64,000 bases of DNA from Geminicoccus roseus DSM 18922 (GTDB taxonomy: Bacteria; Pseudomonadota; Alphaproteobacteria; Geminicoccales; Geminicoccaceae): assembly GCF_000427665.1 (NCBI RefSeq), contig NZ_KE386572.1, forward strand, positions 124,001 to 188,000, in the 5' to 3' direction. The translations under genes were made by a program, and so were the position numbers. Under the pieces are notes generated by a model that was not told the origin of the DNA, made no database searches, and saw only the letters and a program-made list of their open reading frames with translations. This document shows, piece by piece, positions 1 to 64,000 of the stretch (its first letter is position 1; each line of letters begins with the position of its first letter).

Positions 1-1
1 C

Positions 2-673
2 CTGACCTCGGTCGCCGGCACGGTGGAGATCGGCGAGATCGCCGCCAACGAGGCGATCCGGCTGCTGACCGAGCGGCACGGCTCGGCCAAGGGCAAGGTC
101 CTGCAGATCCTGGGCGATCCGGGCGACGCCTACACCCTCGACATCCAGAAGGGCTTCGAGGCGGTGATGGCCGAGAAGGCGCCCGAGGTGGAGATCATCT
201 CCAAGGCGGCGCTGCTCTGGGAGCCGACCAATGCCGGGCGGGCGTTCGAGGACCAGCTCCTGGTCACCCAGGACATCGACCTGGTATTCGCCCACGCCGC
301 GCACCTGACCGTGCCGATCGTCTCGATCATGGAAGCCAAGGGCATGAAGCCCGGCGACATGATGCTGATGGCCTCCAACGGCGCCCCGGTCGGCCTCGAC
401 AACATCCGGGCCGGCTGGCAGCAGGTCGAGGTCGAGCAGCCCACCTACGCCCAGGTCTATGGCCTCGCCATGTTCATCGACAAAATCATGGCCGGCGAGA
501 AGCTGGAGCCCGGCACCTACGACGTGATCGGGCTGAAGGCGACGCTCACCGACGAGGACTGGGGCCCGAACCTGAAGATCCCGGGCGCGGCGATCACCAA
601 GGAGAACGTCGACGACCCGCGCTTCTGGGGCAACCTGAAGTTCCCGAGCGTCCCGGTCGACGTGGTGAAGTAA
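2..673 (+). CDS. Sugar ABC transporter substrate-binding protein, C-terminal part (5' end outside window)
   Basis: The reading frame is open from the first bases of the window (codon start at base 2), so the gene begins upstream; an internal GTG at 23 is not the real start. The visible 223 residues match the second lobe of periplasmic sugar-binding proteins of the RbsB/peripla_BP_4 type: a stretch reading DLVFAHAAHLTVPIVSIMEAKG, then SNGAPVGLDNIRAG, then a C-terminal hinge return. It would deliver a sugar to the permease encoded 86 bases downstream. The ATPase gene is not in the window and presumably lies upstream. The sugar cannot be told from sequence. Confidence 0.85.
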   Translation: MTSVAGTVEIGEIAANEAIRLLTERHGSAKGKVLQILGDPGDAYTLDIQKGFEAVMAEKAPEVEIISKAALLWEPTNAGRAFEDQLLVTQDIDLVFAHAAHLTVPIVSIMEAKGMKPGDMMLMASNGAPVGLDNIRAGWQQVEVEQPTYAQVYGLAMFIDKIMAGEKLEPGTYDVIGLKATLTDEDWGPNLKIPGAAITKENVDDPRFWGNLKFPSVPVDVVK

Positions 674-684
674 CCGGCTCGATC

Positions 685-726
685 GCCTCCCGGCGCCGCG
701 CTCCAGCGGGCCGGGCGCCGGGAGGC
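685..726 (+). promoter_or_regulatory. Intercistronic hairpin between binding protein and permease
   Basis: A perfect 13-base inverted repeat, GCCTCCCGGCGCC at 685-697 and GGCGCCGGGAGGC at 714-726, encloses a 16-base loop 11 bases after the binding-protein stop. No T-run follows, so it is less likely a full terminator. Hairpins at this place in ABC operons commonly protect the upstream mRNA and give more binding protein than permease; that role is inferred. Confidence 0.6.
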
Positions 727-759
727 CCTTATGGACCGCAAGATCGAGATCTGGACCCC

Positions 760-1761
760 ATGATCGCTGTTTCCTCGGCCCCCTCGGCCGGCCGCATCCG
801 GGCGGTCAAGCTGGTGCTGGACCATCTGGTCTGGTTCATCCTGGCCGCCATCCTCCTGATCTGCTCGCTTTCCATCGAGCATTTCTTCCAGATCGGCATC
901 TTCATCAACATCGCCCAGCACGCGACCTATGTCGGGCTCCTGGCGCTGGGCCTGGCGTTCTGCGTGATCGCCGGCCACATGGACCTCTCGATCGAGAGCG
1001 TCATGGCGTTCGGGGCGATGCTGGCCGCAGGCCTGACCGCCGCCCGCGGCTCGCCCTTCGCCTTCCAGGTCAACACCTGGCTGTCCTTGCTGATCGTGCT
1101 GGGCTTCGGCGGGCTGGCCGGCCTGTTCAACGCGGTCCTGATCGTGAAGATGAGGCTGAACGCCTTCGTGGTCACGCTGGCCACCTATATCGCGATCCGC
1201 GGCCTCGGCCTGATCCTCACCGGCGGGCGCTCGATCTACGGCCTGCCCGACGACTTCCGGGCTGTGGCGAACACCGAGCTGTTCGGCCTGCCGCTGCTGG
1301 TGGTGATCACCATCGTCACCTACCTGGCGTTCGGCCAGATCCTGAAGGGCTCCCTGTTCGGCCGGCGGGTCTACCTGGTGGGCGGCAACCCGGTGGCGCC
1401 GTTCCGGGCCGGGATCGACGTCGACAAGGTGCTGTTCGGGGTGTTCATCCTGTCCGGCATCGTCGCCGCGTTTGCCGGCTGGCTCCTGGCCGCGCGCACC
1501 AACGGCGCCACGCCCAATCTAGGGGTCGGCATGCTGTTCGAGGCCTTCGCGGCCGTGGTGATCGGCGGCGTGTCCCTGCGCGGCGGGGTCGGCCAGCTCT
1601 CCGGCGTGTTCGCCGGCGTGCTGCTCCTGTCCACCATCGACACCGCGATCAACGTGATGGGCCTGGATGCCAGCTACATGCAGGTGATTCGCGGCGGGCT
1701 GATGCTGGTGGCGGTGATGCTGGACGGGGTCAAGACCGAGATCGCCAAGCGCCTGGGCTAG
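760..1761 (+). CDS. Sugar ABC transporter permease (CUT2/RbsC family)
   Basis: This 333-residue inner-membrane protein has about ten hydrophobic segments and the family patterns: GHMDLSIESVMAFGAM near residue 70, then NAFVVTLATYIAIRGL near 130, and GGVSLRGGVGQLSGVFAGVLLL near 270. It would form the translocation channel for the sugar bound by the preceding protein. The ATG at 760 overlaps the stop of an eleven-codon mini-ORF (ATG 731, TGA 761-763), which may aid translational coupling. Length and motifs are normal for RbsC-like permeases; substrate unknown. Confidence 0.9.
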   Translation: MIAVSSAPSAGRIRAVKLVLDHLVWFILAAILLICSLSIEHFFQIGIFINIAQHATYVGLLALGLAFCVIAGHMDLSIESVMAFGAMLAAGLTAARGSPFAFQVNTWLSLLIVLGFGGLAGLFNAVLIVKMRLNAFVVTLATYIAIRGLGLILTGGRSIYGLPDDFRAVANTELFGLPLLVVITIVTYLAFGQILKGSLFGRRVYLVGGNPVAPFRAGIDVDKVLFGVFILSGIVAAFAGWLLAARTNGATPNLGVGMLFEAFAAVVIGGVSLRGGVGQLSGVFAGVLLLSTIDTAINVMGLDASYMQVIRGGLMLVAVMLDGVKTEIAKRLG

Positions 1762-2098
1762 GCCACGCCTGGATGCGACATTCCGCCACACCCATGGAAA
1801 CCTGGGCAGCGGCAGGCTGGCTTCAAGGAATTCCACCGCATTCGAGCGATGTTACCCGATCCCTCCAGGCAGGTGGATCGTCGGCGTTTTTTTCGATCCA
1901 AGATCAGTTGCAGAAAATTCGATCAATCTTAGCGTCGCCGACAACCCACAACTTGCTGCGCCGGCGCAGGTTCCGCGTGATAGGCGATACCTATTGTTTC
2001 TAATTCAACCACAGATGTATCTTCCCGCTTGAAGACGACGTGGTCCCCTGTCCCACCAGTGGCAGGGTCCACCCGCCGATTGTTCATGGGGGACTTCG
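1762..2098. other. Intergenic stretch, no gene seen
   Basis: This 337-base gap lies between the permease and a small ORF. The middle (about 1880-1995) is AT-richer than its surroundings and has a T7 run at 1888. A 76-codon open frame at 1773-2003 has no family resemblance and no ribosome site. An imperfect CCCTG/CAGGG hairpin lies near 2046-2067. I see no promoter that I would defend. Confidence 0.5.
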
Positions 2099-2344
2099 AT
2101 GAGCAACTTCAGCGCCTTGGCCGACCGTGTCGAGCAGCCCCAGCTGCTTGGACTGTCCGAGGCCACCGCCTCGTCCTGGGTCGGCTTCGCCACCGACACC
2201 ATCCATGACGCGGTGGTCAGCGCCGCCGTGCTGACCAGCGCCGCGTTCCGCATGCGCGACGAGGGCGCGCTGGTGGCAGCATTGCGCGGCCTGGCCTCGG
2301 CGGTGGCCGATCTCGAGCTGTCCCACGCGAACGACAACGACTGA
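2099..2344 (+). CDS. Small conserved-looking hypothetical protein
   Basis: An 81-residue, mostly helical, mildly acidic protein. The ATG at 2099 has a GGGGGAC ribosome site about seven bases upstream, which supports a real gene. It holds a run of small and hydrophobic residues (SAAVLTSAAFRMRDEGALVAALRGLASAVADLEL) that could be an amphipathic helix pair; there is no signal peptide and no membrane segment. It precedes hslVU but is separated from it by hairpins, so it is probably its own unit. I do not recognise a family. Confidence 0.55.
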   Translation: MSNFSALADRVEQPQLLGLSEATASSWVGFATDTIHDAVVSAAVLTSAAFRMRDEGALVAALRGLASAVADLELSHANDND

Positions 2345-2360
2345 CCGATCTGACCGGCGG

Positions 2361-2409
2361 CGACCTCCCGGCCTGTTGCGGCCGGGCAGGTCGGCGCCGC
2401 CGGCGCTTT
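2361..2409 (+). terminator. Probable terminator after the small ORF
   Basis: Two stacked hairpins follow the small gene. The first pairs CGACCT..CCGGCC with GGCCGG..AGGTCG (2361-2393). The second pairs GCGCC with GGCGC (2394-2406) and is followed by TTT. The T-run is short, so termination strength is uncertain. Confidence 0.45.
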
Positions 2410-2496
2410 CCCGCCCGATGTCCTGCCTAAACCCGTTGCGCAAACCGTGCGGATCACCCACCTGAAGCGCTTCGAGGTTGGCAAAGGGGCGATGCA

Positions 2497-3042
2497 TTGA
2501 CGGAGAGTTGGCACGGCACGACGATTTTGTGCGTGCGCAAGGGCTCGACGGTGGTCATGGCCGGGGACGGCCAGGTGTCGCTCGGCCAGACCGTGGTCAA
2601 GGGGAACGCCAAGAAGCTACGCCGGGTCGGTGACGGCCATATCCTGGCTGGATTCGCCGGCGCCACCGCCGATGCGTTCGCCCTCCTGGAGCGGCTGGAA
2701 GGCAAGCTGGAGCGCCATCCGGGCCAGCTGGCGCGGGCCTGCGTGGAGCTTGCCAAGGACTGGCGCACCGACCGCTACCTGCGGCGGCTGGAAGCGATGA
2801 TGGCGGTGGCCGACAAGGACGTGTCGCTGGTGCTCACCGGCCAGGGCGATGTCCTGGAGCCGGAGTTCGGCGTGATCGGCATCGGCTCCGGCGGCAGCTA
2901 CGCGCTGGCCGCGGCGCGCGCCCTGCTGCCGGTCGACGGCCTGGACGCGGAGACGATCGCCAGGCGGGCCATGGGCATCGCCGCCGACATCTGCGTCTAC
3001 ACCAACCAACAGATCACCCTCGAAAAGCTCGACCTGTCATGA
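2497..3042 (+). CDS. hslV: ATP-dependent protease subunit HslV
   Basis: This is the 181-residue peptidase of the HslVU (ClpQY) protease. The mature N-terminal nucleophile is the first Thr of HGTTIL (Thr8), so a seven-residue propeptide is removed; [13 protein letters not shown] and the [14 protein letters not shown] helix are typical. The start is TTG at 2497, because the nearby ATG at 2492 runs into a stop after two codons; AGGGG lies just upstream. The stop overlaps the hslU start by four bases (ATGA), so the two are translationally coupled. No clear sigma-32 promoter was seen. Confidence 0.96.
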
Positions 3043-4346
3043 CCGCGCTGACCCCCCGGGAAATCGTCTCGGAACTCGACCGTTTCATCGTCGGCCAGCA
3101 CGCCGCCAAGCGGGCCGTGGCGATCGCGCTGCGCAACCGCTGGCGCCGGCAGCAGATCGACGAGCATCTGCGCGAGGAGGTTCTGCCCAAGAACATCCTG
3201 ATGATCGGCCCGACCGGCTGCGGCAAGACCGAGATCGCCCGCCGCCTGGCGCGGCTGGCGCAAGCACCCTTCCTCAAGGTCGAGGCGACCAAGTTCACCG
3301 AGGTCGGCTATGTCGGCCGGGACGTGGAAAGCATCATCCGCGACCTGGTCGAGATCGCGATCAAGGAGACCCGCGAGCGGATGCGCCGCGAGGTCGCCGC
3401 CAAGGCCGAGGCTGCCGCCGAGGACCGGGTCCTGGACGCGCTGGTGGGTCCCCAGGCTTCCAAGGACACCCGCGAATCCTTCCGCAAGCGGCTGCGCGAC
3501 GGCCAGTTCAGCGAGAAGGAGATCGAGATCGACGTCGCCGAGCAGGCCGGTGCCGGCATGCCGATGTTCGATATCCCGGGCATGCAGGGCGCCCAGATGG
3601 GCATGGTCAATCTCGGCGACATGCTGGGCAAGGCCCTGGGCGGCCGCACCCGCCGCCGCAAGATGACCATCGCCCAGTCCTACGACGTGCTGATGGCCGA
3701 GGAGAGCGACAAGCTGCTCGACCCCGAGGTCGTCACCCGCGCCGGGATCAAGGCGGCCGAGGAGAACGGCATCGTCTTCGTGGACGAGATCGACAAGATC
3801 ACCTCGCGCGAGGGCAAGACCGGCGATGTCAGCCGCGAGGGCGTGCAGCGCGACCTCCTGCCGATTGTGGAAGGCACCTCGGTGGCGACCAAGCATGGCA
3901 TGGTCCGCACCGAGCACATCCTGTTCATCACCTCTGGCGCGTTCCACCTGACCAAGCCGTCCGACCTCCTGCCGGAACTGCAGGGCCGTTTGCCGATCCG
4001 GGTCGAGCTGGAGCCACTCAGCGAGGCGGACCTGCGCCGGATCCTGGTGGAGCCGGAAGCCAGCCTGATCCGCCAGTACGTGGCGCTGCTGGCTACCGAG
4101 AACGTGACGCTGGAGTTCGGCGAGGATTCCATCGACGCGATCTCCAGGCTCGCCGACGACATCAACCGGCGGGTCGAGAACATCGGCGCCCGCCGCCTGC
4201 AGACCGTGATGGAGAAGCTGCTGGAGGACGTCAGCTTCAGCGCCACCGACATGGGCGGCCAGACGGTCAAGGTCGACGCCGAACTGGTGCACGACAAGGT
4301 CGGCTCCCTGCTCGGCAGCCACGACCTGTCGCGCTTCATCCTGTGA
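3039..4346 (+). CDS. hslU: ATP-dependent protease ATPase subunit HslU
   Basis: This is the 435-residue AAA+ unfoldase that feeds substrates to HslV. Walker A is GPTGCGKTE at residues 57-65 and Walker B is [10 protein letters not shown] near 245. The I-domain insertion with a Met/Gly-rich loop lies around residues 165-200. The arginine-finger region [11 protein letters not shown] follows, and the C-terminus DLSRFIL is of the kind that docks into HslV. Start and stop fit the family length. It is co-transcribed with hslV. Confidence 0.97.
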
Positions 4347-4359
4347 CACCCGCCCGGCG

Positions 4360-4863
4360 GTGACGGAGGTCCGTCCCGGCAGCGCCGCCGATCTTCCGGA
4401 ACTGGCGGCGGTCGAGCGCTCCGCCGCCAGGCGCTTTGCCGGCACCCACATGGCCTGGGTGGTCGAGGCGCCGGTCACCGCGCCGGACCGGCTGCGGCAG
4501 GCCCTGGACGAGCGACTTCTCTGGGTCGCCACGGTTGGCAGCCGGCCGGCCGGCTTCCTGATGGCGTCCGAGCTTGCCGGCGACCTGTTCGTCGAGGAGG
4601 TGTCGGTGGCGCTGGACCGGCAGGGCCAGGGGCTCGGCCGCCGCCTGCTCGAGGCGGCGGTGCAGGCCGCCCGGGCGCGGGGCCTGGCCGGCGTCGCCCT
4701 CACCACCGACCGGACCATCGCCTGGAACGCGCCGTTCTACCGCCGCTTCGGCTTCCGGCTGCTCGATGCGCCGCCGCCAGCGCTGCAGGCGCGCCTGGCC
4801 GGCGAGGCGGACCATGGCCTGGATCCCGCCCGCCGCTGCGCCATGCGCCTGGCGCTTGCCTGA
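4360..4863 (+). CDS. GNAT-family N-acetyltransferase
   Basis: A 167-residue acyl-CoA-dependent acetyltransferase. The core motif A is VALDRQGQGLGRRLLEAAVQAARARG (around residues 85-110), with the acetyl-CoA pyrophosphate loop Q-x-x-G-x-G/R; the motif B region ends in FYRRFGF. The start is GTG at 4360, 13 bases after hslU. GNAT genes are frequent neighbours of hslV/hslU in alphaproteobacteria, but the substrate is unknown. Confidence 0.85.
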   Translation: MTEVRPGSAADLPELAAVERSAARRFAGTHMAWVVEAPVTAPDRLRQALDERLLWVATVGSRPAGFLMASELAGDLFVEEVSVALDRQGQGLGRRLLEAAVQAARARGLAGVALTTDRTIAWNAPFYRRFGFRLLDAPPPALQARLAGEADHGLDPARRCAMRLALA

Positions 4864-4879
4864 TCAGCGCGCCGGCGGC

Positions 4880-5989
4880 TCAGCCGCCGGGAGCCGCGTC
4901 GGCAAAGCTCGCCTTCAGCCGGGCCCCGGCGAATTCCTGGGCATCCCTTGCGTCGTCGACCACCGCCCCCATCCCGAAGAACTCGTGGGTCACGCCGTCA
5001 TAGACCCGGTAGGCCACCGGCACGCCGGCCGCCTCCAGCCGCTCGGCCAGAGCCTGGCCTTCCGAGCGCAGCGGGTCGATCTGCGCGCCGATGATGGTGG
5101 TGGGCGGCAGGCCGCCGAGATCGGCCTCAACCAGGTTGATCCGGGGGTCCTGCGCATCGCCCGGGTTCAGGTATTGCTGCATGAACCACGCCATCATCGG
5201 CTTGTTCAACGGCTTGGCGTCGGCGTTCTCCTGGTAGGAGGCGGTGTTCATGTCGCTGCCTGCCACCGGGTAGATCAGCAGTTCGTGGACCGGCTGGGTG
5301 ATGCCGGTGTCGCGGGCGCGCAAGGACACGGCAGTGGCCATGTTGCCGCCAGCACTCTCGCCCGCCACCGCGATCTTGTCGGGATCGCCGCCCAGCGCCA
5401 TCGCGTTCGCCACGGTCCACTGATAGGCGCGGAACGCATCGTCGTGGGCGGCCGGGAACTTGTGCTCCGGGCCCTGCCGGTAGTGCGAGGCCACCACGAT
5501 GGCGCCCGCCTCCCGCGCCAGTGCGCGCGCCGAGGCGTCATAGGTGTCGAGGTCGGCGATCACCCAGCCGCCGCCATGGTAGTACACGATCACCGGGAAC
5601 GGGCCCTGGCCCTCGGGCGTGTAGATCCGGATCGGGATCTCGCCGCCCTCGCCGTTGATGGTCCGGTCCGTCGCACTGGCGACCTGCTCCGGCGGCTGGA
5701 TGCCCTGGCGGCTCATGACAAGCTTCACCGCATCGGCCGGGGTCGGCTGGGCGCGGGCCTCCGTGGCGGACAGCGTCTCGATCGGCTTGCCGCCCAGGCT
5801 GGCCAGCGCGTCCAGCACGGCCGCCATGTCGGCATCGGCGCGCTCCATCGTGGCGGCGGCAGCCTCGGCGGGCGGTTCCGGGACGACGGTGGATCCTGCC
5901 GGCGGCTGCCGGGCGCAGCTGGCCAGCACCAGGACTGCGGCCGTGGCGAGCAGTGCTGCGCGGATCCGCCCGGAATGTGGTTCGATCAT
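4880..5989 (-). CDS. Lipoprotein alpha/beta-hydrolase (hormone-sensitive-lipase-type esterase)
   Basis: A 369-residue predicted lipoprotein. The N-terminal signal ends in a lipobox LASC with Cys25 as the lipidation site. The oxyanion-hole motif HGGGW lies at 138-142, and the nucleophile elbow GESAGGN has Ser212. The triad is completed by Asp305 (IDPLRSEG) and His335 (THEFFG). These are hallmarks of the HSL/acetyl-esterase (alpha/beta-hydrolase fold-3) family, which cleaves short-chain esters. The open frame extends upstream to 6223, but the ATG at 5989 immediately before the signal peptide is chosen. It is convergent with the GNAT gene, with only 16 bases between. Confidence 0.9.
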   Translation of the reverse strand: MIEPHSGRIRAALLATAAVLVLASCARQPPAGSTVVPEPPAEAAAATMERADADMAAVLDALASLGGKPIETLSATEARAQPTPADAVKLVMSRQGIQPPEQVASATDRTINGEGGEIPIRIYTPEGQGPFPVIVYYHGGGWVIADLDTYDASARALAREAGAIVVASHYRQGPEHKFPAAHDDAFRAYQWTVANAMALGGDPDKIAVAGESAGGNMATAVSLRARDTGITQPVHELLIYPVAGSDMNTASYQENADAKPLNKPMMAWFMQQYLNPGDAQDPRINLVEADLGGLPPTTIIGAQIDPLRSEGQALAERLEAAGVPVAYRVYDGVTHEFFGMGAVVDDARDAQEFAGARLKASFADAAPGG

Positions 5990-6248
5990 TGCTCGTTCGC
6001 TTCCCCGCAAGGCGTCCCGCCGCCCGGTCCTTGCCGGAGCGGGCCATTCTTGTCCTGAACAAGGCGGCTGGCGGACGGGTTCCGACGGGAGCATTGGCGG
6101 ATTCACTGGCGTTGATGAAGTAGAAGAAGTGTATCCACCAGGTCTGTATCTTCCCTGGAGAGGTGCCCCAGGATCGGCATCTACCCACACGGTTGCCGCG
6201 GCTCGTGGAGCCCGCCTATCCACGTGCGAAAAATGGAAAACATATCAT

Positions 6249-6273
6249 GGAACGTTTGTAACTCTGCTCGGTT
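6249..6273 (+). promoter_or_regulatory. Candidate EcfG (general stress) promoter
   Basis: GGAAC at 6249-6253 and GTT at 6271-6273 are separated by 17 bases, matching the alphaproteobacterial EcfG consensus (GGAAC, 16-17 bases, GTT). It lies about 105 bases before the start of the Gly-rich secreted protein, on the same strand, in the 387-base gap after the divergent esterase gene. The rest of that gap holds nothing else I can support. Confidence 0.5.
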
Positions 6274-6376
6274 TTTTCGGGGTGCAGCGGCAGAAAGCCA
6301 GCCTCATCTGGCGCGGTTACTGTCCAGAGGATCATCATCATTTCACCGGTGAGTAATCACCCACGGGAGACACAAG

Positions 6377-6718
6377 ATGCGCAAGTTCCTGATGACGACG
6401 GCGGCCGTGGCCCTTCTGGGCCTTCCGGCTTACGCCTTTGCCCAGGAATCTGGAGCGACCGCGGGCGGCTCGCAGGCTGATTCGTCGCGCGGCGGCAGCA
6501 CCGCGGGCCCCGGCGCGGCGGGCCAGACTGGCGGCGGCGCCGATGCCGGCTCGACCGCGGGCGGCAGCCTCGATTCGGAATCCCGCGGCGGCGACAATGC
6601 CGGCCCGAACGCGGTCACCGCGCCGGCCGACCCGGCCACCCCGCAGGCCTTGGACGACCCCCGCTGCGTCGGCCCGACCGCCACGACCGACGAGGAATGC
6701 GTCAACGCCGAGGAGTGA
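6377..6718 (+). CDS. Small secreted Gly/Ser/Ala-rich protein
   Basis: A 113-residue protein with a clear Sec signal peptide (MRKFLMTTAAVALLGLPAYAFAQ, cleavage after AFA). The low-complexity mature part contains two copies of a TAGG(S)..(D)S.SRGG pattern (TAGGSQADSSRGG and TAGGSLDSESRGG). The C-terminal part has two cysteines (DDPRCVG and DEECVN) that could form a disulfide. GGGAG lies eight bases before the ATG. Similar short secreted proteins occur in many alphaproteobacteria without known function. The possible EcfG promoter upstream suggests stress induction. Confidence 0.7.
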   Translation: MRKFLMTTAAVALLGLPAYAFAQESGATAGGSQADSSRGGSTAGPGAAGQTGGGADAGSTAGGSLDSESRGGDNAGPNAVTAPADPATPQALDDPRCVGPTATTDEECVNAEE

Positions 6719-6733
6719 GCCCCAAGCCGACGT

Positions 6734-6770
6734 GGGCTGCCGGACCGGGACAACCCGGCCCAGGCAGCCC
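6734..6770. terminator. Bidirectional terminator-like hairpin
   Basis: GGGCTGCC at 6734-6741 pairs with GGCAGCCC at 6763-6770, and inside it CCGGG pairs with CCCGG. It sits exactly between two convergent genes, as expected for a shared terminator, although a long T-run is absent on either side. Confidence 0.6.
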
Positions 6771-6781
6771 GCGGGCCATTC

Positions 6782-7873
6782 TCACCGCAGATCCGGGGTC
6801 GCCGGCTGCAGCCGGTCCGCGATGAACTTCGCGAGCACCGGCCCGGTCAGCAGGACGAACACGAACCGCACGGTCTGCAGCGCCATCACGAACGGCAGGT
6901 CGACATCGCTGGAGGCGGCAATCACCGCCATGGCATCCAGGCCACCCGGACTGGTGGCGAGATAGGCGGTGAGCGGGTCGATCCCGGCCAGTTCCGTCAG
7001 GGCAAAGGCCAGGACCCCGGCGAACGCCATCAGGGTCAGGATCGACAGCGTGACCTGCGGCAGCGCGCGGGCCGCGTGCAGAAGGATCGGGCGCCGGAAG
7101 CCCAATCCGATCCACCAGCCGAGCAGCGCATAGCTGCCGGCCAAAAGCCATTCCGGCAGCTGGAACTCCATCAGCCCGGCCAGATGCAGCGCCGCCCCCG
7201 CCAGCATGGGCAGGAGCAGGGCGCCGGCCGGGATCCGCAGCTTCTGCCCGAGCAGGGCCCCGCCGACCGCCAGCAGCAGCGTCTGGCCGAACGGCAGCGG
7301 GTCGATGGGCGGGAACCAGACGATCGCGGGCAGCGGCGCGTCCGCGACATCGACCCACAGCCTCGCCACCAGCGACGCGCTGACCGCGACGAACACCACC
7401 CGCAGATATTGCATGAAGGCGACCAGCCGAGCGTCGGCGCCATAGGCGTCGGCCATCAGCATCATGGCGGAGGCGGCGCCGGGCGAGGAGCCCCAGACCG
7501 CGGTGGTGCCGGGCAGGATCTGCCGCCGGCTCAGCACCCAGCCGAGCAGGCTGCTGGCCGCCACCACCAGCAGCACCACCGACAGAATTAGGGGCCAGCG
7601 TGCGGCGAAGGTGCCCAGGATCTCGCCGCTGATCGCCGCGGCGATCAGGCAGCCGATCACCCCTTGCGCCGCCAGGTAGGGCAGCTTCGGCACCTGCACG
7701 CTGGCGCCGTTCACCCCGAACAGGATCCCGGCCAGCATCGGCCCCAGCAGCATGGCCGCCGGCAGGCCGCCGCCCTCCAGCAGCGCCGCCACCAGTGCGG
7801 ACAGGATCAGCAGGAGCGACCACTGGGCGGCGGCCGGAAGGCGCGCGAGGCGCCCGGGAGCTGCGGGTGACAA
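6782..7873 (-). CDS. AbrB-family membrane protein
   Basis: A 363-residue integral membrane protein with about ten hydrophobic segments arranged as an internal duplication. Each half carries a related pattern: GLPAAMLLGPMLAGILFG near residue 33 and AGALLLPMLAGAALHLAG near 215; WGSSPGAASAMMLMADAYGAD near 130 and ATSPGGLDAMAVIAASSDVD near 305. This matches the AbrB duplication family of Gram-negative bacteria (sometimes called ammonia monooxygenase-like), whose function is poorly known. The start used is TTG at 7873 with AGGATC upstream; another start slightly inside is possible. It lies 86 bases downstream of the sugar ABC operon on the same strand. Confidence 0.82.
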   Translation of the reverse strand: MSPAAPGRLARLPAAAQWSLLLILSALVAALLEGGGLPAAMLLGPMLAGILFGVNGASVQVPKLPYLAAQGVIGCLIAAAISGEILGTFAARWPLILSVVLLVVAASSLLGWVLSRRQILPGTTAVWGSSPGAASAMMLMADAYGADARLVAFMQYLRVVFVAVSASLVARLWVDVADAPLPAIVWFPPIDPLPFGQTLLLAVGGALLGQKLRIPAGALLLPMLAGAALHLAGLMEFQLPEWLLAGSYALLGWWIGLGFRRPILLHAARALPQVTLSILTLMAFAGVLAFALTELAGIDPLTAYLATSPGGLDAMAVIAASSDVDLPFVMALQTVRFVFVLLTGPVLAKFIADRLQPATPDLR

Positions 7874-7959
7874 GGATCGATCCTAGGCGCGCGAAGGAGG
7901 GAGCCCGCCTCCCATGCACCCGGAACCCGCCCGGGGCAACCGCCAGGCCGCCGCCCGGT

Positions 7960-8982
7960 TCAGGCCGCCCGGTTGCGCAGCCGCTGGGCGTAGACGTTGA
8001 TCACCAGGGCCAGGAGCAGGATCAGGCCGCGGATCAGCACCTTCAGGAAGCTGTCGATGTCGATATGGTCCAGGCCGTTGTTGAGCACACCCAGGACCAG
8101 CAGGCCCAGGATGGTGTTGGGGATGCCGCCCTGCCCGCCGAACAGGCTGGTGCCGCCCACCACCACCGCCGCGATCGAATCGAGCAGGTAGTCGTCGAAC
8201 TCGTTCTGCTGCGCGCTGCCGTAATAGGCGACACCCAGCATGCCGGCGACGCCGCAGCACACCGCCGAGATGATCATCACCGCGGCGATCACCAGCTTGA
8301 CGTTGACGCCGGAGAACTCGGCCGCCTCGCGGTTGCCGCCGACCATGTACACGTAGCGGCCGAATCGCGTGTAGGTGAGCACCAGGTGGCCGACCAGAAG
8401 GAACAGGCAGGCTACCACCACGATCGACGGGAACGGCCCGATCGTGCCGGAGCCCAGGAAGCGCACCGGGTCCGGGATGGCGTAGGCGATCTGGCCGCGC
8501 ACCAGCATGGCGGAGATGCCAGCGCCGATCTGCATCATGGCGAGCGTCATGATGAAGGACGGGATGCCGATGATGGTGACACCCACCGCGTTGACGGCAC
8601 CCAGCGCGAACGCCGCCAGGAGCGCGAACATGATCGCCACCGCGCCCGGCACCGGCACGTTGGCGATGTTCACGTAAGTTTCCTGGAGGGTGAAATAGGC
8701 CACCACGATGCCGACCGCGTTGGCGATGCTCGCCACCGACAGGTCGATCTCGGCGGTCAGGATCACGAAGGTCAGCCCGGTCGCGATGATCGCGGTGATC
8801 GAGACCTGGCGCATGATGTTGCCGAGATTGTCCACCGTCGCGAAGGACGGCGCCATCAGGCTGAACACCAGGCACAGGAACAGGAGCGTCACCAGGGGCG
8901 CCAGGTTGGTCAGGTGCCCGGCCAGCCACCGGCCGATCCCGCCGGACCCGTCCCCGGCCGCTTTCGCCACATCAGCATTCAT
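7960..8982 (-). CDS. Sugar ABC transporter permease (CUT2 family)
   Basis: A 340-residue inner-membrane permease. Family patterns are GLTFVILTAEIDLSVASIANAVGIV, the FIMTLAMMQIGAGIS segment, and GGTSLFGGQGGIPNTILGLLVLG near the C-terminus. It is the last of three genes transcribed leftwards (binding protein, ATPase, permease), with 15 bases between it and the ATPase gene. The sugar cannot be assigned. It differs clearly from the permease at 760, so these are two separate systems and not a local duplication. Confidence 0.92.
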   Translation of the reverse strand: MNADVAKAAGDGSGGIGRWLAGHLTNLAPLVTLLFLCLVFSLMAPSFATVDNLGNIMRQVSITAIIATGLTFVILTAEIDLSVASIANAVGIVVAYFTLQETYVNIANVPVPGAVAIMFALLAAFALGAVNAVGVTIIGIPSFIMTLAMMQIGAGISAMLVRGQIAYAIPDPVRFLGSGTIGPFPSIVVVACLFLLVGHLVLTYTRFGRYVYMVGGNREAAEFSGVNVKLVIAAVMIISAVCCGVAGMLGVAYYGSAQQNEFDDYLLDSIAAVVVGGTSLFGGQGGIPNTILGLLVLGVLNNGLDHIDIDSFLKVLIRGLILLLALVINVYAQRLRNRAA

Positions 8983-8997
8983 CAGGTCTGACTTTCT

Positions 8998-10503
8998 TCA
9001 AGCAGCCGCGAGGAGCTGGTCCTTGCTCACCCCGCGGTCGGCGAACTCTTCGGTGATCTCGCCCTTGCGCATCACCAGGATGCGGTCGGCCAGCGTCAGC
9101 ACCGTTTCCGGCTCCGCCGACGTCACGACCACCGCCACCCCCTTCTCCTTCAGCCCCTTGACGATCTTCACCACGTCGTCCTTGGCGCCGACATCCATGC
9201 CCTTGGTGGGCTCGGAAAGCACCAGGAGGCGCGGCAGGTGGGTGAGCCAGCGCGCCAGCGCCACCTTCTGCTGGTTGCCGCCCGACAGCTTGCGCACCTC
9301 CGGCTCCACCGAGAACGGCCGGATCCGGAGCGCGTCGACATGGCCCTGGGCGATCCGGCGCTCCTCGCCGGGCTTGAGCAGCAGGCTCGAGATCTTCTCC
9401 AGGATGCTGATCGAGATGTTCTTGTAGACCGGCTCGTGGGCGAACAGCATCGCGCGCCGGCTCTCCGGCACCATCGCGATCCCGGCCTTCTTGGCGTCCG
9501 AGGTGTTGCGCAGCCGGATCGGCTTGCCGTCCATGCTGACCGTGCCGCCATGCAGGGTCGCCTTGCCCATCAGCGCCCGGGCAAGCTCGGTCTGGCCGGA
9601 GCCCATGAAGCCGTACAGGCCCAGCACCTCGCCGGCCTTCACGTCGAAGCTGACGTCCTGGAAGCTGCGCGGCCGGAACAGCCCGCGCGCCGAGAACACC
9701 ACCGGCGCACCCTTCGGGCTTTCCAGCGGGATCTCGCCCAGCATCGCGTCGGCCAGCTCGTGGTGGCCGGCGCCGATCATCTGCTCGATCACCCAGGCCT
9801 TGTCGACCGAGGCAGCCTGGGTGGTGGCGACCTTGCGGCTGTTGCGGAACACGGTGACCCGGTCCGACACTTCCAGGATATCCTCCAGGAAGTGGGAGAT
9901 GAACACGAAGGTGGTGCCCTCCGCCTTCAGCCGCCCCAGCACCTCGAACAGATGCTTCACCTCCGGCGGCGAGAGCGCCGAGGTCGGCTCGTCCAGGATC
10001 ACGATCCGGGCGCCGGAGAACAGCACCCGGCTGATCTCGACCAGCTGCTGCATGCCGATCGGCAGCGCGCCGGCCTCGCGCCCTGGGTCGATGTCGATGC
10101 CCAGCCGGTGCAGGTGCTCGGCCGCCTCGCGCTTCATCCGCCCCCAGGAGACGATGCCCATGCCGTTGGTGGGCTGCACGCCCAGGAACACGTTCTCGGC
10201 CACCGAGAGTTGCGGGACGATCGAGAGCTCCTGGTGGACCATGCCGATGCCGGCGGCCAGCGCGTCGCGCGCCGAGCGGAAATGCACCGGCCGGCCATCG
10301 ATGCGCATCTCGCCGTCATAGCTGTGGTGCACGCCGGCGATGATCTTCATCAGCGTGGACTTGCCGGCGCCGTTCTCGCCGACCAGGCCGTGCACCTCGC
10401 CGCGCTTCAGGTCGAAGTCGATCCCGGTGAGCGCGGTCACGCCGCCGAACCGCTTGCCGATCCCGATCATCTCCAGGATCGGTGTTTCCGCCGATGCGCT
10501 CAT
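8998..10503 (-). CDS. Sugar ABC transporter ATP-binding protein (double ABC domain)
   Basis: A 501-residue cytoplasmic ATPase with two ABC domains, as in RbsA/MglA. The first has Walker A GENGAGKST at 42-50 and Walker B IVILDEPTSAL. The second lacks a canonical Walker A, but has the signature LSGGNQQKVALARWL and a Walker B-like LLVLSEPTKGMDVG; such asymmetry is usual in CUT2 ATPases. The ATG at 10503 is preferred; an in-frame GTG lies five codons upstream. It powers the permease at 7960-8982. Confidence 0.93.
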   Translation of the reverse strand: MSASAETPILEMIGIGKRFGGVTALTGIDFDLKRGEVHGLVGENGAGKSTLMKIIAGVHHSYDGEMRIDGRPVHFRSARDALAAGIGMVHQELSIVPQLSVAENVFLGVQPTNGMGIVSWGRMKREAAEHLHRLGIDIDPGREAGALPIGMQQLVEISRVLFSGARIVILDEPTSALSPPEVKHLFEVLGRLKAEGTTFVFISHFLEDILEVSDRVTVFRNSRKVATTQAASVDKAWVIEQMIGAGHHELADAMLGEIPLESPKGAPVVFSARGLFRPRSFQDVSFDVKAGEVLGLYGFMGSGQTELARALMGKATLHGGTVSMDGKPIRLRNTSDAKKAGIAMVPESRRAMLFAHEPVYKNISISILEKISSLLLKPGEERRIAQGHVDALRIRPFSVEPEVRKLSGGNQQKVALARWLTHLPRLLVLSEPTKGMDVGAKDDVVKIVKGLKEKGVAVVVTSAEPETVLTLADRILVMRKGEITEEFADRGVSKDQLLAAA

Positions 10504-10585
10504 CCCACCACCCGACACCCGCCCATCCTTGTCCGCCCTGCCCCGAGCGCCACGGCCGGCGGATGCCGGCCGTGGCGGGCCCGGA

Positions 10586-11626
10586 TCAGATCAGGAAGTG
10601 CCGCTGCATCCAGAGCATGCCTTCGGCATTGTTCTTGGTGACCACCGGCCCGTCGGTGATGACGTGCTTGGGGATCCCCTCGCCGCTCTTCTCGCCGGCG
10701 ACCACCGCCGCCACGCCCGCCATGACCGCACCGCCATGGATGCGCCCGGACGGGTTGCGCACGGTGGCGTGCATCCGGCCGTCGATGACCGCCTCGACCG
10801 CCGGCGGCATCGCGTCGACGCCACCCACCAGGATGTTGTCGCGGCCGCGCGCCTTCATGACGTTCTGGGCGGCCAGCGCCATGTCGTCGTTGTGGAAGAA
10901 CGCCGCGTCGATCTCGGGGTACTTGGTGAGCAGGCTGTCCCAGATCCGGGTGGCCTTGGTGACGTCCCAGTCGGCCGGCTGCTCGTCGAGCACCTCGATC
11001 TCGGGGAACTTCTCGACCACCGAGTGGAAGCCGCGCGCACGGCCCTGGGCGCCGGTGTGTCCCAGCGCGCCCTGGGTCATCACGATCTTGCCCTTGCCGC
11101 CCATGGCGTCCACCAGGGCCTGGGTGACCGCGGCGCCCATGAACTCGTTGTCCGGCGCCAGGAAGCTGTGCACGTCAATCTGGTCGAGCGGCGCGATCAG
11201 CGTGTCCATGTCGATCACCGGGATGCCGGCGTCGATCATCCGCTTGACCGGGTCGGTCAGCGTGCCGATGCCGAACGCCTGGATCGCGACGAAGTCCCAC
11301 TCCTGCGAAGCCATGTTGTCGATGGCGGCGCGCTGCTTGGGCGCCGACAGCTCGCCGTCGAACCAGGTGACCTCGACGTTGAACAGCTTGCCCCAGTACT
11401 CGGCGGCCTGCTTGCCCTGGGCGCACCAGGTCGCCTGGAGGCCGGCATTGGAGAACGCCGCCTTCAGCGGCTTTTCCGACCGGCCCATCTCCTGGGCGAG
11501 TGCCGCACCCATGAACGGGCTCATGCCCATGCCGCCCAGCAAGGCCGCGGCCGCGGCGCTGGAGCCGGTCACCTTGTGGATGAACGAACGCCGGGTCTCC
11601 GGCGTGACGCCGATCTTGTCGGTCAT
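10586..11626 (-). CDS. Sugar ABC transporter substrate-binding protein with Tat signal
   Basis: A 346-residue periplasmic binding protein of the RbsB type. Its N-terminus carries a twin-arginine signal, TRRSFIHK with the arginines at 12-13, followed by an Ala/Gly-rich hydrophobic stretch ending ALAQ. Tat export is unusual but known among CUT2 binding proteins. The mature part shows DNMASQEWDFVAIQAFG, GIPVIDMDTLIAP and HNDDMALAAQNVMKARG, typical of the hinge and ligand-lobe regions. The ATG at 11626 is preceded by AGGGAGGT at good distance, so the longer open frame is not used. First gene of the leftward operon. Confidence 0.92.
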   Translation of the reverse strand: MTDKIGVTPETRRSFIHKVTGSSAAAAALLGGMGMSPFMGAALAQEMGRSEKPLKAAFSNAGLQATWCAQGKQAAEYWGKLFNVEVTWFDGELSAPKQRAAIDNMASQEWDFVAIQAFGIGTLTDPVKRMIDAGIPVIDMDTLIAPLDQIDVHSFLAPDNEFMGAAVTQALVDAMGGKGKIVMTQGALGHTGAQGRARGFHSVVEKFPEIEVLDEQPADWDVTKATRIWDSLLTKYPEIDAAFFHNDDMALAAQNVMKARGRDNILVGGVDAMPPAVEAVIDGRMHATVRNPSGRIHGGAVMAGVAAVVAGEKSGEGIPKHVITDGPVVTKNNAEGMLWMQRHFLI

Positions 11627-11856
11627 CGGTAGGTACCTCCCTGAAGGCGGTCTCGCCGGACCGCGCGCGGCAGTCTTGAGGGACGCCGTCGGGCTTGGCA
11701 AGCGCTCCTGCGGCAGCCTGCCCGCAAAAATCATACTTTAGCAGCTCTGACTGAATCCTCATGGTCCGCCACGCCCGGGACCGCCCGAACCGCCTGCCGG
11801 CAGAAGCCGATCACGCACCATGGTCAGCCCGCTCAAGCACCGCGCCGGCTCCAGCC

Positions 11857-11915
11857 TCAGCCGACCGGCTTGCCCTCAAGGTCCAGCGCCAGGCGCGGCA
11901 GGAAGATCACCAGCC
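11857..11915 (-). pseudogene. Relic of a VanZ-like gene 3' end
   Basis: Bases 11879-11915 match bases 14152-14188 at 36 of 37 positions; the latter are codons of the VanZ-like gene on the minus strand. Read on the minus strand, the relic gives LVIFLPRLALDLEGKPVG and then a stop at 11857-11859, against LVIFLLRLALDLWG in the intact gene. No longer open frame continues upstream. It appears to be the last part of a second, decayed VanZ-like gene lying on the other side of the VWA gene, within the 505-base gap 11627-12131. That gap otherwise shows only an AT-rich part from about 11950. Confidence 0.5.
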
Positions 11916-12131
11916 TGCTCCGACCTGGAAACGAGGCGGAAAAGCAGCCTGCCATCACTACAGACATCACCGTCAGGATGCGTATTTACATGACAAGCCC
12001 GGAAAGTGGTTGACGAGACATTCCGGCTTTGCCAGACAGATCAACCATAATACGGCATAGTCAAAGCATGCCATTCCTAACGTTGCAGCCCTCGCATTGA
12101 AATGATGGGTACATGTTGGGATTATTTGCAC

Positions 12132-13922
12132 ATGGTACAATCATCTTCTTCATCCCTGCTTTCCGAGCTGAATGAAGCCAAGCCTGTCGACACGTCCTTG
12201 CTGGCACCGATCGATCGCCGCCTGCTGACTGTCGAAGAAACGGGCGAAGTCGTGGTGACCCTCGCCGGCGAGAATGGCCGCTACCAGAACTCGCTCGGCT
12301 ACTACACCGTGAACGAGGACGGCACGTTCGGCTCGGTCGGTCTTCTTTTCGCGGATACCAACTCGACCAAGTTCGATCCGGACAATCCCGAGGTCGATGA
12401 CGGCAAGGGCAGCCTGGTGGAAGGAATCAGCCAGGCCTCGTTCGGCAGCTTTGCCGCCGGCACCGAGATCGGCTTCTTCCTTCTCGCCAACGGCGCCGCG
12501 CTGAATGGCGACCTAGATCCCACCGCCTCGTTCCGCCTGGAGAAGGCAGACGGAAGTCCGGCCGGCATCGCTGACGGAACGGTGCCCCGCTTGGTGCAAG
12601 TCGGCGCGGATGGCCAGGAGGTCGTCCTTCAAGGCGATCTGATGTTCACGACCGATCCCACCGGCGAGGACTTCGCCAACGCCCTGAACAGCGGCGGCGC
12701 AGGGCAGGCCATCGCCGGCACCGACGAGGAGGGCGATCTGCTGATCGCCTTCGAAGACCTGCGCGCGGGCCACCGCTTCGCCGATCTGGACTTCAACGAC
12801 CTGGTGATCGAGGTGACGACGATCGCCAGCGGGGAGCCCTCGCCCACGCAGACGGCTACCGACCAGGCGACCATCCCCTCCACCGGCCAGACCCTGGCGG
12901 CCAGCCTCACCAGCGAAGTCGCCACCACCGACGACGTCATCGAGATCGAAGGCTTCATCAATCTGGGCGGGATCGCGCAGCCACCGTTCAACGTCGCCTT
13001 CGTGATCGACACCTCGGGCTCGATGCTCTCCGATTTCGGCGGCGACGTGGGCGACCTGAACGGAGATGGCCGGTTCAATACCCGGCTGGACGGCGCGATC
13101 GCCGCCTTCGAGGCGCTCAACCAGTCGATCATCGAGGACGGCCTGCAGGACGTCGTCGACATCAAGATCATCACGATCGACACGGTGTCGAGCACGTCGG
13201 AGGTCCTGGACCCGGGCGAGGACGTCGATGATGCCTTGGAAGCGCTGCAGCTGGGCGGGATCACCAACTACGCCGACGCGCTGGACCAGGCCGGCCTGTT
13301 CTTCGATGCACAGGCGGGGGGCACCAACATCGTTTATTTCGCCTCGGACGGGAATCCCAATACCGGCGGCTCCTACGAGGACGAGCTGACCCGCCTGACC
13401 GACGTGCACGAGGCGCGGATCGATGCGATCGGCATCGGCACCGCCGTCACCGAAACCGTGCTGGACGCCATCGATTCCGACGGCGAGGCCCAGATCACCA
13501 CCACCCCGGAGGAACTGGAGGCCGATCTCGGCGCCGCGCCGATCGCGCCCGCCGATCTGGCCAGCGTCGAGATCCTGCTGGATGGCGACGTGGTGCAGAC
13601 GATCGACGTGGCCGACCTGACGGTGACGCCGTTCGGGCTGCGCTTCGCGTTCTCCCTGACCGGCATCGACATCACCGACGGCGTGGCCAACCAGGTCTCG
13701 GTGCGGGTGGTCGGATCGGACGGCGACGCGACCACCGTGCAGCCGACCCTTTCCGTGGCCGATCCAGGTTCGGCACCCGTGGCGCCCCTGGTTCTCGACC
13801 TGGACGACGACGCTCCGTCGGCCGGCAGCTCTCTGTCGATCGAGGCGACCCTGGCGCCCACCGGCACCGAACTCGCCTCGCTCCTGCAGGAGCCGGCCGC
13901 GTCCCAGGTCATCGCCGCCTGA
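12132..13922 (+). CDS. DUF4114 and von Willebrand A domain protein, probably exported
   Basis: About 596 residues, strongly acidic and free of cysteine from this start. The N-terminal third ends in a DUF4114 domain with the typical LLIAFEDLRAGHRFADLDFNDLVIEV motif (around residues 205-230). A VWA domain follows, with the metal-site motif DTSGSMLS near residue 292 and a Gly/Asp-rich loop (GDVGDLNGDGR) that could bind calcium. The C-terminal part looks like beta-sandwich repeats. No Sec signal is seen; such proteins are often type I secretion substrates, which is inference. An ATG at 12102 is an alternative start, and neither has a good ribosome site. Confidence 0.8.
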   Translation: MVQSSSSSLLSELNEAKPVDTSLLAPIDRRLLTVEETGEVVVTLAGENGRYQNSLGYYTVNEDGTFGSVGLLFADTNSTKFDPDNPEVDDGKGSLVEGISQASFGSFAAGTEIGFFLLANGAALNGDLDPTASFRLEKADGSPAGIADGTVPRLVQVGADGQEVVLQGDLMFTTDPTGEDFANALNSGGAGQAIAGTDEEGDLLIAFEDLRAGHRFADLDFNDLVIEVTTIASGEPSPTQTATDQATIPSTGQTLAASLTSEVATTDDVIEIEGFINLGGIAQPPFNVAFVIDTSGSMLSDFGGDVGDLNGDGRFNTRLDGAIAAFEALNQSIIEDGLQDVVDIKIITIDTVSSTSEVLDPGEDVDDALEALQLGGITNYADALDQAGLFFDAQAGGTNIVYFASDGNPNTGGSYEDELTRLTDVHEARIDAIGIGTAVTETVLDAIDSDGEAQITTTPEELEADLGAAPIAPADLASVEILLDGDVVQTIDVADLTVTPFGLRFAFSLTGIDITDGVANQVSVRVVGSDGDATTVQPTLSVADPGSAPVAPLVLDLDDDAPSAGSSLSIEATLAPTGTELASLLQEPAASQVIAA

Positions 13923-13943
13923 CAGGCGTCGCCAGGGACCAGC

Positions 13944-13982
13944 GCGGGGATGTCCCGGCAGTCGTTGCCGGGCCATCCCCGC
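13944..13982 (+). terminator. Strong hairpin terminator after the VWA gene
   Basis: GCGGGGATG at 13944-13952 pairs with CATCCCCGC at 13974-13982, and CCCGGCA pairs with TGCCGGG inside, leaving a five-base loop and one mismatch. It begins 22 bases after the VWA stop and is followed by CTTGCTGG. This is the most stable hairpin in this part of the window and may serve both convergent genes. Confidence 0.65.
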
Positions 13983-14096
13983 CTTGCTGGATGGTGCACG
14001 GCATCCGCGGCAAGTGACTGGGGTGCCGGCTCAGCGCGCAGGCGGTCCGGCGGCAGGGTTGCAGGCCGATACGCCCAGCGTCACGCCGGACGGATG

Positions 14097-15170
14097 TCAG
14101 CGGGAGCGTGCGTCCGAGAGGGTGGAGCGCGCCGAGGCGCTGGCGCCCCACAGGTCCAGCGCCAGGCGCAGCAGGAAGATCACCAGCCAGCCGAGCAGCG
14201 CGCCGGTGACGTTGGTGATGATGTCGTCGACCGACGGCACCCGGCCGGGCACGGTGAGCTGGGTGAACTCGATGGTGCCGCTGACCGCAAGCCCGGTCGC
14301 CAGCACCGAGAACACCGTGGCGCCCGGCCAGATCGCCGCGACCATGCCGAGCGGCACGAAGCCTAAGACGTTCTGCCAGGCATCGGCGGTGCCCAGGTCC
14401 TCCAGCATGGTCAGGCGCGGCTCGCGGTGCAGGAACCACATCCGCGGCGGGCGATCCAGGACGCCCGGCGCCAGCAGGTCGACCTGGCGGCTGCCGGCCT
14501 GCACCTCAGCCTTCAGGATCTCGCCCAGGAAATAGCGGCGGATGTTCAGGTCGCTGCCCACCACCGCCTGGTAGGTGCCGTTCCAGCGCCGGCGCGGGTC
14601 GTAGGGATAGGTGCGGTTGATCACCTGCCGGCCGTCGATCGCCACGGTGAGCCTTGGCCCCAACAGCTCCAGGTCGATCGTCACCGGCACCCCGTCCGTG
14701 AACACGTTCGGGACCCGGATCGGCGGCGCCCCCTCATGGTTGGTGCCCTTGCCGCGCAGATGCACCAGCAGGGCCGGCCCCTCCCGGTCGAGCGAGAGCA
14801 GCCGGCCGTTCGCCCCGCCGCTCAGGCCGAACATCCGGCCGATGAAACGCGGGTGCGGCGGGGCCGGCACCACCTCCAGGTGGACGCGCAGGGGCAGGCC
14901 CTGCACCACGTCGTCCAGCCAGCCGGGCGGCTGGTAGCTGCGCAGCAGGCCTGGCTTAGCGAACAGGGCATGGCCGTCGGCGGCGATCTCGACCTGGTTG
15001 AGCTGCTGCTTGGGCAGCCGCCAGTGCAGCGGCCAGAACACCGCCACGAAATAGCTGGCCAGCACCACCAGCAGGGCGGTGACGCGCAGGCCGGGCGTGA
15101 GGAGCGCGCTGATCTCCTCGTGGACCAGGAAGCGCTCGCGCAACCGGCCCGGCCGGTGCGCCTCGATCAT
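14097..15170 (-). CDS. VanZ-like membrane protein with large extracytoplasmic domain
   Basis: A 357-residue protein. One N-terminal membrane segment (VTALLVVLASYFVAVFWPL, about residues 30-48) is followed by a beta-rich periplasmic domain of about 170 residues that resembles a concanavalin-like/LamG fold (NVFTDGVPVTIDLELLGPRLTVAIDGRQV). The C-terminal membrane part is VanZ-like: AWQNVLGFVPLGMVAAI, SGTIEFTQLTVPGRVPSVDDIITNVTGALLGW. The E-F-x-Q and D-D-x-x-x-N signatures are characteristic. VanZ was named for low-level teicoplanin resistance; the role here is unknown. It is convergent with the VWA gene. Confidence 0.8.
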   Translation of the reverse strand: MIEAHRPGRLRERFLVHEEISALLTPGLRVTALLVVLASYFVAVFWPLHWRLPKQQLNQVEIAADGHALFAKPGLLRSYQPPGWLDDVVQGLPLRVHLEVVPAPPHPRFIGRMFGLSGGANGRLLSLDREGPALLVHLRGKGTNHEGAPPIRVPNVFTDGVPVTIDLELLGPRLTVAIDGRQVINRTYPYDPRRRWNGTYQAVVGSDLNIRRYFLGEILKAEVQAGSRQVDLLAPGVLDRPPRMWFLHREPRLTMLEDLGTADAWQNVLGFVPLGMVAAIWPGATVFSVLATGLAVSGTIEFTQLTVPGRVPSVDDIITNVTGALLGWLVIFLLRLALDLWGASASARSTLSDARSR

Positions 15171-15235
15171 CGCGCGCAGGGCCGCGAACGGGCGGCGCCA
15201 TGCCGCCCGCCGGGCCCCGTGCGGGTGCGGATCGT

Positions 15236-16450
15236 TCAGGACAGGGCCTTGGCGAGCTGCTTGTCGAGCGCGTCCAAGAAGCCCGTGGTAGTGAGCCAGG
15301 GCTGCTCCGGCCCGATCAGCACCGCCAGGTCCTTGGTCATCTGGCCGCCCTCGACCGTGTCGACGCAGACCTTTTCCAGGGTCGCGGCGAACTGCTCCAC
15401 GTCCGGCGTGCCGTCGATCTTGCCGCGATAGGTCAAGCCGCGGGTCCAGGCGAAGATCGAGGCGATCGGGTTGGTGGAGGTCTGCTTGCCCTTCTGGTGC
15501 TCGCGGTAGTGGCGGGTCACCGTGCCGTGCGCCGCCTCGGCCTCAATGGTGCCGCCGTCCGGGGTCATCAGCACCGAGGTCATCAGGCCCAGCGAGCCGA
15601 AGCCCTGCGCCACCGTGTCGGACTGCACGTCGCCGTCATAGTTCTTGCAGGCCCAGACATAGCCGCCCGACCACTTCATCGCGCAGGCGACCATGTCGTC
15701 GATCAGCCGGTGCTCGTAGGTCACCCCGGCTTCCTTGAACTTGCCGGCGAACTCCGCGTCGTACACCTCCTGGAACAGGTCCTTGAAGCGCCCGTCATAG
15801 GCCTTCAGGATCGTGTTCTTGGTCGACAGGTAGAGCGGCCAGCCGCGCTGCAGCGCGTAGTTCATCGACGCGCGGGCGAACTCGCGCACCGATTCGTCCA
15901 GGTTGTACATGGCCATCGCCACGCCGGCCGCCTGGAAGTCGTAGACCTCGTGGTGGATCGGCGCGGAGCCGTCCTCGGGCTGGAAGGTGATGGTCAGCTT
16001 GCCCTTGCCCGGCACCTTGAAGTCGGTGGCGCGGTACTGGTCGCCGAAGGCATGGCGGCCGATCACGATCGGCTGGGTCCAGCCCGGCACCAGGCGCGGC
16101 ACGTTCTTGCAGATGATCGGCTCGCGGAAGATGGTCCCGCCCAGGATGTTGCGGATCGTGCCGTTCGGCGACTTCCACATCTTCTTGAGCTTGAACTCCT
16201 CGACGCGCTGCTCGTCGGGGGTGATCGTGGCGCACTTCACGCCGACATTGTACTTCTTGATCGCCTCGGCGGCGTCGACCGTCACCTGGTCGGAGGTCGC
16301 GTCGCGATGCTCGACGCCCAGGTCGTAATACTTCAGGTCGATGTCCAGATAGGGCAGGATCAGCTTGTCCTTGATCATCTGCCAGATGATCCGGGTCATC
16401 TCGTCGCCGTCGAGCTCGACGATCGGGTTCTTGACCTTGATCTTCGCCAT
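15236..16450 (-). CDS. icd: NADP-dependent isocitrate dehydrogenase
   Basis: 404 residues, of the eukaryote-like (type II homodimeric) isocitrate dehydrogenase common in alphaproteobacteria. It begins [21 protein letters not shown], has the substrate loop [22 protein letters not shown] and ends the active site with [16 protein letters not shown]. It converts isocitrate to 2-oxoglutarate in the TCA cycle, making NADPH. A perfect AGAAGGAG ribosome site precedes the ATG. Confidence 0.97.
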
Positions 16451-16614
16451 GGGTGGCTCCTTCTGCCGCAGGTCCGAAACGTCCGCCCGCGCCGCGTGCG
16501 GGCCTTCTAGCTAGGCTTGGGCGCACCGATCAACGCCTGCCGCCGCCGCATCGACGCAACGCTGACCTGTTCTCGGCGGCTGCGCGCGGCCCGGAAGCCG
16601 GTTTTCGGCCGCCG

Positions 16615-17292
16615 TCACGCCTGGTTCCAGAGCGCGTCCTTGATCTTGGCGACGAACCCCGCATGGGCCAGGAGCTCCGCCTCGCTGGCGGCATGCGGGC
16701 GGGCGGGGCGGAACGGCCGCTCGATCCGTCCCAGGGCCGGCCCGCTGCGCTCCGCCTCCACCGAGAAGCCGAGCGCCGCCTGCCGCCCGCCCAAAAGGTT
16801 GACGTAGACCTCTGCCAGCAGTTCGCAGTCGAGCAGGGCGCCGTGGAACACCCGGCCGGAATTGTCGATGGAGAAGCGCCGGCACAAGGCGTCCAGGCTG
16901 GCCGGCGCCCCCGGGAACTTGCGCTGCGCCATCATCAGCGTGTCGATTGCGCGGTCCGAGGGCAGTTCGGGAAGCCTTGCCCGGAACAGCTCGGCGTTGA
17001 GGAAGCGCATGTCGAACGGCGCGTTGTGGATGATCAGCGGGTCGTCGCCGATGAAGTCCAGGAACTCCCTGGCGACCTGCTTGAAGCGCGGCTGGCCGAC
17101 CAGCTTCTCCGTGGTGATCCCGTGGATGCGCGCGGCGTCCTCGGGCACGTCGCGCTGCGGGTCGATCAGCGAATAGAACGACTTGCCGGTCGGCACCTGG
17201 TGGACCAGCTCCAGGCAGGCGATCTCCAGGATCCGGTGGCCGTCGCGCGGGTTCAGCCCGGTGGTCTCGGTGTCGAGCACGATCTCACGCAT
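16615..17292 (-). CDS. dnaQ: DNA polymerase III epsilon subunit (3'-5' proofreading exonuclease)
   Basis: 225 residues with all five DEDDh catalytic residues: Asp7 and Glu9 in DTETTG, Asp94 in HNAPFD, and His150/Asp155 in HGALLDCELL. The start at 17292 is chosen because the exonuclease fold begins immediately there; the longer open frame reaching 17493 lies inside coaE. It overlaps the coaE stop by eight bases, so the two are coupled. The C-terminal tail would bind the polymerase alpha subunit. Confidence 0.95.
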   Translation of the reverse strand: MREIVLDTETTGLNPRDGHRILEIACLELVHQVPTGKSFYSLIDPQRDVPEDAARIHGITTEKLVGQPRFKQVAREFLDFIGDDPLIIHNAPFDMRFLNAELFRARLPELPSDRAIDTLMMAQRKFPGAPASLDALCRRFSIDNSGRVFHGALLDCELLAEVYVNLLGGRQAALGFSVEAERSGPALGRIERPFRPARPHAASEAELLAHAGFVAKIKDALWNQA

Positions 17293-17962
17293 GTCGCGTC
17301 CTTTCGCTGATCCGGGCGGCCAGGGCATAGCGGTGCGGCCAGACCAGTGCTGCCGGCTCCGGCTGACCGCCCGGCCCTGCCAGGCTGTCCAGGAAGCCGA
17401 CCAGCCGCCGCTGCACCGCTCCCCGATCATAGCCCGAGGGAATGAACAAATCGCCCAGACGCCGCTTGGTCGGGGTCGGGACCTGCTGGGCACGGATCCG
17501 CGCCAGCCGCTCGCTTGTCATGCCGGGCCGGCGCAGCGCCCGCTGCTCCTGCAGCGCGTCGGAGCAGCCGACCACCACGACCCGGTCGACCCGGCGCTCG
17601 CCCGCGGTCTCGAACAGGAGCGGGATGTCCAGCACCACCACGGGCGTGCGGCGCCGGGCGGCGGCTTCCAGGAAGTCGCGCTCCGCCTGGCGCACCAGCG
17701 GGTGGACGATCGCCTCCAGGCGCCGCAGCTTGGCCTGGTCGCCGAACACCGCCTTGCCGAGCAGGGCGCGGTCGAGCGCCCCGTCGGCGGCCAGCACGCC
17801 CGGGAAGGCCAGGGCCACCGGCGCCACCGCGGCGCCGCCCGGCCGGAACATCAGGTGCACGGCCTGGTCGGCATCGAACACCGGCACGTCCATGGCCCTG
17901 AACAGGCCGGCCACGTGGCTCTTGCCGGTGGCGATCGATCCGGTCAGGCCGATCAGCAGCAA
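17285..17962 (-). CDS. coaE: Dephospho-CoA kinase
   Basis: 225 residues, with P-loop GSIATGKS at 8-15, then VFDADQAVHLMF and the LID/substrate region IVHPLVRQAERDFL. It catalyses the last step of coenzyme A synthesis, phosphorylation of dephospho-CoA. The start is taken as TTG at 17962, with GGTGAG six bases upstream (that sequence overlaps the maf stop); no ATG fits. It sits between maf and dnaQ. In many alphaproteobacteria aroE lies between maf and coaE, and here it does not. Confidence 0.93.
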   Translation of the reverse strand: MLLIGLTGSIATGKSHVAGLFRAMDVPVFDADQAVHLMFRPGGAAVAPVALAFPGVLAADGALDRALLGKAVFGDQAKLRRLEAIVHPLVRQAERDFLEAAARRRTPVVVLDIPLLFETAGERRVDRVVVVGCSDALQEQRALRRPGMTSERLARIRAQQVPTPTKRRLGDLFIPSGYDRGAVQRRLVGFLDSLAGPGGQPEPAALVWPHRYALAARISERTRHA

Positions 17963-17969
17963 GGGCCGC

Positions 17970-18578
17970 TCACCGCCGCAGCACGCCCTGGTCGCGCAGC
18001 GCCTGCAGGACCTGCAGGAGCGGCAGGCCCAGGATCGTGAAATAGTCGCCGCTGGTCTTGGTGAACAGCTGGGCGCCGGCACCCTCCAGATGGTAGGCGC
18101 CCACCGACTGCCAGACCCCGTCGTCGGCCCGCGCCAGGTAGTCCTCCAGGAACTCGTCGGTGAACGGCCGCATCCACAGGTCGGCATGGGCGACATGGTG
18201 ACAGATGCGGGCGCCGGAGCGGAACAGCACGGCAGCGCTCCAGAGCCGGTGCTGGCGGCCGCGCAGCTGCCGGAGCTGCTCGCGGGCGCCGTCCAGGGTC
18301 TCCGGCTTGTCCAGCCAGCGCCCCTCGACCTCCAGCATCTGGTCGGCCCCCAGGACCAGCGCGTCGCCACCATACCGGGCCGCCACCCGCTGCGCCTTGA
18401 CCTCGGCCAGGATCACCGCCGCGTCCTGGGCGCTGACGCCCTCCGCGGCCAGGGCGTGCTTCATCTCGGATTCGTCGACCGAGGCCGCTTCGGCGACCAG
18501 GCTCAGCCCGGCCGCCTCGAGCATGCGGCGCCTGGCCGGGCTCTGCGACGCCAGGATCAGCAGGGGAGGCTCGGCCAT
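17970..18578 (-). CDS. maf: Maf-like nucleoside triphosphate pyrophosphatase
   Basis: 202 residues. The N-terminal LILASQSPARRRML motif (residues 7-20) and VLGADQMLEVEGRWLDKPETLDGAREQL (around 73-100) identify the Maf/YceF family, which hydrolyses non-canonical or UTP/dTTP-type nucleotides. The ATG at 18578 has GAGG upstream; the longer frame to 18659 lacks family similarity. First of the leftward maf-coaE-dnaQ set. Confidence 0.93.
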   Translation of the reverse strand: MAEPPLLILASQSPARRRMLEAAGLSLVAEAASVDESEMKHALAAEGVSAQDAAVILAEVKAQRVAARYGGDALVLGADQMLEVEGRWLDKPETLDGAREQLRQLRGRQHRLWSAAVLFRSGARICHHVAHADLWMRPFTDEFLEDYLARADDGVWQSVGAYHLEGAGAQLFTKTSGDYFTILGLPLLQVLQALRDQGVLRR

Positions 18579-18687
18579 CGTCCTCGTGCGCCAAAGGCTG
18601 GGCCCGGCGGGAATCAACCGGACGAAGCGGGGTCTACCGAGACGCCGCCGGGCGCACAAGCCGGGCGTGGCGCAGGGCGCCCTGCCC

Positions 18688-20033
<1,346 letters not shown>

Positions 20034-20037
<4 letters not shown>

Positions 20038-20729
20038 GGCCACCGGTCGCCGCCGGTCTTGAGCATGTAGCCCTCGCCGCGCACCGTCACGAGGTGGCGC
20101 GGCGCCTTGGGATCCGGCTCGATCTTGCGGCGCAGCCGGGTCACCGCCACGTCGACCGCCCGGTCCGATCCGTCCAGCCCCACCCCGGTGGCGATCTCGA
20201 ACCGGGTCAGCGGCCGGTCGGCGCGCACCGCCAGGAAGTCGATCAGCGCGGTCTCGCCATCGGTCAGGCGCACCGGGCCGTGCTCGTCGAACAGTTCCTT
20301 CATCGCCGGGTCGTAGCGCAGATGGCCGAACGAGACCGTGCCGGCCTCGCGCGGCCCGGCGCGCCGCAGGATCGCCGCGATCCGCAGCGCCAGTTCGCGC
20401 GGCTCGAACGGCTTGGCCAGATAGTCCTCGGCCCCGGCCTCCAGCCCGGCGATCCGGTCGTCGGATTCGCCGCGCGCGGTGAGCAGGAGCACCGGCAGGT
20501 CGCGGCTGCGGCCGATCTCGGCGGTGAAGCTCACCCCGTCGCCGTCCGGCAGCATCACGTCCAGCACCACCAGGTCGAACATCACCCCTTCCAGGGCGTG
20601 GCGCGCCTCGGCCAGGTCGGCCGCCACCGAGACCCGGTAGCCCTCCTGGACCAGAAAGCGCTGCAGGAGCTGGCGCAGGCGCGGATCGTCGTCGACCACC
20701 AGGAGGTGGCGCTCGCCCAACTCGCTCAT
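20034..20729 (-). CDS. petR: OmpR-family response regulator (PetR-like)
   Basis: 231 residues. The receiver domain has acidic pocket VVDDD at 11-15, phosphoacceptor Asp57 (VVLDVMLPDGDG) and a later Lys in YLAKPF. The C-terminal winged helix ends VTRLRRKIEPDPKAPRHLVTVRGEGYMLKTGG. The arrangement MarR-like gene, regulator, kinase, next to ilvE matches the petP-petR region known from Rhodobacter capsulatus, where PetR is needed for respiratory gene expression; the symbol rests on that context. Confidence 0.9.
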
Positions 20730-20760
20730 GCAGGGGGCTCGCTCATGCTCGAAACCTTCC

Positions 20761-21252
20761 TCAGGAGGTGGTCAGGCTGCGCTGCGCCGCCTGGGCGGCC
20801 GGCTCGGCGCGCGGGTCGAGCAGCATCTCCAGGACCTGGCGGAAGCCGCCCACCGCCTCGGGCCCGACCATCCGGAAGGCGCGGCGCAGCCGGCGGCGGC
20901 GGAGCTGGTCGAGCTCCGCCAGAAGCGCGCGGCCGGTCTCGGTGATCCGGGCGGGGCGCTGCCGGCGGTCGGCCGCCCGCTGCTCCAGCTGCACCAGGCC
21001 CTTCGCCTCCAGCTCCGAGATCACCCGGGACAGGGTCTGCTTGCTGGCGGCGATGGTGCGCTTCAGCTCGACCATCGCCACGCCCGGCCGGCGGGCGACC
21101 AGCCGCAGCACGAGGTCGTGGGTGGCGCCCAGGCTGAGATGATCGAGGGCGTCGGCCACATCGGAGGCGACGAGACGCTGGGCCCGCTCGATCATCAGGA
21201 TCGCGTCGTCCAGGTCCTCGTCGCGCAGGAAGAGCGGGTTGCCGGTGCTCAT
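20761..21252 (-). CDS. petP: MarR-family transcriptional regulator (PetP-like)
   Basis: 163 residues with a winged-helix core: LVARRPGVAMVELKRTIAASKQTLSRVISELEAKGLVQLEQRAADRRQRPARITETGRALL. The wing sequence with D-R-R-x-x-x-x-x-x-T-x-x-G is the MarR signature. The ATG at 21252 has AGGA upstream. It lies 31 bases before the response regulator and is divergent from ilvE; petP-petR next to ilvE is a recurring alphaproteobacterial arrangement. Confidence 0.88.
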   Translation of the reverse strand: MSTGNPLFLRDEDLDDAILMIERAQRLVASDVADALDHLSLGATHDLVLRLVARRPGVAMVELKRTIAASKQTLSRVISELEAKGLVQLEQRAADRRQRPARITETGRALLAELDQLRRRRLRRAFRMVGPEAVGGFRQVLEMLLDPRAEPAAQAAQRSLTTS

Positions 21253-21413
21253 GGGTCCTATCGCTTGTCTTTTCTGGACGCCTGCGCGGCACAGGCTGCC
21301 TAGCACGCGCGGGGTTCCGTTGACATCCCGGGATCATGGGTGATAGCGCGCCCAGCACCGTCGACGACTCGTTCTTACCCGTCGCGACCCGTCCACACCG
21401 AGGTTCGTCCACC

Positions 21414-22289
21414 ATGGCAGCGCTGATCCCCTACCACGACCGCGACGGCTGGATCTGGTACGATGGCGAGATGGTACCGTGGCGCGACGCCAGGCTGCAT
21501 GTGCTCACCCACGGGTTGCACTATGCCAGCGCGGTGTTCGAGGGCGAGCGCGCCTATGGCGGCAAGGTGTTCAAGCTGCGCGAGCACAGCCAGCGCCTGA
21601 TCGACAGCGGCCGGGTCTTAGGCTTCGAGATCCCCTGGACGGTCGAGCAGATCGACGAGGCGACGGTCGCCACCATCGCCAAGAACGAGCTGTCGGACTG
21701 CTATGTCCGGCCGATCGCCTGGCGGGGCAGCGAAATGATGGGCGTGGCGGCGCAGGCGTCGAAGATCCATGTCGCGATCGCGGTGTGGAAGTGGGGCGCC
21801 TATTACTCCGACCTGCGCCTGACCCGGGCGATCTACGACCGTCCGGCGCCGAACACCGCCCCGGTGCACGCCAAGGCCGCCGGCCTCTACATGATCTGCA
21901 CGATCTGCAAGCACGACGCCGAGGCCAAGGGGTTCGGCGACGCGCTGATGCTGGACTATCGCGGCTATGTCGCGGAGACCACCGGCGCCAACATCTTCCT
22001 GGTCCTGGACGGCAAGCTGCACACCCCGATCGCCGACTGCATCCTGAACGGCATCACCCGCCGCACCGTGATCGAGCTGGCCAAGGCGCGCGGGATCGAG
22101 GTGATCGAGCGGCACATCAAGCCGGAGGAGCTGCCGGGCGCGCAGGAGATCTTCGTGACCGGCACCGCCGCCGAGATCACCCCGGTGCGCGCGATCGACG
22201 AGCTGAGCTACCAGGTCGGGCCGATCACCCAGCAGCTTCTCCAGGACTTCCACGCCGCGACCCGCGCCCACGAGAAGGCCGCGGCCTGA
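21414..22289 (+). CDS. ilvE: Branched-chain amino acid aminotransferase
   Basis: 291 residues, fold-type IV PLP enzyme. The PLP-binding lysine is Lys154 in PVHAKAAGLYM, with LTHGLHYASAVFEGERAYGG at 31-50 and the cofactor phosphate region ETTGANIFLV. It interconverts Leu, Ile and Val with their 2-oxo acids. The ATG at 21414 fits the family N-terminus; an upstream ATG at 21336 adds residues without similarity. A TTGACA at 21320-21325 followed after 15 bases by TGATAG is a possible promoter. Confidence 0.95.
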   Translation: MAALIPYHDRDGWIWYDGEMVPWRDARLHVLTHGLHYASAVFEGERAYGGKVFKLREHSQRLIDSGRVLGFEIPWTVEQIDEATVATIAKNELSDCYVRPIAWRGSEMMGVAAQASKIHVAIAVWKWGAYYSDLRLTRAIYDRPAPNTAPVHAKAAGLYMICTICKHDAEAKGFGDALMLDYRGYVAETTGANIFLVLDGKLHTPIADCILNGITRRTVIELAKARGIEVIERHIKPEELPGAQEIFVTGTAAEITPVRAIDELSYQVGPITQQLLQDFHAATRAHEKAAA

Positions 22290-22303
22290 CCGGCGGCTTG
22301 GCC

Positions 22304-22891
22304 ATGGACGCCACCAGCTCCGGGCGCCCGCTCCAGGTCGCGGTGTTCTGCGGCTCGCGCCCGGGCCGCGACCCGGTCCATGCCGCGCTGGCGAAGGAAC
22401 TGGGCCAGGCCATCGGCGGGCGCGGCTGGCGGCTGGTCTATGGCGGCGGCCATGTCGGCCTGATGGGGATCGTCGCCCAGGCGGTGCTGGATGGCGGCGG
22501 CCAGGTCCACGGCATCATCACCCAGCATCTGGTCGGCCGAGAGGTGGCGATGCCGGGCCTGCAGAAGCTCGACGTGGTCGACACCATGTTCGAGCGCAAG
22601 CGCCTGCTGATCGACGGCAGCGACGCCTACATCGTCCTGCCCGGCGGGTTCGGCACGGTGGATGAACTGCTCGACGTGCTGACGCTGAAGCAGCTGGACG
22701 AGCACCGCAAGCCGATCGTGCTCCTGGATTCGACCGGCCGGTTCTGGGCGCCCTGGCTGGCCCTGGCCCGCCACCTGGTCGACGAGGGCTTCGCCGGGCC
22801 CTCCGCCCTGGCCCTGGCGGCCGAAGCCGCGGACGTCGAGGCTGCCCTGCGCCTGGCCGAGGCCGCTCCCGGAACGGCCGAGCTGGCCTAG
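22304..22891 (+). CDS. LOG-family (TIGR00730) Rossmann protein
   Basis: 195 residues. Motifs are VFCGSRPG, YGGGHVGLMGIVAQAVL and LPGGFGTVDEL, the last being the PGGxGTxxE signature of LOG proteins, which are cytokinin-riboside-monophosphate phosphoribohydrolases or related nucleotide hydrolases. It starts 14 bases after ilvE and is probably co-transcribed. The physiological substrate in bacteria is usually not known. Confidence 0.9.
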   Translation: MDATSSGRPLQVAVFCGSRPGRDPVHAALAKELGQAIGGRGWRLVYGGGHVGLMGIVAQAVLDGGGQVHGIITQHLVGREVAMPGLQKLDVVDTMFERKRLLIDGSDAYIVLPGGFGTVDELLDVLTLKQLDEHRKPIVLLDSTGRFWAPWLALARHLVDEGFAGPSALALAAEAADVEAALRLAEAAPGTAELA

Positions 22892-23049
22892 GCCGGGCTC
22901 CGTCGACCCCTTCCTGACCAGCATCGTCGACAGGCACATGCATTGGCTGGAGGAGCGGCAGCATCTGGCTGCAGTGCGTCTCCTCAAGACACTTGCACCA
23001 TGAGCAGACTTGGCCCATGTCTAGATTTGGACAAGGAGCCCTGAAGAGC

Positions 23050-23571
23050 ATGTTGGGTGCGCACGGACAGGCGCCGGTCGGGGCTGGCCCGCAGATCCTC
23101 GACAGGTCGCGCTTCGATCCCGTTCGTCGCAGGGAGTTGAGCCCCCCTGCCCTGCGGACCTTTTTGACCATCGCTGATCTTTGGCGCCTCACCGAGGACG
23201 AGCGGCGGCTAGTGTTGGGCTATCCCGCCCGCTCGACCTATCAGAACTGGTGCCGGCTGGCGCGCGAGCATGGCGGCTTCACCCTCGATGCCGATGTGCT
23301 GACCCGCATCTCGGCCGTGCTCGGCATCCACCAGGCGCTGGGCGTCGTGTTTCGCGATGAACAGGCCGGGGTGCAGTGGCTGCGGGCGCCGCATGCGGCC
23401 CTGGTGTTCGGCGGACATCCGCCGATTAGCCTCGTCACCAGCGGCTCGCAGGATGGGCTGCTGACGGTGCGGCGCTTCCTCGATGCCGCCAGGGGCGGGC
23501 TCTACATGGCCCCCAACGCGGTCGATGCCGACCCTGCCCCCTACACGGACCGCGAGATCGTCTTCCGGTGA
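23050..23571 (+). CDS. MbcA/ParS/Xre-type antitoxin
   Basis: 173 residues from the ATG at 23050, which has AAGGAG 11 bases upstream; in-frame starts at 23017 and 22993 are possible. The N-terminal half holds a helix-turn-helix-like region (LRTFLTIADLWRLTEDERRLVLGYPARSTYQNWCRLAREHG). The C-terminal half is the DUF2384 toxin-binding domain, with LGIHQALGVVFRDEQAGVQWLRAPHAALVFGG and SGSQDGLLTVRRFLDAARGG. Antitoxins of this family neutralise RES toxins and repress their own promoter. Its stop overlaps the toxin start by four bases. Confidence 0.88.
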   Translation: MLGAHGQAPVGAGPQILDRSRFDPVRRRELSPPALRTFLTIADLWRLTEDERRLVLGYPARSTYQNWCRLAREHGGFTLDADVLTRISAVLGIHQALGVVFRDEQAGVQWLRAPHAALVFGGHPPISLVTSGSQDGLLTVRRFLDAARGGLYMAPNAVDADPAPYTDREIVFR

Positions 23572-24242
23572 GCGGGCCGCTCGCTCCCGCGCCACAACCA
23601 TCCTGCCGGCTGGTGCCCTCGCAGTTCCCGCCCATCGGCTTGTTCGACACGGTGGCCACGGCCGCCGACCTGCCGGCCGTGTTGGAACTGGTCGGCTGGA
23701 CCAACGACCGGCTGGTGCCCGAGCGGATCCGGCGCCTGCCCGAGCGGGAATGGGTCTATGGGCGCAGCAACGCCAGCGTGGTGATGGCTGCCCTCCTGCA
23801 CGGCGCGCCGGAGGGCAGCCGCTTCAATGGTCCGGATCTGGGCGCATGGTACGCGGCCGATGACGTGCGCACCGCCGCCGCTGAAGTCGGCCACCATCTT
23901 CGCCGGGAAGCGGTGGCGCGCAGCGTGCCGCAGATGCGCCGGACCTTCCGCAGCTATGCCGCCCGGTTGCTGGGCGACTATCTCGACATCCGTGGCCAGC
24001 AGGCAGCGCTCCCTGAGGTCTATGCGCCGGACCGCTACGAGGCCTCGCAGGCATTCGGCGAGGCCGTCCGGGCCGAGGGGGGTTCCGGCATCCTGTACGA
24101 CAGCCTGCGCCGCCAGGGTGGGCAGAGCGTCGCCGCCTACCGTCCGACCCAGGTGACGGACGTGGTGCAGGCCGACCATTTCGAGATACTGGCGGTGGCC
24201 GCCGAGCGCCGGATCGAGGTGCGCAAGCTCTCGGACACCTAG
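23568..24242 (+). CDS. RES-domain toxin (NAD+ phosphorylase/glycohydrolase family)
   Basis: 224 residues. The RES-fold pattern is visible: GSRFNGPDLGAWYAADDVRTAAAEVGHHL supplies the conserved Arg, Asn, Tyr and Glu, and GSGILYDSLRRQGGQSVAAYRPTQV the later Ser-containing part. Characterised family members deplete cellular NAD+ and stop growth. It is translationally coupled (ATGA) to the antitoxin upstream, a classic type II module. The pair lies at the left edge of the denitrification region. Confidence 0.9.
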   Translation: MSGPLAPAPQPSCRLVPSQFPPIGLFDTVATAADLPAVLELVGWTNDRLVPERIRRLPEREWVYGRSNASVVMAALLHGAPEGSRFNGPDLGAWYAADDVRTAAAEVGHHLRREAVARSVPQMRRTFRSYAARLLGDYLDIRGQQAALPEVYAPDRYEASQAFGEAVRAEGGSGILYDSLRRQGGQSVAAYRPTQVTDVVQADHFEILAVAAERRIEVRKLSDT

Positions 24243-24668
24243 TCCAGAACCGAGCGGACACTGGCCGGCACCGGTGGCTCATCTAGCGCACCTTGGCCTG
24301 GTCCGTGACAAGCTGGCATCGTGAAACGTCAGCGCCAGCCCACCAGCGACCTGCCGCGGCGCCAGGCATGAAATCCGGGTCCATCCCCCGCCGTGATTCT
24401 CAGGGGAAGCGGTGCTGGACCTCTGCAGAAAGCGAGGCAGCACCCAGCAGGAGAACCTTGTGGCAGGGTCGATGCGATCGCATCATCCCATGGAGTAGAT
24501 GGTCTGCAGCCGGTAGCAATATCATGCGGATGATCAGATCACGGGATCCAACGCGCAGACGTAGTTCCATCATGGAATATAAATTACATAAAGATATGCG
24601 CATTTTTCCGCTCGGGACGAGGAGGCCGTAACCACCCGGCGCCCCTGTCCTCCGGTAGGAGAAGCTTC
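24243..24668. other. Intergenic stretch before fixL
   Basis: 426 bases without a supportable gene. It holds a perfect 14-base palindrome GATGCGATCGCATC at 24471-24484, and from about 24500 to 24610 an AT-richer part suited to a promoter, about 60-170 bases before fixL. No FixJ-like or FNR-like site was found here, so fixL does not look autoregulated by the sites seen elsewhere. Confidence 0.5.
24471..24484. repeat. Perfect 14-bp palindrome upstream of fixL
   Basis: GATGCGATCGCATC is its own reverse complement and lies about 185 bases before the fixL start. It could be a regulator site or chance; GCGATCGC-type palindromes are over-represented in some bacteria. Confidence 0.3.
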
Positions 24669-26204
24669 TTGGCGAATTCAGCACCAGCGCCGGGCGATCC
24701 CGAACTCACGACCAGTCTGGAACTCGTTCTCGACTCGATACCCGACTTCGCCATCATCCTTCTGGATCCACAGGGGCGGATCTCCATCTGGAACTCGGGC
24801 GCCGAACGCATCAATGGCTGGCGCGACGAGGAGGTCATCGGCCGCCACCTCTCGATCTTCTATCCCGAGGAAGCCATCGCGGCGGGCGTGCCGGAGCGCC
24901 ACCTCGACATCGTGCGCCGGACGGGGCGCTTCGAGGAGCAGACCGTCCTCACGCGCAAGGATGGATCGACCTATATCGCGCACGTCGTCATGACCCTGCT
25001 GCGGGACGAGGCGGGCCATGTGCGCGGCTATGCCAAGGTGACGCGGGACGTCACCGGCCGGGTCGAGGCCGAACGGACGTTGCGGGCCCGCGAGGCCCAC
25101 CTCCAGTCCATCCTGGATACCGTGCCGGACGCCATGGTGGTGATCGACGAGCAGGGCTGGATGCAGTCCTTCAGCGTCACGGCGGAACGTCTGTTCGGCT
25201 ACAGCGCGGCCGACGCCGTCGGCCAGAACGTCAAGATCCTGATGCCCAGCCCGTACCGGGAGCAGCACGACGCCTACCTGAAGCGCTACCTCGCCACCGG
25301 CGAGCGCCGGATCATCGGCATCGGGCGGGTCGTGGTCGGCCTGCGCAAGGACGGCTCGACCTTCCCGATGGAACTCGCGGTCGGCGAGATGTCCTCCGGC
25401 GGCAAGCGCTACTTCACCGGCTTCATCCGCGACCTGACCGAGCGCCAGCGGACCGAGACCCGGCTGCAGGAACTGCAGGCCGAACTCGTCCACATGTCGC
25501 GCTTCACGGCGCTGGGCGAGATGGCCTCCACCCTCGCGCACGAGATCAACCAGCCGCTCACCGCGGTCTCGAACTACCTGAAGGGCTGCCGGCGCCTGCT
25601 CGAGCGCAGCACCGAGGAGAAGGCGGTGATGCTGCGCCAGGCGGTCGAGCAGGCCGCCGAGCAGGCGCTGCGCGCCGGCCAGATCATCCGGCACCTGCGC
25701 GAGTTCGTGGCGCGCGGCGAGAGCGAGCGCCATGTCGAGCATCTGGCGAAGCTGATCGAGGAGGCGAGCGCGCTGGCGCTGGTCGGGGCCAAGGAAAAGG
25801 GCGTGCGGGTCGGCTTCCGCTTCGATCCCGAGGCGCCGCTGGTCCTGGTCGACCGGATCCAGATCCAGCAGGTCTTGCTCAACCTCATCCGCAACGCCAT
25901 TGAGGCGATGCAGGAATCGCTCAGGCGCGAGCTGCTCGTGCAGACCGATGCCCAGCCCGGCAGCATGGTGCAGGTCAGCGTGAGCGATACCGGGCCCGGC
26001 ATCGCGGCCGAGATCGCCCAGCAGCTCTTCCATCCGTTCATCACCACCAAGAAGCACGGCATGGGGGTAGGCCTGTCGATCTGCCGGACGATCGTCGAGT
26101 CCCATGGCGGCAAGATCTGGGCGGAGGCCGGGCCGGACGGCGGGACCGTGTTCCGCTTCACGCTCCGGGCCATCAGGGAGGAGGAACTGAACCATGAGCC
26201 ATGA
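24669..26204 (+). CDS. fixL: Oxygen-sensing PAS histidine kinase FixL
   Basis: 511 residues, two PAS domains and a kinase, with no membrane segment. The second PAS (about 140-255) keeps the heme signature of FixL: His200 in [12 protein letters not shown] as axial ligand, Arg206, and Arg220 in [10 protein letters not shown]. These are the same residue numbers as in Bradyrhizobium FixL. The phosphoacceptor is His291 in [11 protein letters not shown]1 and G2 boxes follow ([24 protein letters not shown]). Heme-bound oxygen should inhibit the kinase. The start is TTG at 24669 with TAGGAG upstream. It overlaps fixJ by 11 bases. Confidence 0.93.
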
Positions 26205-26811
26205 CGCGATCGTGCACGTGGTCGACGACGACATCGCGGTCCGCCAGTCCCTCGCCTTCCTGCTGGGCTCGGCCGACCTTTCGGTCCGGCTCTACGATTC
26301 GGCCCTGGCCTTCCTGGAAGCGCTGCCGAAGCGCCCGAAGGGCTGCCTGGTGACCGATATCCGCATGCCCGGAATGGACGGGCTGCAGCTCCAGCGCCGC
26401 CTCGCCGAGCTGGGCGTCAGGCTGCCGATCATCATGATCACCGGCCATGGCGACGTGCCGCTCGCGGTCGAGGCGATCAAGGCGGGTGCCGTCGACTTCA
26501 TCGAGAAGCCCTTCGACGACGAGGCCCTTCTCGGCGCCATCCATGCAGCCCTCTCCCTGGGGGCGGTGGACACGCAGCGCGATTCCCAGCTCGCCGAGAT
26601 CCAGGCCCGCCTCGATTCCCTGTCGGAGCGTGAGCGCCAGGTCCTGGATGGGCTGGTGGCCGGCAAGCCGAACAAGGTCATCGCCTACGACCTTGGCATC
26701 AGCCCGCGCACCATCGAGATCTACCGGGCGAACGTCATGACCAAGATGCGGGCGGGCAGCCTCTCCGAACTGGTGCGGATGGCGCTGCTGGCCGGCACGG
26801 GTGCGGGGTAG
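26194..26811 (+). CDS. fixJ: Two-component response regulator FixJ
   Basis: 205 residues. The receiver has VVDDD, phosphoacceptor Asp55 ([12 protein letters not shown]), and the [24 protein letters not shown] stretch typical of FixJ. The LuxR-type DNA-binding domain follows: [43 protein letters not shown]. It is phosphorylated by FixL under low oxygen and is expected to activate fixK and, here, probably nar genes. It is translationally coupled to fixL. Confidence 0.94.
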
Positions 26812-26812
26812 A

Positions 26813-26834
26813 ACCTAAGGGTTTCTCCGGTGGT
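26813..26834 (+). promoter_or_regulatory. FixJ-like dyad site a (degenerate right half)
   Basis: ACCTAAGGGT-N2-CTCCGGTGGT begins just past the fixJ stop and lies 80 bases before the receiver gene at 26915. The left half matches the sites before fixK and narG; the right half is weaker. Assignment to FixJ is inference from position and recurrence. Confidence 0.5.
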
Positions 26835-26914
26835 GCGGATCTTGCCTCCGCGGACCATATTGGAGATCGCACGGACGCGACGCCGTTTGTGCCAGGAAGC
26901 CCGGAAAGTCGCTC

Positions 26915-27307
26915 ATGGCCACCCGCCCAGGCTCCGTCATCATTGTTGATGACGACGATGCCGTCCGCAGCTCGCTGAAGTTCGTCCTGGAGCTGGAAGG
27001 CCTCGACGTCCAGGCCTACCAGGGCGGCCGCGAGGTTCTGGCCGATGCGGCGGCGCTGCCGGCCGACTGCCTCGTGGTGGACTACTTCATGCCCGCCATG
27101 ACCGGCATCGAGCTCATCGACGAGCTGCACCGGCGGCTGGTCCACATCCCGGCCATCCTGATCACCGCCAGGGCCGACGCCGACATGCGCGGCCAGGCGG
27201 CCCGCGCCGGCTTCCACGCCGTCCTCGAGAAGCCTCTGTCCGACGAGGCGCTCATCGACACCATCCGCTCCCTGCTCCCGGCGGACAGGACCGGCGCGCC
27301 GGGCTGA
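26915..27307 (+). CDS. Stand-alone receiver-domain protein
   Basis: 130 residues, a single CheY-like receiver without output domain. Acidic pocket VDDDD at 11-15, phosphoacceptor Asp56 (CLVVDYFMPAMTG), signalling Thr in ILITARAD, and Lys106 in LEKPLSDE. It is closest in style to the FixJ receiver. Its place between fixJ and fixK, behind a copy of the same dyad as fixK, suggests a feedback or phosphate-sink role on FixL, like FixT in rhizobia and Caulobacter; that is inference, since FixT itself is a small receiver-like protein of different sequence. Confidence 0.88.
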   Translation: MATRPGSVIIVDDDDAVRSSLKFVLELEGLDVQAYQGGREVLADAAALPADCLVVDYFMPAMTGIELIDELHRRLVHIPAILITARADADMRGQAARAGFHAVLEKPLSDEALIDTIRSLLPADRTGAPG

Positions 27308-27318
27308 CCGAGAGCCCC

Positions 27319-27340
27319 ACCTCAGGGACATCCCTTAGGG
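27319..27340. promoter_or_regulatory. FixJ-like dyad site b upstream of fixK
   Basis: ACCTCAGGGA-N2-TCCCTTAGGG; its reverse complement is nearly identical to the site before narG, sharing 18 consecutive bases apart from one. It lies 76-98 bases before the fixK start, the usual place for an activator site. FixJ is the natural candidate because FixK genes are its classical target. Confidence 0.65.
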
Positions 27341-27416
27341 AAGCATCGGATTTTCGCCGCGGTTCGCAGCCGGCTATCCATGCGGTGACGCCACCCATCG
27401 ACCGCCGGAGGTTCCG

Positions 27417-28085
27417 ATGCACCCCACACGCGTTGCGCCCCTCGCTCCGGCTGCAGCCGTCCTCCAGGCCTCCCCATGGCAGGCGGCCGAGGTTCCGCCG
27501 CTGGGAAGGGTGCGGAGCTTCGTCAAGGACGAGACGATCATGGCGGCGGGCGGTTGCCCGATATTCTTCTACAAGGTCGTCTCCGGCATGGTCCGCACCT
27601 GCCAGGTCCTCGCCGACGGCCGCCGGAAGATCGCGGCCTTCTACACGGCGGGCGACGTCTTCGGGATCGAGGCGGGCCACGAGCACCGCTTCGCCGCCGA
27701 GGCGCTGGGCGACGTCACTGTCCTGGCCTATCGCCGCTGCAGCTTCGACAGGGTGGCCTCCGGCGATGGCCGGATCGGGCGCATGGTGATGGACGCCATG
27801 ATCCGCGACCTCGGACGGGCGCACGACCACATGCTGGTCCTGGCGCGCAAGAGCGCGATCGGCAGGGTGGCGGCCTTCCTGCTCGACCTGAGCGACCGCG
27901 CTGCCGGCCGGGTGGTCGACCTTTCCATGCCCCGGGCGGACATCGCGGACTATCTCGGCCTGACCATCGAATCCGTGTCCCGCTCGTTCACCCAGCTCGA
28001 GCGCCTGGGGGTGATCGAGGTCCTGGCGACCCGGCGCACGGTGATCGTCCGCGACATGGCTGCCCTGCGGGGCTTCGACGCGTAG
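27417..28085 (+). CDS. fixK: Crp/Fnr-family regulator FixK
   Basis: 222 residues. An N-terminal cyclic-nucleotide-like beta-roll (about 30-140) lacks the four-cysteine cluster of Fnr, as in FixK. The C-terminal helix-turn-helix MPRADIADYLGLTIESVSRSFTQLERLGVI has the E-S-V-S-R recognition helix expected to bind TTGat-type half sites. It lies downstream of a good FixJ-like dyad and is followed by a strong terminator, so it is a single-gene unit. Likely targets in view are the FNR-type boxes before narK1 and between nnrS and dnr. Confidence 0.88.
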   Translation: MHPTRVAPLAPAAAVLQASPWQAAEVPPLGRVRSFVKDETIMAAGGCPIFFYKVVSGMVRTCQVLADGRRKIAAFYTAGDVFGIEAGHEHRFAAEALGDVTVLAYRRCSFDRVASGDGRIGRMVMDAMIRDLGRAHDHMLVLARKSAIGRVAAFLLDLSDRAAGRVVDLSMPRADIADYLGLTIESVSRSFTQLERLGVIEVLATRRTVIVRDMAALRGFDA

Positions 28086-28126
28086 CTCGGCGCGGATCCC
28101 GCTTCTCTCCCTCTTCGCCGCATCGA

Positions 28127-28163
28127 CGCAGCCACCCCGCGGAACCTCCGCGGGGTGGCTGCG
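28127..28163 (+). terminator. Intrinsic terminator after fixK
   Basis: A perfect 17-base stem (CGCAGCCACCCCGCGGA with TCCGCGGGGTGGCTGCG) and a three-base loop lie 42 bases after the fixK stop and are followed by TTCATT. It is the longest perfect hairpin noticed in the window. Confidence 0.8.
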
Positions 28164-28174
28164 TTCATTCGCGC

Positions 28175-28429
28175 ATGACGAGCCATTTCCTCCCCCGTGC
28201 CGCGCAGCTCCTGGCACTCGCCTTCATGGCGTGGGGGATCGTCGTGATCCTGCGGATCGCCAGCATCGTGCTGGCCACCCTGAGCGGCTTGCCGATCGGC
28301 GCGGGTGCTTCGGCGCTCGTCGTGATGGGCGGCGGCTGGGCCCTGATCCTGGTGGAGCTCTACATCCTGCTGATGCGTCCGCAGGCGCCGGCGCGTGCCG
28401 ATCGAGGCGCGGCGGCCAGGGACAGGTAG
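28175..28429 (+). CDS. Small membrane protein, two segments
   Basis: 84 residues with two hydrophobic stretches (ALAFMAWGIVVILRIASIVLATL and ASALVVMGGGWALILVELYILLM) and an Arg/Ala-rich tail. The protein looks genuine. However, the ATG comes only 12 bases after the fixK terminator hairpin, and no ribosome site is visible, so its expression is unclear. It overlaps the end of an opposing frame (28224-28628). Not assigned to a family. Confidence 0.45.
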   Translation: MTSHFLPRAAQLLALAFMAWGIVVILRIASIVLATLSGLPIGAGASALVVMGGGWALILVELYILLMRPQAPARADRGAAARDR

Positions 28430-28628
28430 GGGTGGGACCGCCCTCCTCCTCCGGACTTTCCATCTGCGCTGCCAGATAGGCCAGCAGGAGGGAGAACGGC
28501 CCGAGCAGCGCGGCGAGGGCGATATCGGCCAGTGCCGCCAGCGGGGATGGCTCCGCCTCGCGGGTCCAGAGCAGGCTGGCGATGCCGATGCCGCACCAGA
28601 GAACGAGTGCCGCCACCATGTCGCTCAT
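28224..28628 (-). CDS. Possible small membrane protein on the opposite strand
   Basis: A 134-codon frame. Only its first 66 residues look like protein: MSDMVAALVLWCGIGIASLLW, then PLAALADIALAALLGPFSLLLAYLAAQMES, two likely membrane helices and an acidic end. The remainder overlaps the plus-strand small gene and reads as a shadow (Pro/Arg-rich). If real, either the gene was extended by loss of its original stop or the overlap is genuine. Low confidence. Confidence 0.35.
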   Translation of the reverse strand: MSDMVAALVLWCGIGIASLLWTREAEPSPLAALADIALAALLGPFSLLLAYLAAQMESPEEEGGPTPTCPWPPRLDRHAPAPADASAGCRAPPGSGPSRRPSRRAPKHPRRSASRSGWPARCWRSAGSRRSPTP

Positions 28629-28718
28629 GAGGGTGCCCAGGGTTCGGTACCCTCAAGATCGCTCGGATGCTCCCGGCTTCAATAGGCAATGGCCGGCCCG
28701 TGCGCGGACCGGCCGGAG

Positions 28719-29036
28719 TCACGAAGGATGGTGGTGATGGCCGCATCCATGGGCGGCCTGCGTCGGCCGCAGCGCGTACTCGACCATCTTCTTCAGGCAG
28801 GCCTGGCCCGGATCGGTGGTCTGGCCCATCACGCCGATCAGCGACACCCAGTCCTCGTCCGAGGCCTGCCCGGCGAACAAGGCCACCGCCTGGGCGGCGA
28901 ACGCGCCGGGCGCCAGCCCGGCCTGCGCCGCTGCCGCCTCGATGCGGCTGAGCAGCACGAGGTCGTCCATGCCCAACAGGGTTTCGGTGGCGACGTCCGC
29001 ATCGTCGAGGCGGGCGATCAGGTCGCCGAGCAGCAT
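28719..29036 (-). CDS. Small protein with metal-binding-like His tail, in the nar cluster
   Basis: 105 residues, mostly helical, ending in GCGHHHHPS. The ATG at 29036 is preceded by GAAGGA; the longer frame to 29126 overlaps the parvulin gene and is not used. It begins 14 bases after the parvulin stop, so it is the last gene of the narK-narGHJI-parvulin unit. The Cys/His tail could bind a metal. I do not recognise a named family. Confidence 0.65.
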   Translation of the reverse strand: MLLGDLIARLDDADVATETLLGMDDLVLLSRIEAAAAQAGLAPGAFAAQAVALFAGQASDEDWVSLIGVMGQTTDPGQACLKKMVEYALRPTQAAHGCGHHHHPS

Positions 29037-29049
29037 CGTCCGTCGTCCT

Positions 29050-29883
29050 TCAATGCACGTTGTGGTCGCCGGGTGCCGGGATCTCGATCCCCTCCACCCG
29101 GGCGGCGGCCAGCAGGCGGGCGACATACTGGGCCTGGGCCCGCCGGTTCACCGCATCCGCCAGGTAGCCGGCGATCCGCACCGCCACGATCTCGAACGGG
29201 AGCGCGGCGCCCTCGACCTTGCGGTCCAGCCGGATCACGTGGAAGCCGAAGCGGCTCTCGACCGGCTCTCGTGACAGTTCGCCCTCGTTCATGCGTTCCA
29301 GCGCCGCCTCGAACTCCGGCACGGTCTGGCCGCGCGTCACCTGGCCAAGCTGGCCGCCGATCTCCCGGGACGGGCAGGCGGAGTGCAGCCTGGCCAGTTC
29401 GGCAAACCCGCCAGGTTCCGCCGCCAGCGCCGCGATCGCCTGGCGCGCCTTGTCCCGCGCCTCCGCCCGCGCCCTGCCGTCGCCCGGTGCCGCGGCGAAC
29501 AGGATGTGCGCCGCCGCGCAGATCGAGGGCGTCCGGAAGCGGCCGGGGTTGCGCGCGTAATAGCGCCGGCACTCCTCTTCGGTCGGCTCCGGCGTGGCCA
29601 CCTCGCGCTCCACCAGGCCGCGCATCCGCGCCTCGTCCAACGTCTCCCGCCGGCCCTGCCCGTCCGTGAGCGGCGCCGCCGCGATGTCCAGGCGCCGGAC
29701 CTCCTGGCTCAGCGCCTCCCGCACCACGAGCGCCAGGGCGGCCGATTTCCAGGCTGCCGCAGGCGACCGCGCCGGGTGGTTCTGGGCCTCGCGGGAGATC
29801 ATCGCGTGCGGGATGACCACGCCATTGACCTTCACCACGGCTCGGTGGGCGGCGGGCTGGGTCTTGATGGTGCAGGTGGACAT
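29050..29883 (-). CDS. Parvulin-type peptidyl-prolyl isomerase (PpiC/NifM-like)
   Basis: 277 residues, no obvious signal peptide, so probably cytoplasmic. The parvulin domain spans about residues 120-220: AAAHILFAAAPGD, FAELARLHSACPSREIGGQLGQVTRGQTVPEFEAAL and SRFGFHVIRLDRKVEG. PpiC genes directly after narI are common in alpha- and betaproteobacterial nar operons, where they are thought to help fold or mature the nitrate reductase; NifM plays such a part for nitrogenase. It starts 36 bases after narI. Confidence 0.88.
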   Translation of the reverse strand: MSTCTIKTQPAAHRAVVKVNGVVIPHAMISREAQNHPARSPAAAWKSAALALVVREALSQEVRRLDIAAAPLTDGQGRRETLDEARMRGLVEREVATPEPTEEECRRYYARNPGRFRTPSICAAAHILFAAAPGDGRARAEARDKARQAIAALAAEPGGFAELARLHSACPSREIGGQLGQVTRGQTVPEFEAALERMNEGELSREPVESRFGFHVIRLDRKVEGAALPFEIVAVRIAGYLADAVNRRAQAQYVARLLAAARVEGIEIPAPGDHNVH

Positions 29884-29919
29884 CGGGCGGACCTCCTGGT
29901 GGCCGGGCGTTGCTGGCCC

Positions 29920-30696
29920 TTACTCGGCGGGCTGCACCGGGGTGGGGCGGATGGCGGCGGGCCGCATCTGGGGCGGCAGGTCACCGATGGCCGGGCGCTG
30001 CCTGGCAGCCGGCTGCAGCTTCTTGGTGCGCACGATCTGGTAGCCGGTGCGCCCGAGATACCAGACCGGGGCGGACAATGCGTGGACCAGGCGGGTGAAC
30101 GGGAAGAGCAGGAAGATCGTCATGCCCAGGAACAGGTGGGCCTTGAAGATCGGGTGCACGTCTGCGACCATCGCCGAGGCGCCCGGCTGCATCGTGACGA
30201 TGCCCTGCGCCCAGCTCATGAACTTCACCATCTCGCCGCCGTCCATGTGGCCGAGCGAGAGCGGGATGGTCGACAGGCCCAGGATCAGCTGCACGTAGAG
30301 GATCAGCAGGATGCCGATGTCCGAAAAGGACGAGGTCTTGCGGATCCGCGGGTCGAACAGGCGCCGGTGCACCAGGAGCGACATGCCGATAAAGCAGGCG
30401 ATGCCGGCGATGCCGCCGATCACGATCGCCATGCCCTGCTTGAAGCCGTGGCCGATGCCGAGCGCGTCGAACACCGCGATCGGGGTCAGCAGGCCGCCCA
30501 GGTGCCCGAGGAAGATCACCAGGATGCCGACATGGAACAGGTTGGAGCCGAGCCGGAGCTGGCGCGCGCGCAGGAGCTGGCTGGAGCCGGCCTTCCAGCT
30601 GTACTGCTCCCGGTCGAAGCGCAGCAGCGAGCCGACCACGAACACCGTGAGCGCCAGGTACGGATACCAGCCGAACAGGACGTGATTGAGCGTCAT
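29920..30696 (-). CDS. narI: Respiratory nitrate reductase gamma subunit
   Basis: 258 residues with five membrane segments. His residues that carry the two b hemes are visible in GSNLFHVGILVIFLGHLGG and in VADVHPIFKAHLFLGMTIFL. It passes electrons from quinol to NarH. The ATG at 30696 fits the family start MTLNHVLFGWYPYLALTVF; the longer frame runs into narJ. The C-terminal tail is Pro-rich. It begins 11 bases after narJ. Confidence 0.95.
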   Translation of the reverse strand: MTLNHVLFGWYPYLALTVFVVGSLLRFDREQYSWKAGSSQLLRARQLRLGSNLFHVGILVIFLGHLGGLLTPIAVFDALGIGHGFKQGMAIVIGGIAGIACFIGMSLLVHRRLFDPRIRKTSSFSDIGILLILYVQLILGLSTIPLSLGHMDGGEMVKFMSWAQGIVTMQPGASAMVADVHPIFKAHLFLGMTIFLLFPFTRLVHALSAPVWYLGRTGYQIVRTKKLQPAARQRPAIGDLPPQMRPAAIRPTPVQPAE

Positions 30697-30707
30697 GACG
30701 CCTCTCC

Positions 30708-31454
30708 TCAGGCTCGCGCGGGCGATGAATGGCTGACGGCGGTGCGCGGCGGCTGCGGGAGCTGCACGCCCGGTGCTGGGCGAAACGCCTGGCGGAACCT
30801 GGCGGCGAGGCTGTCGGCGCCGCACTCCTTGGTCGCGGCACCCGGCCCGAACCGGACCTCCTCCTCCGCCCAGGCGGCATCCAGGGCCTTCAGGTCGCCC
30901 GGATCGATATCGTCCTCGGGCTGCAGCGCCTCGAACGCGGCCTCGCTTGGCTCCTCGGCCGCCAGCGCCGCCAGCGCCTGGAAGACCGGGGCATAGTCCG
31001 ATCCCTTGCGCGCCAGGCGCAGGCCGATGGCGGTCAGGATGTGCGCCGGCTCGGAAAGCAGGCGGCGCGCCTCCGCTTGCGGCAGGAGCGAGGCATATTC
31101 CAGGAACATCGGGATGAAGTCGGGCAGGTCGCTGGTGGCGATGCCGAAGCCCTTCGCCTCATAGACGCCCTTCAGGTCGACCATGGCCTGGCCGCGGTCG
31201 CGGCTCTCGCCGTGGACGTGCTCGAACAGGTGCAGGGACAAGGAGCGGGTGCGGTCGAAGAGCAGGATGTAGGCTTCCTGCAGGTCGTAGACATCGCCCC
31301 GTTCCAGCCGGGCCAGCAGCGGCTCCAGGCCGGCACGCTGCGACGCGTCCAGGATTCGTTCCTCTGCCAGGACGGCCCGGATCTCCGGCACGGCGGCAGC
31401 CAGTCCCGGCGTCGGATAGGTCAGCAGGGCCGACATGGCCTTCAGGGTCTTCAT
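30708..31454 (-). CDS. narJ: Nitrate reductase assembly chaperone NarJ
   Basis: 248 residues of the TorD/NarJ all-helical family: SALLTYPTPGLAAAVPEIRAVL, then YDLQEAYILLFDRTRSLSLHLFEHVHGESRDRGQAMVDL, and DLPDFIPMFLEYASLLP. It keeps apo-NarGH ready for molybdenum-cofactor insertion. A 139-base gap carrying an unusual inverted repeat separates it from narH. Confidence 0.94.
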   Translation of the reverse strand: MKTLKAMSALLTYPTPGLAAAVPEIRAVLAEERILDASQRAGLEPLLARLERGDVYDLQEAYILLFDRTRSLSLHLFEHVHGESRDRGQAMVDLKGVYEAKGFGIATSDLPDFIPMFLEYASLLPQAEARRLLSEPAHILTAIGLRLARKGSDYAPVFQALAALAAEEPSEAAFEALQPEDDIDPGDLKALDAAWAEEEVRFGPGAATKECGADSLAARFRQAFRPAPGVQLPQPPRTAVSHSSPARA

Positions 31455-31547
31455 CGAGGATCTCCAGGGCGCGCCGCCCCCGTTGTCGTTCCGGCTCCGT
31501 TGTGCCGAGAACTAGCGGAAGGGCGCGCCGTCGTTCATTCGGGAGAT

Positions 31548-31579
31548 CTCCGTAGGTCCGGCTCAGGAAACCTACGGAG
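31548..31579. promoter_or_regulatory. Inverted repeat between narH and narJ with two ACCTACGGAG arms
   Basis: CTCCGTAGGT at 31548-31557 and ACCTACGGAG at 31570-31579 form a perfect 10-base inverted repeat around 12 bases, 14 bases after the narH stop. Each arm resembles a half site of the dyad before narG and fixK. It can be read either as two opposed regulator half sites or as an mRNA hairpin separating narGH from narJI output. Confidence 0.5.
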
Positions 31580-31593
31580 GTCCCTTCCAGGGA

Positions 31594-33123
31594 TCAGGCG
31601 ACCTCCATCGGGGTTTTCGCCTTCTTGCCCCTGGGCGCGCCGAACAGGTTGGTCTCGCTGTCGCCGCCGGCGCAGCCATTGCCGAACGAGAAGCCGCAGG
31701 AGCCGCGCAGGTCGTAGGCGTCCTCGATGCTCAGCTCGCGGTGCGAGGTCGGGATGACGAACCGGTCCTCGTAGTTCGCGATCGCCATGTAGCGGTACAT
31801 TTCCTCGATCTGCGCGCCGGTGAGGCCGACCCTGCTGGCGGCCCCCTCGTCGATCAGGCCGTCGATGGTCTTGGCCCGCATGTAGGTGCGCATGGCCAGC
31901 ATGCGCTCCAGCCCCGTCACCACCGGCTCCTCCACCCCTGCAGTCAGGAGGTTGGCGAGGTACTTCACGGGAATGCGCAGGCTGCGCACGTCCGGCATCT
32001 CGCCGTCCACCCCGATCCTGCCGGCCTCGGCCGCCGACTGGATCGGCGAGAGCGGCGGCACGTACCAGACCATCGGCAGGGTGCGGTACTCGGGATGGAG
32101 CGGGAAGGCGATCTTCCACTCCATCGCCATCTTGTAGACGGGCGAGCGCCTGGCCGCCTCCAGCCAGGCCTCCGGGATGCCCTCGGCGCGCGCTTGTGCA
32201 ATCACCTGCGGATCGCTCGGGTCGAGGAAGACCTGGAGCTGCGCCTCGTAGAGGTCGCGCTCGTCCGGCGTGGCGGCGGCGGCCTCGATCCGGTCGGCGT
32301 CGTAGAGCACCACGCCCAGGTAGCGGATGCGGCCGACGCAGGTCTCCGAGCAGACCGTCGGCATCCCGGCTTCCAGGCGCGGGTAGCAGAGCGTGCACTT
32401 CTCGGACTTACCCGAAGACCAGTTGTAGTAGATCTTCTTGTACGGGCAGCCCGAGACGCACATGCGCCAGCCCCGGCACTTGTCCTGGTCGATCAGGACG
32501 ACGCCGTCCTCCTCGCGCTTGTAGATCGCCCCCGACGGGCAGGCCGCCACGCAGGTCGGGTTCAGGCAATGCTCGCATAAGCGCGGCAGGTACATCATGA
32601 AGGTGTTCTCGAACTGGCCGTAGATCTCCTTCTCGACGCCCTCGAAGTTCTGGTCCTTGGACCGCTTCGCGAACTCGCCGGACAGGATCTCCTCCCAGTT
32701 CGGGCCCCACTCGATCTTCTCCATCCGCTCGCCGGTGATCTTCGAGCGCGGCCGCGCGGTCGGGAAGGCCTGGACCTCGGGCGCCTTCTGCAGGTGCTCG
32801 TAGTCGAAGTCGAACGGCTCGTAATAGTCATCGATCTCCGGCAGGTCGGGGTTGGCGAAGATATTCGCCAGCACCCGCCACTTCGAGCCGATGCGCGGCT
32901 CGATCCTGCCGTCGGCCTTGCGGGTCCAGCCGCCCTTCCACTTGGACTGGTTCTCCCAGTCCTTGGGATAGCCGATGCCGGGCTTGGTCTCGACATTGTT
33001 GAACCAGGCGTATTCAAGCCCTTCGCGGTTCGTCCAGACGTTCTTGCAGGTCACCGAGCAGGTATGGCAGCCGATGCACTTGTCGAGGTTCAGCACCATC
33101 GCGATCTGGGCGCGGATCTTCAT
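31594..33123 (-). CDS. narH: Respiratory nitrate reductase beta subunit
   Basis: 509 residues with four iron-sulfur cysteine clusters: CIGCHTCSVTCKNVW near the N-terminus, CEHCLNPTCVAACPSG, CRGWRMCVSGCPYKK (Trp in place of a Cys, as usual for the 3Fe-4S site of NarH), and CTLCYPRLEAGMPTVCSETC. It relays electrons from NarI to NarG on the cytoplasmic face of the membrane. It starts 14 bases after narG. Confidence 0.97.
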   Translation of the reverse strand: MKIRAQIAMVLNLDKCIGCHTCSVTCKNVWTNREGLEYAWFNNVETKPGIGYPKDWENQSKWKGGWTRKADGRIEPRIGSKWRVLANIFANPDLPEIDDYYEPFDFDYEHLQKAPEVQAFPTARPRSKITGERMEKIEWGPNWEEILSGEFAKRSKDQNFEGVEKEIYGQFENTFMMYLPRLCEHCLNPTCVAACPSGAIYKREEDGVVLIDQDKCRGWRMCVSGCPYKKIYYNWSSGKSEKCTLCYPRLEAGMPTVCSETCVGRIRYLGVVLYDADRIEAAAATPDERDLYEAQLQVFLDPSDPQVIAQARAEGIPEAWLEAARRSPVYKMAMEWKIAFPLHPEYRTLPMVWYVPPLSPIQSAAEAGRIGVDGEMPDVRSLRIPVKYLANLLTAGVEEPVVTGLERMLAMRTYMRAKTIDGLIDEGAASRVGLTGAQIEEMYRYMAIANYEDRFVIPTSHRELSIEDAYDLRGSCGFSFGNGCAGGDSETNLFGAPRGKKAKTPMEVA

Positions 33124-33137
33124 GGCGATCGTCTTCC

Positions 33138-36100
33138 TTACTCGGCAGCCTGGAGAGCGGCGGGGGCGGCCTCATGGGGGCCCTCCAGCCAGTCGACCTT
33201 GTCCATCTTGCGGATCACGACGAACTCGTCCCGGTTGGCGCCGACCGTCCCATAGTAGTTGAAGCCATAGGAAAGCTGCGCGTAGCCGCCGATCATGTGG
33301 GTCGGCTTCAAGACGGCGCGGGTGACCGAGTTGTGGATGCCGCCGCGCTGGCCGGTAATGGGCGAGCCCGGCGTGTTGATGATCTTTTCCTGCGCATGAT
33401 ACATCATGCACATGCCGTCCTTGACGCGCTGCGAGACCACGGCACGGGCCGAGATCGCGCCGTTGACGTTGTAGACCTCGATCCAGTCGTTGTCGGCGAT
33501 CCCCGCCTGCTTCGCGTCGTTCTCCGAGACCCACACCACGGGACCGCCGCGGTTGAGGGTCAGCATCAGGAGATTGTCGGAATAGGTGGAGTGGATGCCC
33601 CACTTCTGGTGCGGCGTGATGAAGTTCAGGACGATCTCGGGGTTGCCGTTGCCCTGGACGCTGCCCTGGACGGGCCGGATCGTCTTCAGGTCGACCGGCG
33701 GCCGGTACACGCAGAAGCCCTCGCCGAACGCCCGCATCCACAGATGGTCCTGGTAGAGCTGCTGGCGGCCGGTGAGCGTGCGCCACGGGATCAGCTCGTG
33801 GACATTGGTGTAGCAGGCGTTGTAGCAGACCTTCTCCGATTCCAGGCCCGACCAGATCGGCGAGGAGATGATCTTGCGCGGCTGGGCCACGACGTCCCGG
33901 AAGCGGATCTTCTCCTCCTCCTTGGGCAGCGCCAGGTGGGCGTGCTCCCGGCCGGTGAAGCTCTCCAGCGACTCCCAGGCCTTCACCGCCACCTCGCCGT
34001 TCGTTTCCGGCGCCAGCATCAGCAGGACCTCGCAGGCGTCGATGGCGCTGTCGATCCGCGGCAGCCCCTTGGTCGGCCCTTCCTCCGCGACCACCCCGTT
34101 CAGCGCCTTCAGCAGTTCGACCTCGTGCCCGGTGTTCCAGGCCATGCCCTTGCCGCCATTGCCGGCCTTGGCCATCAGCGGGCCGAGCGCGGTGAAGCGC
34201 TTGTAGAGGTTGGGGTAGTCGCGCTCGACCACCGTCACCTGCGGCATGGTCTTGCCCGGGACGGGCTCGATCTCGCCCTTCTTCCAGTCCTTCACGTCGA
34301 AGGGCTGCGCGATCTCGCCCGCCGTGTCGTGCATGATCGGCGTCAGGACCACGTCCTGTTCGACGCCCAGCACCTCAGGGGCGACCTCGGAGAAGGCCTG
34401 CGCCAGGCCCTTGTAGATCTCCCAGTCCGAGCGCGATTCCCAGGCCGGGTCCACCGCCGCGGTGAGCGGGTGGATGAAGGGATGCATGTCGGAGGTGTTG
34501 AGGTCGTCCTTCTCGTACCAGGTGGCGGTGGGCAGGACGATGTCGGAGTAGACGCAGGTGGTCGACATGCGGAAGTCGAGCGTGACCAGCAGGTCCAGCT
34601 TCCCTTCCGGCGCCTGGTCGTGCCAGACGACCTCCTTGGCCTTCTGCCGGCCCTGCTCGCCCAGGTCCTTGCCCAGCACGCCGTTGGAGGTGCCGAGCAG
34701 GTGCTTGAGGAAGTATTCGTGGCCCTTGCCCGAGGAGCCCAGGAGGTTCGAGCGCCAGACGAACAGGTTGCGCGGCCAGTTGGCCGGGTTGTCCGGGTCC
34801 TCGCAGGAAAGCTTGAGCTCGCCCGACTTCAGGGCCTTGGCGACATAGTCCTTCGCGTCGGTTCCGGATGCCGCCACCCTTCGCCCCACCTCCAGCGGGT
34901 TGGTCTGGAGCTGCGGGGCGGAGGGCAGCCAGCCCATGCGCTCGGCGCGGATGTTGTAGTCGATGATCGCGCCGTCCCAGGGCCCAGGGGGTGCGGTCGG
35001 CGACAGGATGTCCGCCACGTCCATCGTCTCGTAGCGCCACTGGTCGGTGTGCGCGTAGAAGGCCGAGGTCGAGTTCTGCTGGCGCGGCGGCCGGCCCCAG
35101 TCCAGCCCGAAGGCGAGCGGCGCCCAGCCGGACTGCGGCCGGAGCTTTTCCTGGCCGACATAGTGCGACCAGCCGCCGCCGGACTGGCCGATGCAACCGC
35201 ACATCACCAGCATGTTGATGACGCCGCGGTAGTTCATGTCCATGTGGTACCAATGGTTCATCGCGGCGCCGATGATCACCATCGACCGCCCATTGGTCTT
35301 CTCGGCGTTCAGCGCGAACTCGCGCGCCACCGCGATGATCTTGTCCCGCGGCACGCCGGTGATCTTCTCCGCCCAGGCCGGCGTGTAGGGCACATCGTCG
35401 TCGAAGGAGGTCGCCACGTTGGCGCCGCCGAACCGCTCGATGCCGTAATTGCCGAGGAACAGGTCGTAGACGGTCGCGACCAGGGCCTCGCCGTCGCCGA
35501 GCGCCAGCTTCTTCACCGGGACCCGGCGCTCCAGCACGCTGGCATGCTCGGTGGCGGCGAAGTGCTCGTGGGCGATGTTGCCGAAATAGGGGAAGGCCAC
35601 GTCCTCGAAGGCATCGGCGCTGTCGTAGAGCGACAGGCTCAGGTCGACCTCCTTGCCGTCGGAGCGCCTGGCCTCGAGGTTCCACTTGCCCTTCTCGCCC
35701 CAGCGGAAGCCCACGGAGCCGAGCGGCGCCACCAGCTCGCCGCTGGCCTGGTCGTAGGCGAGCGTCTTCCACTCGGGATTGTTGGCCTCGCCCACAGCAC
35801 CCGCCAGGTCGGAGGCGCGCACGAAGCGCTCCGGGACCAGCCGGCCGTCCTGCTTCACCAGGCGCACCAGCATCGGCATGTCGGTGTAGCGCTTCACGTA
35901 GTCGGTGAAGTACGGCACCTGCCGGTCGACGTGGAACTCCTTGAGGATCACGTGGCCCATGGCCATGGCCAGCGCCGCATCGGTGCCCTGCTTCACCGAC
36001 AGCCAGATGTCGGCGAACTTGGAGGCTTCCGAATAGTCCGGGCAGATCACGGCGCTCTTGGCGCCGCGGTAGCGGACCTCGGTATAGAAATGCGCGTCGG

Positions 36101-36884
36101 GCGTGCGGGTCTGCGGGACGTTGGAGCCCCACAGGATCAAAAAGCCGGCATTGTACCAGTCGGCGCTTTCCGGCACGTCGGTCTGCTCGCCCCAGGTCTG
36201 CGGCGAGGCCGGCGGCAGGTCGCAGTACCAGTCGTAGAACGACATGCAGACCCCGCCCAGCAGCGACAGGTAGCGGGCACCGGCGGCATAGGAGACCATC
36301 GACATGGCGGGGATCGGCGAGAAGCCGAAGATCCGGTCGGGGCCGTGGGTCCGGGCGGTGTAGGCGTTGGCGGCCGCGATGATCTCGTTGACCTCGTCCC
36401 AGGTGCCGCGAACGAAGCCGCCATGGCCGCGCTTGCTGGTATAGGCCCGGCGCTTTTCCGGGTTCTCGACGATCGAGGCCCAGGCGGCCACCGGGGTCAT
36501 CATCGCCCGCGCTTCGCGCCACAGCCGGAGCAGGCGCGAGCGGACCAGCGGGTACTTCACCCGGTTGCCGGAATAGAGGTACCAGCTGTAGCTGGCCCCG
36601 CGCGCGCAGCCGCGCGGCTCGTGGTTGGGAAGCTCCGGCCGGGTCCGCGGATAATCGGTCTGCTGGGTCTCCCAGGTGACGATCCCGCCCTTCACGTAGA
36701 CCTTCCACGAGCAGGACCCGGTGCAGTTCACGCCATGGGTCGAGCGGACGACCTTGTCGTGCTGCCAGCGCTTCCGGTAGCCATCCTCCCAGCGCCGGTC
36801 CTCGCGGGTGGTGATCCCGTGGCCATCCGAGAACTCGCCCACCGTGCGGTTGAAGAAGGTCAGCCTGTCGAGAAAGTGGCTCAT
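33138..36884 (-). CDS. narG: Respiratory nitrate reductase alpha (catalytic, molybdenum) subunit
   Basis: 1248 residues. The N-terminal FeS0 ligands are in THGVNCTGSCSWKVYVKGG, then QQTDYPRTRPELPNHEPRGCARGASYSWY, characteristic of membrane-bound NarG. Later parts show the molybdopterin-binding pattern ATWYEKDDLNTSDMHPFIHPL and HQKWGIHSTYSDNLLMLTLNRGG. It reduces nitrate to nitrite in the cytoplasm. The ATG at 36884 has AGAGGA upstream; the longer frame to 36995 covers the promoter region. A dyad site lies about 110-131 bases upstream. Confidence 0.98.
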   Translation of the reverse strand: MSHFLDRLTFFNRTVGEFSDGHGITTREDRRWEDGYRKRWQHDKVVRSTHGVNCTGSCSWKVYVKGGIVTWETQQTDYPRTRPELPNHEPRGCARGASYSWYLYSGNRVKYPLVRSRLLRLWREARAMMTPVAAWASIVENPEKRRAYTSKRGHGGFVRGTWDEVNEIIAAANAYTARTHGPDRIFGFSPIPAMSMVSYAAGARYLSLLGGVCMSFYDWYCDLPPASPQTWGEQTDVPESADWYNAGFLILWGSNVPQTRTPDAHFYTEVRYRGAKSAVICPDYSEASKFADIWLSVKQGTDAALAMAMGHVILKEFHVDRQVPYFTDYVKRYTDMPMLVRLVKQDGRLVPERFVRASDLAGAVGEANNPEWKTLAYDQASGELVAPLGSVGFRWGEKGKWNLEARRSDGKEVDLSLSLYDSADAFEDVAFPYFGNIAHEHFAATEHASVLERRVPVKKLALGDGEALVATVYDLFLGNYGIERFGGANVATSFDDDVPYTPAWAEKITGVPRDKIIAVAREFALNAEKTNGRSMVIIGAAMNHWYHMDMNYRGVINMLVMCGCIGQSGGGWSHYVGQEKLRPQSGWAPLAFGLDWGRPPRQQNSTSAFYAHTDQWRYETMDVADILSPTAPPGPWDGAIIDYNIRAERMGWLPSAPQLQTNPLEVGRRVAASGTDAKDYVAKALKSGELKLSCEDPDNPANWPRNLFVWRSNLLGSSGKGHEYFLKHLLGTSNGVLGKDLGEQGRQKAKEVVWHDQAPEGKLDLLVTLDFRMSTTCVYSDIVLPTATWYEKDDLNTSDMHPFIHPLTAAVDPAWESRSDWEIYKGLAQAFSEVAPEVLGVEQDVVLTPIMHDTAGEIAQPFDVKDWKKGEIEPVPGKTMPQVTVVERDYPNLYKRFTALGPLMAKAGNGGKGMAWNTGHEVELLKALNGVVAEEGPTKGLPRIDSAIDACEVLLMLAPETNGEVAVKAWESLESFTGREHAHLALPKEEEKIRFRDVVAQPRKIISSPIWSGLESEKVCYNACYTNVHELIPWRTLTGRQQLYQDHLWMRAFGEGFCVYRPPVDLKTIRPVQGSVQGNGNPEIVLNFITPHQKWGIHSTYSDNLLMLTLNRGGPVVWVSENDAKQAGIADNDWIEVYNVNGAISARAVVSQRVKDGMCMMYHAQEKIINTPGSPITGQRGGIHNSVTRAVLKPTHMIGGYAQLSYGFNYYGTVGANRDEFVVIRKMDKVDWLEGPHEAAPAALQAAE

Positions 36885-36993
36885 CTCGGATCCTCTCGGC
36901 CCCCGCACGCCCTCCAAAGGAGCGGGCGCGACCTGGTGAAGTTCTTGCTCGGGTGGTAGCCAGCGCCCGCCTCGCGGGAAATTCCGAGCATCC

Positions 36994-37015
36994 ACCTAAG
37001 GGATGTCCCGGAGGT
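36994..37015. promoter_or_regulatory. FixJ-like dyad site d upstream of narG
   Basis: ACCTAAGGGA-N2-TCCCGGAGGT, the best copy of the dyad: its two halves agree at eight of ten positions. It sits in the 139-base gap between narK2 and narG, centred about 120 bases before the narG start. It matches the fixK site closely, suggesting direct control of narGHJI by the same regulator. Confidence 0.65.
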
Positions 37016-37023
37016 CCCCGGGA

Positions 37024-38391
37024 TCAGCAGGGGGTGGCGGCGCCGCGGCGGGCGTACATCCACCAGTTCAGGGCGATGTTGAACGCGAAGAACACCGCCA
37101 GCGCGTAGAAGACGGCGTTGGGACTGCCGAACAGGCCGACCGCGGCGCCGAACATGATCCCGAACAGGAACGGCCCGTAGGCTGCCACCGCCGCGGTGAA
37201 GCCGATCACGCCGCCCGCCTGGCGCGGCGGGAAGATCATCGGCATCTGCTTGAAGGTCGATGCGTTGCCGATGCCGGCGAACGCCGAGAGGCCCAGCATG
37301 GCGCCGACGAAGTAAGGGAAGTCGGCCATGGAAGCCGGCTGGGTGTAGAAGGGCACCAACAGCACGCAGGCCAGCATGCCGATCGCCGCCACATGGGTGA
37401 CCTTGGCGCCGCCCAGCCGGTCCGAGACCGGGCCTGCCACGACCCGCATCAGCGAGCCGACCAGGGGGCACAGGAACGCATAGGCGAGCGGGTCCGGGGC
37501 GCCCGGCAGGTCGCCGTAGCACTGCTTGATCAGCAGCGGGAAGGTTCCGGCCAGGCCCGAGAAGGCGCCGAAGGTCATGATGTAGAGGCTGGTCATCGCC
37601 CAGGTATGGCGCGAGCGGAAGATGTCCATCTGCTCGCGGAAGTTCGCCTTCACCGGCACGCTCTTCAGCAGGAACAGCGCTGCCAGGCCCAGCACGGCGA
37701 TGAAGGGGATGTAGATGCCGGCGGCGTTCTGCAGCCAGACGGACGAGGTCGCATCACCCCGGGTCAGCTCCTGCGGGCCGCCCAGCATCGTGCCGCCCAC
37801 CAGGGCGAAGCCGATGAGCCAGGGCGTCAGGAACTGCACGACCGAGACCCCGAAATTGCCCACGCCCGCCTGGATCGCCAAAGCGGTGCCCTGCATCCGC
37901 TTGGGAAAGAACAGGCTGGTGGACGGCATGAAGGACGAGAAGTTGCCGCCGCCCAGGCCCGCCAGGAAGGCCAGCGCCATCAGGATCCAGTAGGGCGTGG
38001 CCGGGTTTTGCACCGCGTAGAACCAGCCGACCGCCGGGACCAGCAGCGACAGGGTCGAGTAGCCCACCACCTTGCGGGTGCCATAGACGGGGGTGAGGAA
38101 CATGTGGACCAGGCGCAGCGTGCCGCCGGCAAGGCCCGGCATCGCCGCCAGCCAGAAAAGCTGGCTGGTGGTGAGCTGGAAGCCGATCGCCGGCAGGCGC
38201 ACCACCAGAGCGGAAACCAGGAACCAGACCGCGAAGGCCAACGTGAGGTTGGCCGTGGTGATCGCCAGCGTTCGCCAGGCGAGGCGGCTGCCGCTCTGGG
38301 TCCAGAAGGTGGCGTTCTCGGGCTCCCAGCTTTTCAGCCACTCGGCCGAAAGCGGCCGCGCCGAGGCAGCGGGAAGGGTGGCGACGGACAT
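37024..38391 (-). CDS. narK2: Nitrate/nitrite MFS transporter (NarK2-like)
   Basis: 455 residues, twelve predicted membrane helices, MFS nitrate porter family. The two nitrate-signature-like regions are LAGLGGGNFSSFMPSTSLFFPKRMQGTALAIQAGVGNFG and AFAGIGNASTFKQMPMIFPPRQAGGVIGFTAAVAAYGPF. It likely exchanges nitrite for nitrate, the usual NarK2 role, but which of the two porters does which cannot be proved here. It lies 54 bases downstream of the other porter. Confidence 0.9.
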   Translation of the reverse strand: MSVATLPAASARPLSAEWLKSWEPENATFWTQSGSRLAWRTLAITTANLTLAFAVWFLVSALVVRLPAIGFQLTTSQLFWLAAMPGLAGGTLRLVHMFLTPVYGTRKVVGYSTLSLLVPAVGWFYAVQNPATPYWILMALAFLAGLGGGNFSSFMPSTSLFFPKRMQGTALAIQAGVGNFGVSVVQFLTPWLIGFALVGGTMLGGPQELTRGDATSSVWLQNAAGIYIPFIAVLGLAALFLLKSVPVKANFREQMDIFRSRHTWAMTSLYIMTFGAFSGLAGTFPLLIKQCYGDLPGAPDPLAYAFLCPLVGSLMRVVAGPVSDRLGGAKVTHVAAIGMLACVLLVPFYTQPASMADFPYFVGAMLGLSAFAGIGNASTFKQMPMIFPPRQAGGVIGFTAAVAAYGPFLFGIMFGAAVGLFGSPNAVFYALAVFFAFNIALNWWMYARRGAATPC

Positions 38392-38445
38392 CGGGGTTCG
38401 TCCTTGCTGGAGGAGGGGCCGGCGGGACCGTGCCCGCCGGCAGGT

Positions 38446-39831
38446 TCATTCGGCCGGCACGCCGGAGAGGCCGCCATGGGGCGCGGGCGGAACCGGCCGG
38501 GCAGGCCGGTCCGGCGCTCCCGCGGGCTGCGGGTGCAGCCCCTCGATCTCGGCCAGGTCCTTGCGGGCGAGTTCGGGATAGGCGCGCTTCTCCATCCGCA
38601 GGATGGCGGCGTGCATCCAGGCGAGGCTGGTGGCCACGATCAGGAACAGCAGCATGAAGCAGGAGGTCCACACGCCGACCAGGTCGTTCATGGCTCCGAA
38701 GGCGATCGGCAGGACGAAGCCGCCCAGGCCGCCGATCAGGCCGACCACGCCGCCCACCGCGCCGACGCGGCCGGGGTAGTAGACCGGGATGTGCTTGAAG
38801 ACCGCCGCCTTGCCCAGGCTCATGAAGAAGCCCAGCACGAAGGTCAGGACCGTGAACGGCACCAGGCCGATGGCGATGCTGAACTCGATCGGGCCGCGGA
38901 CGCCGTCGACCACGTAGCGGGTCGCCGGGTAGGACAGGAGGAAGGTGCAGGCGACCGAGCCGGCGAAGGTCCAGTACATCACCCGGCGTGCGCCGAAGCG
39001 GTCGGAAAGCGTGCCGCCCAGGACGCGGAACAAGGAGCCGGGGATCGAGTAGGCCGCGGCCAGCCAGCCGGCGGCCACGATGCTCAGGCCGTAGACGTCG
39101 GTGTAGTAGTGGGGCAGCCACAGGGCCAGCGCCACGAACCCGCCGAACACGAAGAAGTAGTAGAGCGAGAAGCGCCAGACCTGCAGGTTCTTCAGCGGCA
39201 CCAGCATCGCCGAGAGCGGCTCCGGCCGGATGCCGGCCTGCCGGCGCGCGGCAAGCTCGGGATCGTCCTCGGTGAGGATGAAGAACACCACCGCCATGAC
39301 CACCAGCGCCAGCGCCCAGATCTGCGCCACCGCCTGCCAGCCGAGCGCCACCATGACGAGCGGGGCCAGGAACTTGGTGACCGCGGCACCCACATTGCCG
39401 GCGCCGAAGATGCCCAGCGCCGTGCCCTGCTTCTCCTTGGGGAACCACCGGGACACGTAGGCGACGCCCACCGAGAACACGCCGCCGGCCATGCCGATCC
39501 CGAGCGCCGCCAGGAGGAAGGTCGGGTAGTCGTAGGCGTAGGTCAGCATGAAGGTCGCGAACGCTGCCGCCAGCATGGTGAAGAACGCGACGAGGCGGCC
39601 GCCATACTGGTCGGCCCAGATGCCCAGGATCAGGCGCACCAGGCTGCCGGTCAGGATCGGGGTGCCGACCAGGAGGCCGAACTGCGTGTCGGACAGGCCG
39701 AGCTCGGCTTTGATCCGCACGCCGATGATCGAGAAAATCGTCCAGGCCGCGAAGCAGACCGTGAAGGCCAGCGTGGAAAGCCACAAGGCCCGGCGCTGGT
39801 CGGAACTGGATATGGGAGTAGCTGGGTTCAT
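38446..39831 (-). CDS. narK1: Nitrate MFS transporter (NarK1-like)
   Basis: 461 residues, twelve predicted membrane helices. Signature regions are LGIGMAGGVFSVGVAYVSRWFPKEKQGTALGIFGAGNVG and FFMSLGKAAVFKHIPVYYPGRVGAVGGVVGLIGGLGG. NarK1-type proteins import nitrate with protons. In Paracoccus NarK1 and NarK2 are one fused protein; here they are two genes side by side. The ATG at 39831 is used. The upstream region carries an FNR-type box and a degenerate dyad, so this is probably the operon's first gene. Confidence 0.91.
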   Translation of the reverse strand: MNPATPISSSDQRRALWLSTLAFTVCFAAWTIFSIIGVRIKAELGLSDTQFGLLVGTPILTGSLVRLILGIWADQYGGRLVAFFTMLAAAFATFMLTYAYDYPTFLLAALGIGMAGGVFSVGVAYVSRWFPKEKQGTALGIFGAGNVGAAVTKFLAPLVMVALGWQAVAQIWALALVVMAVVFFILTEDDPELAARRQAGIRPEPLSAMLVPLKNLQVWRFSLYYFFVFGGFVALALWLPHYYTDVYGLSIVAAGWLAAAYSIPGSLFRVLGGTLSDRFGARRVMYWTFAGSVACTFLLSYPATRYVVDGVRGPIEFSIAIGLVPFTVLTFVLGFFMSLGKAAVFKHIPVYYPGRVGAVGGVVGLIGGLGGFVLPIAFGAMNDLVGVWTSCFMLLFLIVATSLAWMHAAILRMEKRAYPELARKDLAEIEGLHPQPAGAPDRPARPVPPAPHGGLSGVPAE

Positions 39832-39904
39832 GAGGTTATGCCCGAGTGCCGATCCGCGGGGGATCCAGTGCGGGCATGCTTTGCCGATCCGCAGCGAGCT
39901 GGAT

Positions 39905-39918
39905 TTGCGCCAGATCAA
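39905..39918 (-). promoter_or_regulatory. FNR/FixK-type box upstream of narK1
   Basis: TTGCG-CCAG-ATCAA, fitting TTGnn-N4-nnCAA with a perfect ATCAA half. It is centred 80 bases before narK1. FixK (27417) and the Dnr-like protein (41861) are the candidate ligands in this window. Confidence 0.65.
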
Positions 39919-39950
39919 ACGGTGAAGCGAAAGCCGATGATTGCGGTCCG

Positions 39951-39974
39951 CCCTTAAGGGCTCTTACTTAGCGT
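39951..39974 (-). promoter_or_regulatory. Degenerate dyad site e upstream of narK1
   Basis: On the minus strand this reads GCTAAGTAAG then AGCCCTTAAGGG. Twelve of 21 positions agree with the narG site, and CCCTTAAGGG is itself a perfect palindrome. It is centred about 130 bases before narK1 and about 120 before the CMD gene on the other strand, so it could serve either. Confidence 0.35.
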
Positions 39975-40081
39975 GCCAAAGGGGGCTGGCCGCCGGTGCT
40001 GCCGCGCGCCCGCGGACAGTTCCTGCGGCCGGCCGCGGCCCGCACCGGGCGTAGCCTGCAATCCCTCGATCAGGAGGCACC

Positions 40082-40411
40082 ATGGCAGAAAAGCCCGAAA
40101 ACCTTCCCTCCGGCGCCGCTGAGGTGGCCAGATCCTATCCGGAGGTCTGGGAGGCGTATGCGAAGCTCGGCCAGGCCTGCGCCGAGGCGGGGCCGCTCGA
40201 CGGCCGGACGCTGCGCCTGGTGAAGCTGGCGCTGGCGGTCGGCGCCTCGTCCGAGGGAGCGGTGCATTCCCATGCGCGCCGGGCGGTCGCGGAAGGCGTG
40301 TCCAGGGAGGAACTCCGGCAGGTCGCCCTCCTGGCGATCCCGACGCTGGGCTTCCCGCAGGGGGTGAAGGCGCTCACCTGGATCGAGGACATCACCGATC
40401 CGCACGGCTGA
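40082..40411 (+). CDS. Carboxymuconolactone decarboxylase (CMD/AhpD-fold) family protein
   Basis: 109 residues. The core EGAVHSHARRAVAEGVSREELRQVALLAIPTLGFPQGVKALTWIED is typical of a CMD branch that lacks the Cys pair of AhpD and keeps E-x3-H-x-H. AGGAGG-like sequence precedes the ATG. It is divergent from narK1 and shares its control region. Such genes are often found near denitrification and redox genes; the reaction is unknown. Confidence 0.82.
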   Translation: MAEKPENLPSGAAEVARSYPEVWEAYAKLGQACAEAGPLDGRTLRLVKLALAVGASSEGAVHSHARRAVAEGVSREELRQVALLAIPTLGFPQGVKALTWIEDITDPHG

Positions 40412-40450
40412 GGCTATGGCCGGGTGGCAGGCGGCGCTGCCTGTTCCCGG

Positions 40451-41641
40451 TCATGCCCGGCGCGCTGGCGGCAAGAGCAGCATCCGGCCATAGCCCAAGG
40501 CGAAGCCCAGGAAGGCCAGGGCCCAGGCAAGTCCGGCGAACTCCAGGCCGCGCCCGATCTCGCCCGGCAGGTAGGGTGCTGCCACCCGTGCCAGCGCGCC
40601 CAGGAGCACCAGGCCGTAGATCGCCACCTCCAGCCGTCCGGCGGCGAGCGGCTGCCCGGAATGGCCGCGGCTGGCGCGGGTCATGACCGCCAGCGTCATG
40701 GCGCCGAACGTGCCGGCCGCCCAGACATGGATGGCACCCGTCGGGTCCACCGATCCTGGCGCCAGGATCGACGCGCCCACCATCGCGAACCCCAGCGGCA
40801 GGGTGGCGTAGGCCAGATGGAGGACCCACAAGAGCGGCTCCGACCGGGTCTGCAGCCCCTGCCAGCGCGCCATCCGGACCAGGTTCATGATGCCCGCCAG
40901 GATCAGCAGGGCAGCACTGGCATCCGCCCAGGGCCAGGCCGTCCAGGCCAGGAGCGCCGCGGCCGAGACCGCCACGGTCGCGGCATCATAGCGCCCGAAC
41001 GGGGCGGGAAGCGCCGCCGCCTTGCGCGCTGCCAGCCAGTTGCGGGTGAAAGCCGGGATGATCCGCCCGCCCACCAGCATCACCAGCGCCAGGACCAGGC
41101 CGATGCCCGCGCGCACCGAATAGTCGGCCAGGCCGGCATGGGCGGCCTCCAGGTGGAAGCCGCCATTGGCGAGGCCCAGGAGCGCCACCAACGCTACCAC
41201 CCGGAGGTTGCGGTAGTTGCCGGCAGCGATCACCTCGCGGGCAAGCATGCCGGCGAGCGCTGCCGGGAAAGCGAGGTCGATCACGGCGGCCGCCGGCGCG
41301 CCGATCCAGGCCGACACCGAAACGGCGAGGATCCCCGCCAGCCACAGCACGAGCAGCAGGGCCAGCTCGCCGCCAGCCACGGGCGGGCGGCCGGTCCAGT
41401 TGCTGGCAGCGGTCAGCGCGAAGCCGGCTATGATCGCCGGCAGACCCCCGAACAGCATGGTGTGCACGTGCCAGTCGCGCAGCGTGAAGCTGGTCGGGAG
41501 CTGGTAGGCGCCGGCCAGCATCGGCAGCCATGCCAGGATGGAGGCCGCCATCACCAGGGCGCCCAGGAAGAAGAACGGGCGAAAGCCGCAGGTGAGCCAG
41601 TAGGGCATGGCCAGCGGCGGCTTCGATGGGTTTGCGATCAT
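40451..41641 (-). CDS. nnrS: NnrS-family membrane protein
   Basis: 396 residues with about twelve membrane segments. Characteristic patterns are LTCGFRPFFFLGALVMAASI near the N-terminus, FTLRDWHVHTMLFGGLPAIIAGFALTAASNWTGRPP, and NWLAARKAAALPAPFGRYD. NnrS is a heme- and copper-containing membrane protein whose expression follows denitrification and which protects against nitric-oxide stress. The ATG at 41641 has AGGA upstream. It is divergent from the Dnr-like gene, with a palindromic box between. Confidence 0.9.
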   Translation of the reverse strand: MIANPSKPPLAMPYWLTCGFRPFFFLGALVMAASILAWLPMLAGAYQLPTSFTLRDWHVHTMLFGGLPAIIAGFALTAASNWTGRPPVAGGELALLLVLWLAGILAVSVSAWIGAPAAAVIDLAFPAALAGMLAREVIAAGNYRNLRVVALVALLGLANGGFHLEAAHAGLADYSVRAGIGLVLALVMLVGGRIIPAFTRNWLAARKAAALPAPFGRYDAATVAVSAAALLAWTAWPWADASAALLILAGIMNLVRMARWQGLQTRSEPLLWVLHLAYATLPLGFAMVGASILAPGSVDPTGAIHVWAAGTFGAMTLAVMTRASRGHSGQPLAAGRLEVAIYGLVLLGALARVAAPYLPGEIGRGLEFAGLAWALAFLGFALGYGRMLLLPPARRA

Positions 41642-41727
41642 CCAGGAATTCCTGCCGAACCGGGACGAGGGCCGGCCGCCACTCGACCTGCCATCCGCCA
41701 GCATAGCCTGGCTGGTCCCGGCGGACC

Positions 41728-41741
41728 TTGCGCCAGCGCAA
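41728..41741. promoter_or_regulatory. Perfect FNR/Dnr-type palindrome between nnrS and dnr
   Basis: TTGCG-CCAG-CGCAA, with perfectly complementary pentamers and the same CCAG centre as the narK1 box. It is centred 94 bases before nnrS and 126 before the Dnr-like gene. Dnr/NnrR proteins bind such sites to switch on nitrite and nitric oxide genes. Confidence 0.7.
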
Positions 41742-41860
41742 ACATCGCCGGCGACGGGCATGGTTCCGATGCCGCCCGGCCGGGCCAAGACATGGTTGGC
41801 GCCATGCCGGCATCTGTCGCTATATCCTGACCCGGGCCCCCGAACGGCCATGGAGGCAAG

Positions 41861-42565
41861 ATGCCGGCCCGCAACCTGGACCGGTCGCTCATCCGCGACC
41901 TGCCGATCTTCCGGTCGATGGCGGAGGACGACCTGGACGCCGTTCTCGCGGCCGCCGCGCTGCGCCGGCTTCCGCAGAACAGCCCGGCATTCGTGCAGGG
42001 CGCGCCGGCCACCGAGTTCTTCGCCCTGCTGCACGGCCGCCTGAAGGTGGTGCAGACCACGCCGGACGGGCAGCAGGTCATCGTGCGCCACGTGAACCCG
42101 GGCGACATCTTCGGCATCGCCCGGGCCATGCGGCGCACGGACTATCCGGCGACGGCGCTGGCCATCATCGACAGCCTGGCGCTCGCCTGGCCGTCCAGCC
42201 AGTGGGAGAGCTTTCTCGGGCACAGCCCCGCCCTGGCGGCCAACGCGCTCGCCATGGTCGGCCAGCGGCTGCAGGACGCCCATGCCCGGATCCGGGAGCT
42301 CTCCACCGAGGAGGTGGAGCGCCGGGTCGCCCACGCGCTGCTCCGCCTCGCCCGGCAGGCCGGGCGGGCCACCGAGGCGGGCCTGCTGATCGACTTCCCG
42401 ATCACCCGTCAGGACATCGCGGAGATGACGGGAACCACCCTGCACACGGTCAGCCGGGTGATGTCGGCCTGGGAAGCGCAGGGCCTGGTGGCCAGCGACC
42501 GCAAGCGCATCACCGTCCGCGACTCCCGCAAGCTCCTGGCACTGGCCGAGCAACTGCCTGCCTGA
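41861..42565 (+). CDS. Crp/Fnr-family regulator, Dnr/NnrR-like
   Basis: 234 residues: sensor beta-roll (about 15-130), dimer helix, and helix-turn-helix ITRQDIAEMTGTTLHTVSRVMSAWEAQGLV. It lacks the Fe-S cysteines, has no cysteine at all, and starts DLPIFRSMAEDDLDAVL like Dnr/NnrR proteins, which sense nitric oxide through heme. TTGGCG (41796) and GCTATA (41819) at 17-base spacing are a possible promoter. It is divergent from nnrS, fitting a nitric-oxide-responsive pair. Confidence 0.88.
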   Translation: MPARNLDRSLIRDLPIFRSMAEDDLDAVLAAAALRRLPQNSPAFVQGAPATEFFALLHGRLKVVQTTPDGQQVIVRHVNPGDIFGIARAMRRTDYPATALAIIDSLALAWPSSQWESFLGHSPALAANALAMVGQRLQDAHARIRELSTEEVERRVAHALLRLARQAGRATEAGLLIDFPITRQDIAEMTGTTLHTVSRVMSAWEAQGLVASDRKRITVRDSRKLLALAEQLPA

Positions 42566-43104
42566 GGCAGCACACCTAGCCGGCCTCCTGCCGCTTCACG
42601 GCTTCCGATCGGCTGATCGGGAACACGGGCCGGGATGCGTCCGTGCGGATGCCCCATCCCTTCCGGCTGTCGGCCGCAGCCTGGGCGCCGATCGAGCCCA
42701 CCTGCCTCGTGGCCGCCCGGATCGACCAGCCATCCAGGCCCGGCGCAGGCTCCGCCGGATCCTGCCCGTGCTCGAAGCCGGCTGCCGCCCCCCGATCTCT
42801 CCCCGCCCCGGTTGGCTGGCCGTGGCCATCCTCAACCGCTGCAACAGAGGGGCAGGTCGCGGGTCATGGCAGCGTCGGTTCCAGCAGCTTGCCGCCGCCT
42901 GGGGAACTCTGGATCGACAAGAGCCATGCCTGGGCGCAGCGTTTCGCTTCGGCTCCGGAACTGCCGGCCGAAGCGGAGCGCGCCATGACCGCCTCGCCCG
43001 GAACCGGCTGGACGAATCCCCTGCCCCGGCGCGGCGCCGGCTTCTTCACGTTTTCTTTATCGGCGGGTGCGATGATCGGGCAGCCACCATCGGAGGTGTC
43101 CGCG
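42566..43104. other. Intergenic stretch, no confident gene
   Basis: 539 bases. Open frames here (for instance the upstream extension of the small gene at 43105) have irregular composition and no ribosome sites. An AT-richer patch at about 43050-43070 may hold the promoter of that small gene. No repeats, terminator or known site was seen apart from a weak CTGCC/GGCAG hairpin at the end of the Dnr-like gene. Confidence 0.5.
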
Positions 43105-43311
43105 ATGATCGCCGCCCGCATCGTCATGCTGCTGCTGTTCTGCGCCATGGCCGGGACGATGCTCGGCCAGTGGCCGGGCCCGCACCGGGTCTTGGCGCTC
43201 AGCCAGACCCTCGGCCTGGACCCGGGGCCGGAGCCTGCCGCCGGCGGCTTGGCCCAGCCCGCCCGGGCGACCGGCCACAAGAGCGCCGGTGGCCCGTTCG
43301 TGCGTGGCTGA
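43105..43311 (+). CDS. Very small membrane-anchored or secreted protein
   Basis: 68 residues. A hydrophobic N-terminus (IVMLLLFCAMAGTMLG) is followed by a Pro/Gly-rich soluble tail. GGAGGTG lies six bases before the ATG at 43105, one of the best ribosome sites in the window, which is why this start is preferred over the long upstream frame. It is convergent with secB, 37 bases apart. Function unknown. Confidence 0.6.
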   Translation: MIAARIVMLLLFCAMAGTMLGQWPGPHRVLALSQTLGLDPGPEPAAGGLAQPARATGHKSAGGPFVRG

Positions 43312-43348
43312 CCTCCCGCCGGGCACGCCCTGCCGGAAGGACCTGCGC

Positions 43349-43855
43349 TCAGGTGAGCGCGGTGTCGGTCCCGCCGGCCTTTGCCTGACTGGCCGCCGAG
43401 GCCAGGCGCTGGCGGTAGAGGGTCACGAAGTCGATCGGGTCGATCATCAACGGCGGGAAGCCGCCGTCGCGGGTCATGTCGGCTACGATCCGGCGCGCGA
43501 ACGGGAACAGCAGCCGCGGGCACTCGATCATCAAGAGCGGCTGCAGGCTGTCCGGCGGGATGTTCGCGATCTGGAACACCCCGGCATAGTCCAGCTCGAG
43601 CAGGAAGATGGTTTCTTCCGACGCCTTCGCCTCGACCTCCAGGTCGATCACCACCTCGTAATGCCCGTCATTGCTGACCTGGGTGGCGCGGGTGTCGACC
43701 TTGATCTGGATCTCGGGCCGCACGTTGCTCTGCAGCCCGGCCGGCGCCTTGGGGTTCTCGAACGAGATGTCCTTGATGTACTGCAGGACGATCGAGAGGC
43801 GCGGAGCCTGCGCCGGTTCGGCGGCCTTGCCGTTCGTGTTGGGTTCGTCACTCAT
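43349..43855 (-). CDS. secB: Protein-export chaperone SecB
   Basis: 168 residues: LSIVLQYIKDISFENPKAP, then YEVVIDLEVEAKASEETIFLLELDYAGVFQI and CPRLLFPFARRIVADMTRDGGFPPLMIDPIDFVTLYRQR. It is the tetrameric cytosolic chaperone that hands precursors to SecA. In many alphaproteobacteria it adjoins dnaQ; here dnaQ is 26 kb away. Confidence 0.96.
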   Translation of the reverse strand: MSDEPNTNGKAAEPAQAPRLSIVLQYIKDISFENPKAPAGLQSNVRPEIQIKVDTRATQVSNDGHYEVVIDLEVEAKASEETIFLLELDYAGVFQIANIPPDSLQPLLMIECPRLLFPFARRIVADMTRDGGFPPLMIDPIDFVTLYRQRLASAASQAKAGGTDTALT

Positions 43856-44008
43856 CGGGTTGGCTCTCCATCGGGGCTACGGGTCGGCCCGTCGAAATTA
43901 TGGGTCGGCGGCGCCGGCCGGCTGCCCGGCGCCTCGTCGCGGCGCTTCCTAGCAGGTGGCGCCATGGCCCGCGACGCCTGTTTGCCCGGAGACGCCCCGT
44001 CCGCCGGC

Positions 44009-44569
44009 TCAGGCCGCCGGGACCGGCAGCTCGGCTTCCAGGGACGCCGAGCCGCTTGCCGGATCATAGCGCACGAATGCGCTGTTTTGGACCTCCAAGC
44101 CGGTCAGGGCGCGCAGGAACCCCCAGTGCGACACGATGACGGTGCGCTCGTGGTCCGGCCACTCGCGGGCGCGAAAGGCGCGGGCACGGGCGTCGATGCC
44201 GGCCTGGCTCTCGATCAGCCCGCCCCACCAGGTTTCCTCCAGATGGTCGAAGCTGAGCTTCGGCCAGAGCCGGCCGAGCTCGGCCGGCGCGCTGCCCTGG
44301 TCGCAGGAAAAGGCGCAGCGCTCCCGGACCAGGGGGTCCACCTGGATCGCGGCGCCGACCTGCTCGGCGATGATCGAGGCGGTCTGCAGGCAGCGCCGGT
44401 AGGGGCTGCAGATCAGCCGGGCCACCCTGGTGCCGGCGAGCCGGCGGGCGGCCGCCCGCGCCTGGGCCTGACCCTCCTCGGTCAGGACCGGGTCGGGGAT
44501 CCCGGGGTCGATGCGGGTGCGGCCGAAATGCAGGTTCCACTCGGACTGCGCGTGGCGGATCAGCAGCAT
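44009..44569 (-). CDS. Histidine phosphatase (phosphoglycerate-mutase-like) family protein
   Basis: 186 residues. The N-terminal RHAQSEWN motif carries the phosphoacceptor His; ICSPYRRCLQTASII and the second active-site His in VIVSHWGFLRAL complete the branch-1 histidine phosphatase pocket. The ATG at 44569 is used; a TTG three codons earlier abuts the fxsA stop. It follows fxsA directly on the same strand. Substrate unknown. Confidence 0.88.
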   Translation of the reverse strand: MLLIRHAQSEWNLHFGRTRIDPGIPDPVLTEEGQAQARAAARRLAGTRVARLICSPYRRCLQTASIIAEQVGAAIQVDPLVRERCAFSCDQGSAPAELGRLWPKLSFDHLEETWWGGLIESQAGIDARARAFRAREWPDHERTVIVSHWGFLRALTGLEVQNSAFVRYDPASGSASLEAELPVPAA

Positions 44570-44578
44570 GGGGTCCAA

Positions 44579-45151
44579 TCAGGGCTGGTCGCGGCGCGAC
44601 CAGGGATTGCCGTCCCCGCCGCGGGACGGACCGCCCTCGGCCGGCTCGACATCGACCGGCTGGTCGCCACGGGGACTGTCCGGCCGGTCGCCGCCGGGCG
44701 TGTCCGGCCGCGGGAAGCGCGGGGTCGTGGTCGGCTCGGGCTCCGGGCTGATGTCGTGGAACTCCCCCTCGATCACGGTGCTGCGGCCGCGCACATGGGT
44801 CGGCTTCGGCAGCATTCCGGAGATCAGCCGGCGCACGGGGGGCAGGAACAGCAGGAGGGCCAGCACGTCGCTGGCGAAGCCCGGGACGATCAGCAAGAGG
44901 CCGGCCGCGACCTGCCAGCCCGCCGAGCGGATCCGCTGCAGCGCCGGCTCCCGGTCGCCCGGGTTGCGCACCAGGAGAGAGGCGACCACGCTGGTGCCGG
45001 CATGGCGCAGCAGGAGCCCGCCCGCGATCGCCGCCGCGAACAGCAGCGCCACCACGGCAAGGGCGCCCACGGCCTGGCCGACCTCGACAAGGACGACCAC
45101 CTCGAGGATGAACCAGGCGAGCGGCAGGAAGGGAAGAAGTCTGATCGGCAA
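44579..45151 (-). CDS. fxsA: FxsA-family membrane protein
   Basis: 190 residues from the TTG at 45151, chosen because FxsA proteins begin with R-x-LPF and because TATAT at 45181-45187 upstream looks like promoter. An ATG at 45208 would add 19 residues. Membrane helices occur at LPFLPLAWFILEVVVLVEVG, ALAVVALLFAAAIAGGLLL and AAGLLLIVPGFASDVLALLLFLPPVRR, the last being the family signature. The tail is long and charged (Pro/Asp/Arg-rich). FxsA was named for reducing phage F exclusion; its normal role is unclear. Confidence 0.85.
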   Translation of the reverse strand: MPIRLLPFLPLAWFILEVVVLVEVGQAVGALAVVALLFAAAIAGGLLLRHAGTSVVASLLVRNPGDREPALQRIRSAGWQVAAGLLLIVPGFASDVLALLLFLPPVRRLISGMLPKPTHVRGRSTVIEGEFHDISPEPEPTTTPRFPRPDTPGGDRPDSPRGDQPVDVEPAEGGPSRGGDGNPWSRRDQP

Positions 45152-45322
45152 GGCAGGCGCTTTGTGTTCGGCGAACGCGACATATATGATGGATGGAGCC
45201 GGGTCCATCCACGGTGGTGTAACTGCATCCGCCGCGCTATCCAATCGGTTCAGGCTGGCGCCGGTGTCTTCCGATCGATCCGGCGGGCGTTTTGCACCCG
45301 TCACTGACGACGAACAGGTAAC

Positions 45323-46018
45323 ATGTCCGACGGTTTCGCCTACATCGACATTCTCTTCTTCGCCATGGTGGCGGCGTTCATCGCCTATCGCCTGCGCAGC
45401 GTCCTGGGGCGTCGGACCGGCCTTGAGCGGCACCCACTGGAACGGCACAAGCAGGATGGCCGGGCGCGCCCGGGCGAGCAGGCCGCTGACGCCGACAACG
45501 TGGTGGCCCTGCCCGATCGTCGCAGCCGCATGGAGGAGCCGCCGGCCGTGAACAGTTCCGACGCTGACCTCGCCCCGGGCGTGGCCGCACTGCGCGCCGC
45601 GGATCCCGGCTTCGACATGGCGTCGTTCCTGCCGGGCGCGAAGGCGGCGTTCGGCATGATCGTCGACGCGTTCGCGCGCGGCGACCTGCAGGCGCTGCGG
45701 CCCCTCCTGGCCGACCAGGTCTTCCGCAACTTCAAGGCGGCGATCGACCAGCGCGAGGCGGCGGGCGAGCGCCTGGAGACGGAGATCATGGCGGAGCCCG
45801 CGGCCGAGTTCGTCGAGGCCGGGATGCGCGGCAGCATCGCACGGGTGACGCTGCGCTTCGTCAGCCGCCAGACCAACGTGACCCGCGACGCGCGCGGCAA
45901 CGTCATCGCGGGCGATCCGGTGCGCCCGGAGGAAGTGGTCGACCTTTGGACCTTCGAGCGCGACGTCCGCTCCAGCGACCCGAACTGGCTGCTCGCCGAG
46001 ACCGCGACCCCGGAGTGA
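45323..46018 (+). CDS. Tim44/TimA-domain protein
   Basis: 231 residues. One N-terminal membrane helix (IDILFFAMVAAFIAYRL) is followed by a charged linker and a C-terminal Tim44-like domain (PGAKAAFGMIVDAFARGDLQALRPLLADQVFRNFKAAIDQRE to VVDLWTFERDV). This is the alphaproteobacterial relative of mitochondrial Tim44, a membrane-associated protein of uncertain task. It is divergent from fxsA and four bases overlapped with mltA. Confidence 0.9.
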   Translation: MSDGFAYIDILFFAMVAAFIAYRLRSVLGRRTGLERHPLERHKQDGRARPGEQAADADNVVALPDRRSRMEEPPAVNSSDADLAPGVAALRAADPGFDMASFLPGAKAAFGMIVDAFARGDLQALRPLLADQVFRNFKAAIDQREAAGERLETEIMAEPAAEFVEAGMRGSIARVTLRFVSRQTNVTRDARGNVIAGDPVRPEEVVDLWTFERDVRSSDPNWLLAETATPE

Positions 46019-47217
46019 CCTCGTTGCGATCCTGGGCGCGCTCGTCGCGATGGATGCTGGCGGCCGGCCTGCTGCTGGCGGCCGGCTGTGCCGCCGACCG
46101 GCCGGAGCCGGAGCCCGGCATGCGGCTGGAGCCGGCCTCGTTCGACCAGCTGTCCGGCTGGCCCGGCGCCACGCCAAGGGCGGCGCTGGAGGCGTTCGTG
46201 GCCGGCTGCGGCCGGATCGAGAAGGCCGATCCCGCCGCCCGCTTCGGCGGCAAGCCGTTCGCCGGCACGGTCGCCGACTGGCAGGAGGCCTGCCGGCATG
46301 CCCGGGCCGCCACCCCCGACGACCCGTCGGCCACCACCTTCTTCGAGGCATGGTTCCGCCCCTACGCGGTGGTCGATTCCGGCAGCGCCGAGGGCCTGAT
46401 CACCGGCTATTACGAGCCTTTGCTGGAAGGCTCGCCGACCCCCTCGCCCCGCTACCACGTGCCCCTGCACGGCCGGCCGGCCGATCTGGTCACCGTGGAC
46501 CTGGGCGAGTTCGCCGAGGACCTCAAGGGACGCCGGGTGGTCGGCCGGGTCGAGGACGGCCGGCTGACCCTCTATCCGGACCGGGCGGCGATCGATGCCG
46601 GGGCGATCGAGGGGCAGCGGGTCGAACTGCTCTGGGTCGACGACCCCATCCAGAAGTTCTTCCTGCAGATCCAGGGATCCGGCCGGGTGCGCCTGCCCGA
46701 CGGCAGCGTGGAGCGGATCGGCTATGCCGAGCAGAACGGCCGGCTCTACCACGCGATCGGCCGGGACCTGGTGGCTTCGGGCGAGCTGACCAAGGACGAG
46801 GTGTCGCTGCAGACGATCCGGGCCTGGATGCTGGCTCATCCGGAGCAGGCCCAGGCCCTGATGTGGAAGAACCCGTCCTACGTGTTCTTCCGGCGGCTGC
46901 CCGATCCGCCGGACGGCAAGGGCGCGCCCGGTGCGCTGGGCGTGCCGCTCACCGCCGGGCATTCCCTGGCGGTCGACCGGTCGGTCTGGCCCTTGGGCGC
47001 GCCGATGTGGCTGGACACCACCCTGCCGCAGGAGGTCGGCGGCGCGCCGCTGCGGACGGTCGCGGTGGCGCAGGACACCGGCGGCGCCATCAAGGGTGCG
47101 ATCCGCGCCGATCTCTATCTGGGGGTCGGCCCCGCCGCCGAGCGGATCGCCGGGCCGATGAAGAGCCCCGGGCGGCTGTGGATCCTCCTGCCGAGATCGG
47201 TCGAACCGGTCGGCTGA
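46015..47217 (+). CDS. mltA: Membrane-bound lytic murein transglycosylase A
   Basis: 400 residues from a GTG overlapping the tim44 stop (GTGA). A lipoprotein signal ends in LAAGC. The MltA domain holds GLITGYYEPLLEGSP and VTVDLGEFAEDLKGRRVVGRVEDGRLTLYPDRAAID; the 3D domain holds AVAQDTGGAIKGAIRADLYLGVG with the catalytic Asp, ending MKSPGRLWILLPR. It cleaves peptidoglycan glycan strands to 1,6-anhydro ends at the outer membrane. Confidence 0.94.
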   Translation: MTSLRSWARSSRWMLAAGLLLAAGCAADRPEPEPGMRLEPASFDQLSGWPGATPRAALEAFVAGCGRIEKADPAARFGGKPFAGTVADWQEACRHARAATPDDPSATTFFEAWFRPYAVVDSGSAEGLITGYYEPLLEGSPTPSPRYHVPLHGRPADLVTVDLGEFAEDLKGRRVVGRVEDGRLTLYPDRAAIDAGAIEGQRVELLWVDDPIQKFFLQIQGSGRVRLPDGSVERIGYAEQNGRLYHAIGRDLVASGELTKDEVSLQTIRAWMLAHPEQAQALMWKNPSYVFFRRLPDPPDGKGAPGALGVPLTAGHSLAVDRSVWPLGAPMWLDTTLPQEVGGAPLRTVAVAQDTGGAIKGAIRADLYLGVGPAAERIAGPMKSPGRLWILLPRSVEPVG

Positions 47218-47293
47218 CATCGCCGATCCTTGGAGCCGGGGCCGGCCGCTTCGGCGCGTTTCCCCTGGCGCGAAAAGGCTTTAAGGTCCCCCC

Positions 47294-48082
47294 ATGACTT
47301 CCGCCGCATCATCACCGCCTGCCCAGCCCAGGGTCGGCCTGTTCGTGACCTGCCTGGTCGATTTGTTCCGGCCCTCGGTGGGCTTTGCCGCCGTGAAGCT
47401 GCTGGAGGATGCCGGCTGCACGGTCGAGGTGCCGGAGGCGCAGACCTGCTGCGGCCAGCCCGCCTTCAACTCCGGCGACCGGGCGACCACCGAGGACCTG
47501 GTGCGCGGCCTCCTGGATGCGTTCGAGGGCTACGACTATGTGGTGGCGCCGTCCGGCTCCTGCGCCGGGATGCTGCGCGCCCACGTGCCGGACCTGTTCG
47601 AGAACGACAAGGCGACCGCCGCCCGGGCGGCGGAGTTCGCCGGGCGCTGCCATGAGCTGGTCAGCTTCCTGGTGGACGTGATGGGGGTGAAGCGGGTCGA
47701 CGCCGCGCTGGAGCGGGTGGCCACCTACCATGACAGCTGCTCCGGCCTGCGCGAGCTCAAGATCAAGCGCCAGCCGCGCCGCCTCCTGCAGAGCGTCGAG
47801 GGGCTGGAGCTGGCCGAGATGGCCGAGCCGGAGGTCTGCTGCGGCTTTGGCGGGACCTTCTGCGTGAAGTACCCGCAGATCTCCACCAAGATGGTCGAGA
47901 ACAAGGTGCAGGACGTCGCCGCGAGCGGGGCCGACCTGCTGCTGGCCGGCGATCTCGGCTGCCTGATGAACATGGCCGGCAGGCTGGCGCGCCAGGGCAG
48001 CCCGATCGAGGTGCGCCACGTGGCCGAGGTGCTGGCCGGCGAACTGGACGCCCCGCCGATCGGCCGGCCGGCGGACGCCTGA
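47294..48082 (+). CDS. lutA: Lactate utilisation protein LutA (Fe-S oxidoreductase)
   Basis: 262 residues with the two cysteine-rich CCG domains: VEVPEAQTCCGQPAFNSGD in the first half, and YHDSCSGLRELKIKRQPRRLL plus EVCCGFGGTFCVKYPQIS in the second. LutA works with LutB and LutC to oxidise L-lactate to pyruvate. AAGG precedes the ATG. First gene of a three-gene operon; no regulator gene adjoins it. Confidence 0.93.
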   Translation: MTSAASSPPAQPRVGLFVTCLVDLFRPSVGFAAVKLLEDAGCTVEVPEAQTCCGQPAFNSGDRATTEDLVRGLLDAFEGYDYVVAPSGSCAGMLRAHVPDLFENDKATAARAAEFAGRCHELVSFLVDVMGVKRVDAALERVATYHDSCSGLRELKIKRQPRRLLQSVEGLELAEMAEPEVCCGFGGTFCVKYPQISTKMVENKVQDVAASGADLLLAGDLGCLMNMAGRLARQGSPIEVRHVAEVLAGELDAPPIGRPADA

Positions 48083-48097
48083 GGAGGACATATCCCC

Positions 48098-49513
48098 GTG
48101 CAGCCGAGCAGCCTCGCCTTCCAGACGAAGGCCTCCGACGCGCTGGCCGATCCCAACCTGCAAAAGGCGCTGGGCGGCATCAAGACCGGCTGGCAGCGCG
48201 GCCGGATCCTGGCCGCCGACCGCCTCCCTGAGTTCGAGCAGCTGCGCGACCAGGCGCGCGACATCAAGAACCACGCCCTGGAGCATCTGGACTTCTACCT
48301 GGAAGCCTTCGAGGCGCGGGTGCTGGATGCCGGCGGCCAGGTGCACTGGGCGCGCGACGCCGCCGAGGCGCGCGCGATCATCCAGGGGATCTGCCAGGAC
48401 AACGGCGCGAAGACCGTCACCAAGTCCAAGTCGATGATCGCCGAGGAGATCGGGCTCAACGACCATCTGGAGGCGGCCGGCATCACCCCGGTCGAGACCG
48501 ATCTCGGCGAGTACATCATCCAGCTGCGCAAGGAGCCGCCCTCGCATCTGGTCGGGCCTGCCGTGCACCTGACCAGGGACCAGGTCTCCGACCTGTTCGC
48601 CGCGACCCACGACCTGCCGCGCACCGAGGATCCGACCGAGCTGGTCGGCCAGGCGCGCACCGTGCTGCGCCAGAAATACCTGGCGGCCGATGTCGGCATC
48701 ACCGGCGCCAACTTCCTGATCGCCGAGACCGGCTCGGCGATCACCGTCACCAACGAGGGCAATGCCGAGCTGACGCAGGGCCTGCCCAAGGTCCATGTGG
48801 TGATCGCCAGCCTGGAGAAGGTGATCCCGTCCATGGAGGACGCGTTCACCCTGCTGCGCGTGCTGGCGCGCTCCGCCACCGGCCAGGAATTCTCGACCTA
48901 CACCACGGTGATGACCGGGCCCAAGCGCACCGAGGACCATGACGGCCCGGAGCAGTTCCACGTCGTGCTCCTGGACAATGGCCGCTCCAAGATGATCGGC
49001 TCGAAGTTCCAGGACATGCTGCGCTGCATCCGCTGCGGGGCCTGCATGAACAACTGCCCGGTCTATCTGGCGGCCGGCGGCCATGCCTATGGCTGGGTCT
49101 ATGTCGGGCCGATGGGCTCGGTGCTCACCCCGCAATTCGTCGGCATCGAGAGCGCCCACACCCTGCCCAACGCGTCCAGCTTCTGCGGGCGCTGCGAGGA
49201 GGTCTGCCCGGTGCGGATCCCCCTGCCCAACCTGATGCGGCACTGGCGGGAGGAGCAGTTCAAGCGGCAGCTGGTGCCGTCCACCGTGCGCTGGGGCCTG
49301 GGAATCTGGGGCTATGTCGCGAAGCGGCCGGCCCTCTACCGCTTCGCGACCCGGGTGGCGATGGCGATGCTCGGCCGGATGGGCCGCAAGGAGGGCAGCT
49401 TCGCCTCCCTGCCGCTGGCCGGCGGCTGGACCGCGAGCCGCGACCTGCCGGCCCCGCAGGGCAAGACCTTCATGCAGCAATGGAAGAAGAAGCGGCGCGG
49501 AGGTGCGCGTTGA
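48098..49513 (+). CDS. lutB: Lactate utilisation protein LutB (Fe-S/LUD protein)
   Basis: 471 residues. The N-terminal LUD domain includes AKTVTKSKSMIAEEIGLNDHLEAAGITPVETDLGEYIIQL and GITGANFLIAETGSAITVTNEGN. Two 4Fe-4S motifs follow: CIRCGACMNNCPVY near residue 310 and CGRCEEVCPVRIPL near 365. The start is GTG at 48098 with GAGGAGGA ten bases upstream. It overlaps lutC by four bases. Confidence 0.94.
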   Translation: MQPSSLAFQTKASDALADPNLQKALGGIKTGWQRGRILAADRLPEFEQLRDQARDIKNHALEHLDFYLEAFEARVLDAGGQVHWARDAAEARAIIQGICQDNGAKTVTKSKSMIAEEIGLNDHLEAAGITPVETDLGEYIIQLRKEPPSHLVGPAVHLTRDQVSDLFAATHDLPRTEDPTELVGQARTVLRQKYLAADVGITGANFLIAETGSAITVTNEGNAELTQGLPKVHVVIASLEKVIPSMEDAFTLLRVLARSATGQEFSTYTTVMTGPKRTEDHDGPEQFHVVLLDNGRSKMIGSKFQDMLRCIRCGACMNNCPVYLAAGGHAYGWVYVGPMGSVLTPQFVGIESAHTLPNASSFCGRCEEVCPVRIPLPNLMRHWREEQFKRQLVPSTVRWGLGIWGYVAKRPALYRFATRVAMAMLGRMGRKEGSFASLPLAGGWTASRDLPAPQGKTFMQQWKKKRRGGAR

Positions 49514-50205
49514 GCGAGAGTGGCCGCGGCCGGGATGCGATCCTGGGCCGCCTGCGCGAGGCGTTCGCCCGCTCGCCCGAGCAAGAGGCCCAGGCGATCG
49601 CCACGGTCGAGCAGCGCGTATTCCACCCCACCCCCAACCTGATCCCGGCGCGCGGCCAGCTCGACCTCGAGGGGCGGATCGAGCTGTTCACCACCATGGC
49701 GCGCAACGTGCAGGCCGAGGTCGAGCGGCTGCCAAGGCTCGCCGACCTGCCCGCGGCGGTGGCGGGGTTCCTGCGCCGGCACAACCTGCCGCAAAAGGTG
49801 GTGGCCGCCCCGGACAGGCTGCTCCACCAGGCAGGATTTGCCAGCCAGCCGCTGCTGCGGGTGCGCCATGGCGATCCCGAGGAGACCGATCCGGTCGGCG
49901 TCACCGTCGCCTTTGCCGGGATCGCCGAGACCGGCACGCTGATGCTGTGCTCCTCGGCGGATCGCCCGACGCTGCTGGCGTTCTTGCCCGAGAACAGCCT
50001 GATCGTGCTGCCCTCGGCCAGCATGTTCGGCGCCTACGAGCAGGCCTGGCAGGAGCTGCGACGGGTGCTGGGCAGGCCGCCCCGCTCGGTCAACCTGGTG
50101 ACCGGCCCGTCGCGGACCGGCGACATCGCCCAGAAGCTGGAGCTGGGCGCGCATGGGCCCAAGCGCCTGTGCGTGCTGCTCGTCGACGACCTGACCCCGG
50201 CCTGA
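49510..50205 (+). CDS. lutC: Lactate utilisation protein LutC (LUD family)
   Basis: 231 residues. The start is TTG at 49510, overlapping the lutB stop (TTGA) with GGAGGTG five bases upstream; the upstream ATG at 49480 lies within lutB. The LUD core reads VTVAFAGIAETGTLMLCSSADRPTLLAFLPENSLIVLPSASMFG and later NLVTGPSRTGDIAQKLELGAHGPKRLCVLLVD. Third component of the lactate oxidation complex. Confidence 0.92.
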   Translation: MSESGRGRDAILGRLREAFARSPEQEAQAIATVEQRVFHPTPNLIPARGQLDLEGRIELFTTMARNVQAEVERLPRLADLPAAVAGFLRRHNLPQKVVAAPDRLLHQAGFASQPLLRVRHGDPEETDPVGVTVAFAGIAETGTLMLCSSADRPTLLAFLPENSLIVLPSASMFGAYEQAWQELRRVLGRPPRSVNLVTGPSRTGDIAQKLELGAHGPKRLCVLLVDDLTPA

Positions 50206-50212
50206 CCCGCCG

Positions 50213-50866
50213 ATGCGCCGGCCCCGTGCCCCCTCTGCCGACGAGGCCGCGCTTTGGCGCAACTATGTGAAGGACGTGGCGCCGCTGCCGCGCGACGCCG
50301 CCGAAACCGCCAGGCCGCTGCCCCCGGCGACGGCGACCACGGCTTCAGCATCGGCCAAGCCGGCGCCCGCGGGCAAGGCGACTCCCGTGGGCAAGGCGAC
50401 GCCGGCAGCGGCCCGTCCGCCCAGGCCCGCCAAGCCGGCTCCCCCGCCGGTGGCGCCAGCGGTGGTGGTCCGTCCGCCCCTGCAGGCGGCCCGCAGCTTC
50501 GAGAAACCGATCGTGCGCCGGGCCGACCGGACCGGGCCGGTCGACATCGACCGGCGCAGCTGGCAGCGCCTGCATCGCGGCGACATGGTGGTGGAATCGC
50601 GGCTGGACCTGCACGGCCTGACCCAGATCGCCGCCTATGACCGGCTGGTGGCCTTCATCGACCATGCCTGGCGGGTCGGCTCGCGCTGTGTGCTGGTGAT
50701 CACCGGGCGCGGCAGCGGCGATGTCGGGATCCTGCGCACCATGACGCCGCGCTGGCTCGACGAGATCCCGATGCGCGACAAGGTCCTGGCCTATGCCCAG
50801 GCCAAGACCCACCATGGCGGCGCCGGCGCGCTCTACGTGCTGATCCGCCGCCGCCGCCCGGCCTGA
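50213..50866 (+). CDS. Smr/MutS2-domain protein
   Basis: 217 residues. A long Pro/Ala/Lys-rich linker (about 40-90) contains the tandem AGKATPVGKATPA. The C-terminal Smr domain has LDLHGLT (near 128) and ITGRGSGDVGIL (near 163), likely a nuclease or nucleic-acid-binding module. In related genomes it directly follows mltA; here lutABC stands between, and this gene begins seven bases after lutC. Confidence 0.9.
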   Translation: MRRPRAPSADEAALWRNYVKDVAPLPRDAAETARPLPPATATTASASAKPAPAGKATPVGKATPAAARPPRPAKPAPPPVAPAVVVRPPLQAARSFEKPIVRRADRTGPVDIDRRSWQRLHRGDMVVESRLDLHGLTQIAAYDRLVAFIDHAWRVGSRCVLVITGRGSGDVGILRTMTPRWLDEIPMRDKVLAYAQAKTHHGGAGALYVLIRRRRPA

Positions 50867-51056
50867 GGGCCAGCCGGCTCGACGCATCAGCATCGGGATG
50901 AACGGGGAAACAGGAGCGATCCTGCCGGCGGTGGATCGCGCGCCCTGTCGGGCGGCGGCGCCGAACGGACCGGCCGCACCACGCGGCCATGCGGTTCAAC
51001 TAACGCAGTTCAGGAAACCGCGGGACCGCCTGGCGGGGCGGGCGGGATGACTCGGC

Positions 51057-51353
51057 TCAGTGCTTGAGCGCAGGCTTGGCGCGGGTGGCGCAGAACACCC
51101 GGGCGCCGGGCAGCCGGTTCAGGAGCGCCTTGGCTTCGGCCTCGCTGGCGACGACTGTCTCGCCGCTCGTATGGACCACGCGGAACCGCGCAGAACCGCC
51201 CTCGCCCGGCATTGTCTCCTTGCCTGCCGCGCTGTCCGATTTCTTCGGCACTGCGTCAGTCGTTTCCACACCGATCACTTGATCAACTCCAGCCACGATC
51301 GATGCGACCGAAGATAGGGCCAAACGGATCGCCCGCAAGGCGGAGTCGCACAA
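51057..51353 (-). CDS. Hypothetical protein, weakly supported
   Basis: A 98-codon frame starting with TTG. The central part is charged and the end (RFRVVHTSGETVVASEAEAKALLNRLPGARVFCATRAKPALKH) reads like a small alpha/beta domain. The composition is plausible for protein and the frame has good third-position GC, but there is no clear ribosome site; an ATG at 51212 is an alternative start. No family recognised. Confidence 0.4.
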   Translation of the reverse strand: MCDSALRAIRLALSSVASIVAGVDQVIGVETTDAVPKKSDSAAGKETMPGEGGSARFRVVHTSGETVVASEAEAKALLNRLPGARVFCATRAKPALKH

Positions 51354-51741
51354 AAGTGTACCTATGTGCCATTTTTGTGGGCCTACTGCGGAAGATCAAG
51401 TCGCCACAGAACCCGTTTCCAGCGAGAAGGAATGGATTTCATGGTAAAGAAGAATATTACTGTGGCGGCGCGATCGATCTTTTCGGCATGATTTGAAATA
51501 TTTCTCAGAATTCATGTTGCTTAGCCCAAGTCCCCTGCCGTCGTTCGCCGGCTGCCGCCAAGAAGCGACCGGCCGCGCCAAATAGCCGCTCAATGATCGC
51601 GGCCGCGGCGAGACCCGGCCGGCCCCGATGGCCTTGCCCAGGTCCCGGGTGCTACCGTTCGGCCCGTCGCCCCCGCCTGCCCGCAGACGGCGCCGGGGAA
51701 AGCAAGAATCGTATCCGATCGGCCGACAAGGGAGCAGGCAG
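51354..51741. other. Intergenic stretch with AT-rich core
   Basis: 388 bases before the SDR gene. The part from about 51430 to 51530 is unusually AT-rich for this genome and contains the perfect 10-base palindrome GAAATATTTC at 51495-51504. It could be the promoter region of the SDR gene. No gene, RNA or terminator was identified. Confidence 0.45.
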
Positions 51742-52566
51742 ATGGAGCAGACGCTGCAGGGACGGATCGCCGTCATCACCGGCGGGACCCAGGGGCTGGG
51801 CGAGGCCACCGCCCGGCTGTTCGCCGCCCGCGGCGCCGCGGGCCTGGTCCTGTCCGGCCGCAACCGGGAGCGGGGCGAGGCGGTCGCCCGCGACCTGAGC
51901 GCCGGCGGCTGCCGGACCGTGTTCGCCCAAGGCGAGCTTGGCGACCTGGACGCGGTGCGCCGGGTCATCGCCACCGCCGACCAGGAATTCGGCCGGCTGC
52001 ACGCCCTGGTGAACGCCGCCGCGATCACCGACCGGGGCAGCATCCTGGACACCTCGCCGGAACTGTTCGACCGGATGTTCGCGGTGAACGTGCGGGCCCC
52101 CTTCTTCCTGATGCAGGACGCGGCGAAGATCATGCGCCGCGAGAAGATCGCCGGCACGATCGTCTCGATCCAGTCGATGTCCGGCCATGGCGGCCAGTCC
52201 TTCCTGTCCGCCTATTCCACCAGCAAGGGCGCGCTCGCGATCCTCACCCGCAACGTCGCCCACGCCCTGCTGCCCGACCGGATCCGGGTCAACGGCCTCA
52301 ACATCGGCTGGATGAACACACCGGGCGAGCACGACATCCAGAAGAAGTACCACGATGCGCCGGACGACTGGCTGGAGAAGGCGGTGCAGGCGCGTCCGTT
52401 CGGCCGGCTGATCGACCCGAACGAGGTGGCGCGGATGGTGGCGTTTCTGAGCTCGGACGAGAGCGGCCTGATGACCGGGTCCAACGTCGATTTCGACCAG
52501 ATGGTCCTGGGCTGCACCGACGACCCGCATCTGCCCACCACGCCGATCCCCGACCAGCGCTTCTGA
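51742..52566 (+). CDS. Short-chain dehydrogenase/reductase
   Basis: 274 residues, classical SDR. The cofactor motif TGGTQGLGEA lies near residue 14, NAAA (first Asn of LVNAAAIT) near 90, the catalytic Tyr/Lys in SAYSTSKGAL near 155, and a Ser 13 residues earlier. A basic residue after the second strand (SGRNRERG) suggests NADP. AGGGAG precedes the ATG at 51742; the longer frame is not supported. Substrate unknown, most likely a sugar or polyol in view of the general gene set, which is a guess. Confidence 0.9.
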   Translation: MEQTLQGRIAVITGGTQGLGEATARLFAARGAAGLVLSGRNRERGEAVARDLSAGGCRTVFAQGELGDLDAVRRVIATADQEFGRLHALVNAAAITDRGSILDTSPELFDRMFAVNVRAPFFLMQDAAKIMRREKIAGTIVSIQSMSGHGGQSFLSAYSTSKGALAILTRNVAHALLPDRIRVNGLNIGWMNTPGEHDIQKKYHDAPDDWLEKAVQARPFGRLIDPNEVARMVAFLSSDESGLMTGSNVDFDQMVLGCTDDPHLPTTPIPDQRF

Positions 52567-52671
52567 CCCGGCGCCGGCACGCCGGTGCATGTCGCTTCCG
52601 GTTCGGGCTTGCGCGCGGCCACCAGCGGCGTATCCAGGAAGATGCCCGTCCCAACCGACCGGAAACCGTCG

Positions 52672-53286
52672 ATGCGCCTTGTTTTCTTCGCCGCCGTCGC
52701 GGCCCTCTTGCTGGGAGCAACCGCCGCCCGGGCCGACACGCTGATCGAGACCTTCGACGGCGGTCCGGCCCTGGACGGCATCCTGACGCCCGGCACCGAC
52801 GGTCCCTGGACCCTGAGCATCGCCGGCGGGAACGCCGTGCTGGAGAACGGCAGCGAGCCGGGCGCCATCAAGTTCTACCGGATCGATTCGCTGCGCGGCG
52901 GCGCTTCCCTGGACGGCGCGGCGGTGGCGGTCGATGTCGGGGGCGACTTCCCGGGCGAGACCTCCGGGGCCGGCCTGCTCTACCGCTTCGACGCCGACAG
53001 CCGCAGCTATCTCGCCTTCGTCCTGGGTGCCGACCGCTGGACCCTCTACCAGCGCGGCAACGAAGGTGTGCGCGCCCGCGTCGCCGGCAAGCTGCCGGCG
53101 GGCGGGACCGGGCCGCGCCGCCTGCGGATCCAGCCGACCGACGACAAGCTGGTCCTGGAGATCGACGGCCAGCAGCTCGCCAGCATCCAGCTCTCCGGCA
53201 TGGACGGCCATGGCGTCGGTCTGGTCGCGATCGGCACCGGCCGGTTCGACTTCGACAACTTCGCCGTGGTGCCCGCAGGCTCCTGA
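52672..53286 (+). CDS. Secreted beta-rich protein (LamG/concanavalin-like)
   Basis: 204 residues with a Sec signal (MRLVFFAAVAALLLGATAARA). The mature part begins DTLIETFDGG and has a beta-sandwich rhythm like DUF1080/LamG-type proteins: SGAGLLYRFDADSRSYLAFVLGADRWTLYQRGNEG, RLRIQPTDDKLVLEIDGQQLASIQL, and GVGLVAIGTGRFDFDNFAVV at the end. Such domains often bind glycans. In-frame ATGs at 52642 and 52585 would put residues before the signal and are not used. Confidence 0.75.
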   Translation: MRLVFFAAVAALLLGATAARADTLIETFDGGPALDGILTPGTDGPWTLSIAGGNAVLENGSEPGAIKFYRIDSLRGGASLDGAAVAVDVGGDFPGETSGAGLLYRFDADSRSYLAFVLGADRWTLYQRGNEGVRARVAGKLPAGGTGPRRLRIQPTDDKLVLEIDGQQLASIQLSGMDGHGVGLVAIGTGRFDFDNFAVVPAGS

Positions 53287-53465
53287 CCGGCCAGATCCCG
53301 ATCCATCCGTTCCGGCACTAGGTCGATTTACCTATTATCCGGATTTCCTGCTATGCTCCGGGCACCCCGCCATCCCGGAGCCTGCCCATGGCGCCCGCTG
53401 CGCGAACCTACACCGTCGTCGGCGCCGGACCTTTTCTCGCCCCCGACGTCCCGGGACATCAGCGA

Positions 53466-53985
53466 CCAAACGAACCCGGGCGCGCCTCCGCCCCCGCCGG
53501 ACGATCCGCGCGGATGAACCCGGCAAGGGCGACCGCAGCCGTCGACCCGGAGCGCGCGCCTTCACCAAACGAACCCGGGAAGGTTCCGTCTTGCCGCCGC
53601 GGCGCCCGACCGGGACGCGCCCACCGCGCCCATCCGGCTCAAGACGAAAATGTCCAAACGAACCCGAGCGCCAGGGTGCCGGGCTTCCCCTGGGTGACGG
53701 CAAGTGGTCCAGCCCGCTGCCCAGCGGCATGGTTTTGTGGATCTACCAAACGAACCCGGGCATGCCTCCAGCCCCGCCGGCCGATTTGCACGAACGAACC
53801 CGGCAACGCCGGCCGCAACCGGCCATCGGCAGCCCCAACGCCCGTTCCTGCAAGGCGTTGCCGGCCGTGCCAGCCATGACCAAACGAACCCGAGCACCAG
53901 GATGCGGGGCATCCCCGGGATGGCGCCTCGCCTCCCCGTCCGCTGCCCGGCGGCCTAGTTTCGGCATGCACCAAACGAACCCGGG
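53466..53985 (+). repeat. Array of eight CCAAACGAACCCGRG repeats in non-coding DNA
   Basis: Six near-perfect copies of CCAAACGAACCCGRG lie at 53466, 53565, 53654, 53746, 53880 and 53971, and two weaker ones near 53511 and 53790. Units fall into classes: 53466 and 53746 share about 90 bases including the weaker copy 45 bases on; 53654 and 53880 share another 90-base pattern; 53565 and 53971 share the GGGAAGG continuation. Spacings (99, 89, 92, about 134, 91) are not multiples of three, so coding is unlikely. The array fills most of the 727-base gap between the secreted-protein gene and mtnA. Confidence 0.8.
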
Positions 53986-54013
53986 AAGGCGGCGGGCAGC
54001 TGCGGCGACGGCC

Positions 54014-55117
54014 TCAGCCGGCCTGCTTCGCTTCCTCGGGGAACAGGGCGCTCAGCCCCTCCTCGCTGGCGGCGCTGACGCCGCGCTCGGTGATCAGCCC
54101 GGTCACGTAGCGCGCCGGGGTGACGTCGAACGCCCAGTTGCCGCCGGGGCTGCCGGGATTGGTGATCTGGACGGTGTGCAGCCGGCCCTGCGCGTCCCGG
54201 CCGGTGACATGGGTGAGCTCGGCGGCACCGCGTTCCTCGATCGGGATCTCCTTCACCCCGTCGGCGATCCGCCAGTCGATCGTGGTGGACGGCAGCGCCA
54301 CGTAGAACGGCACCTCGTTGGCGTGCGCCGCCAGCGCCTTCAGGTAGGTGCCAATCTTGTTGGCGACGTCGCCCCGGCGGGTGGTCCGGTCGGTGCCGAC
54401 GATGCACAGATCGACCTTGCCGTGCTGCATCAGGTGGCCGCCGACATTGTCGGCGATGATGGTGTGCGGCACTTCCTCGTGCAGCAGCTCGTAGGCGGTC
54501 AGCGAGGCGCCCTGGTTGCGCGGGCGGGTCTCGTCCACCCAGACATGCACGTCGATCCCCTGCTCGCGGGCGGCATAGATCGGCGCCGTCGCGGTGCCGC
54601 GGTCGATGGTGGCGAGCCAGCCGGCATTGCAGTGGGTCAGCACGTCGACCCGGCCGCTGCCATTGCGGCGCGCCGCCTCCTCGATCAGCGTCAGGCCGTG
54701 CCGGCCGATGGCGCTGCAGATCTCGACATCCTCGTCGCAGATCGCGGCGGCCTCGGCATAGGCGCGGTCCGCCCGGCCGGACGGCGCCTCGGCGAGCAGG
54801 ACCCGGCGCATCCGCTCCAGCCCCCAGCGCAGGTTCACCGCGGTCGGCCGGGTTCGCATCAGCCGGGCATAGGCGGCCTCGACCCCCTCGTCCGAAGCGT
54901 CCGCCAGCATCGCCAGCGCCATGCCGTAGGCGGCGGTGCCGCCGATCAGCGGCGCGCCGCGCACCAGCATGCTCTCGATCGCCTTCGCCGCCGCCTCGAC
55001 CTCGTTCAGCGTCACCGTCGAGAAATCGTGCGGCAGCACGGTCTGGTCGATCACCTGGACCTCCCGGCCGTCCTTGCCGACCCAGATCGTCCGATAGGGA
55101 TGCCCGTTGATGCGCAT
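54014..55117 (-). CDS. mtnA: S-methyl-5-thioribose-1-phosphate isomerase
   Basis: 367 residues of the eIF-2B-alpha-like family. The catalytic pair is visible as Cys163 in [11 protein letters not shown] and Asp243 in [39 protein letters not shown] marks the N-terminal substrate region. It converts methylthioribose-1-phosphate to methylthioribulose-1-phosphate in methionine salvage. No other salvage gene is adjacent. Confidence 0.95.
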
Positions 55118-55262
55118 GTCGTTGTCGCCACTTCCCGGCCGCGATGGTGACGCGGGTTTACGAGCCCGATCGTTGCCATTGCAAGACCGAGCTCGATCAG
55201 GTTATAGGACTTACGACCTAACTTCGTTCCTATTCCAGCACCGCCCCATCGAGGAGATCCTT

Positions 55263-56123
55263 ATGCCGGCCAGCATCCGCCGTGGCGACCATGGACCCGA
55301 CGTCCGGCAGATGCAGGACCGCCTGGCTCTGCGCGGCTTTCCGCCCGGACCCTCCGACGGGATCTTCGGCAGGTCGACCGAGGCTGCCCTGGTCGCCTTC
55401 CAGCGCGCCCAGGGCCTGCTGCCCGACGGAATCTACGGGCCGCGGACCCGGCTGCGCCTGGATCCGGCCGTCGCGCTGCGCCGGTTCGAGCCGGCAGCGC
55501 GGGTGACCGCCGCCATGGTGGCGAGGATGTTCCCGGCCACCCCGGCGGGCAACATCGCCCGCTTCCTGCCGCTGGTCCTGGATGCGCTGGAGGCCAGCGG
55601 CATCGCCGACAAGCCCATGGTCCTGGCAGCGCTCGCCACCATCCGCGCCGAGAGCGAAAGCTTCCTGCCGGTCGAGGAGCAGGTGTCGCGCTACAACACC
55701 TCGCCCTCCGGCCATCCCTTCGACCTCTATGACCAGCGGGTCGATCTGGGCAACCGGGGCCGGCCGGACGGTGCGCGCTATTGCGGCCGCGGCTTCGTGC
55801 AGCTCACCGGCCGCGCCAATTATGCCAGCCTCGGCCAGGCGCTGGGGCTGGACCTGGTCCGGGATCCCGCCCGCGCCCTGGAGCCGGAGATCGCCGCGCG
55901 GATCCTTGCCGGGTTCCTGAAGCCGCACGAGCGCGCCATCAAGGAATCGCTCCTGGACGGCGACCTGTTGCGCATCCGCCGCCTGGTCAATGGCGGCAGC
56001 CACGGCTTTGGCCGGTTCGCCGACGCCTTTCTGCGCGGCTATCGCCTCCTCGACGATCCGGTCTGGCCGGCGGGCGAGCTGGACGCGCTGATCCGCGCCC
56101 GCCCCGGCCTGCGCAGCGCCTGA
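55263..56123 (+). CDS. Peptidoglycan-binding, GH19-type (chitinase-like) lysin
   Basis: 286 residues. A PG_binding_1 repeat occupies about residues 5-65 (GDHGPDVRQMQDRLALRGFPPGPSDGIFGRSTEAALVAFQ). The lysozyme-like domain follows with likely catalytic Glu130/Glu132 (ATIRAESESFLPVEEQ) and GARYCGRGFVQLTGRANYASLG. There is no signal peptide, as in phage endolysins, but no other phage gene is near. GAGGAGA precedes the ATG at 55263. Confidence 0.85.
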   Translation: MPASIRRGDHGPDVRQMQDRLALRGFPPGPSDGIFGRSTEAALVAFQRAQGLLPDGIYGPRTRLRLDPAVALRRFEPAARVTAAMVARMFPATPAGNIARFLPLVLDALEASGIADKPMVLAALATIRAESESFLPVEEQVSRYNTSPSGHPFDLYDQRVDLGNRGRPDGARYCGRGFVQLTGRANYASLGQALGLDLVRDPARALEPEIAARILAGFLKPHERAIKESLLDGDLLRIRRLVNGGSHGFGRFADAFLRGYRLLDDPVWPAGELDALIRARPGLRSA

Positions 56124-56192
56124 CCGGCTTGGAACCCGGGCGGAAGCGTCTGGTTGAGGACACCAGTGAACCCTCAACCCGGGAATTTTTCC

Positions 56193-56753
56193 ATGACCGA
56201 CATCGACAAAGCCCGCATCCTGATCATGGCCACCGACGGCTTCGAGCAGTCCGAGCTGCTGGTGCCGCGCGACAAGCTCCGCGAGGCCGGGGCGACCGTG
56301 GAGGTCGCCAGCCCGGATGGCGGCGAGATCCGCGGCTGGGACGAGACCGACTGGGGCGACAAGGTCCCGGCCGACCTGAAGATCGCCAACGCGCGGCTCG
56401 AGGACTACGACGCCCTGGTGCTGCCGGGCGGCCAGATCAACCCCGACAAGCTGCGGACCGAGCCGGACGCCGTGAAGCTGGTCCGCCGGTTCCTGGATTC
56501 CGGCAAGGTGGTCGCCGCGATCTGCCACGGCCCCTGGCTGCTGGTCGAGGCCGACGGCCTGCGCGGCCGCGACGTCACCTCGTTCCCCTCGATCCGCACC
56601 GACGTCGTCAATGCCGGCGGCAACTGGGTCGACAAGGAGGTGGTGGTCGACCAGGGCATCATCACCAGCCGCTCGCCCAAGGACCTGGACGCCTTTGTCG
56701 GCAAGATCGTCGAGGAAGTGCGGGAGGGCCGCCACCAGCGCGCCGCCGCCTGA
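56193..56753 (+). CDS. PfpI/DJ-1 family protein (YhbO-like)
   Basis: 186 residues. The nucleophile Cys111 lies in VAAICHGPWLL with Glu18 in DGFEQSEL, the arrangement of PfpI/YhbO proteins described as proteases or glyoxalase/deglycase-type stress enzymes; the reaction is debated. GGGA precedes the ATG at 56193. It is convergent with the YdcZ gene, four bases apart. Confidence 0.92.
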   Translation: MTDIDKARILIMATDGFEQSELLVPRDKLREAGATVEVASPDGGEIRGWDETDWGDKVPADLKIANARLEDYDALVLPGGQINPDKLRTEPDAVKLVRRFLDSGKVVAAICHGPWLLVEADGLRGRDVTSFPSIRTDVVNAGGNWVDKEVVVDQGIITSRSPKDLDAFVGKIVEEVREGRHQRAAA

Positions 56754-56757
56754 CGGG

Positions 56758-57204
56758 TCAGGCCCAGCGGATCATCACCACCCCGCCGACCAGCATCGCC
56801 ACCCCGATCAGCCGCGGCAGGTCGACCGGATGGTGGGGCACCCCCAGCAGGCCGAAATGGTCGATCACGATCGAGGCGATCAGCTGGCCGGCGATGAATA
56901 TGGCGACCGTCGTGGCTGCCCCCAGCCGCGGCGTCGCCATCAGCGCCGCCAGGACGTAGAGCCCGCCGATCAGTCCGCCGATCCACATCCACCAGGGACC
57001 GGCGGCCAGCGCCTTCAGGTTGGGGGCCGGCAGGCGCGCCAGCACCACGATCGCCGCCATCAGGCAGGTGCTGACGAACACCGAGATCAGTGCGCCGTAG
57101 ATCGGATGGCCGGCGCGGGAGGCGACCTGGGCGTTGAGCAAAGGCTGCATCGAGATCCCGGCACCCATCACCGCGATCCACAGCCCCAGCAATATCTGGA
57201 TCAA
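56758..57204 (-). CDS. DMT-family small transporter (YdcZ/DUF606)
   Basis: 148 residues with five hydrophobic segments. The pattern GAGISMQPLLNAQVASRAGHPIYGALISVFVST and GPWWMWIGGLIGGLYVL is typical for DUF606 (YdcZ), half-size relatives of drug/metabolite exporters. The start is TTG at 57204 with GGAGAG six bases upstream. Substrate unknown. Confidence 0.88.
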   Translation of the reverse strand: MIQILLGLWIAVMGAGISMQPLLNAQVASRAGHPIYGALISVFVSTCLMAAIVVLARLPAPNLKALAAGPWWMWIGGLIGGLYVLAALMATPRLGAATTVAIFIAGQLIASIVIDHFGLLGVPHHPVDLPRLIGVAMLVGGVVMIRWA

Positions 57205-57265
57205 GTCGCACTCTCCATGGGGGCCTCTCGCCTAGGATGCCCGCAGCCGCTAGAGTGCGCCAGCC

Positions 57266-57341
57266 GCGCCCTTAGCTCAGCGGATAGAGCAACCGCCTTC
57301 TAAGCGGTAGGTCGCAGGTTCGATCCCTGCAGGGCGCGCCA
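57266..57341 (+). tRNA. tRNA-Arg (anticodon TCT)
   Basis: 76 bases with a complete cloverleaf. Acceptor GCGCCCT pairs with AGGGCGC, the anticodon stem ACCGC/GCGGT carries loop CTTCTAA (anticodon TCT), the T-arm is GCAGG-TTCGATC-CCTGC, and CCA is encoded. It reads AGA codons. No duplicated 3' end was noticed nearby, so there is no sign of an integrated element at this tRNA inside the window. Confidence 0.97.
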
Positions 57342-57491
57342 TCTGGTGTTTGCCGGATCAACAGCCCACCAGAGCCCGGAACGGCAAGGCCGGGCCGGCA
57401 GTTCTTGATCCGTCGCCGCACCCGCTCGCCAAGCAACCCTTGGCACCGTCCGGCGGTCTTCGACCGGCGAGGCCGGCAGCCAGGAGGAACC

Positions 57492-57968
57492 ATGACCAGC
57501 AACAGGCTCTCGCGCCGCCACCTGATGCTCGGCACCTGCGCCCTGTCCGTTACCGCGGCGCTTCCCGCAGCGGCCCAAAGCCTGCCGCCCATCCACGTGG
57601 TCAAGGACCCCGGCTGCGCCTGCTGCACCGCCTGGATTGGCTACCTGCGCGCACAAGGCTTCGAGGCCACCGTGGAGGAGGTGGACGCCGAGCCGCTCGC
57701 CCGCCGCAAGCGCGAAAGCGGGATCCCCCACGAGATGACCTCCTGCCATACCGGCTATGCCGACGGCTATGTTCTGGAAGGCCATGTGCCGGCGGCCGAC
57801 ATCCGGCGCCTCCTGGGCGAGCGCCCCGACGCGATCGGCCTCGCGGTCCCCGGCATGCCCTACGGCTCGCCCGGCATGGGGCCGGAAGACCAGCGCGAGG
57901 CCTACGAGGTCCGTCTCATCCGCCGGGACGGATCCACCGAACTGTTCTCGACCTACCCGGCCGCCTGA
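57492..57968 (+). CDS. DUF411 metal-binding-type exported protein
   Basis: 158 residues. The N-terminus has a twin-arginine-like signal (SRRHLMLGTCALSVTAALPAAAQ). The DUF411 core follows: VKDPGCACCTAWIGYLRAQGFEATVEEVD with its Cys cluster, SCHTGYADGYVLEGHVPAADIRRLL and AVPGMPYGSPGMG. DUF411 proteins are often linked to copper or other metal resistance. AGGAGGAAC immediately before the ATG is an excellent ribosome site. A ZIP metal transporter lies 206 bases downstream. Confidence 0.9.
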   Translation: MTSNRLSRRHLMLGTCALSVTAALPAAAQSLPPIHVVKDPGCACCTAWIGYLRAQGFEATVEEVDAEPLARRKRESGIPHEMTSCHTGYADGYVLEGHVPAADIRRLLGERPDAIGLAVPGMPYGSPGMGPEDQREAYEVRLIRRDGSTELFSTYPAA

Positions 57969-58174
57969 ACGATGGGCCGGTCTCCAACGATCGAAGGCTG
58001 GGGACGATGCGTGCCGGCCGCCCGCATCCGCCAGCATCCCCGGAAGCGACCGGGCGTTTCCGGCGTGGCGCCCTGTCCCCCGGACTTCAGCATGGATGAT
58101 GTTTGGGAAGCCTTCGATGCCCTCCCAATCTGTATGCACAGGAGCAAGAACATCCAACCCTCCCGCGCCGGCGC

Positions 58175-58963
58175 ATGAGCCTGGCAACCGCGTCTCCCCT
58201 CCTCCTGGGATTTCTCGGCAGCCTCGCCGCGGGCTCGCTGACGGCCGTCGGTGCCCTGCCGGTGCTGTTCGGCCACATGCTCGGCCGGGGCTTCCGCGAC
58301 ATGTCGCTGGGCTTTGCTGCCGGCGTGATGCTGGCGGCGTCGTTCTTCTCGCTGATCATTCCGGCACTCGACGCCGCGGAAGCGCGCTATGGCGGAAGCG
58401 CGATCCCGGCCGCCATTGCGTGCGTCGCCATCCTGCTGGGCATGGGTGCCGTGGCGCTGATGAACGAGAAGCTGCCGCACGAGCATTTCGAAACCGGGCG
58501 CGAAGGACCGGCGGCGGCCTCGCTGCGTCGCGTCTGGCTGTTCATCTTCGCCATCACCATCCACAACATTCCCGAAGGCCTGGCGGTCGGCGTCGGATTC
58601 GGCGCGAATGGCTTGAGTGGCGGCATGCCGCTTGCCCTGGGAATCGGCCTGCAGAACGCGCCCGAAGGCCTGGCGGTCGCGGTCTCGCTGCTCGGGCTGG
58701 GCTACCGGCGGCGGACCGCCTGGGTCATCGCCGCCCTGACCGGCGCGGTCGAGCCGCTGGGCGGTCTGGCGGGGGCCGGGGTGATCACCATCTCGCAGCC
58801 GCTCCTGCCTTGGACGCTCGCCTTCGCGGCCGGCGCGATGCTCTACGTCATCAGCCACGAGATCATTCCCGAGACCCATCGCTGCGGCCATCAGAAGAGG
58901 GCCACGCTCGGCCTGGCGATCGGCCTGGTCCTCATGCTGTTCCTGGACGTCTCGCTGGGTTGA
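58175..58963 (+). CDS. ZIP-family divalent metal transporter
   Basis: 262 residues, about eight membrane segments. The metal-site helices show AITIHNIPEGLAVGVGFG and GIGLQNAPEGLAVAVSLLG, the signature of the ZIP (ZupT/GufA-like) family, with a further ISHEIIPETHRCGH near the end. It would move zinc, iron or a similar ion into the cytoplasm. The ATG at 58175 fits the first helix; no strong ribosome site. Confidence 0.9.
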   Translation: MSLATASPLLLGFLGSLAAGSLTAVGALPVLFGHMLGRGFRDMSLGFAAGVMLAASFFSLIIPALDAAEARYGGSAIPAAIACVAILLGMGAVALMNEKLPHEHFETGREGPAAASLRRVWLFIFAITIHNIPEGLAVGVGFGANGLSGGMPLALGIGLQNAPEGLAVAVSLLGLGYRRRTAWVIAALTGAVEPLGGLAGAGVITISQPLLPWTLAFAAGAMLYVISHEIIPETHRCGHQKRATLGLAIGLVLMLFLDVSLG

Positions 58964-58988
58964 GGCCAGGCATGCACCGCCCGTGGAT

Positions 58989-59024
58989 TTGACAGCTTCA
59001 CGACCCTCGACATATTCGTGAAGC
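58989..59024 (+). promoter_or_regulatory. Sigma-70 promoter overlapped by a perfect inverted repeat (operator)
   Basis: TTGACA at 58989-58994 and CATATT at 59011-59016 are 16 bases apart, a near-consensus promoter. GCTTCACGA at 58995-59003 and TCGTGAAGC at 59016-59024 form a perfect 9-base inverted repeat with centres 21 bases apart, one arm in the spacer and one across the -10 end. This is a typical repressor arrangement; the RpiR regulator two genes on is the likely ligand. Confidence 0.7.
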
Positions 59025-59044
59025 GAATCGACGGAAGACTCCCC

Positions 59045-60031
59045 ATGACCCTCGCCCGCTTCGCCACCCGCCTGAACTCGTTCGGTTCGGCGCCGCATCT
59101 GTTCTGGCCGGATCTCGCGGGCAAGCCGACCATGATGCAGATGGTGGAGCGTGCCGCGACGGTGCAGGGGCTGACCGACCTGGACCTGAACTATCCCGAC
59201 CATGTCGCGGGCGAGCCGCAGGCCGTCGGGCGCCGCATCGGCGATCTCGGCCTGTCGATCAACGGCCTCGCCATGCGCTATTACACCAACCCGGCCTTCA
59301 AGCGCGGCGCCTTCACGAACCCGGACGGATCCGTGAGGCGGGAAGCAATCGAGCTGACCAAGCGCGGCATCGACGCGGCCCGCGCCATGGGCGCCGACCT
59401 GATGACGATCTGGCTGGGCCAGGACGGCTTCGACTACAACTTCCAGCTCGACTATGCCGAAGCCTGGGATCTGGAGGTCGCCGGGATCCGGGAGGTCGCC
59501 CTGCACGATCCGCAATGCCGGATCAGCATCGAGTACAAGCCGGACGAGCCGCGCGCGCACAGCCTCCTGCCCGACGCGGCCACGACCCTGCTGGCCATCG
59601 CCGAGGCCGGCGCCCCCAACCTCGGGGTGACGATCGACTTCGCCCACGCCCTCTATGCGGGCGAGCAGCCGGCCTATGCCGCCCACCTCGTCCATCGCCG
59701 CAGCCGTCTGTTCGGCGTCCACCTGAACGATGGGTATGGCAAGCGCGACGACGGGCTGATGGTCGGCTCGGTGCATCTGCGCTCCACGCTGGAGCTGCTG
59801 CGCCAGATCCGGCGCGACGGCTATGACGGCGCCCTCTATTTCGACACCTTCCCCGACGCCTCGGGGCTCGACCCCGTCGCGGAGTGCGAGGCGAACATCC
59901 AGACCGTGCGCCGCCTCCTGGCGGTCGCCAACCGGCTGGAGAGCGACAACCGGCTGGGCCAGGCGCAGCTGCACCAGGACGGCGTGGCCAGCCAGGCCAT
60001 CGTCAACGAGGCGCTGATGGGTGCTGCCTGA
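59045..60031 (+). CDS. TIM-barrel sugar isomerase/epimerase family protein
   Basis: 328 residues of the xylose-isomerase-like TIM-barrel superfamily. Metal-binding-type residues appear in RISIEYKPDEPRAH (Glu), VTIDFAHALYAGEQP (Asp and His), FGVHLNDGYGKRDDGLMVG (His, Asp) and GALYFDTFPD. It probably isomerises or epimerises a sugar or sugar derivative that the PfkB kinase then handles. The ATG at 59045 is used; a GTG at 59018 lies inside the operator and is rejected. Confidence 0.85.
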   Translation: MTLARFATRLNSFGSAPHLFWPDLAGKPTMMQMVERAATVQGLTDLDLNYPDHVAGEPQAVGRRIGDLGLSINGLAMRYYTNPAFKRGAFTNPDGSVRREAIELTKRGIDAARAMGADLMTIWLGQDGFDYNFQLDYAEAWDLEVAGIREVALHDPQCRISIEYKPDEPRAHSLLPDAATTLLAIAEAGAPNLGVTIDFAHALYAGEQPAYAAHLVHRRSRLFGVHLNDGYGKRDDGLMVGSVHLRSTLELLRQIRRDGYDGALYFDTFPDASGLDPVAECEANIQTVRRLLAVANRLESDNRLGQAQLHQDGVASQAIVNEALMGAA

Positions 60032-60046
60032 ACCGGGAAGCCGCCC

Positions 60047-60916
60047 ATGAGCCTGCCCCGGCGCGATCCCAGGACGATCGGCCCGCGGATCCGCATGATG
60101 ATGCCGCACCTCACGCCGTTGGAGGCGCGGGTGGTCGAGATGATCCTCGGACGCCGCGACTTCGGAGAGGCTACCCCGCTGAGGAGCGTGGCGGACGATG
60201 CCGGCGTGTCGGAGGCGATGATCGTGAAGATCGCCAAGAAGCTCGGCTTCTCCGGCTTCAAGGAGTTCCGCGCCGGGATCGTCGACTATAACCGCCTGCC
60301 GACCGCCGAGCTTCACCAGGAGCTCTCCCCGGACGACACCACGGCCCAGATCTCGAACAAGGTGTTCCGCACCTCGATCCATGCGCTGGAGGAAACCCTG
60401 TCGATCCAGGATCCAGCCGCCCTGGACCGCGCGGCCGACCTGATCGTCGCGGCCCGGCAGCGGGACTTCTACGGCATCGGCGGCTCGGCGCAGATCGCCC
60501 GCGACGTCGTTCACAAGTTCCTGCGGATCGGGATACGGGCCAGCGTGTTCGACGACGCGCACATGATGCTGATGTCGGCCGCCTTGCTGGATCAAGGCGA
60601 CGTCGCCATCGCCTTCTCGCACTCGGGCGCCACCAGCGCGGTGATCGAGCCGCTGGAGCTGGCGCGCCGGCGCGGCGCCCGCACCATCGCGCTGACCAAC
60701 TACGCGACCTCGCCGCTGGCGGCCTGCGCCGATGTCGTCCTCTGCTCGACCGCGCAGGGCTCGCCTCTGCTCGGCGAGAACGCCGCCGCGCGCATCGCCC
60801 AGCTCATCATCTTCGACGCGGTGTTCGTCGCGGTGGCGCAGCGCGACCTCGAGGCCGCGGAACGCAACCTCGCCGCCACCATGAACGCCGTCACCATGAA
60901 GCGCCGCAGCCCATGA
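60047..60916 (+). CDS. RpiR/MurR-family transcriptional regulator
   Basis: 289 residues. The N-terminal RpiR helix-turn-helix includes PLRSVADDAGVSEAMIVKIAKKLGFSGFKEFRAGI (about 45-80). The SIS sugar-phosphate domain spans about 120-250 (FYGIGGSAQIARDVVHKFLRIG, VAIAFSHSGATSAVIEPLELARRRGA). It would sense a phosphosugar and control its own operon, most plausibly through the inverted repeat at 58995-59024. It overlaps the kinase gene by four bases. Confidence 0.9.
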   Translation: MSLPRRDPRTIGPRIRMMMPHLTPLEARVVEMILGRRDFGEATPLRSVADDAGVSEAMIVKIAKKLGFSGFKEFRAGIVDYNRLPTAELHQELSPDDTTAQISNKVFRTSIHALEETLSIQDPAALDRAADLIVAARQRDFYGIGGSAQIARDVVHKFLRIGIRASVFDDAHMMLMSAALLDQGDVAIAFSHSGATSAVIEPLELARRRGARTIALTNYATSPLAACADVVLCSTAQGSPLLGENAAARIAQLIIFDAVFVAVAQRDLEAAERNLAATMNAVTMKRRSP

Positions 60917-61797
60917 GCACTGCCCCGAAGCCCGTCGTCGTCGTGGTCGGCAGCCTGCACTACGACATCATGGTCGATGCGCCGGATCGCCCGCGCAAGG
61001 GCGAGACGGTGACCGGCTATGCCTGGCGCCCCAAGTTCGGCGGCAAGGGCGGCAACCAGGCTGTCGCGGCCGCCCGCGCAGGGGCGGAGGTCCGCATGGC
61101 CGGTGCCGTTGGAGAGGACGGGTTCGGAGAGTTTCTCCTGGACGCGCTCCAGGCCGGCGGCGTCGACGCATCCCATATCCAGCTTATGGCCGGGACCGGC
61201 TCCGGGATGAGCGTCGCGATTTCCGACGATGGCGGCGACTATGGAGCGGTGATCGTGTCCGGCGCCAATCTTCGGCTCGATCCGGCGCGTCTGGCCGATC
61301 CGAATCTCTGGCAGGACGCGCGGGCGCTCGTGCTCCAGAACGAGATCCCCTCGGACCTCAACCTGGCCGCCGCCCGCGCCGCGAGATCGGCGGGAGCGAT
61401 GGTCTGCCTGAACGCCGCGCCCTTCCGCCCCCTCGCCAATGACCTCGCGGAACTGGTCGACCTGCTGGTCGTCAACGCGATCGAGGCGGAACAGCTCTCG
61501 GGCGTCGCGGTCGCCAGCCTCGCCGACGCCGCCAGGGCCGCCGAGATGCTGGCCGCACGCTTCCCTGCGGTGGTCGTCACCGCCGGCGCCGAGGGCGTCG
61601 CCGGATCGAGACGGGGAGAGCCGCCGGCAGCCTTGCCGGCGGCGCCGGTGACGCTGGTGAGCACCCATGGCGCGGGGGACGCCTTCGTCGGCGCGCTGGT
61701 CGCTTCCCTGGCGGCCGGCCGCTCCTTTGGCGACAGCCTGGAGACCGCCAACCAAACCGCCGCCGCCCATGTCTCCCGCAGGCCCGCCGAAAGCTGA
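60913..61797 (+). CDS. PfkB-family carbohydrate kinase (ribokinase-like)
   Basis: 294 residues. PfkB signature 1 is FGGKGGNQAVAAARAGAEV near residue 42, and signature 2 is VSTHGAGDAFVGALVASLAAG with the catalytic Asp (GAGDAF). GSLHYDIMVDAPDRPRKGET at the N-terminus is ribokinase-like. It phosphorylates a sugar with ATP, in one operon with the isomerase/epimerase and RpiR regulator. Exact sugar unknown. Confidence 0.9.
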   Translation: MSTAPKPVVVVVGSLHYDIMVDAPDRPRKGETVTGYAWRPKFGGKGGNQAVAAARAGAEVRMAGAVGEDGFGEFLLDALQAGGVDASHIQLMAGTGSGMSVAISDDGGDYGAVIVSGANLRLDPARLADPNLWQDARALVLQNEIPSDLNLAAARAARSAGAMVCLNAAPFRPLANDLAELVDLLVVNAIEAEQLSGVAVASLADAARAAEMLAARFPAVVVTAGAEGVAGSRRGEPPAALPAAPVTLVSTHGAGDAFVGALVASLAAGRSFGDSLETANQTAAAHVSRRPAES

Positions 61798-61884
61798 AGG
61801 GCCCCGGTCCCCTCCTTTCCCGACGTCAGCGCCGCCGGCGACATGCCGGCCGGGAGCCGACCGGCAACCTCCAGTGCAGACGGC

Positions 61885-62772
61885 CTAGGCCAGGTAGCGC
61901 TGGAACCAGGCAATCGTGCGGTCCCAGGCGAGCTTGGCCGCCGCCTCGTCGTACCGGGGGGTGGAGTCGTTGTGGAAGCCGTGGTTGACGCCTGGATAGA
62001 TGTAGGCCTCGTAGGTCTTGCCATGCTCCTCGAGGGCCGCCTCGTAGGCAGGCCAGCCCTCGTTGATGCGGGTGTCCAGCTCCGCATAGTGGAGCAGCAG
62101 GGGCGCCTCGATGCGCGGCACGTCCTCGGATGGCGGCTGCCGCCCGTAGAACGGCACGGCCGCCCCGAGTTCCGGAAAGGCAACCGCTGCGGCATTGGCG
62201 ACGCCGCCGCCATAGCAGAAGCCGGTGATGCCGACCTTGTCGGTGGTGGCATCGTGCTGCATCAGGAACTCGACCGCGGCGAAGAAGTCGTTCATCAGCT
62301 TCTGTGGGTCGACCTGGCTCTGGAGTTCCCGGCCCTTCTCGTCGTTGCCCGGATAGCCGCCGACCGAGGTGAGGCCATCGGGCGCCAGCGCCACGAAGCC
62401 GGCCTTGGCGACGCGCCGGGCCACGTCCTCGATATAGGGGTTGAGCCCGCGATTCTCGTGGACGACGACCACGCCGGGAACCGGGCCGGTGGCGCCAGCC
62501 GGACGGACCAGATAGGCGCGCACCTCGCCGTGCCCCTCCGGCGAGGGATAAGTGATGTATTCGGGAGTGATGTCCGGATCGGTGAACTCCACCTGCTGCG
62601 CAAGCGCGTAGTCTGGGCTCATCGAGGCCAGAATCGCGGCTGCGGTCATGCCGCCCACCGCGAACGTGCCGGCGCGATCGAGGAACTCGCGCTTGGTGAT
62701 CCTTCCATGCGCATAATAGTCGTAGAGTTCGAGCAGTTCCTGCGGAAAATCCTTGGCACTGAGACGGGCCAT
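61885..62772 (-). CDS. Dienelactone hydrolase family protein (YghX-like)
   Basis: 295 residues. The catalytic triad is Cys186 ([10 protein letters not shown]), Asp233 ([11 protein letters not shown]) and His264 ([10 protein letters not shown]), with Glu106 in VVVHENRGL, as in carboxymethylenebutenolidases. The N-terminal [26 protein letters not shown] resembles a Tat-type signal with Lys-Arg, so it may be periplasmic. The ATG at 62772 has GGAAGGTGAG upstream; the longer frame to 62928 is not used. True substrate unknown. Confidence 0.88.
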
Positions 62773-63098
62773 CAGCTCACCTTCCATCGGTTCGGGCAGC
62801 ACCGATACATGCCCTGGAGCAATCGACGCAGGTCTATCCATACTGCTGGGCATCGACCTGGTGCGGTCGTAGCACGTCATGCACCCGACCATGTGACAGT
62901 GGTACCGGGCGAAACCACATCGATCCAATCTTCATCAACGCCCGCTTGATCGCAAGGGCCGGATCAGCGTCCGTCCGCCTGTGGCCTGCTCACCCGCGAG
63001 CCGGCAAGACACCTTCCTTCGGCAGCATCGCCAGCTGGCGGCGGACAGGCCGACGCCAGCTGGGCCATGACAAGACGGGTTCAGGCTGTCGCCAGGCT
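62773..63098. other. Intergenic stretch, no gene seen
   Basis: 326 bases between the hydrolase start and the epimerase stop. The open frame of the hydrolase extends to 62928 but lacks similarity beyond 62772. No promoter, repeat or terminator that I would defend was seen. Confidence 0.5.
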
Positions 63099-64000
63099 TT
63101 AGCTTCCCGAACTCATCCGGCTAACCTCGCTCCGCCACTCATGCTCCTCGCGGAAGCCCAGGACCTCGCGGATCTTCCGGTTGGACAAAGGCGCCTCGCG
63201 CTCGCCCATGGGCCGGGTGATCGGCGTGTCCGGGCACCACTTGGCCAGGAACTCAGGAGTCGGCAGGTCGGCGGTGATGGTGTCGTTCACCGCGTTGAAC
63301 ACCTGGAAGCCCAGCCCGTCCTTCTCCAGGCAGCGGTGGACGATCTGGGCAAGATCACGAGCGTCGATATAGCTCCAGGCATTGCGCTTGCGCGAGGCCG
63401 GGTCGGCGACGAAGCCCGGGAAGCGGTCATACTCGTGCGGCTCGATGACGTTGCCGATGCGCAGCGCGTAGATGTCGGCCTTGAAGCGCTGGGCGAAGGC
63501 GCGCGCGGTCTGCTCGTTCACGACCTTGGACAGGCCGTAGCTGTCCATCGGGTCGACGTCATAGTCCTCCTCGAGCGGGAACTGCTTGAAGTCCTTCTCC
63601 CCTTCCGCAAAGCACACGCCATAGGTCGTCTCGCTGGATGCGACCACCACCTTGCGGATGCCGAGCTTCATCGCCGCTTCGATGACGTTGTAGGTCCCCA
63701 TGACGTTGACCCGGTAGGTCTCGTTGTCCGGGTTGATCAGCACCCGCGGCACCGCGGCGAAATGCACCACCGCATCCACCGGCGCTGCCGGACTTCCATC
63801 CTCGAAGCCCTCGAAGCTGAAATGGGTGGTCATCGCGTTGAAGACCTGGCCTTCCTCGGTGATGTCGCCGACCAGGGTCGGGACCTGCGGGTGGTCGAAC
63901 GGCTTCAGGTCGAAGTTCAGCACACGGTAGCCGCGCTCGACCAGCCACGGGATCATGTGGCGGCCGGTCTTGCCGGTCCCGCCGGTGAAGAGGATGCGCT
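63099..64000 (-). CDS. NAD-dependent epimerase/dehydratase, N-terminus outside window
   Basis: About 300 residues are visible; the frame runs off the right edge, where the Rossmann motif FTGGTGKTGRHM is encoded, so only the first few codons are missing. Features of extended SDRs are DAVVHFAAVPRVLINPDNETYRVNVMGTYNVIEAA, the catalytic DSYGLSKVVNE (Tyr-x3-Lys) and ALRIGNVIEPHEYDRFPGF. It would act on a nucleotide sugar or sugar acid such as a uronate. Confidence 0.88.
   Translation of the reverse strand, partial: RILFTGGTGKTGRHMIPWLVERGYRVLNFDLKPFDHPQVPTLVGDITEEGQVFNAMTTHFSFEGFEDGSPAAPVDAVVHFAAVPRVLINPDNETYRVNVMGTYNVIEAAMKLGIRKVVVASSETTYGVCFAEGEKDFKQFPLEEDYDVDPMDSYGLSKVVNEQTARAFAQRFKADIYALRIGNVIEPHEYDRFPGFVADPASRKRNAWSYIDARDLAQIVHRCLEKDGLGFQVFNAVNDTITADLPTPEFLAKWCPDTPITRPMGEREAPLSNRKIREVLGFREEHEWRSEVSRMSSGS

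Follow-up and report, generated by a model that had tools for sequence, protein, structure and literature searches.

A truncated VanZ-like gene end beyond a VWA/DUF4114 gene in Geminicoccus roseus: a possible trace of gene gain

INTRODUCTION

How does the 3′ end of one gene come to stand on both sides of another? The question is raised by a locus of Geminicoccus roseus DSM 18922, located in the 64-kb stretch of DNA analyzed here (hereafter the window), where a VWA/DUF4114 gene lies between an intact VanZ-like gene and a short, truncated copy of that gene's 3′ end. The initial annotation read this arrangement as the residue of an insertion with target duplication, or of a tandem duplication followed by decay, and took it as a hint that the VWA gene had been acquired. 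We find the acquisition supported and both proposed mechanisms wanting. The explanation to which we give somewhat better than an even chance is that illegitimate recombination brought the gene into the G. roseus lineage and that the far junction received a short patch derived from VanZ. The locus would then be an ordinary gene gain, not a new system; its value is as a small but readable trace of such a gain in a little-studied alphaproteobacterium, for which a sister species offers the empty site.

THE LOCUS AND ITS DIRECT REPEAT

The relevant features, in window coordinates, are as follows.

10586..11734, minus strand: left-flank gene for a sugar-type ABC substrate-binding protein; common to G. 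flavidas (94%)
11754..14136, no strand: 2,383-base stretch standing against 53 bases (C170:12568-12620) in G. flavidas, bounded by the BLAST ends of the flanks
11857..11919, minus strand: truncated duplicate of the 3′ coding end of the VanZ-like gene (SRLVIFLPRLALDLEGKPVG-stop), with its near-perfect block at 11879-11915
12102..13922, plus strand: VWA/DUF4114 gene, 606 aa from 12102; Pfam DUF4114 and VWA
13939..13990, plus strand: strong hairpin and possible terminator just 3′ of the VWA stop; arms 13944-13960/13966-13982
14097..15170, minus strand: VanZ-like gene in intact form, encoding 357 aa with Pfam VanZ at residues 262-334; 65% identical relative in G. flavidas
14145..14191, minus strand: matching segment inside the intact VanZ-like gene, from repeat search and diagonal
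15236..16450, minus strand: isocitrate dehydrogenase gene, right flank; common to G. flavidas (92.5%)

The near-identical core of the repeat spans 11879-11915 and 14152-14188, agrees at 36 of 37 bases, and recurs in the same orientation at an offset of 2,273, exactly as the initial annotation had described it; a repeat search of the window delimited a pair at 11872-11918 and 14145-14191 (47 nt, 89%). Its coding content requires some correction. The peptide VIFLPRLALDL, formerly read as followed directly by a stop, is indeed present in the fragment at 11.86 kb, but six further residues stand beyond the shared peptide (VIFLPRLALDL-EGKPVG-stop, the stop being 11857-11859), and the intact gene ends instead in VIFLLRLALDL-WGASASARSTLSDARSR-stop, its whole 3′ end reading GWLVIFLLRLALDLWGASASARSTLSDARSR-stop. 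The core differs at a single residue, where the fragment has P and both the intact gene and its G. flavidas counterpart have L. Nor is the VanZ-like gene itself situated at 11.9 kb, as had been supposed: the intact gene is the one at 14097-15170, and the copy at 11.86 kb is a fragment, probably devoid of a function of its own. The intact product scores 64.8 bits against Pfam VanZ (PF04892; gathering cut-off 30.1), and 27.5 against the NCBIfam glycopeptide-resistance VanZ-F model, far under its cut-off of 375.

Both edges of the block are sharp: along the ungapped diagonal of the repeat, the 20-base bins within it have 19/20 and 18/20 matches, and those adjoining it 7/20 and 6/20. A longer duplication that subsequently decayed is rejected because the 36/37 block directly borders no similarity, with a breakpoint on each side. 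Chance was ruled out by order-5 Markov simulations of the window (n = 20), which produced no pair as good, and by a whole-genome search; within the window, there is no second pair of such quality at most 10 kb apart. A genome-wide repeat, a possibility that the initial annotation had itself raised, was not seen: at E ≤ 0.001, the segment was found in the 5,698,370-base genome at these two places only (40 of 168 first-look candidates scored).

THE EMPTY SITE IN G. FLAVIDAS

Our family set comprises 31 genomes, in which the genus is represented by two, G. roseus and G. flavidas. The latter is the only other genome of the 31 with a VanZ-like gene, and across the class such a match at E 1e-5 occurs in 3 of 385 genomes, G. 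roseus itself included. Contig C170 of G. flavidas CPCC 101082 (NZ_WUJP01000685.1) carries the flanking genes of the site, and in this one relative the substrate-binding and VanZ-like genes are nearly adjacent, with no VWA gene between them. The longest reading frames are 11396-12541(−) for the former and 12588-13673(−) for the latter, leaving a gap of 46 bases with starts assigned mechanically; the protein matches to the two G. roseus products lie 139 bases apart. At the DNA level, similarity ends on the left at 11753 (88%; C170:12567) and resumes on the right at 14137 (80%; C170:12621). The repeat patch, a copy of a resident gene's end on the far side of the added DNA, lies within 105-165 bases of the point at which the left-hand G. 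flavidas match ends. A comparison with a relative free of the VWA gene, as the initial annotation had advised, thus finds an intact VanZ-like gene and nearly adjacent flanks. At E 0.001, the VWA gene has a single match in G. flavidas; it lies on a different contig and aligns with query residues 12-241, which are the DUF4114 part.

The acquisition of the VWA gene is supported because these flanks are nearly adjacent without it, at 53 bases compared to 2,383; the lower GC3 of the gene and its sporadic relatives, described below, lend further support. From two genomes, the direction would be gain rather than loss, a loss in G. flavidas being possible. A wider survey of substrate-binding loci (the best 80 of 334 relatives, with flanks of at most 8 kb and some shorter) returned a VWA match in none of the 80, and VanZ together with isocitrate dehydrogenase beside the substrate-binding gene in one, that of G. 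flavidas. The other 79 lack VanZ too, and therefore say little on polarity. A mosaic VanZ allele was also entertained and set aside: identity to G. flavidas is low along the whole gene (0.68-0.84 per 150-base bin) and shows no clear edge.

THE VWA/DUF4114 GENE AND ITS RELATIVES

The VWA gene, for which an ATG at 12132 provides an alternative start, encodes a protein that matches Pfam DUF4114 (PF13448) and VWA with scores above all gathering cut-offs (39.5/27, 30.4/27, and 26.1/23.8 bits). Its domains and its acidic, cysteine-free composition suggest that it is probably an exported, calcium-dependent, adhesin-like protein. In the literature, DUF4114 and von Willebrand appear together in work on PilY1 proteins and type IV pili. 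The GC3 of the gene, counted from the codon after the ATG at 12132, is 0.862, compared to 0.937-0.963 in six nearby genes, and the GC content upstream falls to 0.475 at 12000-12199. Downstream, the segment 13915-14000 folds at −52.7 kcal/mol (z −4.09); the hairpin that it contains has no T run and is therefore not in the terminator pattern scan. That scan, on which we do not rely, returned five terminator-like sites (0.8 expected) and two promoter-like sites (0.2 expected), one of the latter at 12097-12125(+).

Four further reading frames in the insert gave no match in a Pfam scan, and neither an integrase nor a transposase was found among the five frames scanned (the VWA gene and these four). 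No RNA families or tRNA were found at the site. On a possible phage origin, which we do not favor, the search gave one marginal match (E 0.0082), between a PHROG of unknown function and residues 291-313 of the VWA protein.

Relatives of the VWA protein are sporadic in distribution. Only one in the family set of 31 is near full length; it shows 36% identity across residues 19-559 and resides in different surroundings, downstream of a LuxR-family regulator (Pfam GerE) and adjoining a frame that by eye is ABC-ATPase-like. Among the 385 class genomes (own included, at most three candidates scored in each), the others found at E 1e-30 cover parts of the protein only. No donor with a VWA gene beside a VanZ end was found in the 31 family genomes, viral contigs, or plasmids, and searches of the latter two confirmed no relative of the VWA protein. 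The ends of the insert were found nowhere else in the G. roseus genome besides the repeat itself (22 of 153 and 40 of 63 candidates scored). A weak match to the left stretch, in genome G022 (85% over 40 bases, E 1.9e-4), falls inside a 494-aa frame that by eye is of a different kind, and we take it to be a chance similarity.

WHICH COPY IS NATIVE

Two geometries fit the arrangement. Either the fragment is the old resident end, with a donor's end now on the intact gene, or the intact gene is native and the patch was copied. In principle, the sequence past the block distinguishes them. Tails were counted from the last three bases of the block, in a phase chosen by the analyst and in GC-rich sequence, and scored against G. 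flavidas relative to 500 shuffles. At 20 bases, the tail of the intact gene scored 12.0 (0 of 500 shuffles as good) and that of the fragment 7.5 (10 of 500). The signal of the intact tail weakens at 30, 45, and 60 bases, where 11, 11, and 29 shuffles did as well; the corresponding counts for the fragment are 25, 85, and 33. Compared to each other at 20, 30, 45, and 60 bases, the two tails were equaled by 64, 115, 110, and 59 of 500 shuffles. These weak data hint that the intact gene's tail is the closer to G. flavidas, and they lean toward a native intact gene with a copied patch, the geometry favored here. The intact copy also looks ancestral within the core because its L is common to G. flavidas while the fragment has P.

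TRUNCATED GENE ENDS ELSEWHERE IN THE GENOME

How unusual is such a repeat in this genome? As a control, 400 kb of G. roseus (20 stretches in four blocks) was searched for same-strand repeats. Pairs of 36/37 or better within 10 kb numbered four: a tandem repeat (offset 21), two in long frames that by eye are apparently paralogous, and the 3′ end of an amine-oxidase gene. A BLAST setting (at least 33 bases and 88% identity, 100 bases to 15 kb apart, direct repeats only) gave one pair in the 64-kb window and 11 in the control. Six of these 11 were examined and include at least two truncated gene-end copies; the other four overlap reading frames. The amine-oxidase (Pfam Amino_oxidase) copy comprises 265 bases at 92.8%, its fragment at C5:1,004,546-1,004,810 and the full gene at C5:1,012,844-1,014,301(−). 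The second, of the 3′ part of a gene named by eye as ABC-ATPase-like, extends over 559 columns at 81.6%, including 145 bases at 96.6%, its fragment at about C5:4,001,265-4,001,783 and the matching part of the gene at C5:4,011,565-4,012,121. Both are on the same strand as their full genes and downstream of them, so that with the VanZ-like end three truncated 3′ ends share one geometry, at 2.3, 8.3, and 10.3 kb from the full gene. The amine oxidase has no clear orthologue in G. flavidas (44% over residues 20-116, 29% over 238-477).

The amine-oxidase pair brackets a DUF4114 match (C5:1,010,111-1,010,272), together with Pfam matches to multicopper oxidase (23.3, cut-off 20.4), SCO1/SenC, and subtilase. 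Of the four DUF4114 matches in a genome search, two therefore lie between a full gene and its truncated copy; around the other two, no gene-end copies were found (0 pairs in each of two 30-kb stretches). This recurrence has two opposite implications. A process that acts repeatedly is hinted at, but the tie between patch and VWA gene is loosened: given at least two other truncated copies in 400 kb, one in 64 kb may be background, unrelated to the VWA gene. It is conceivable, though in our estimation distinctly unlikely, that G. roseus repeatedly gains DNA without an integrase, each time leaving a copy of a neighbor's 3′ end beyond the new DNA, and that DUF4114 genes are favored passengers. Should the recurrence prove genuine, it would make gene entry without mobile-element machinery open to observation, and it is the one lead here worth following.

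MECHANISM AND COMPETING EXPLANATIONS

Every explanation has to accommodate two observations: the site is empty in G. flavidas, and the duplicate has sharp edges. Under the favored one, illegitimate recombination, possibly assisted by homology, would have placed some 2.4 kb with one laterally gained VWA/DUF4114 gene in the short space that separates the ABC substrate-binding gene from the VanZ-like one, and during entry a copy of some 40 bases from the 3′ end of the latter would have been left at the far junction. The recombination step may have been of this kind; patch and gene may have arrived together, the link between them being circumstantial. The main rival, possible if doubtful, is a Campbell-type single crossover or homology-facilitated illegitimate integration, in which the incoming DNA brought the VWA gene together with part of a related VanZ gene and recombined within the 3′ end of the resident VanZ; the fragment would then be the former resident end, and the donor's end would be on the intact gene. 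Such a crossover yields exactly one gene-end copy per side of the insert, and the two further 3′-end copies in the genome (265 and ~560 bases, downstream of full genes) have the same geometry. In E. coli, lacZ-end duplications of 109-950 bp are attributed to single crossovers, homology-facilitated events being rare (PMC3240628); in Vibrio, a similar homology-facilitated route is proposed for added modules displacing resident genes or gene parts (PMC5361080). However, the crossover predicts a fragment tail like that of G. flavidas, and the weak tail data lean the opposite way; 40 bases is short for homologous recombination, and the VanZ-like gene has no clear mosaic edge. Since this rival partly overlaps the favored explanation, the likelihoods given to the two are not exclusive.

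An unlikely reading, by contrast, severs patch and gene altogether: the patch would come from a small duplication of its own, and the VWA gene would be either a gain of another time or an ancestral gene lost in G. flavidas. Two genomes of the genus do not fix the polarity, and truncated gene ends do occur elsewhere in G. roseus, but the patch is close to the start of the insert, and the low GC3 and sporadic relatives disfavor an ancestral gene. Very improbable is that a small element integrated site-specifically, using an att site located at the 3′ end of VanZ. The 36/37 block present at both ends of the insert is of the size of an attachment core, is nearly identical, has unrelated arms on both sides, and belongs to a gene 3′ end; yet no integrase was among the five frames scanned, the insert ends were not found elsewhere (among the candidates scored), and no match of the VWA protein to viral contigs or plasmids was confirmed. 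Insertion of a transposon with target-site duplication, the sense in which the initial annotation's first proposal would be taken, is close to refuted. A direct repeat does flank the added gene, but usual transposon target-site duplications are 2-15 bases, and ~40 bases is far longer; no transposase was found in the scanned frames, and no inverted repeat marks the insert ends (longest 25 of 41 pairs), the nearest being 11785-11804/14031-14050 (80% over 20 bases), 31 and 86 bases inside them.

COMPARISON WITH KNOWN SYSTEMS

The VWA protein resembles other bacterial VWA/DUF4114 proteins in its Pfam domains, both above cut-offs, and differs in that the nearest in the 31 family genomes is only 36% identical. 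Short-patch double illegitimate recombination copies a patch of tens of bases from elsewhere and leaves two illegitimate junctions. The short copied patch is alike here, but stands beside a 2-kb insertion, to which it may be linked. The templated-insertion literature that we found concerns plants and filamentous pathogens. With homology-facilitated and single-crossover integration, as described in PMC3240628 and PMC5361080, the locus shares a resident gene-end copy beyond the added DNA and the dispensability of mobile-element machinery; in distinction to these, the copy is here only ~40 bases long with a boundary at either edge, and the ancestral tail may survive on the intact gene.

The VanZ-like gene and the surroundings of the VWA gene

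The VanZ-like protein (window 14097-15170) is only 65% identical to its counterpart in G. flavidas, whereas the products of the neighbouring substrate-binding protein and isocitrate dehydrogenase genes are 94% and 92.5% identical, respectively. No match to it was found in the other 29 Geminicoccaceae genomes searched. Shortly 3′ of the stop codon of the adjacent VWA/DUF4114 gene lies a very stable hairpin (window 13939-13990), which lacks a T run and is a possible terminator. A relative of the VWA/DUF4114 gene, 36% identical, resides in another Geminicoccaceae genome (locus L023), with a LuxR-family regulator upstream and an ABC-ATPase-like frame alongside; among the ORFs listed for the 4.6 kb locus, no VanZ frame was noticed.

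Other repeats in the G. roseus genome

Duplicated gene ends also occur in two 20 kb control stretches, both on contig C5: L133 (G000:C5:1000001-1020000) and L148 (G000:C5:4000001-4020000).

L133 4546-4810 and 12843-13107, same strand: amine-oxidase 3′-end repeat pair
L148 about 1265-1783 and 11565-12121, same strand: ABC-ATPase-like 3′-part repeat pair

The amine-oxidase copy (265 bases, 92.8%) lies downstream of the complete gene at a distance of 8.3 kb, and the interval between them contains matches to multicopper-oxidase, SCO1/SenC, subtilase, and DUF4114. The broken ABC-ATPase-like 3′ part, about 10.3 kb downstream of its full gene, matches it at 81.6% over 559 columns, including 145 bases at 96.6%. 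A 37/37 repeat at about 1,089,724 and 1,095,758 of C5 falls within two neighbouring, very long reading frames which, judged by eye, are probably modular synthase paralogues.
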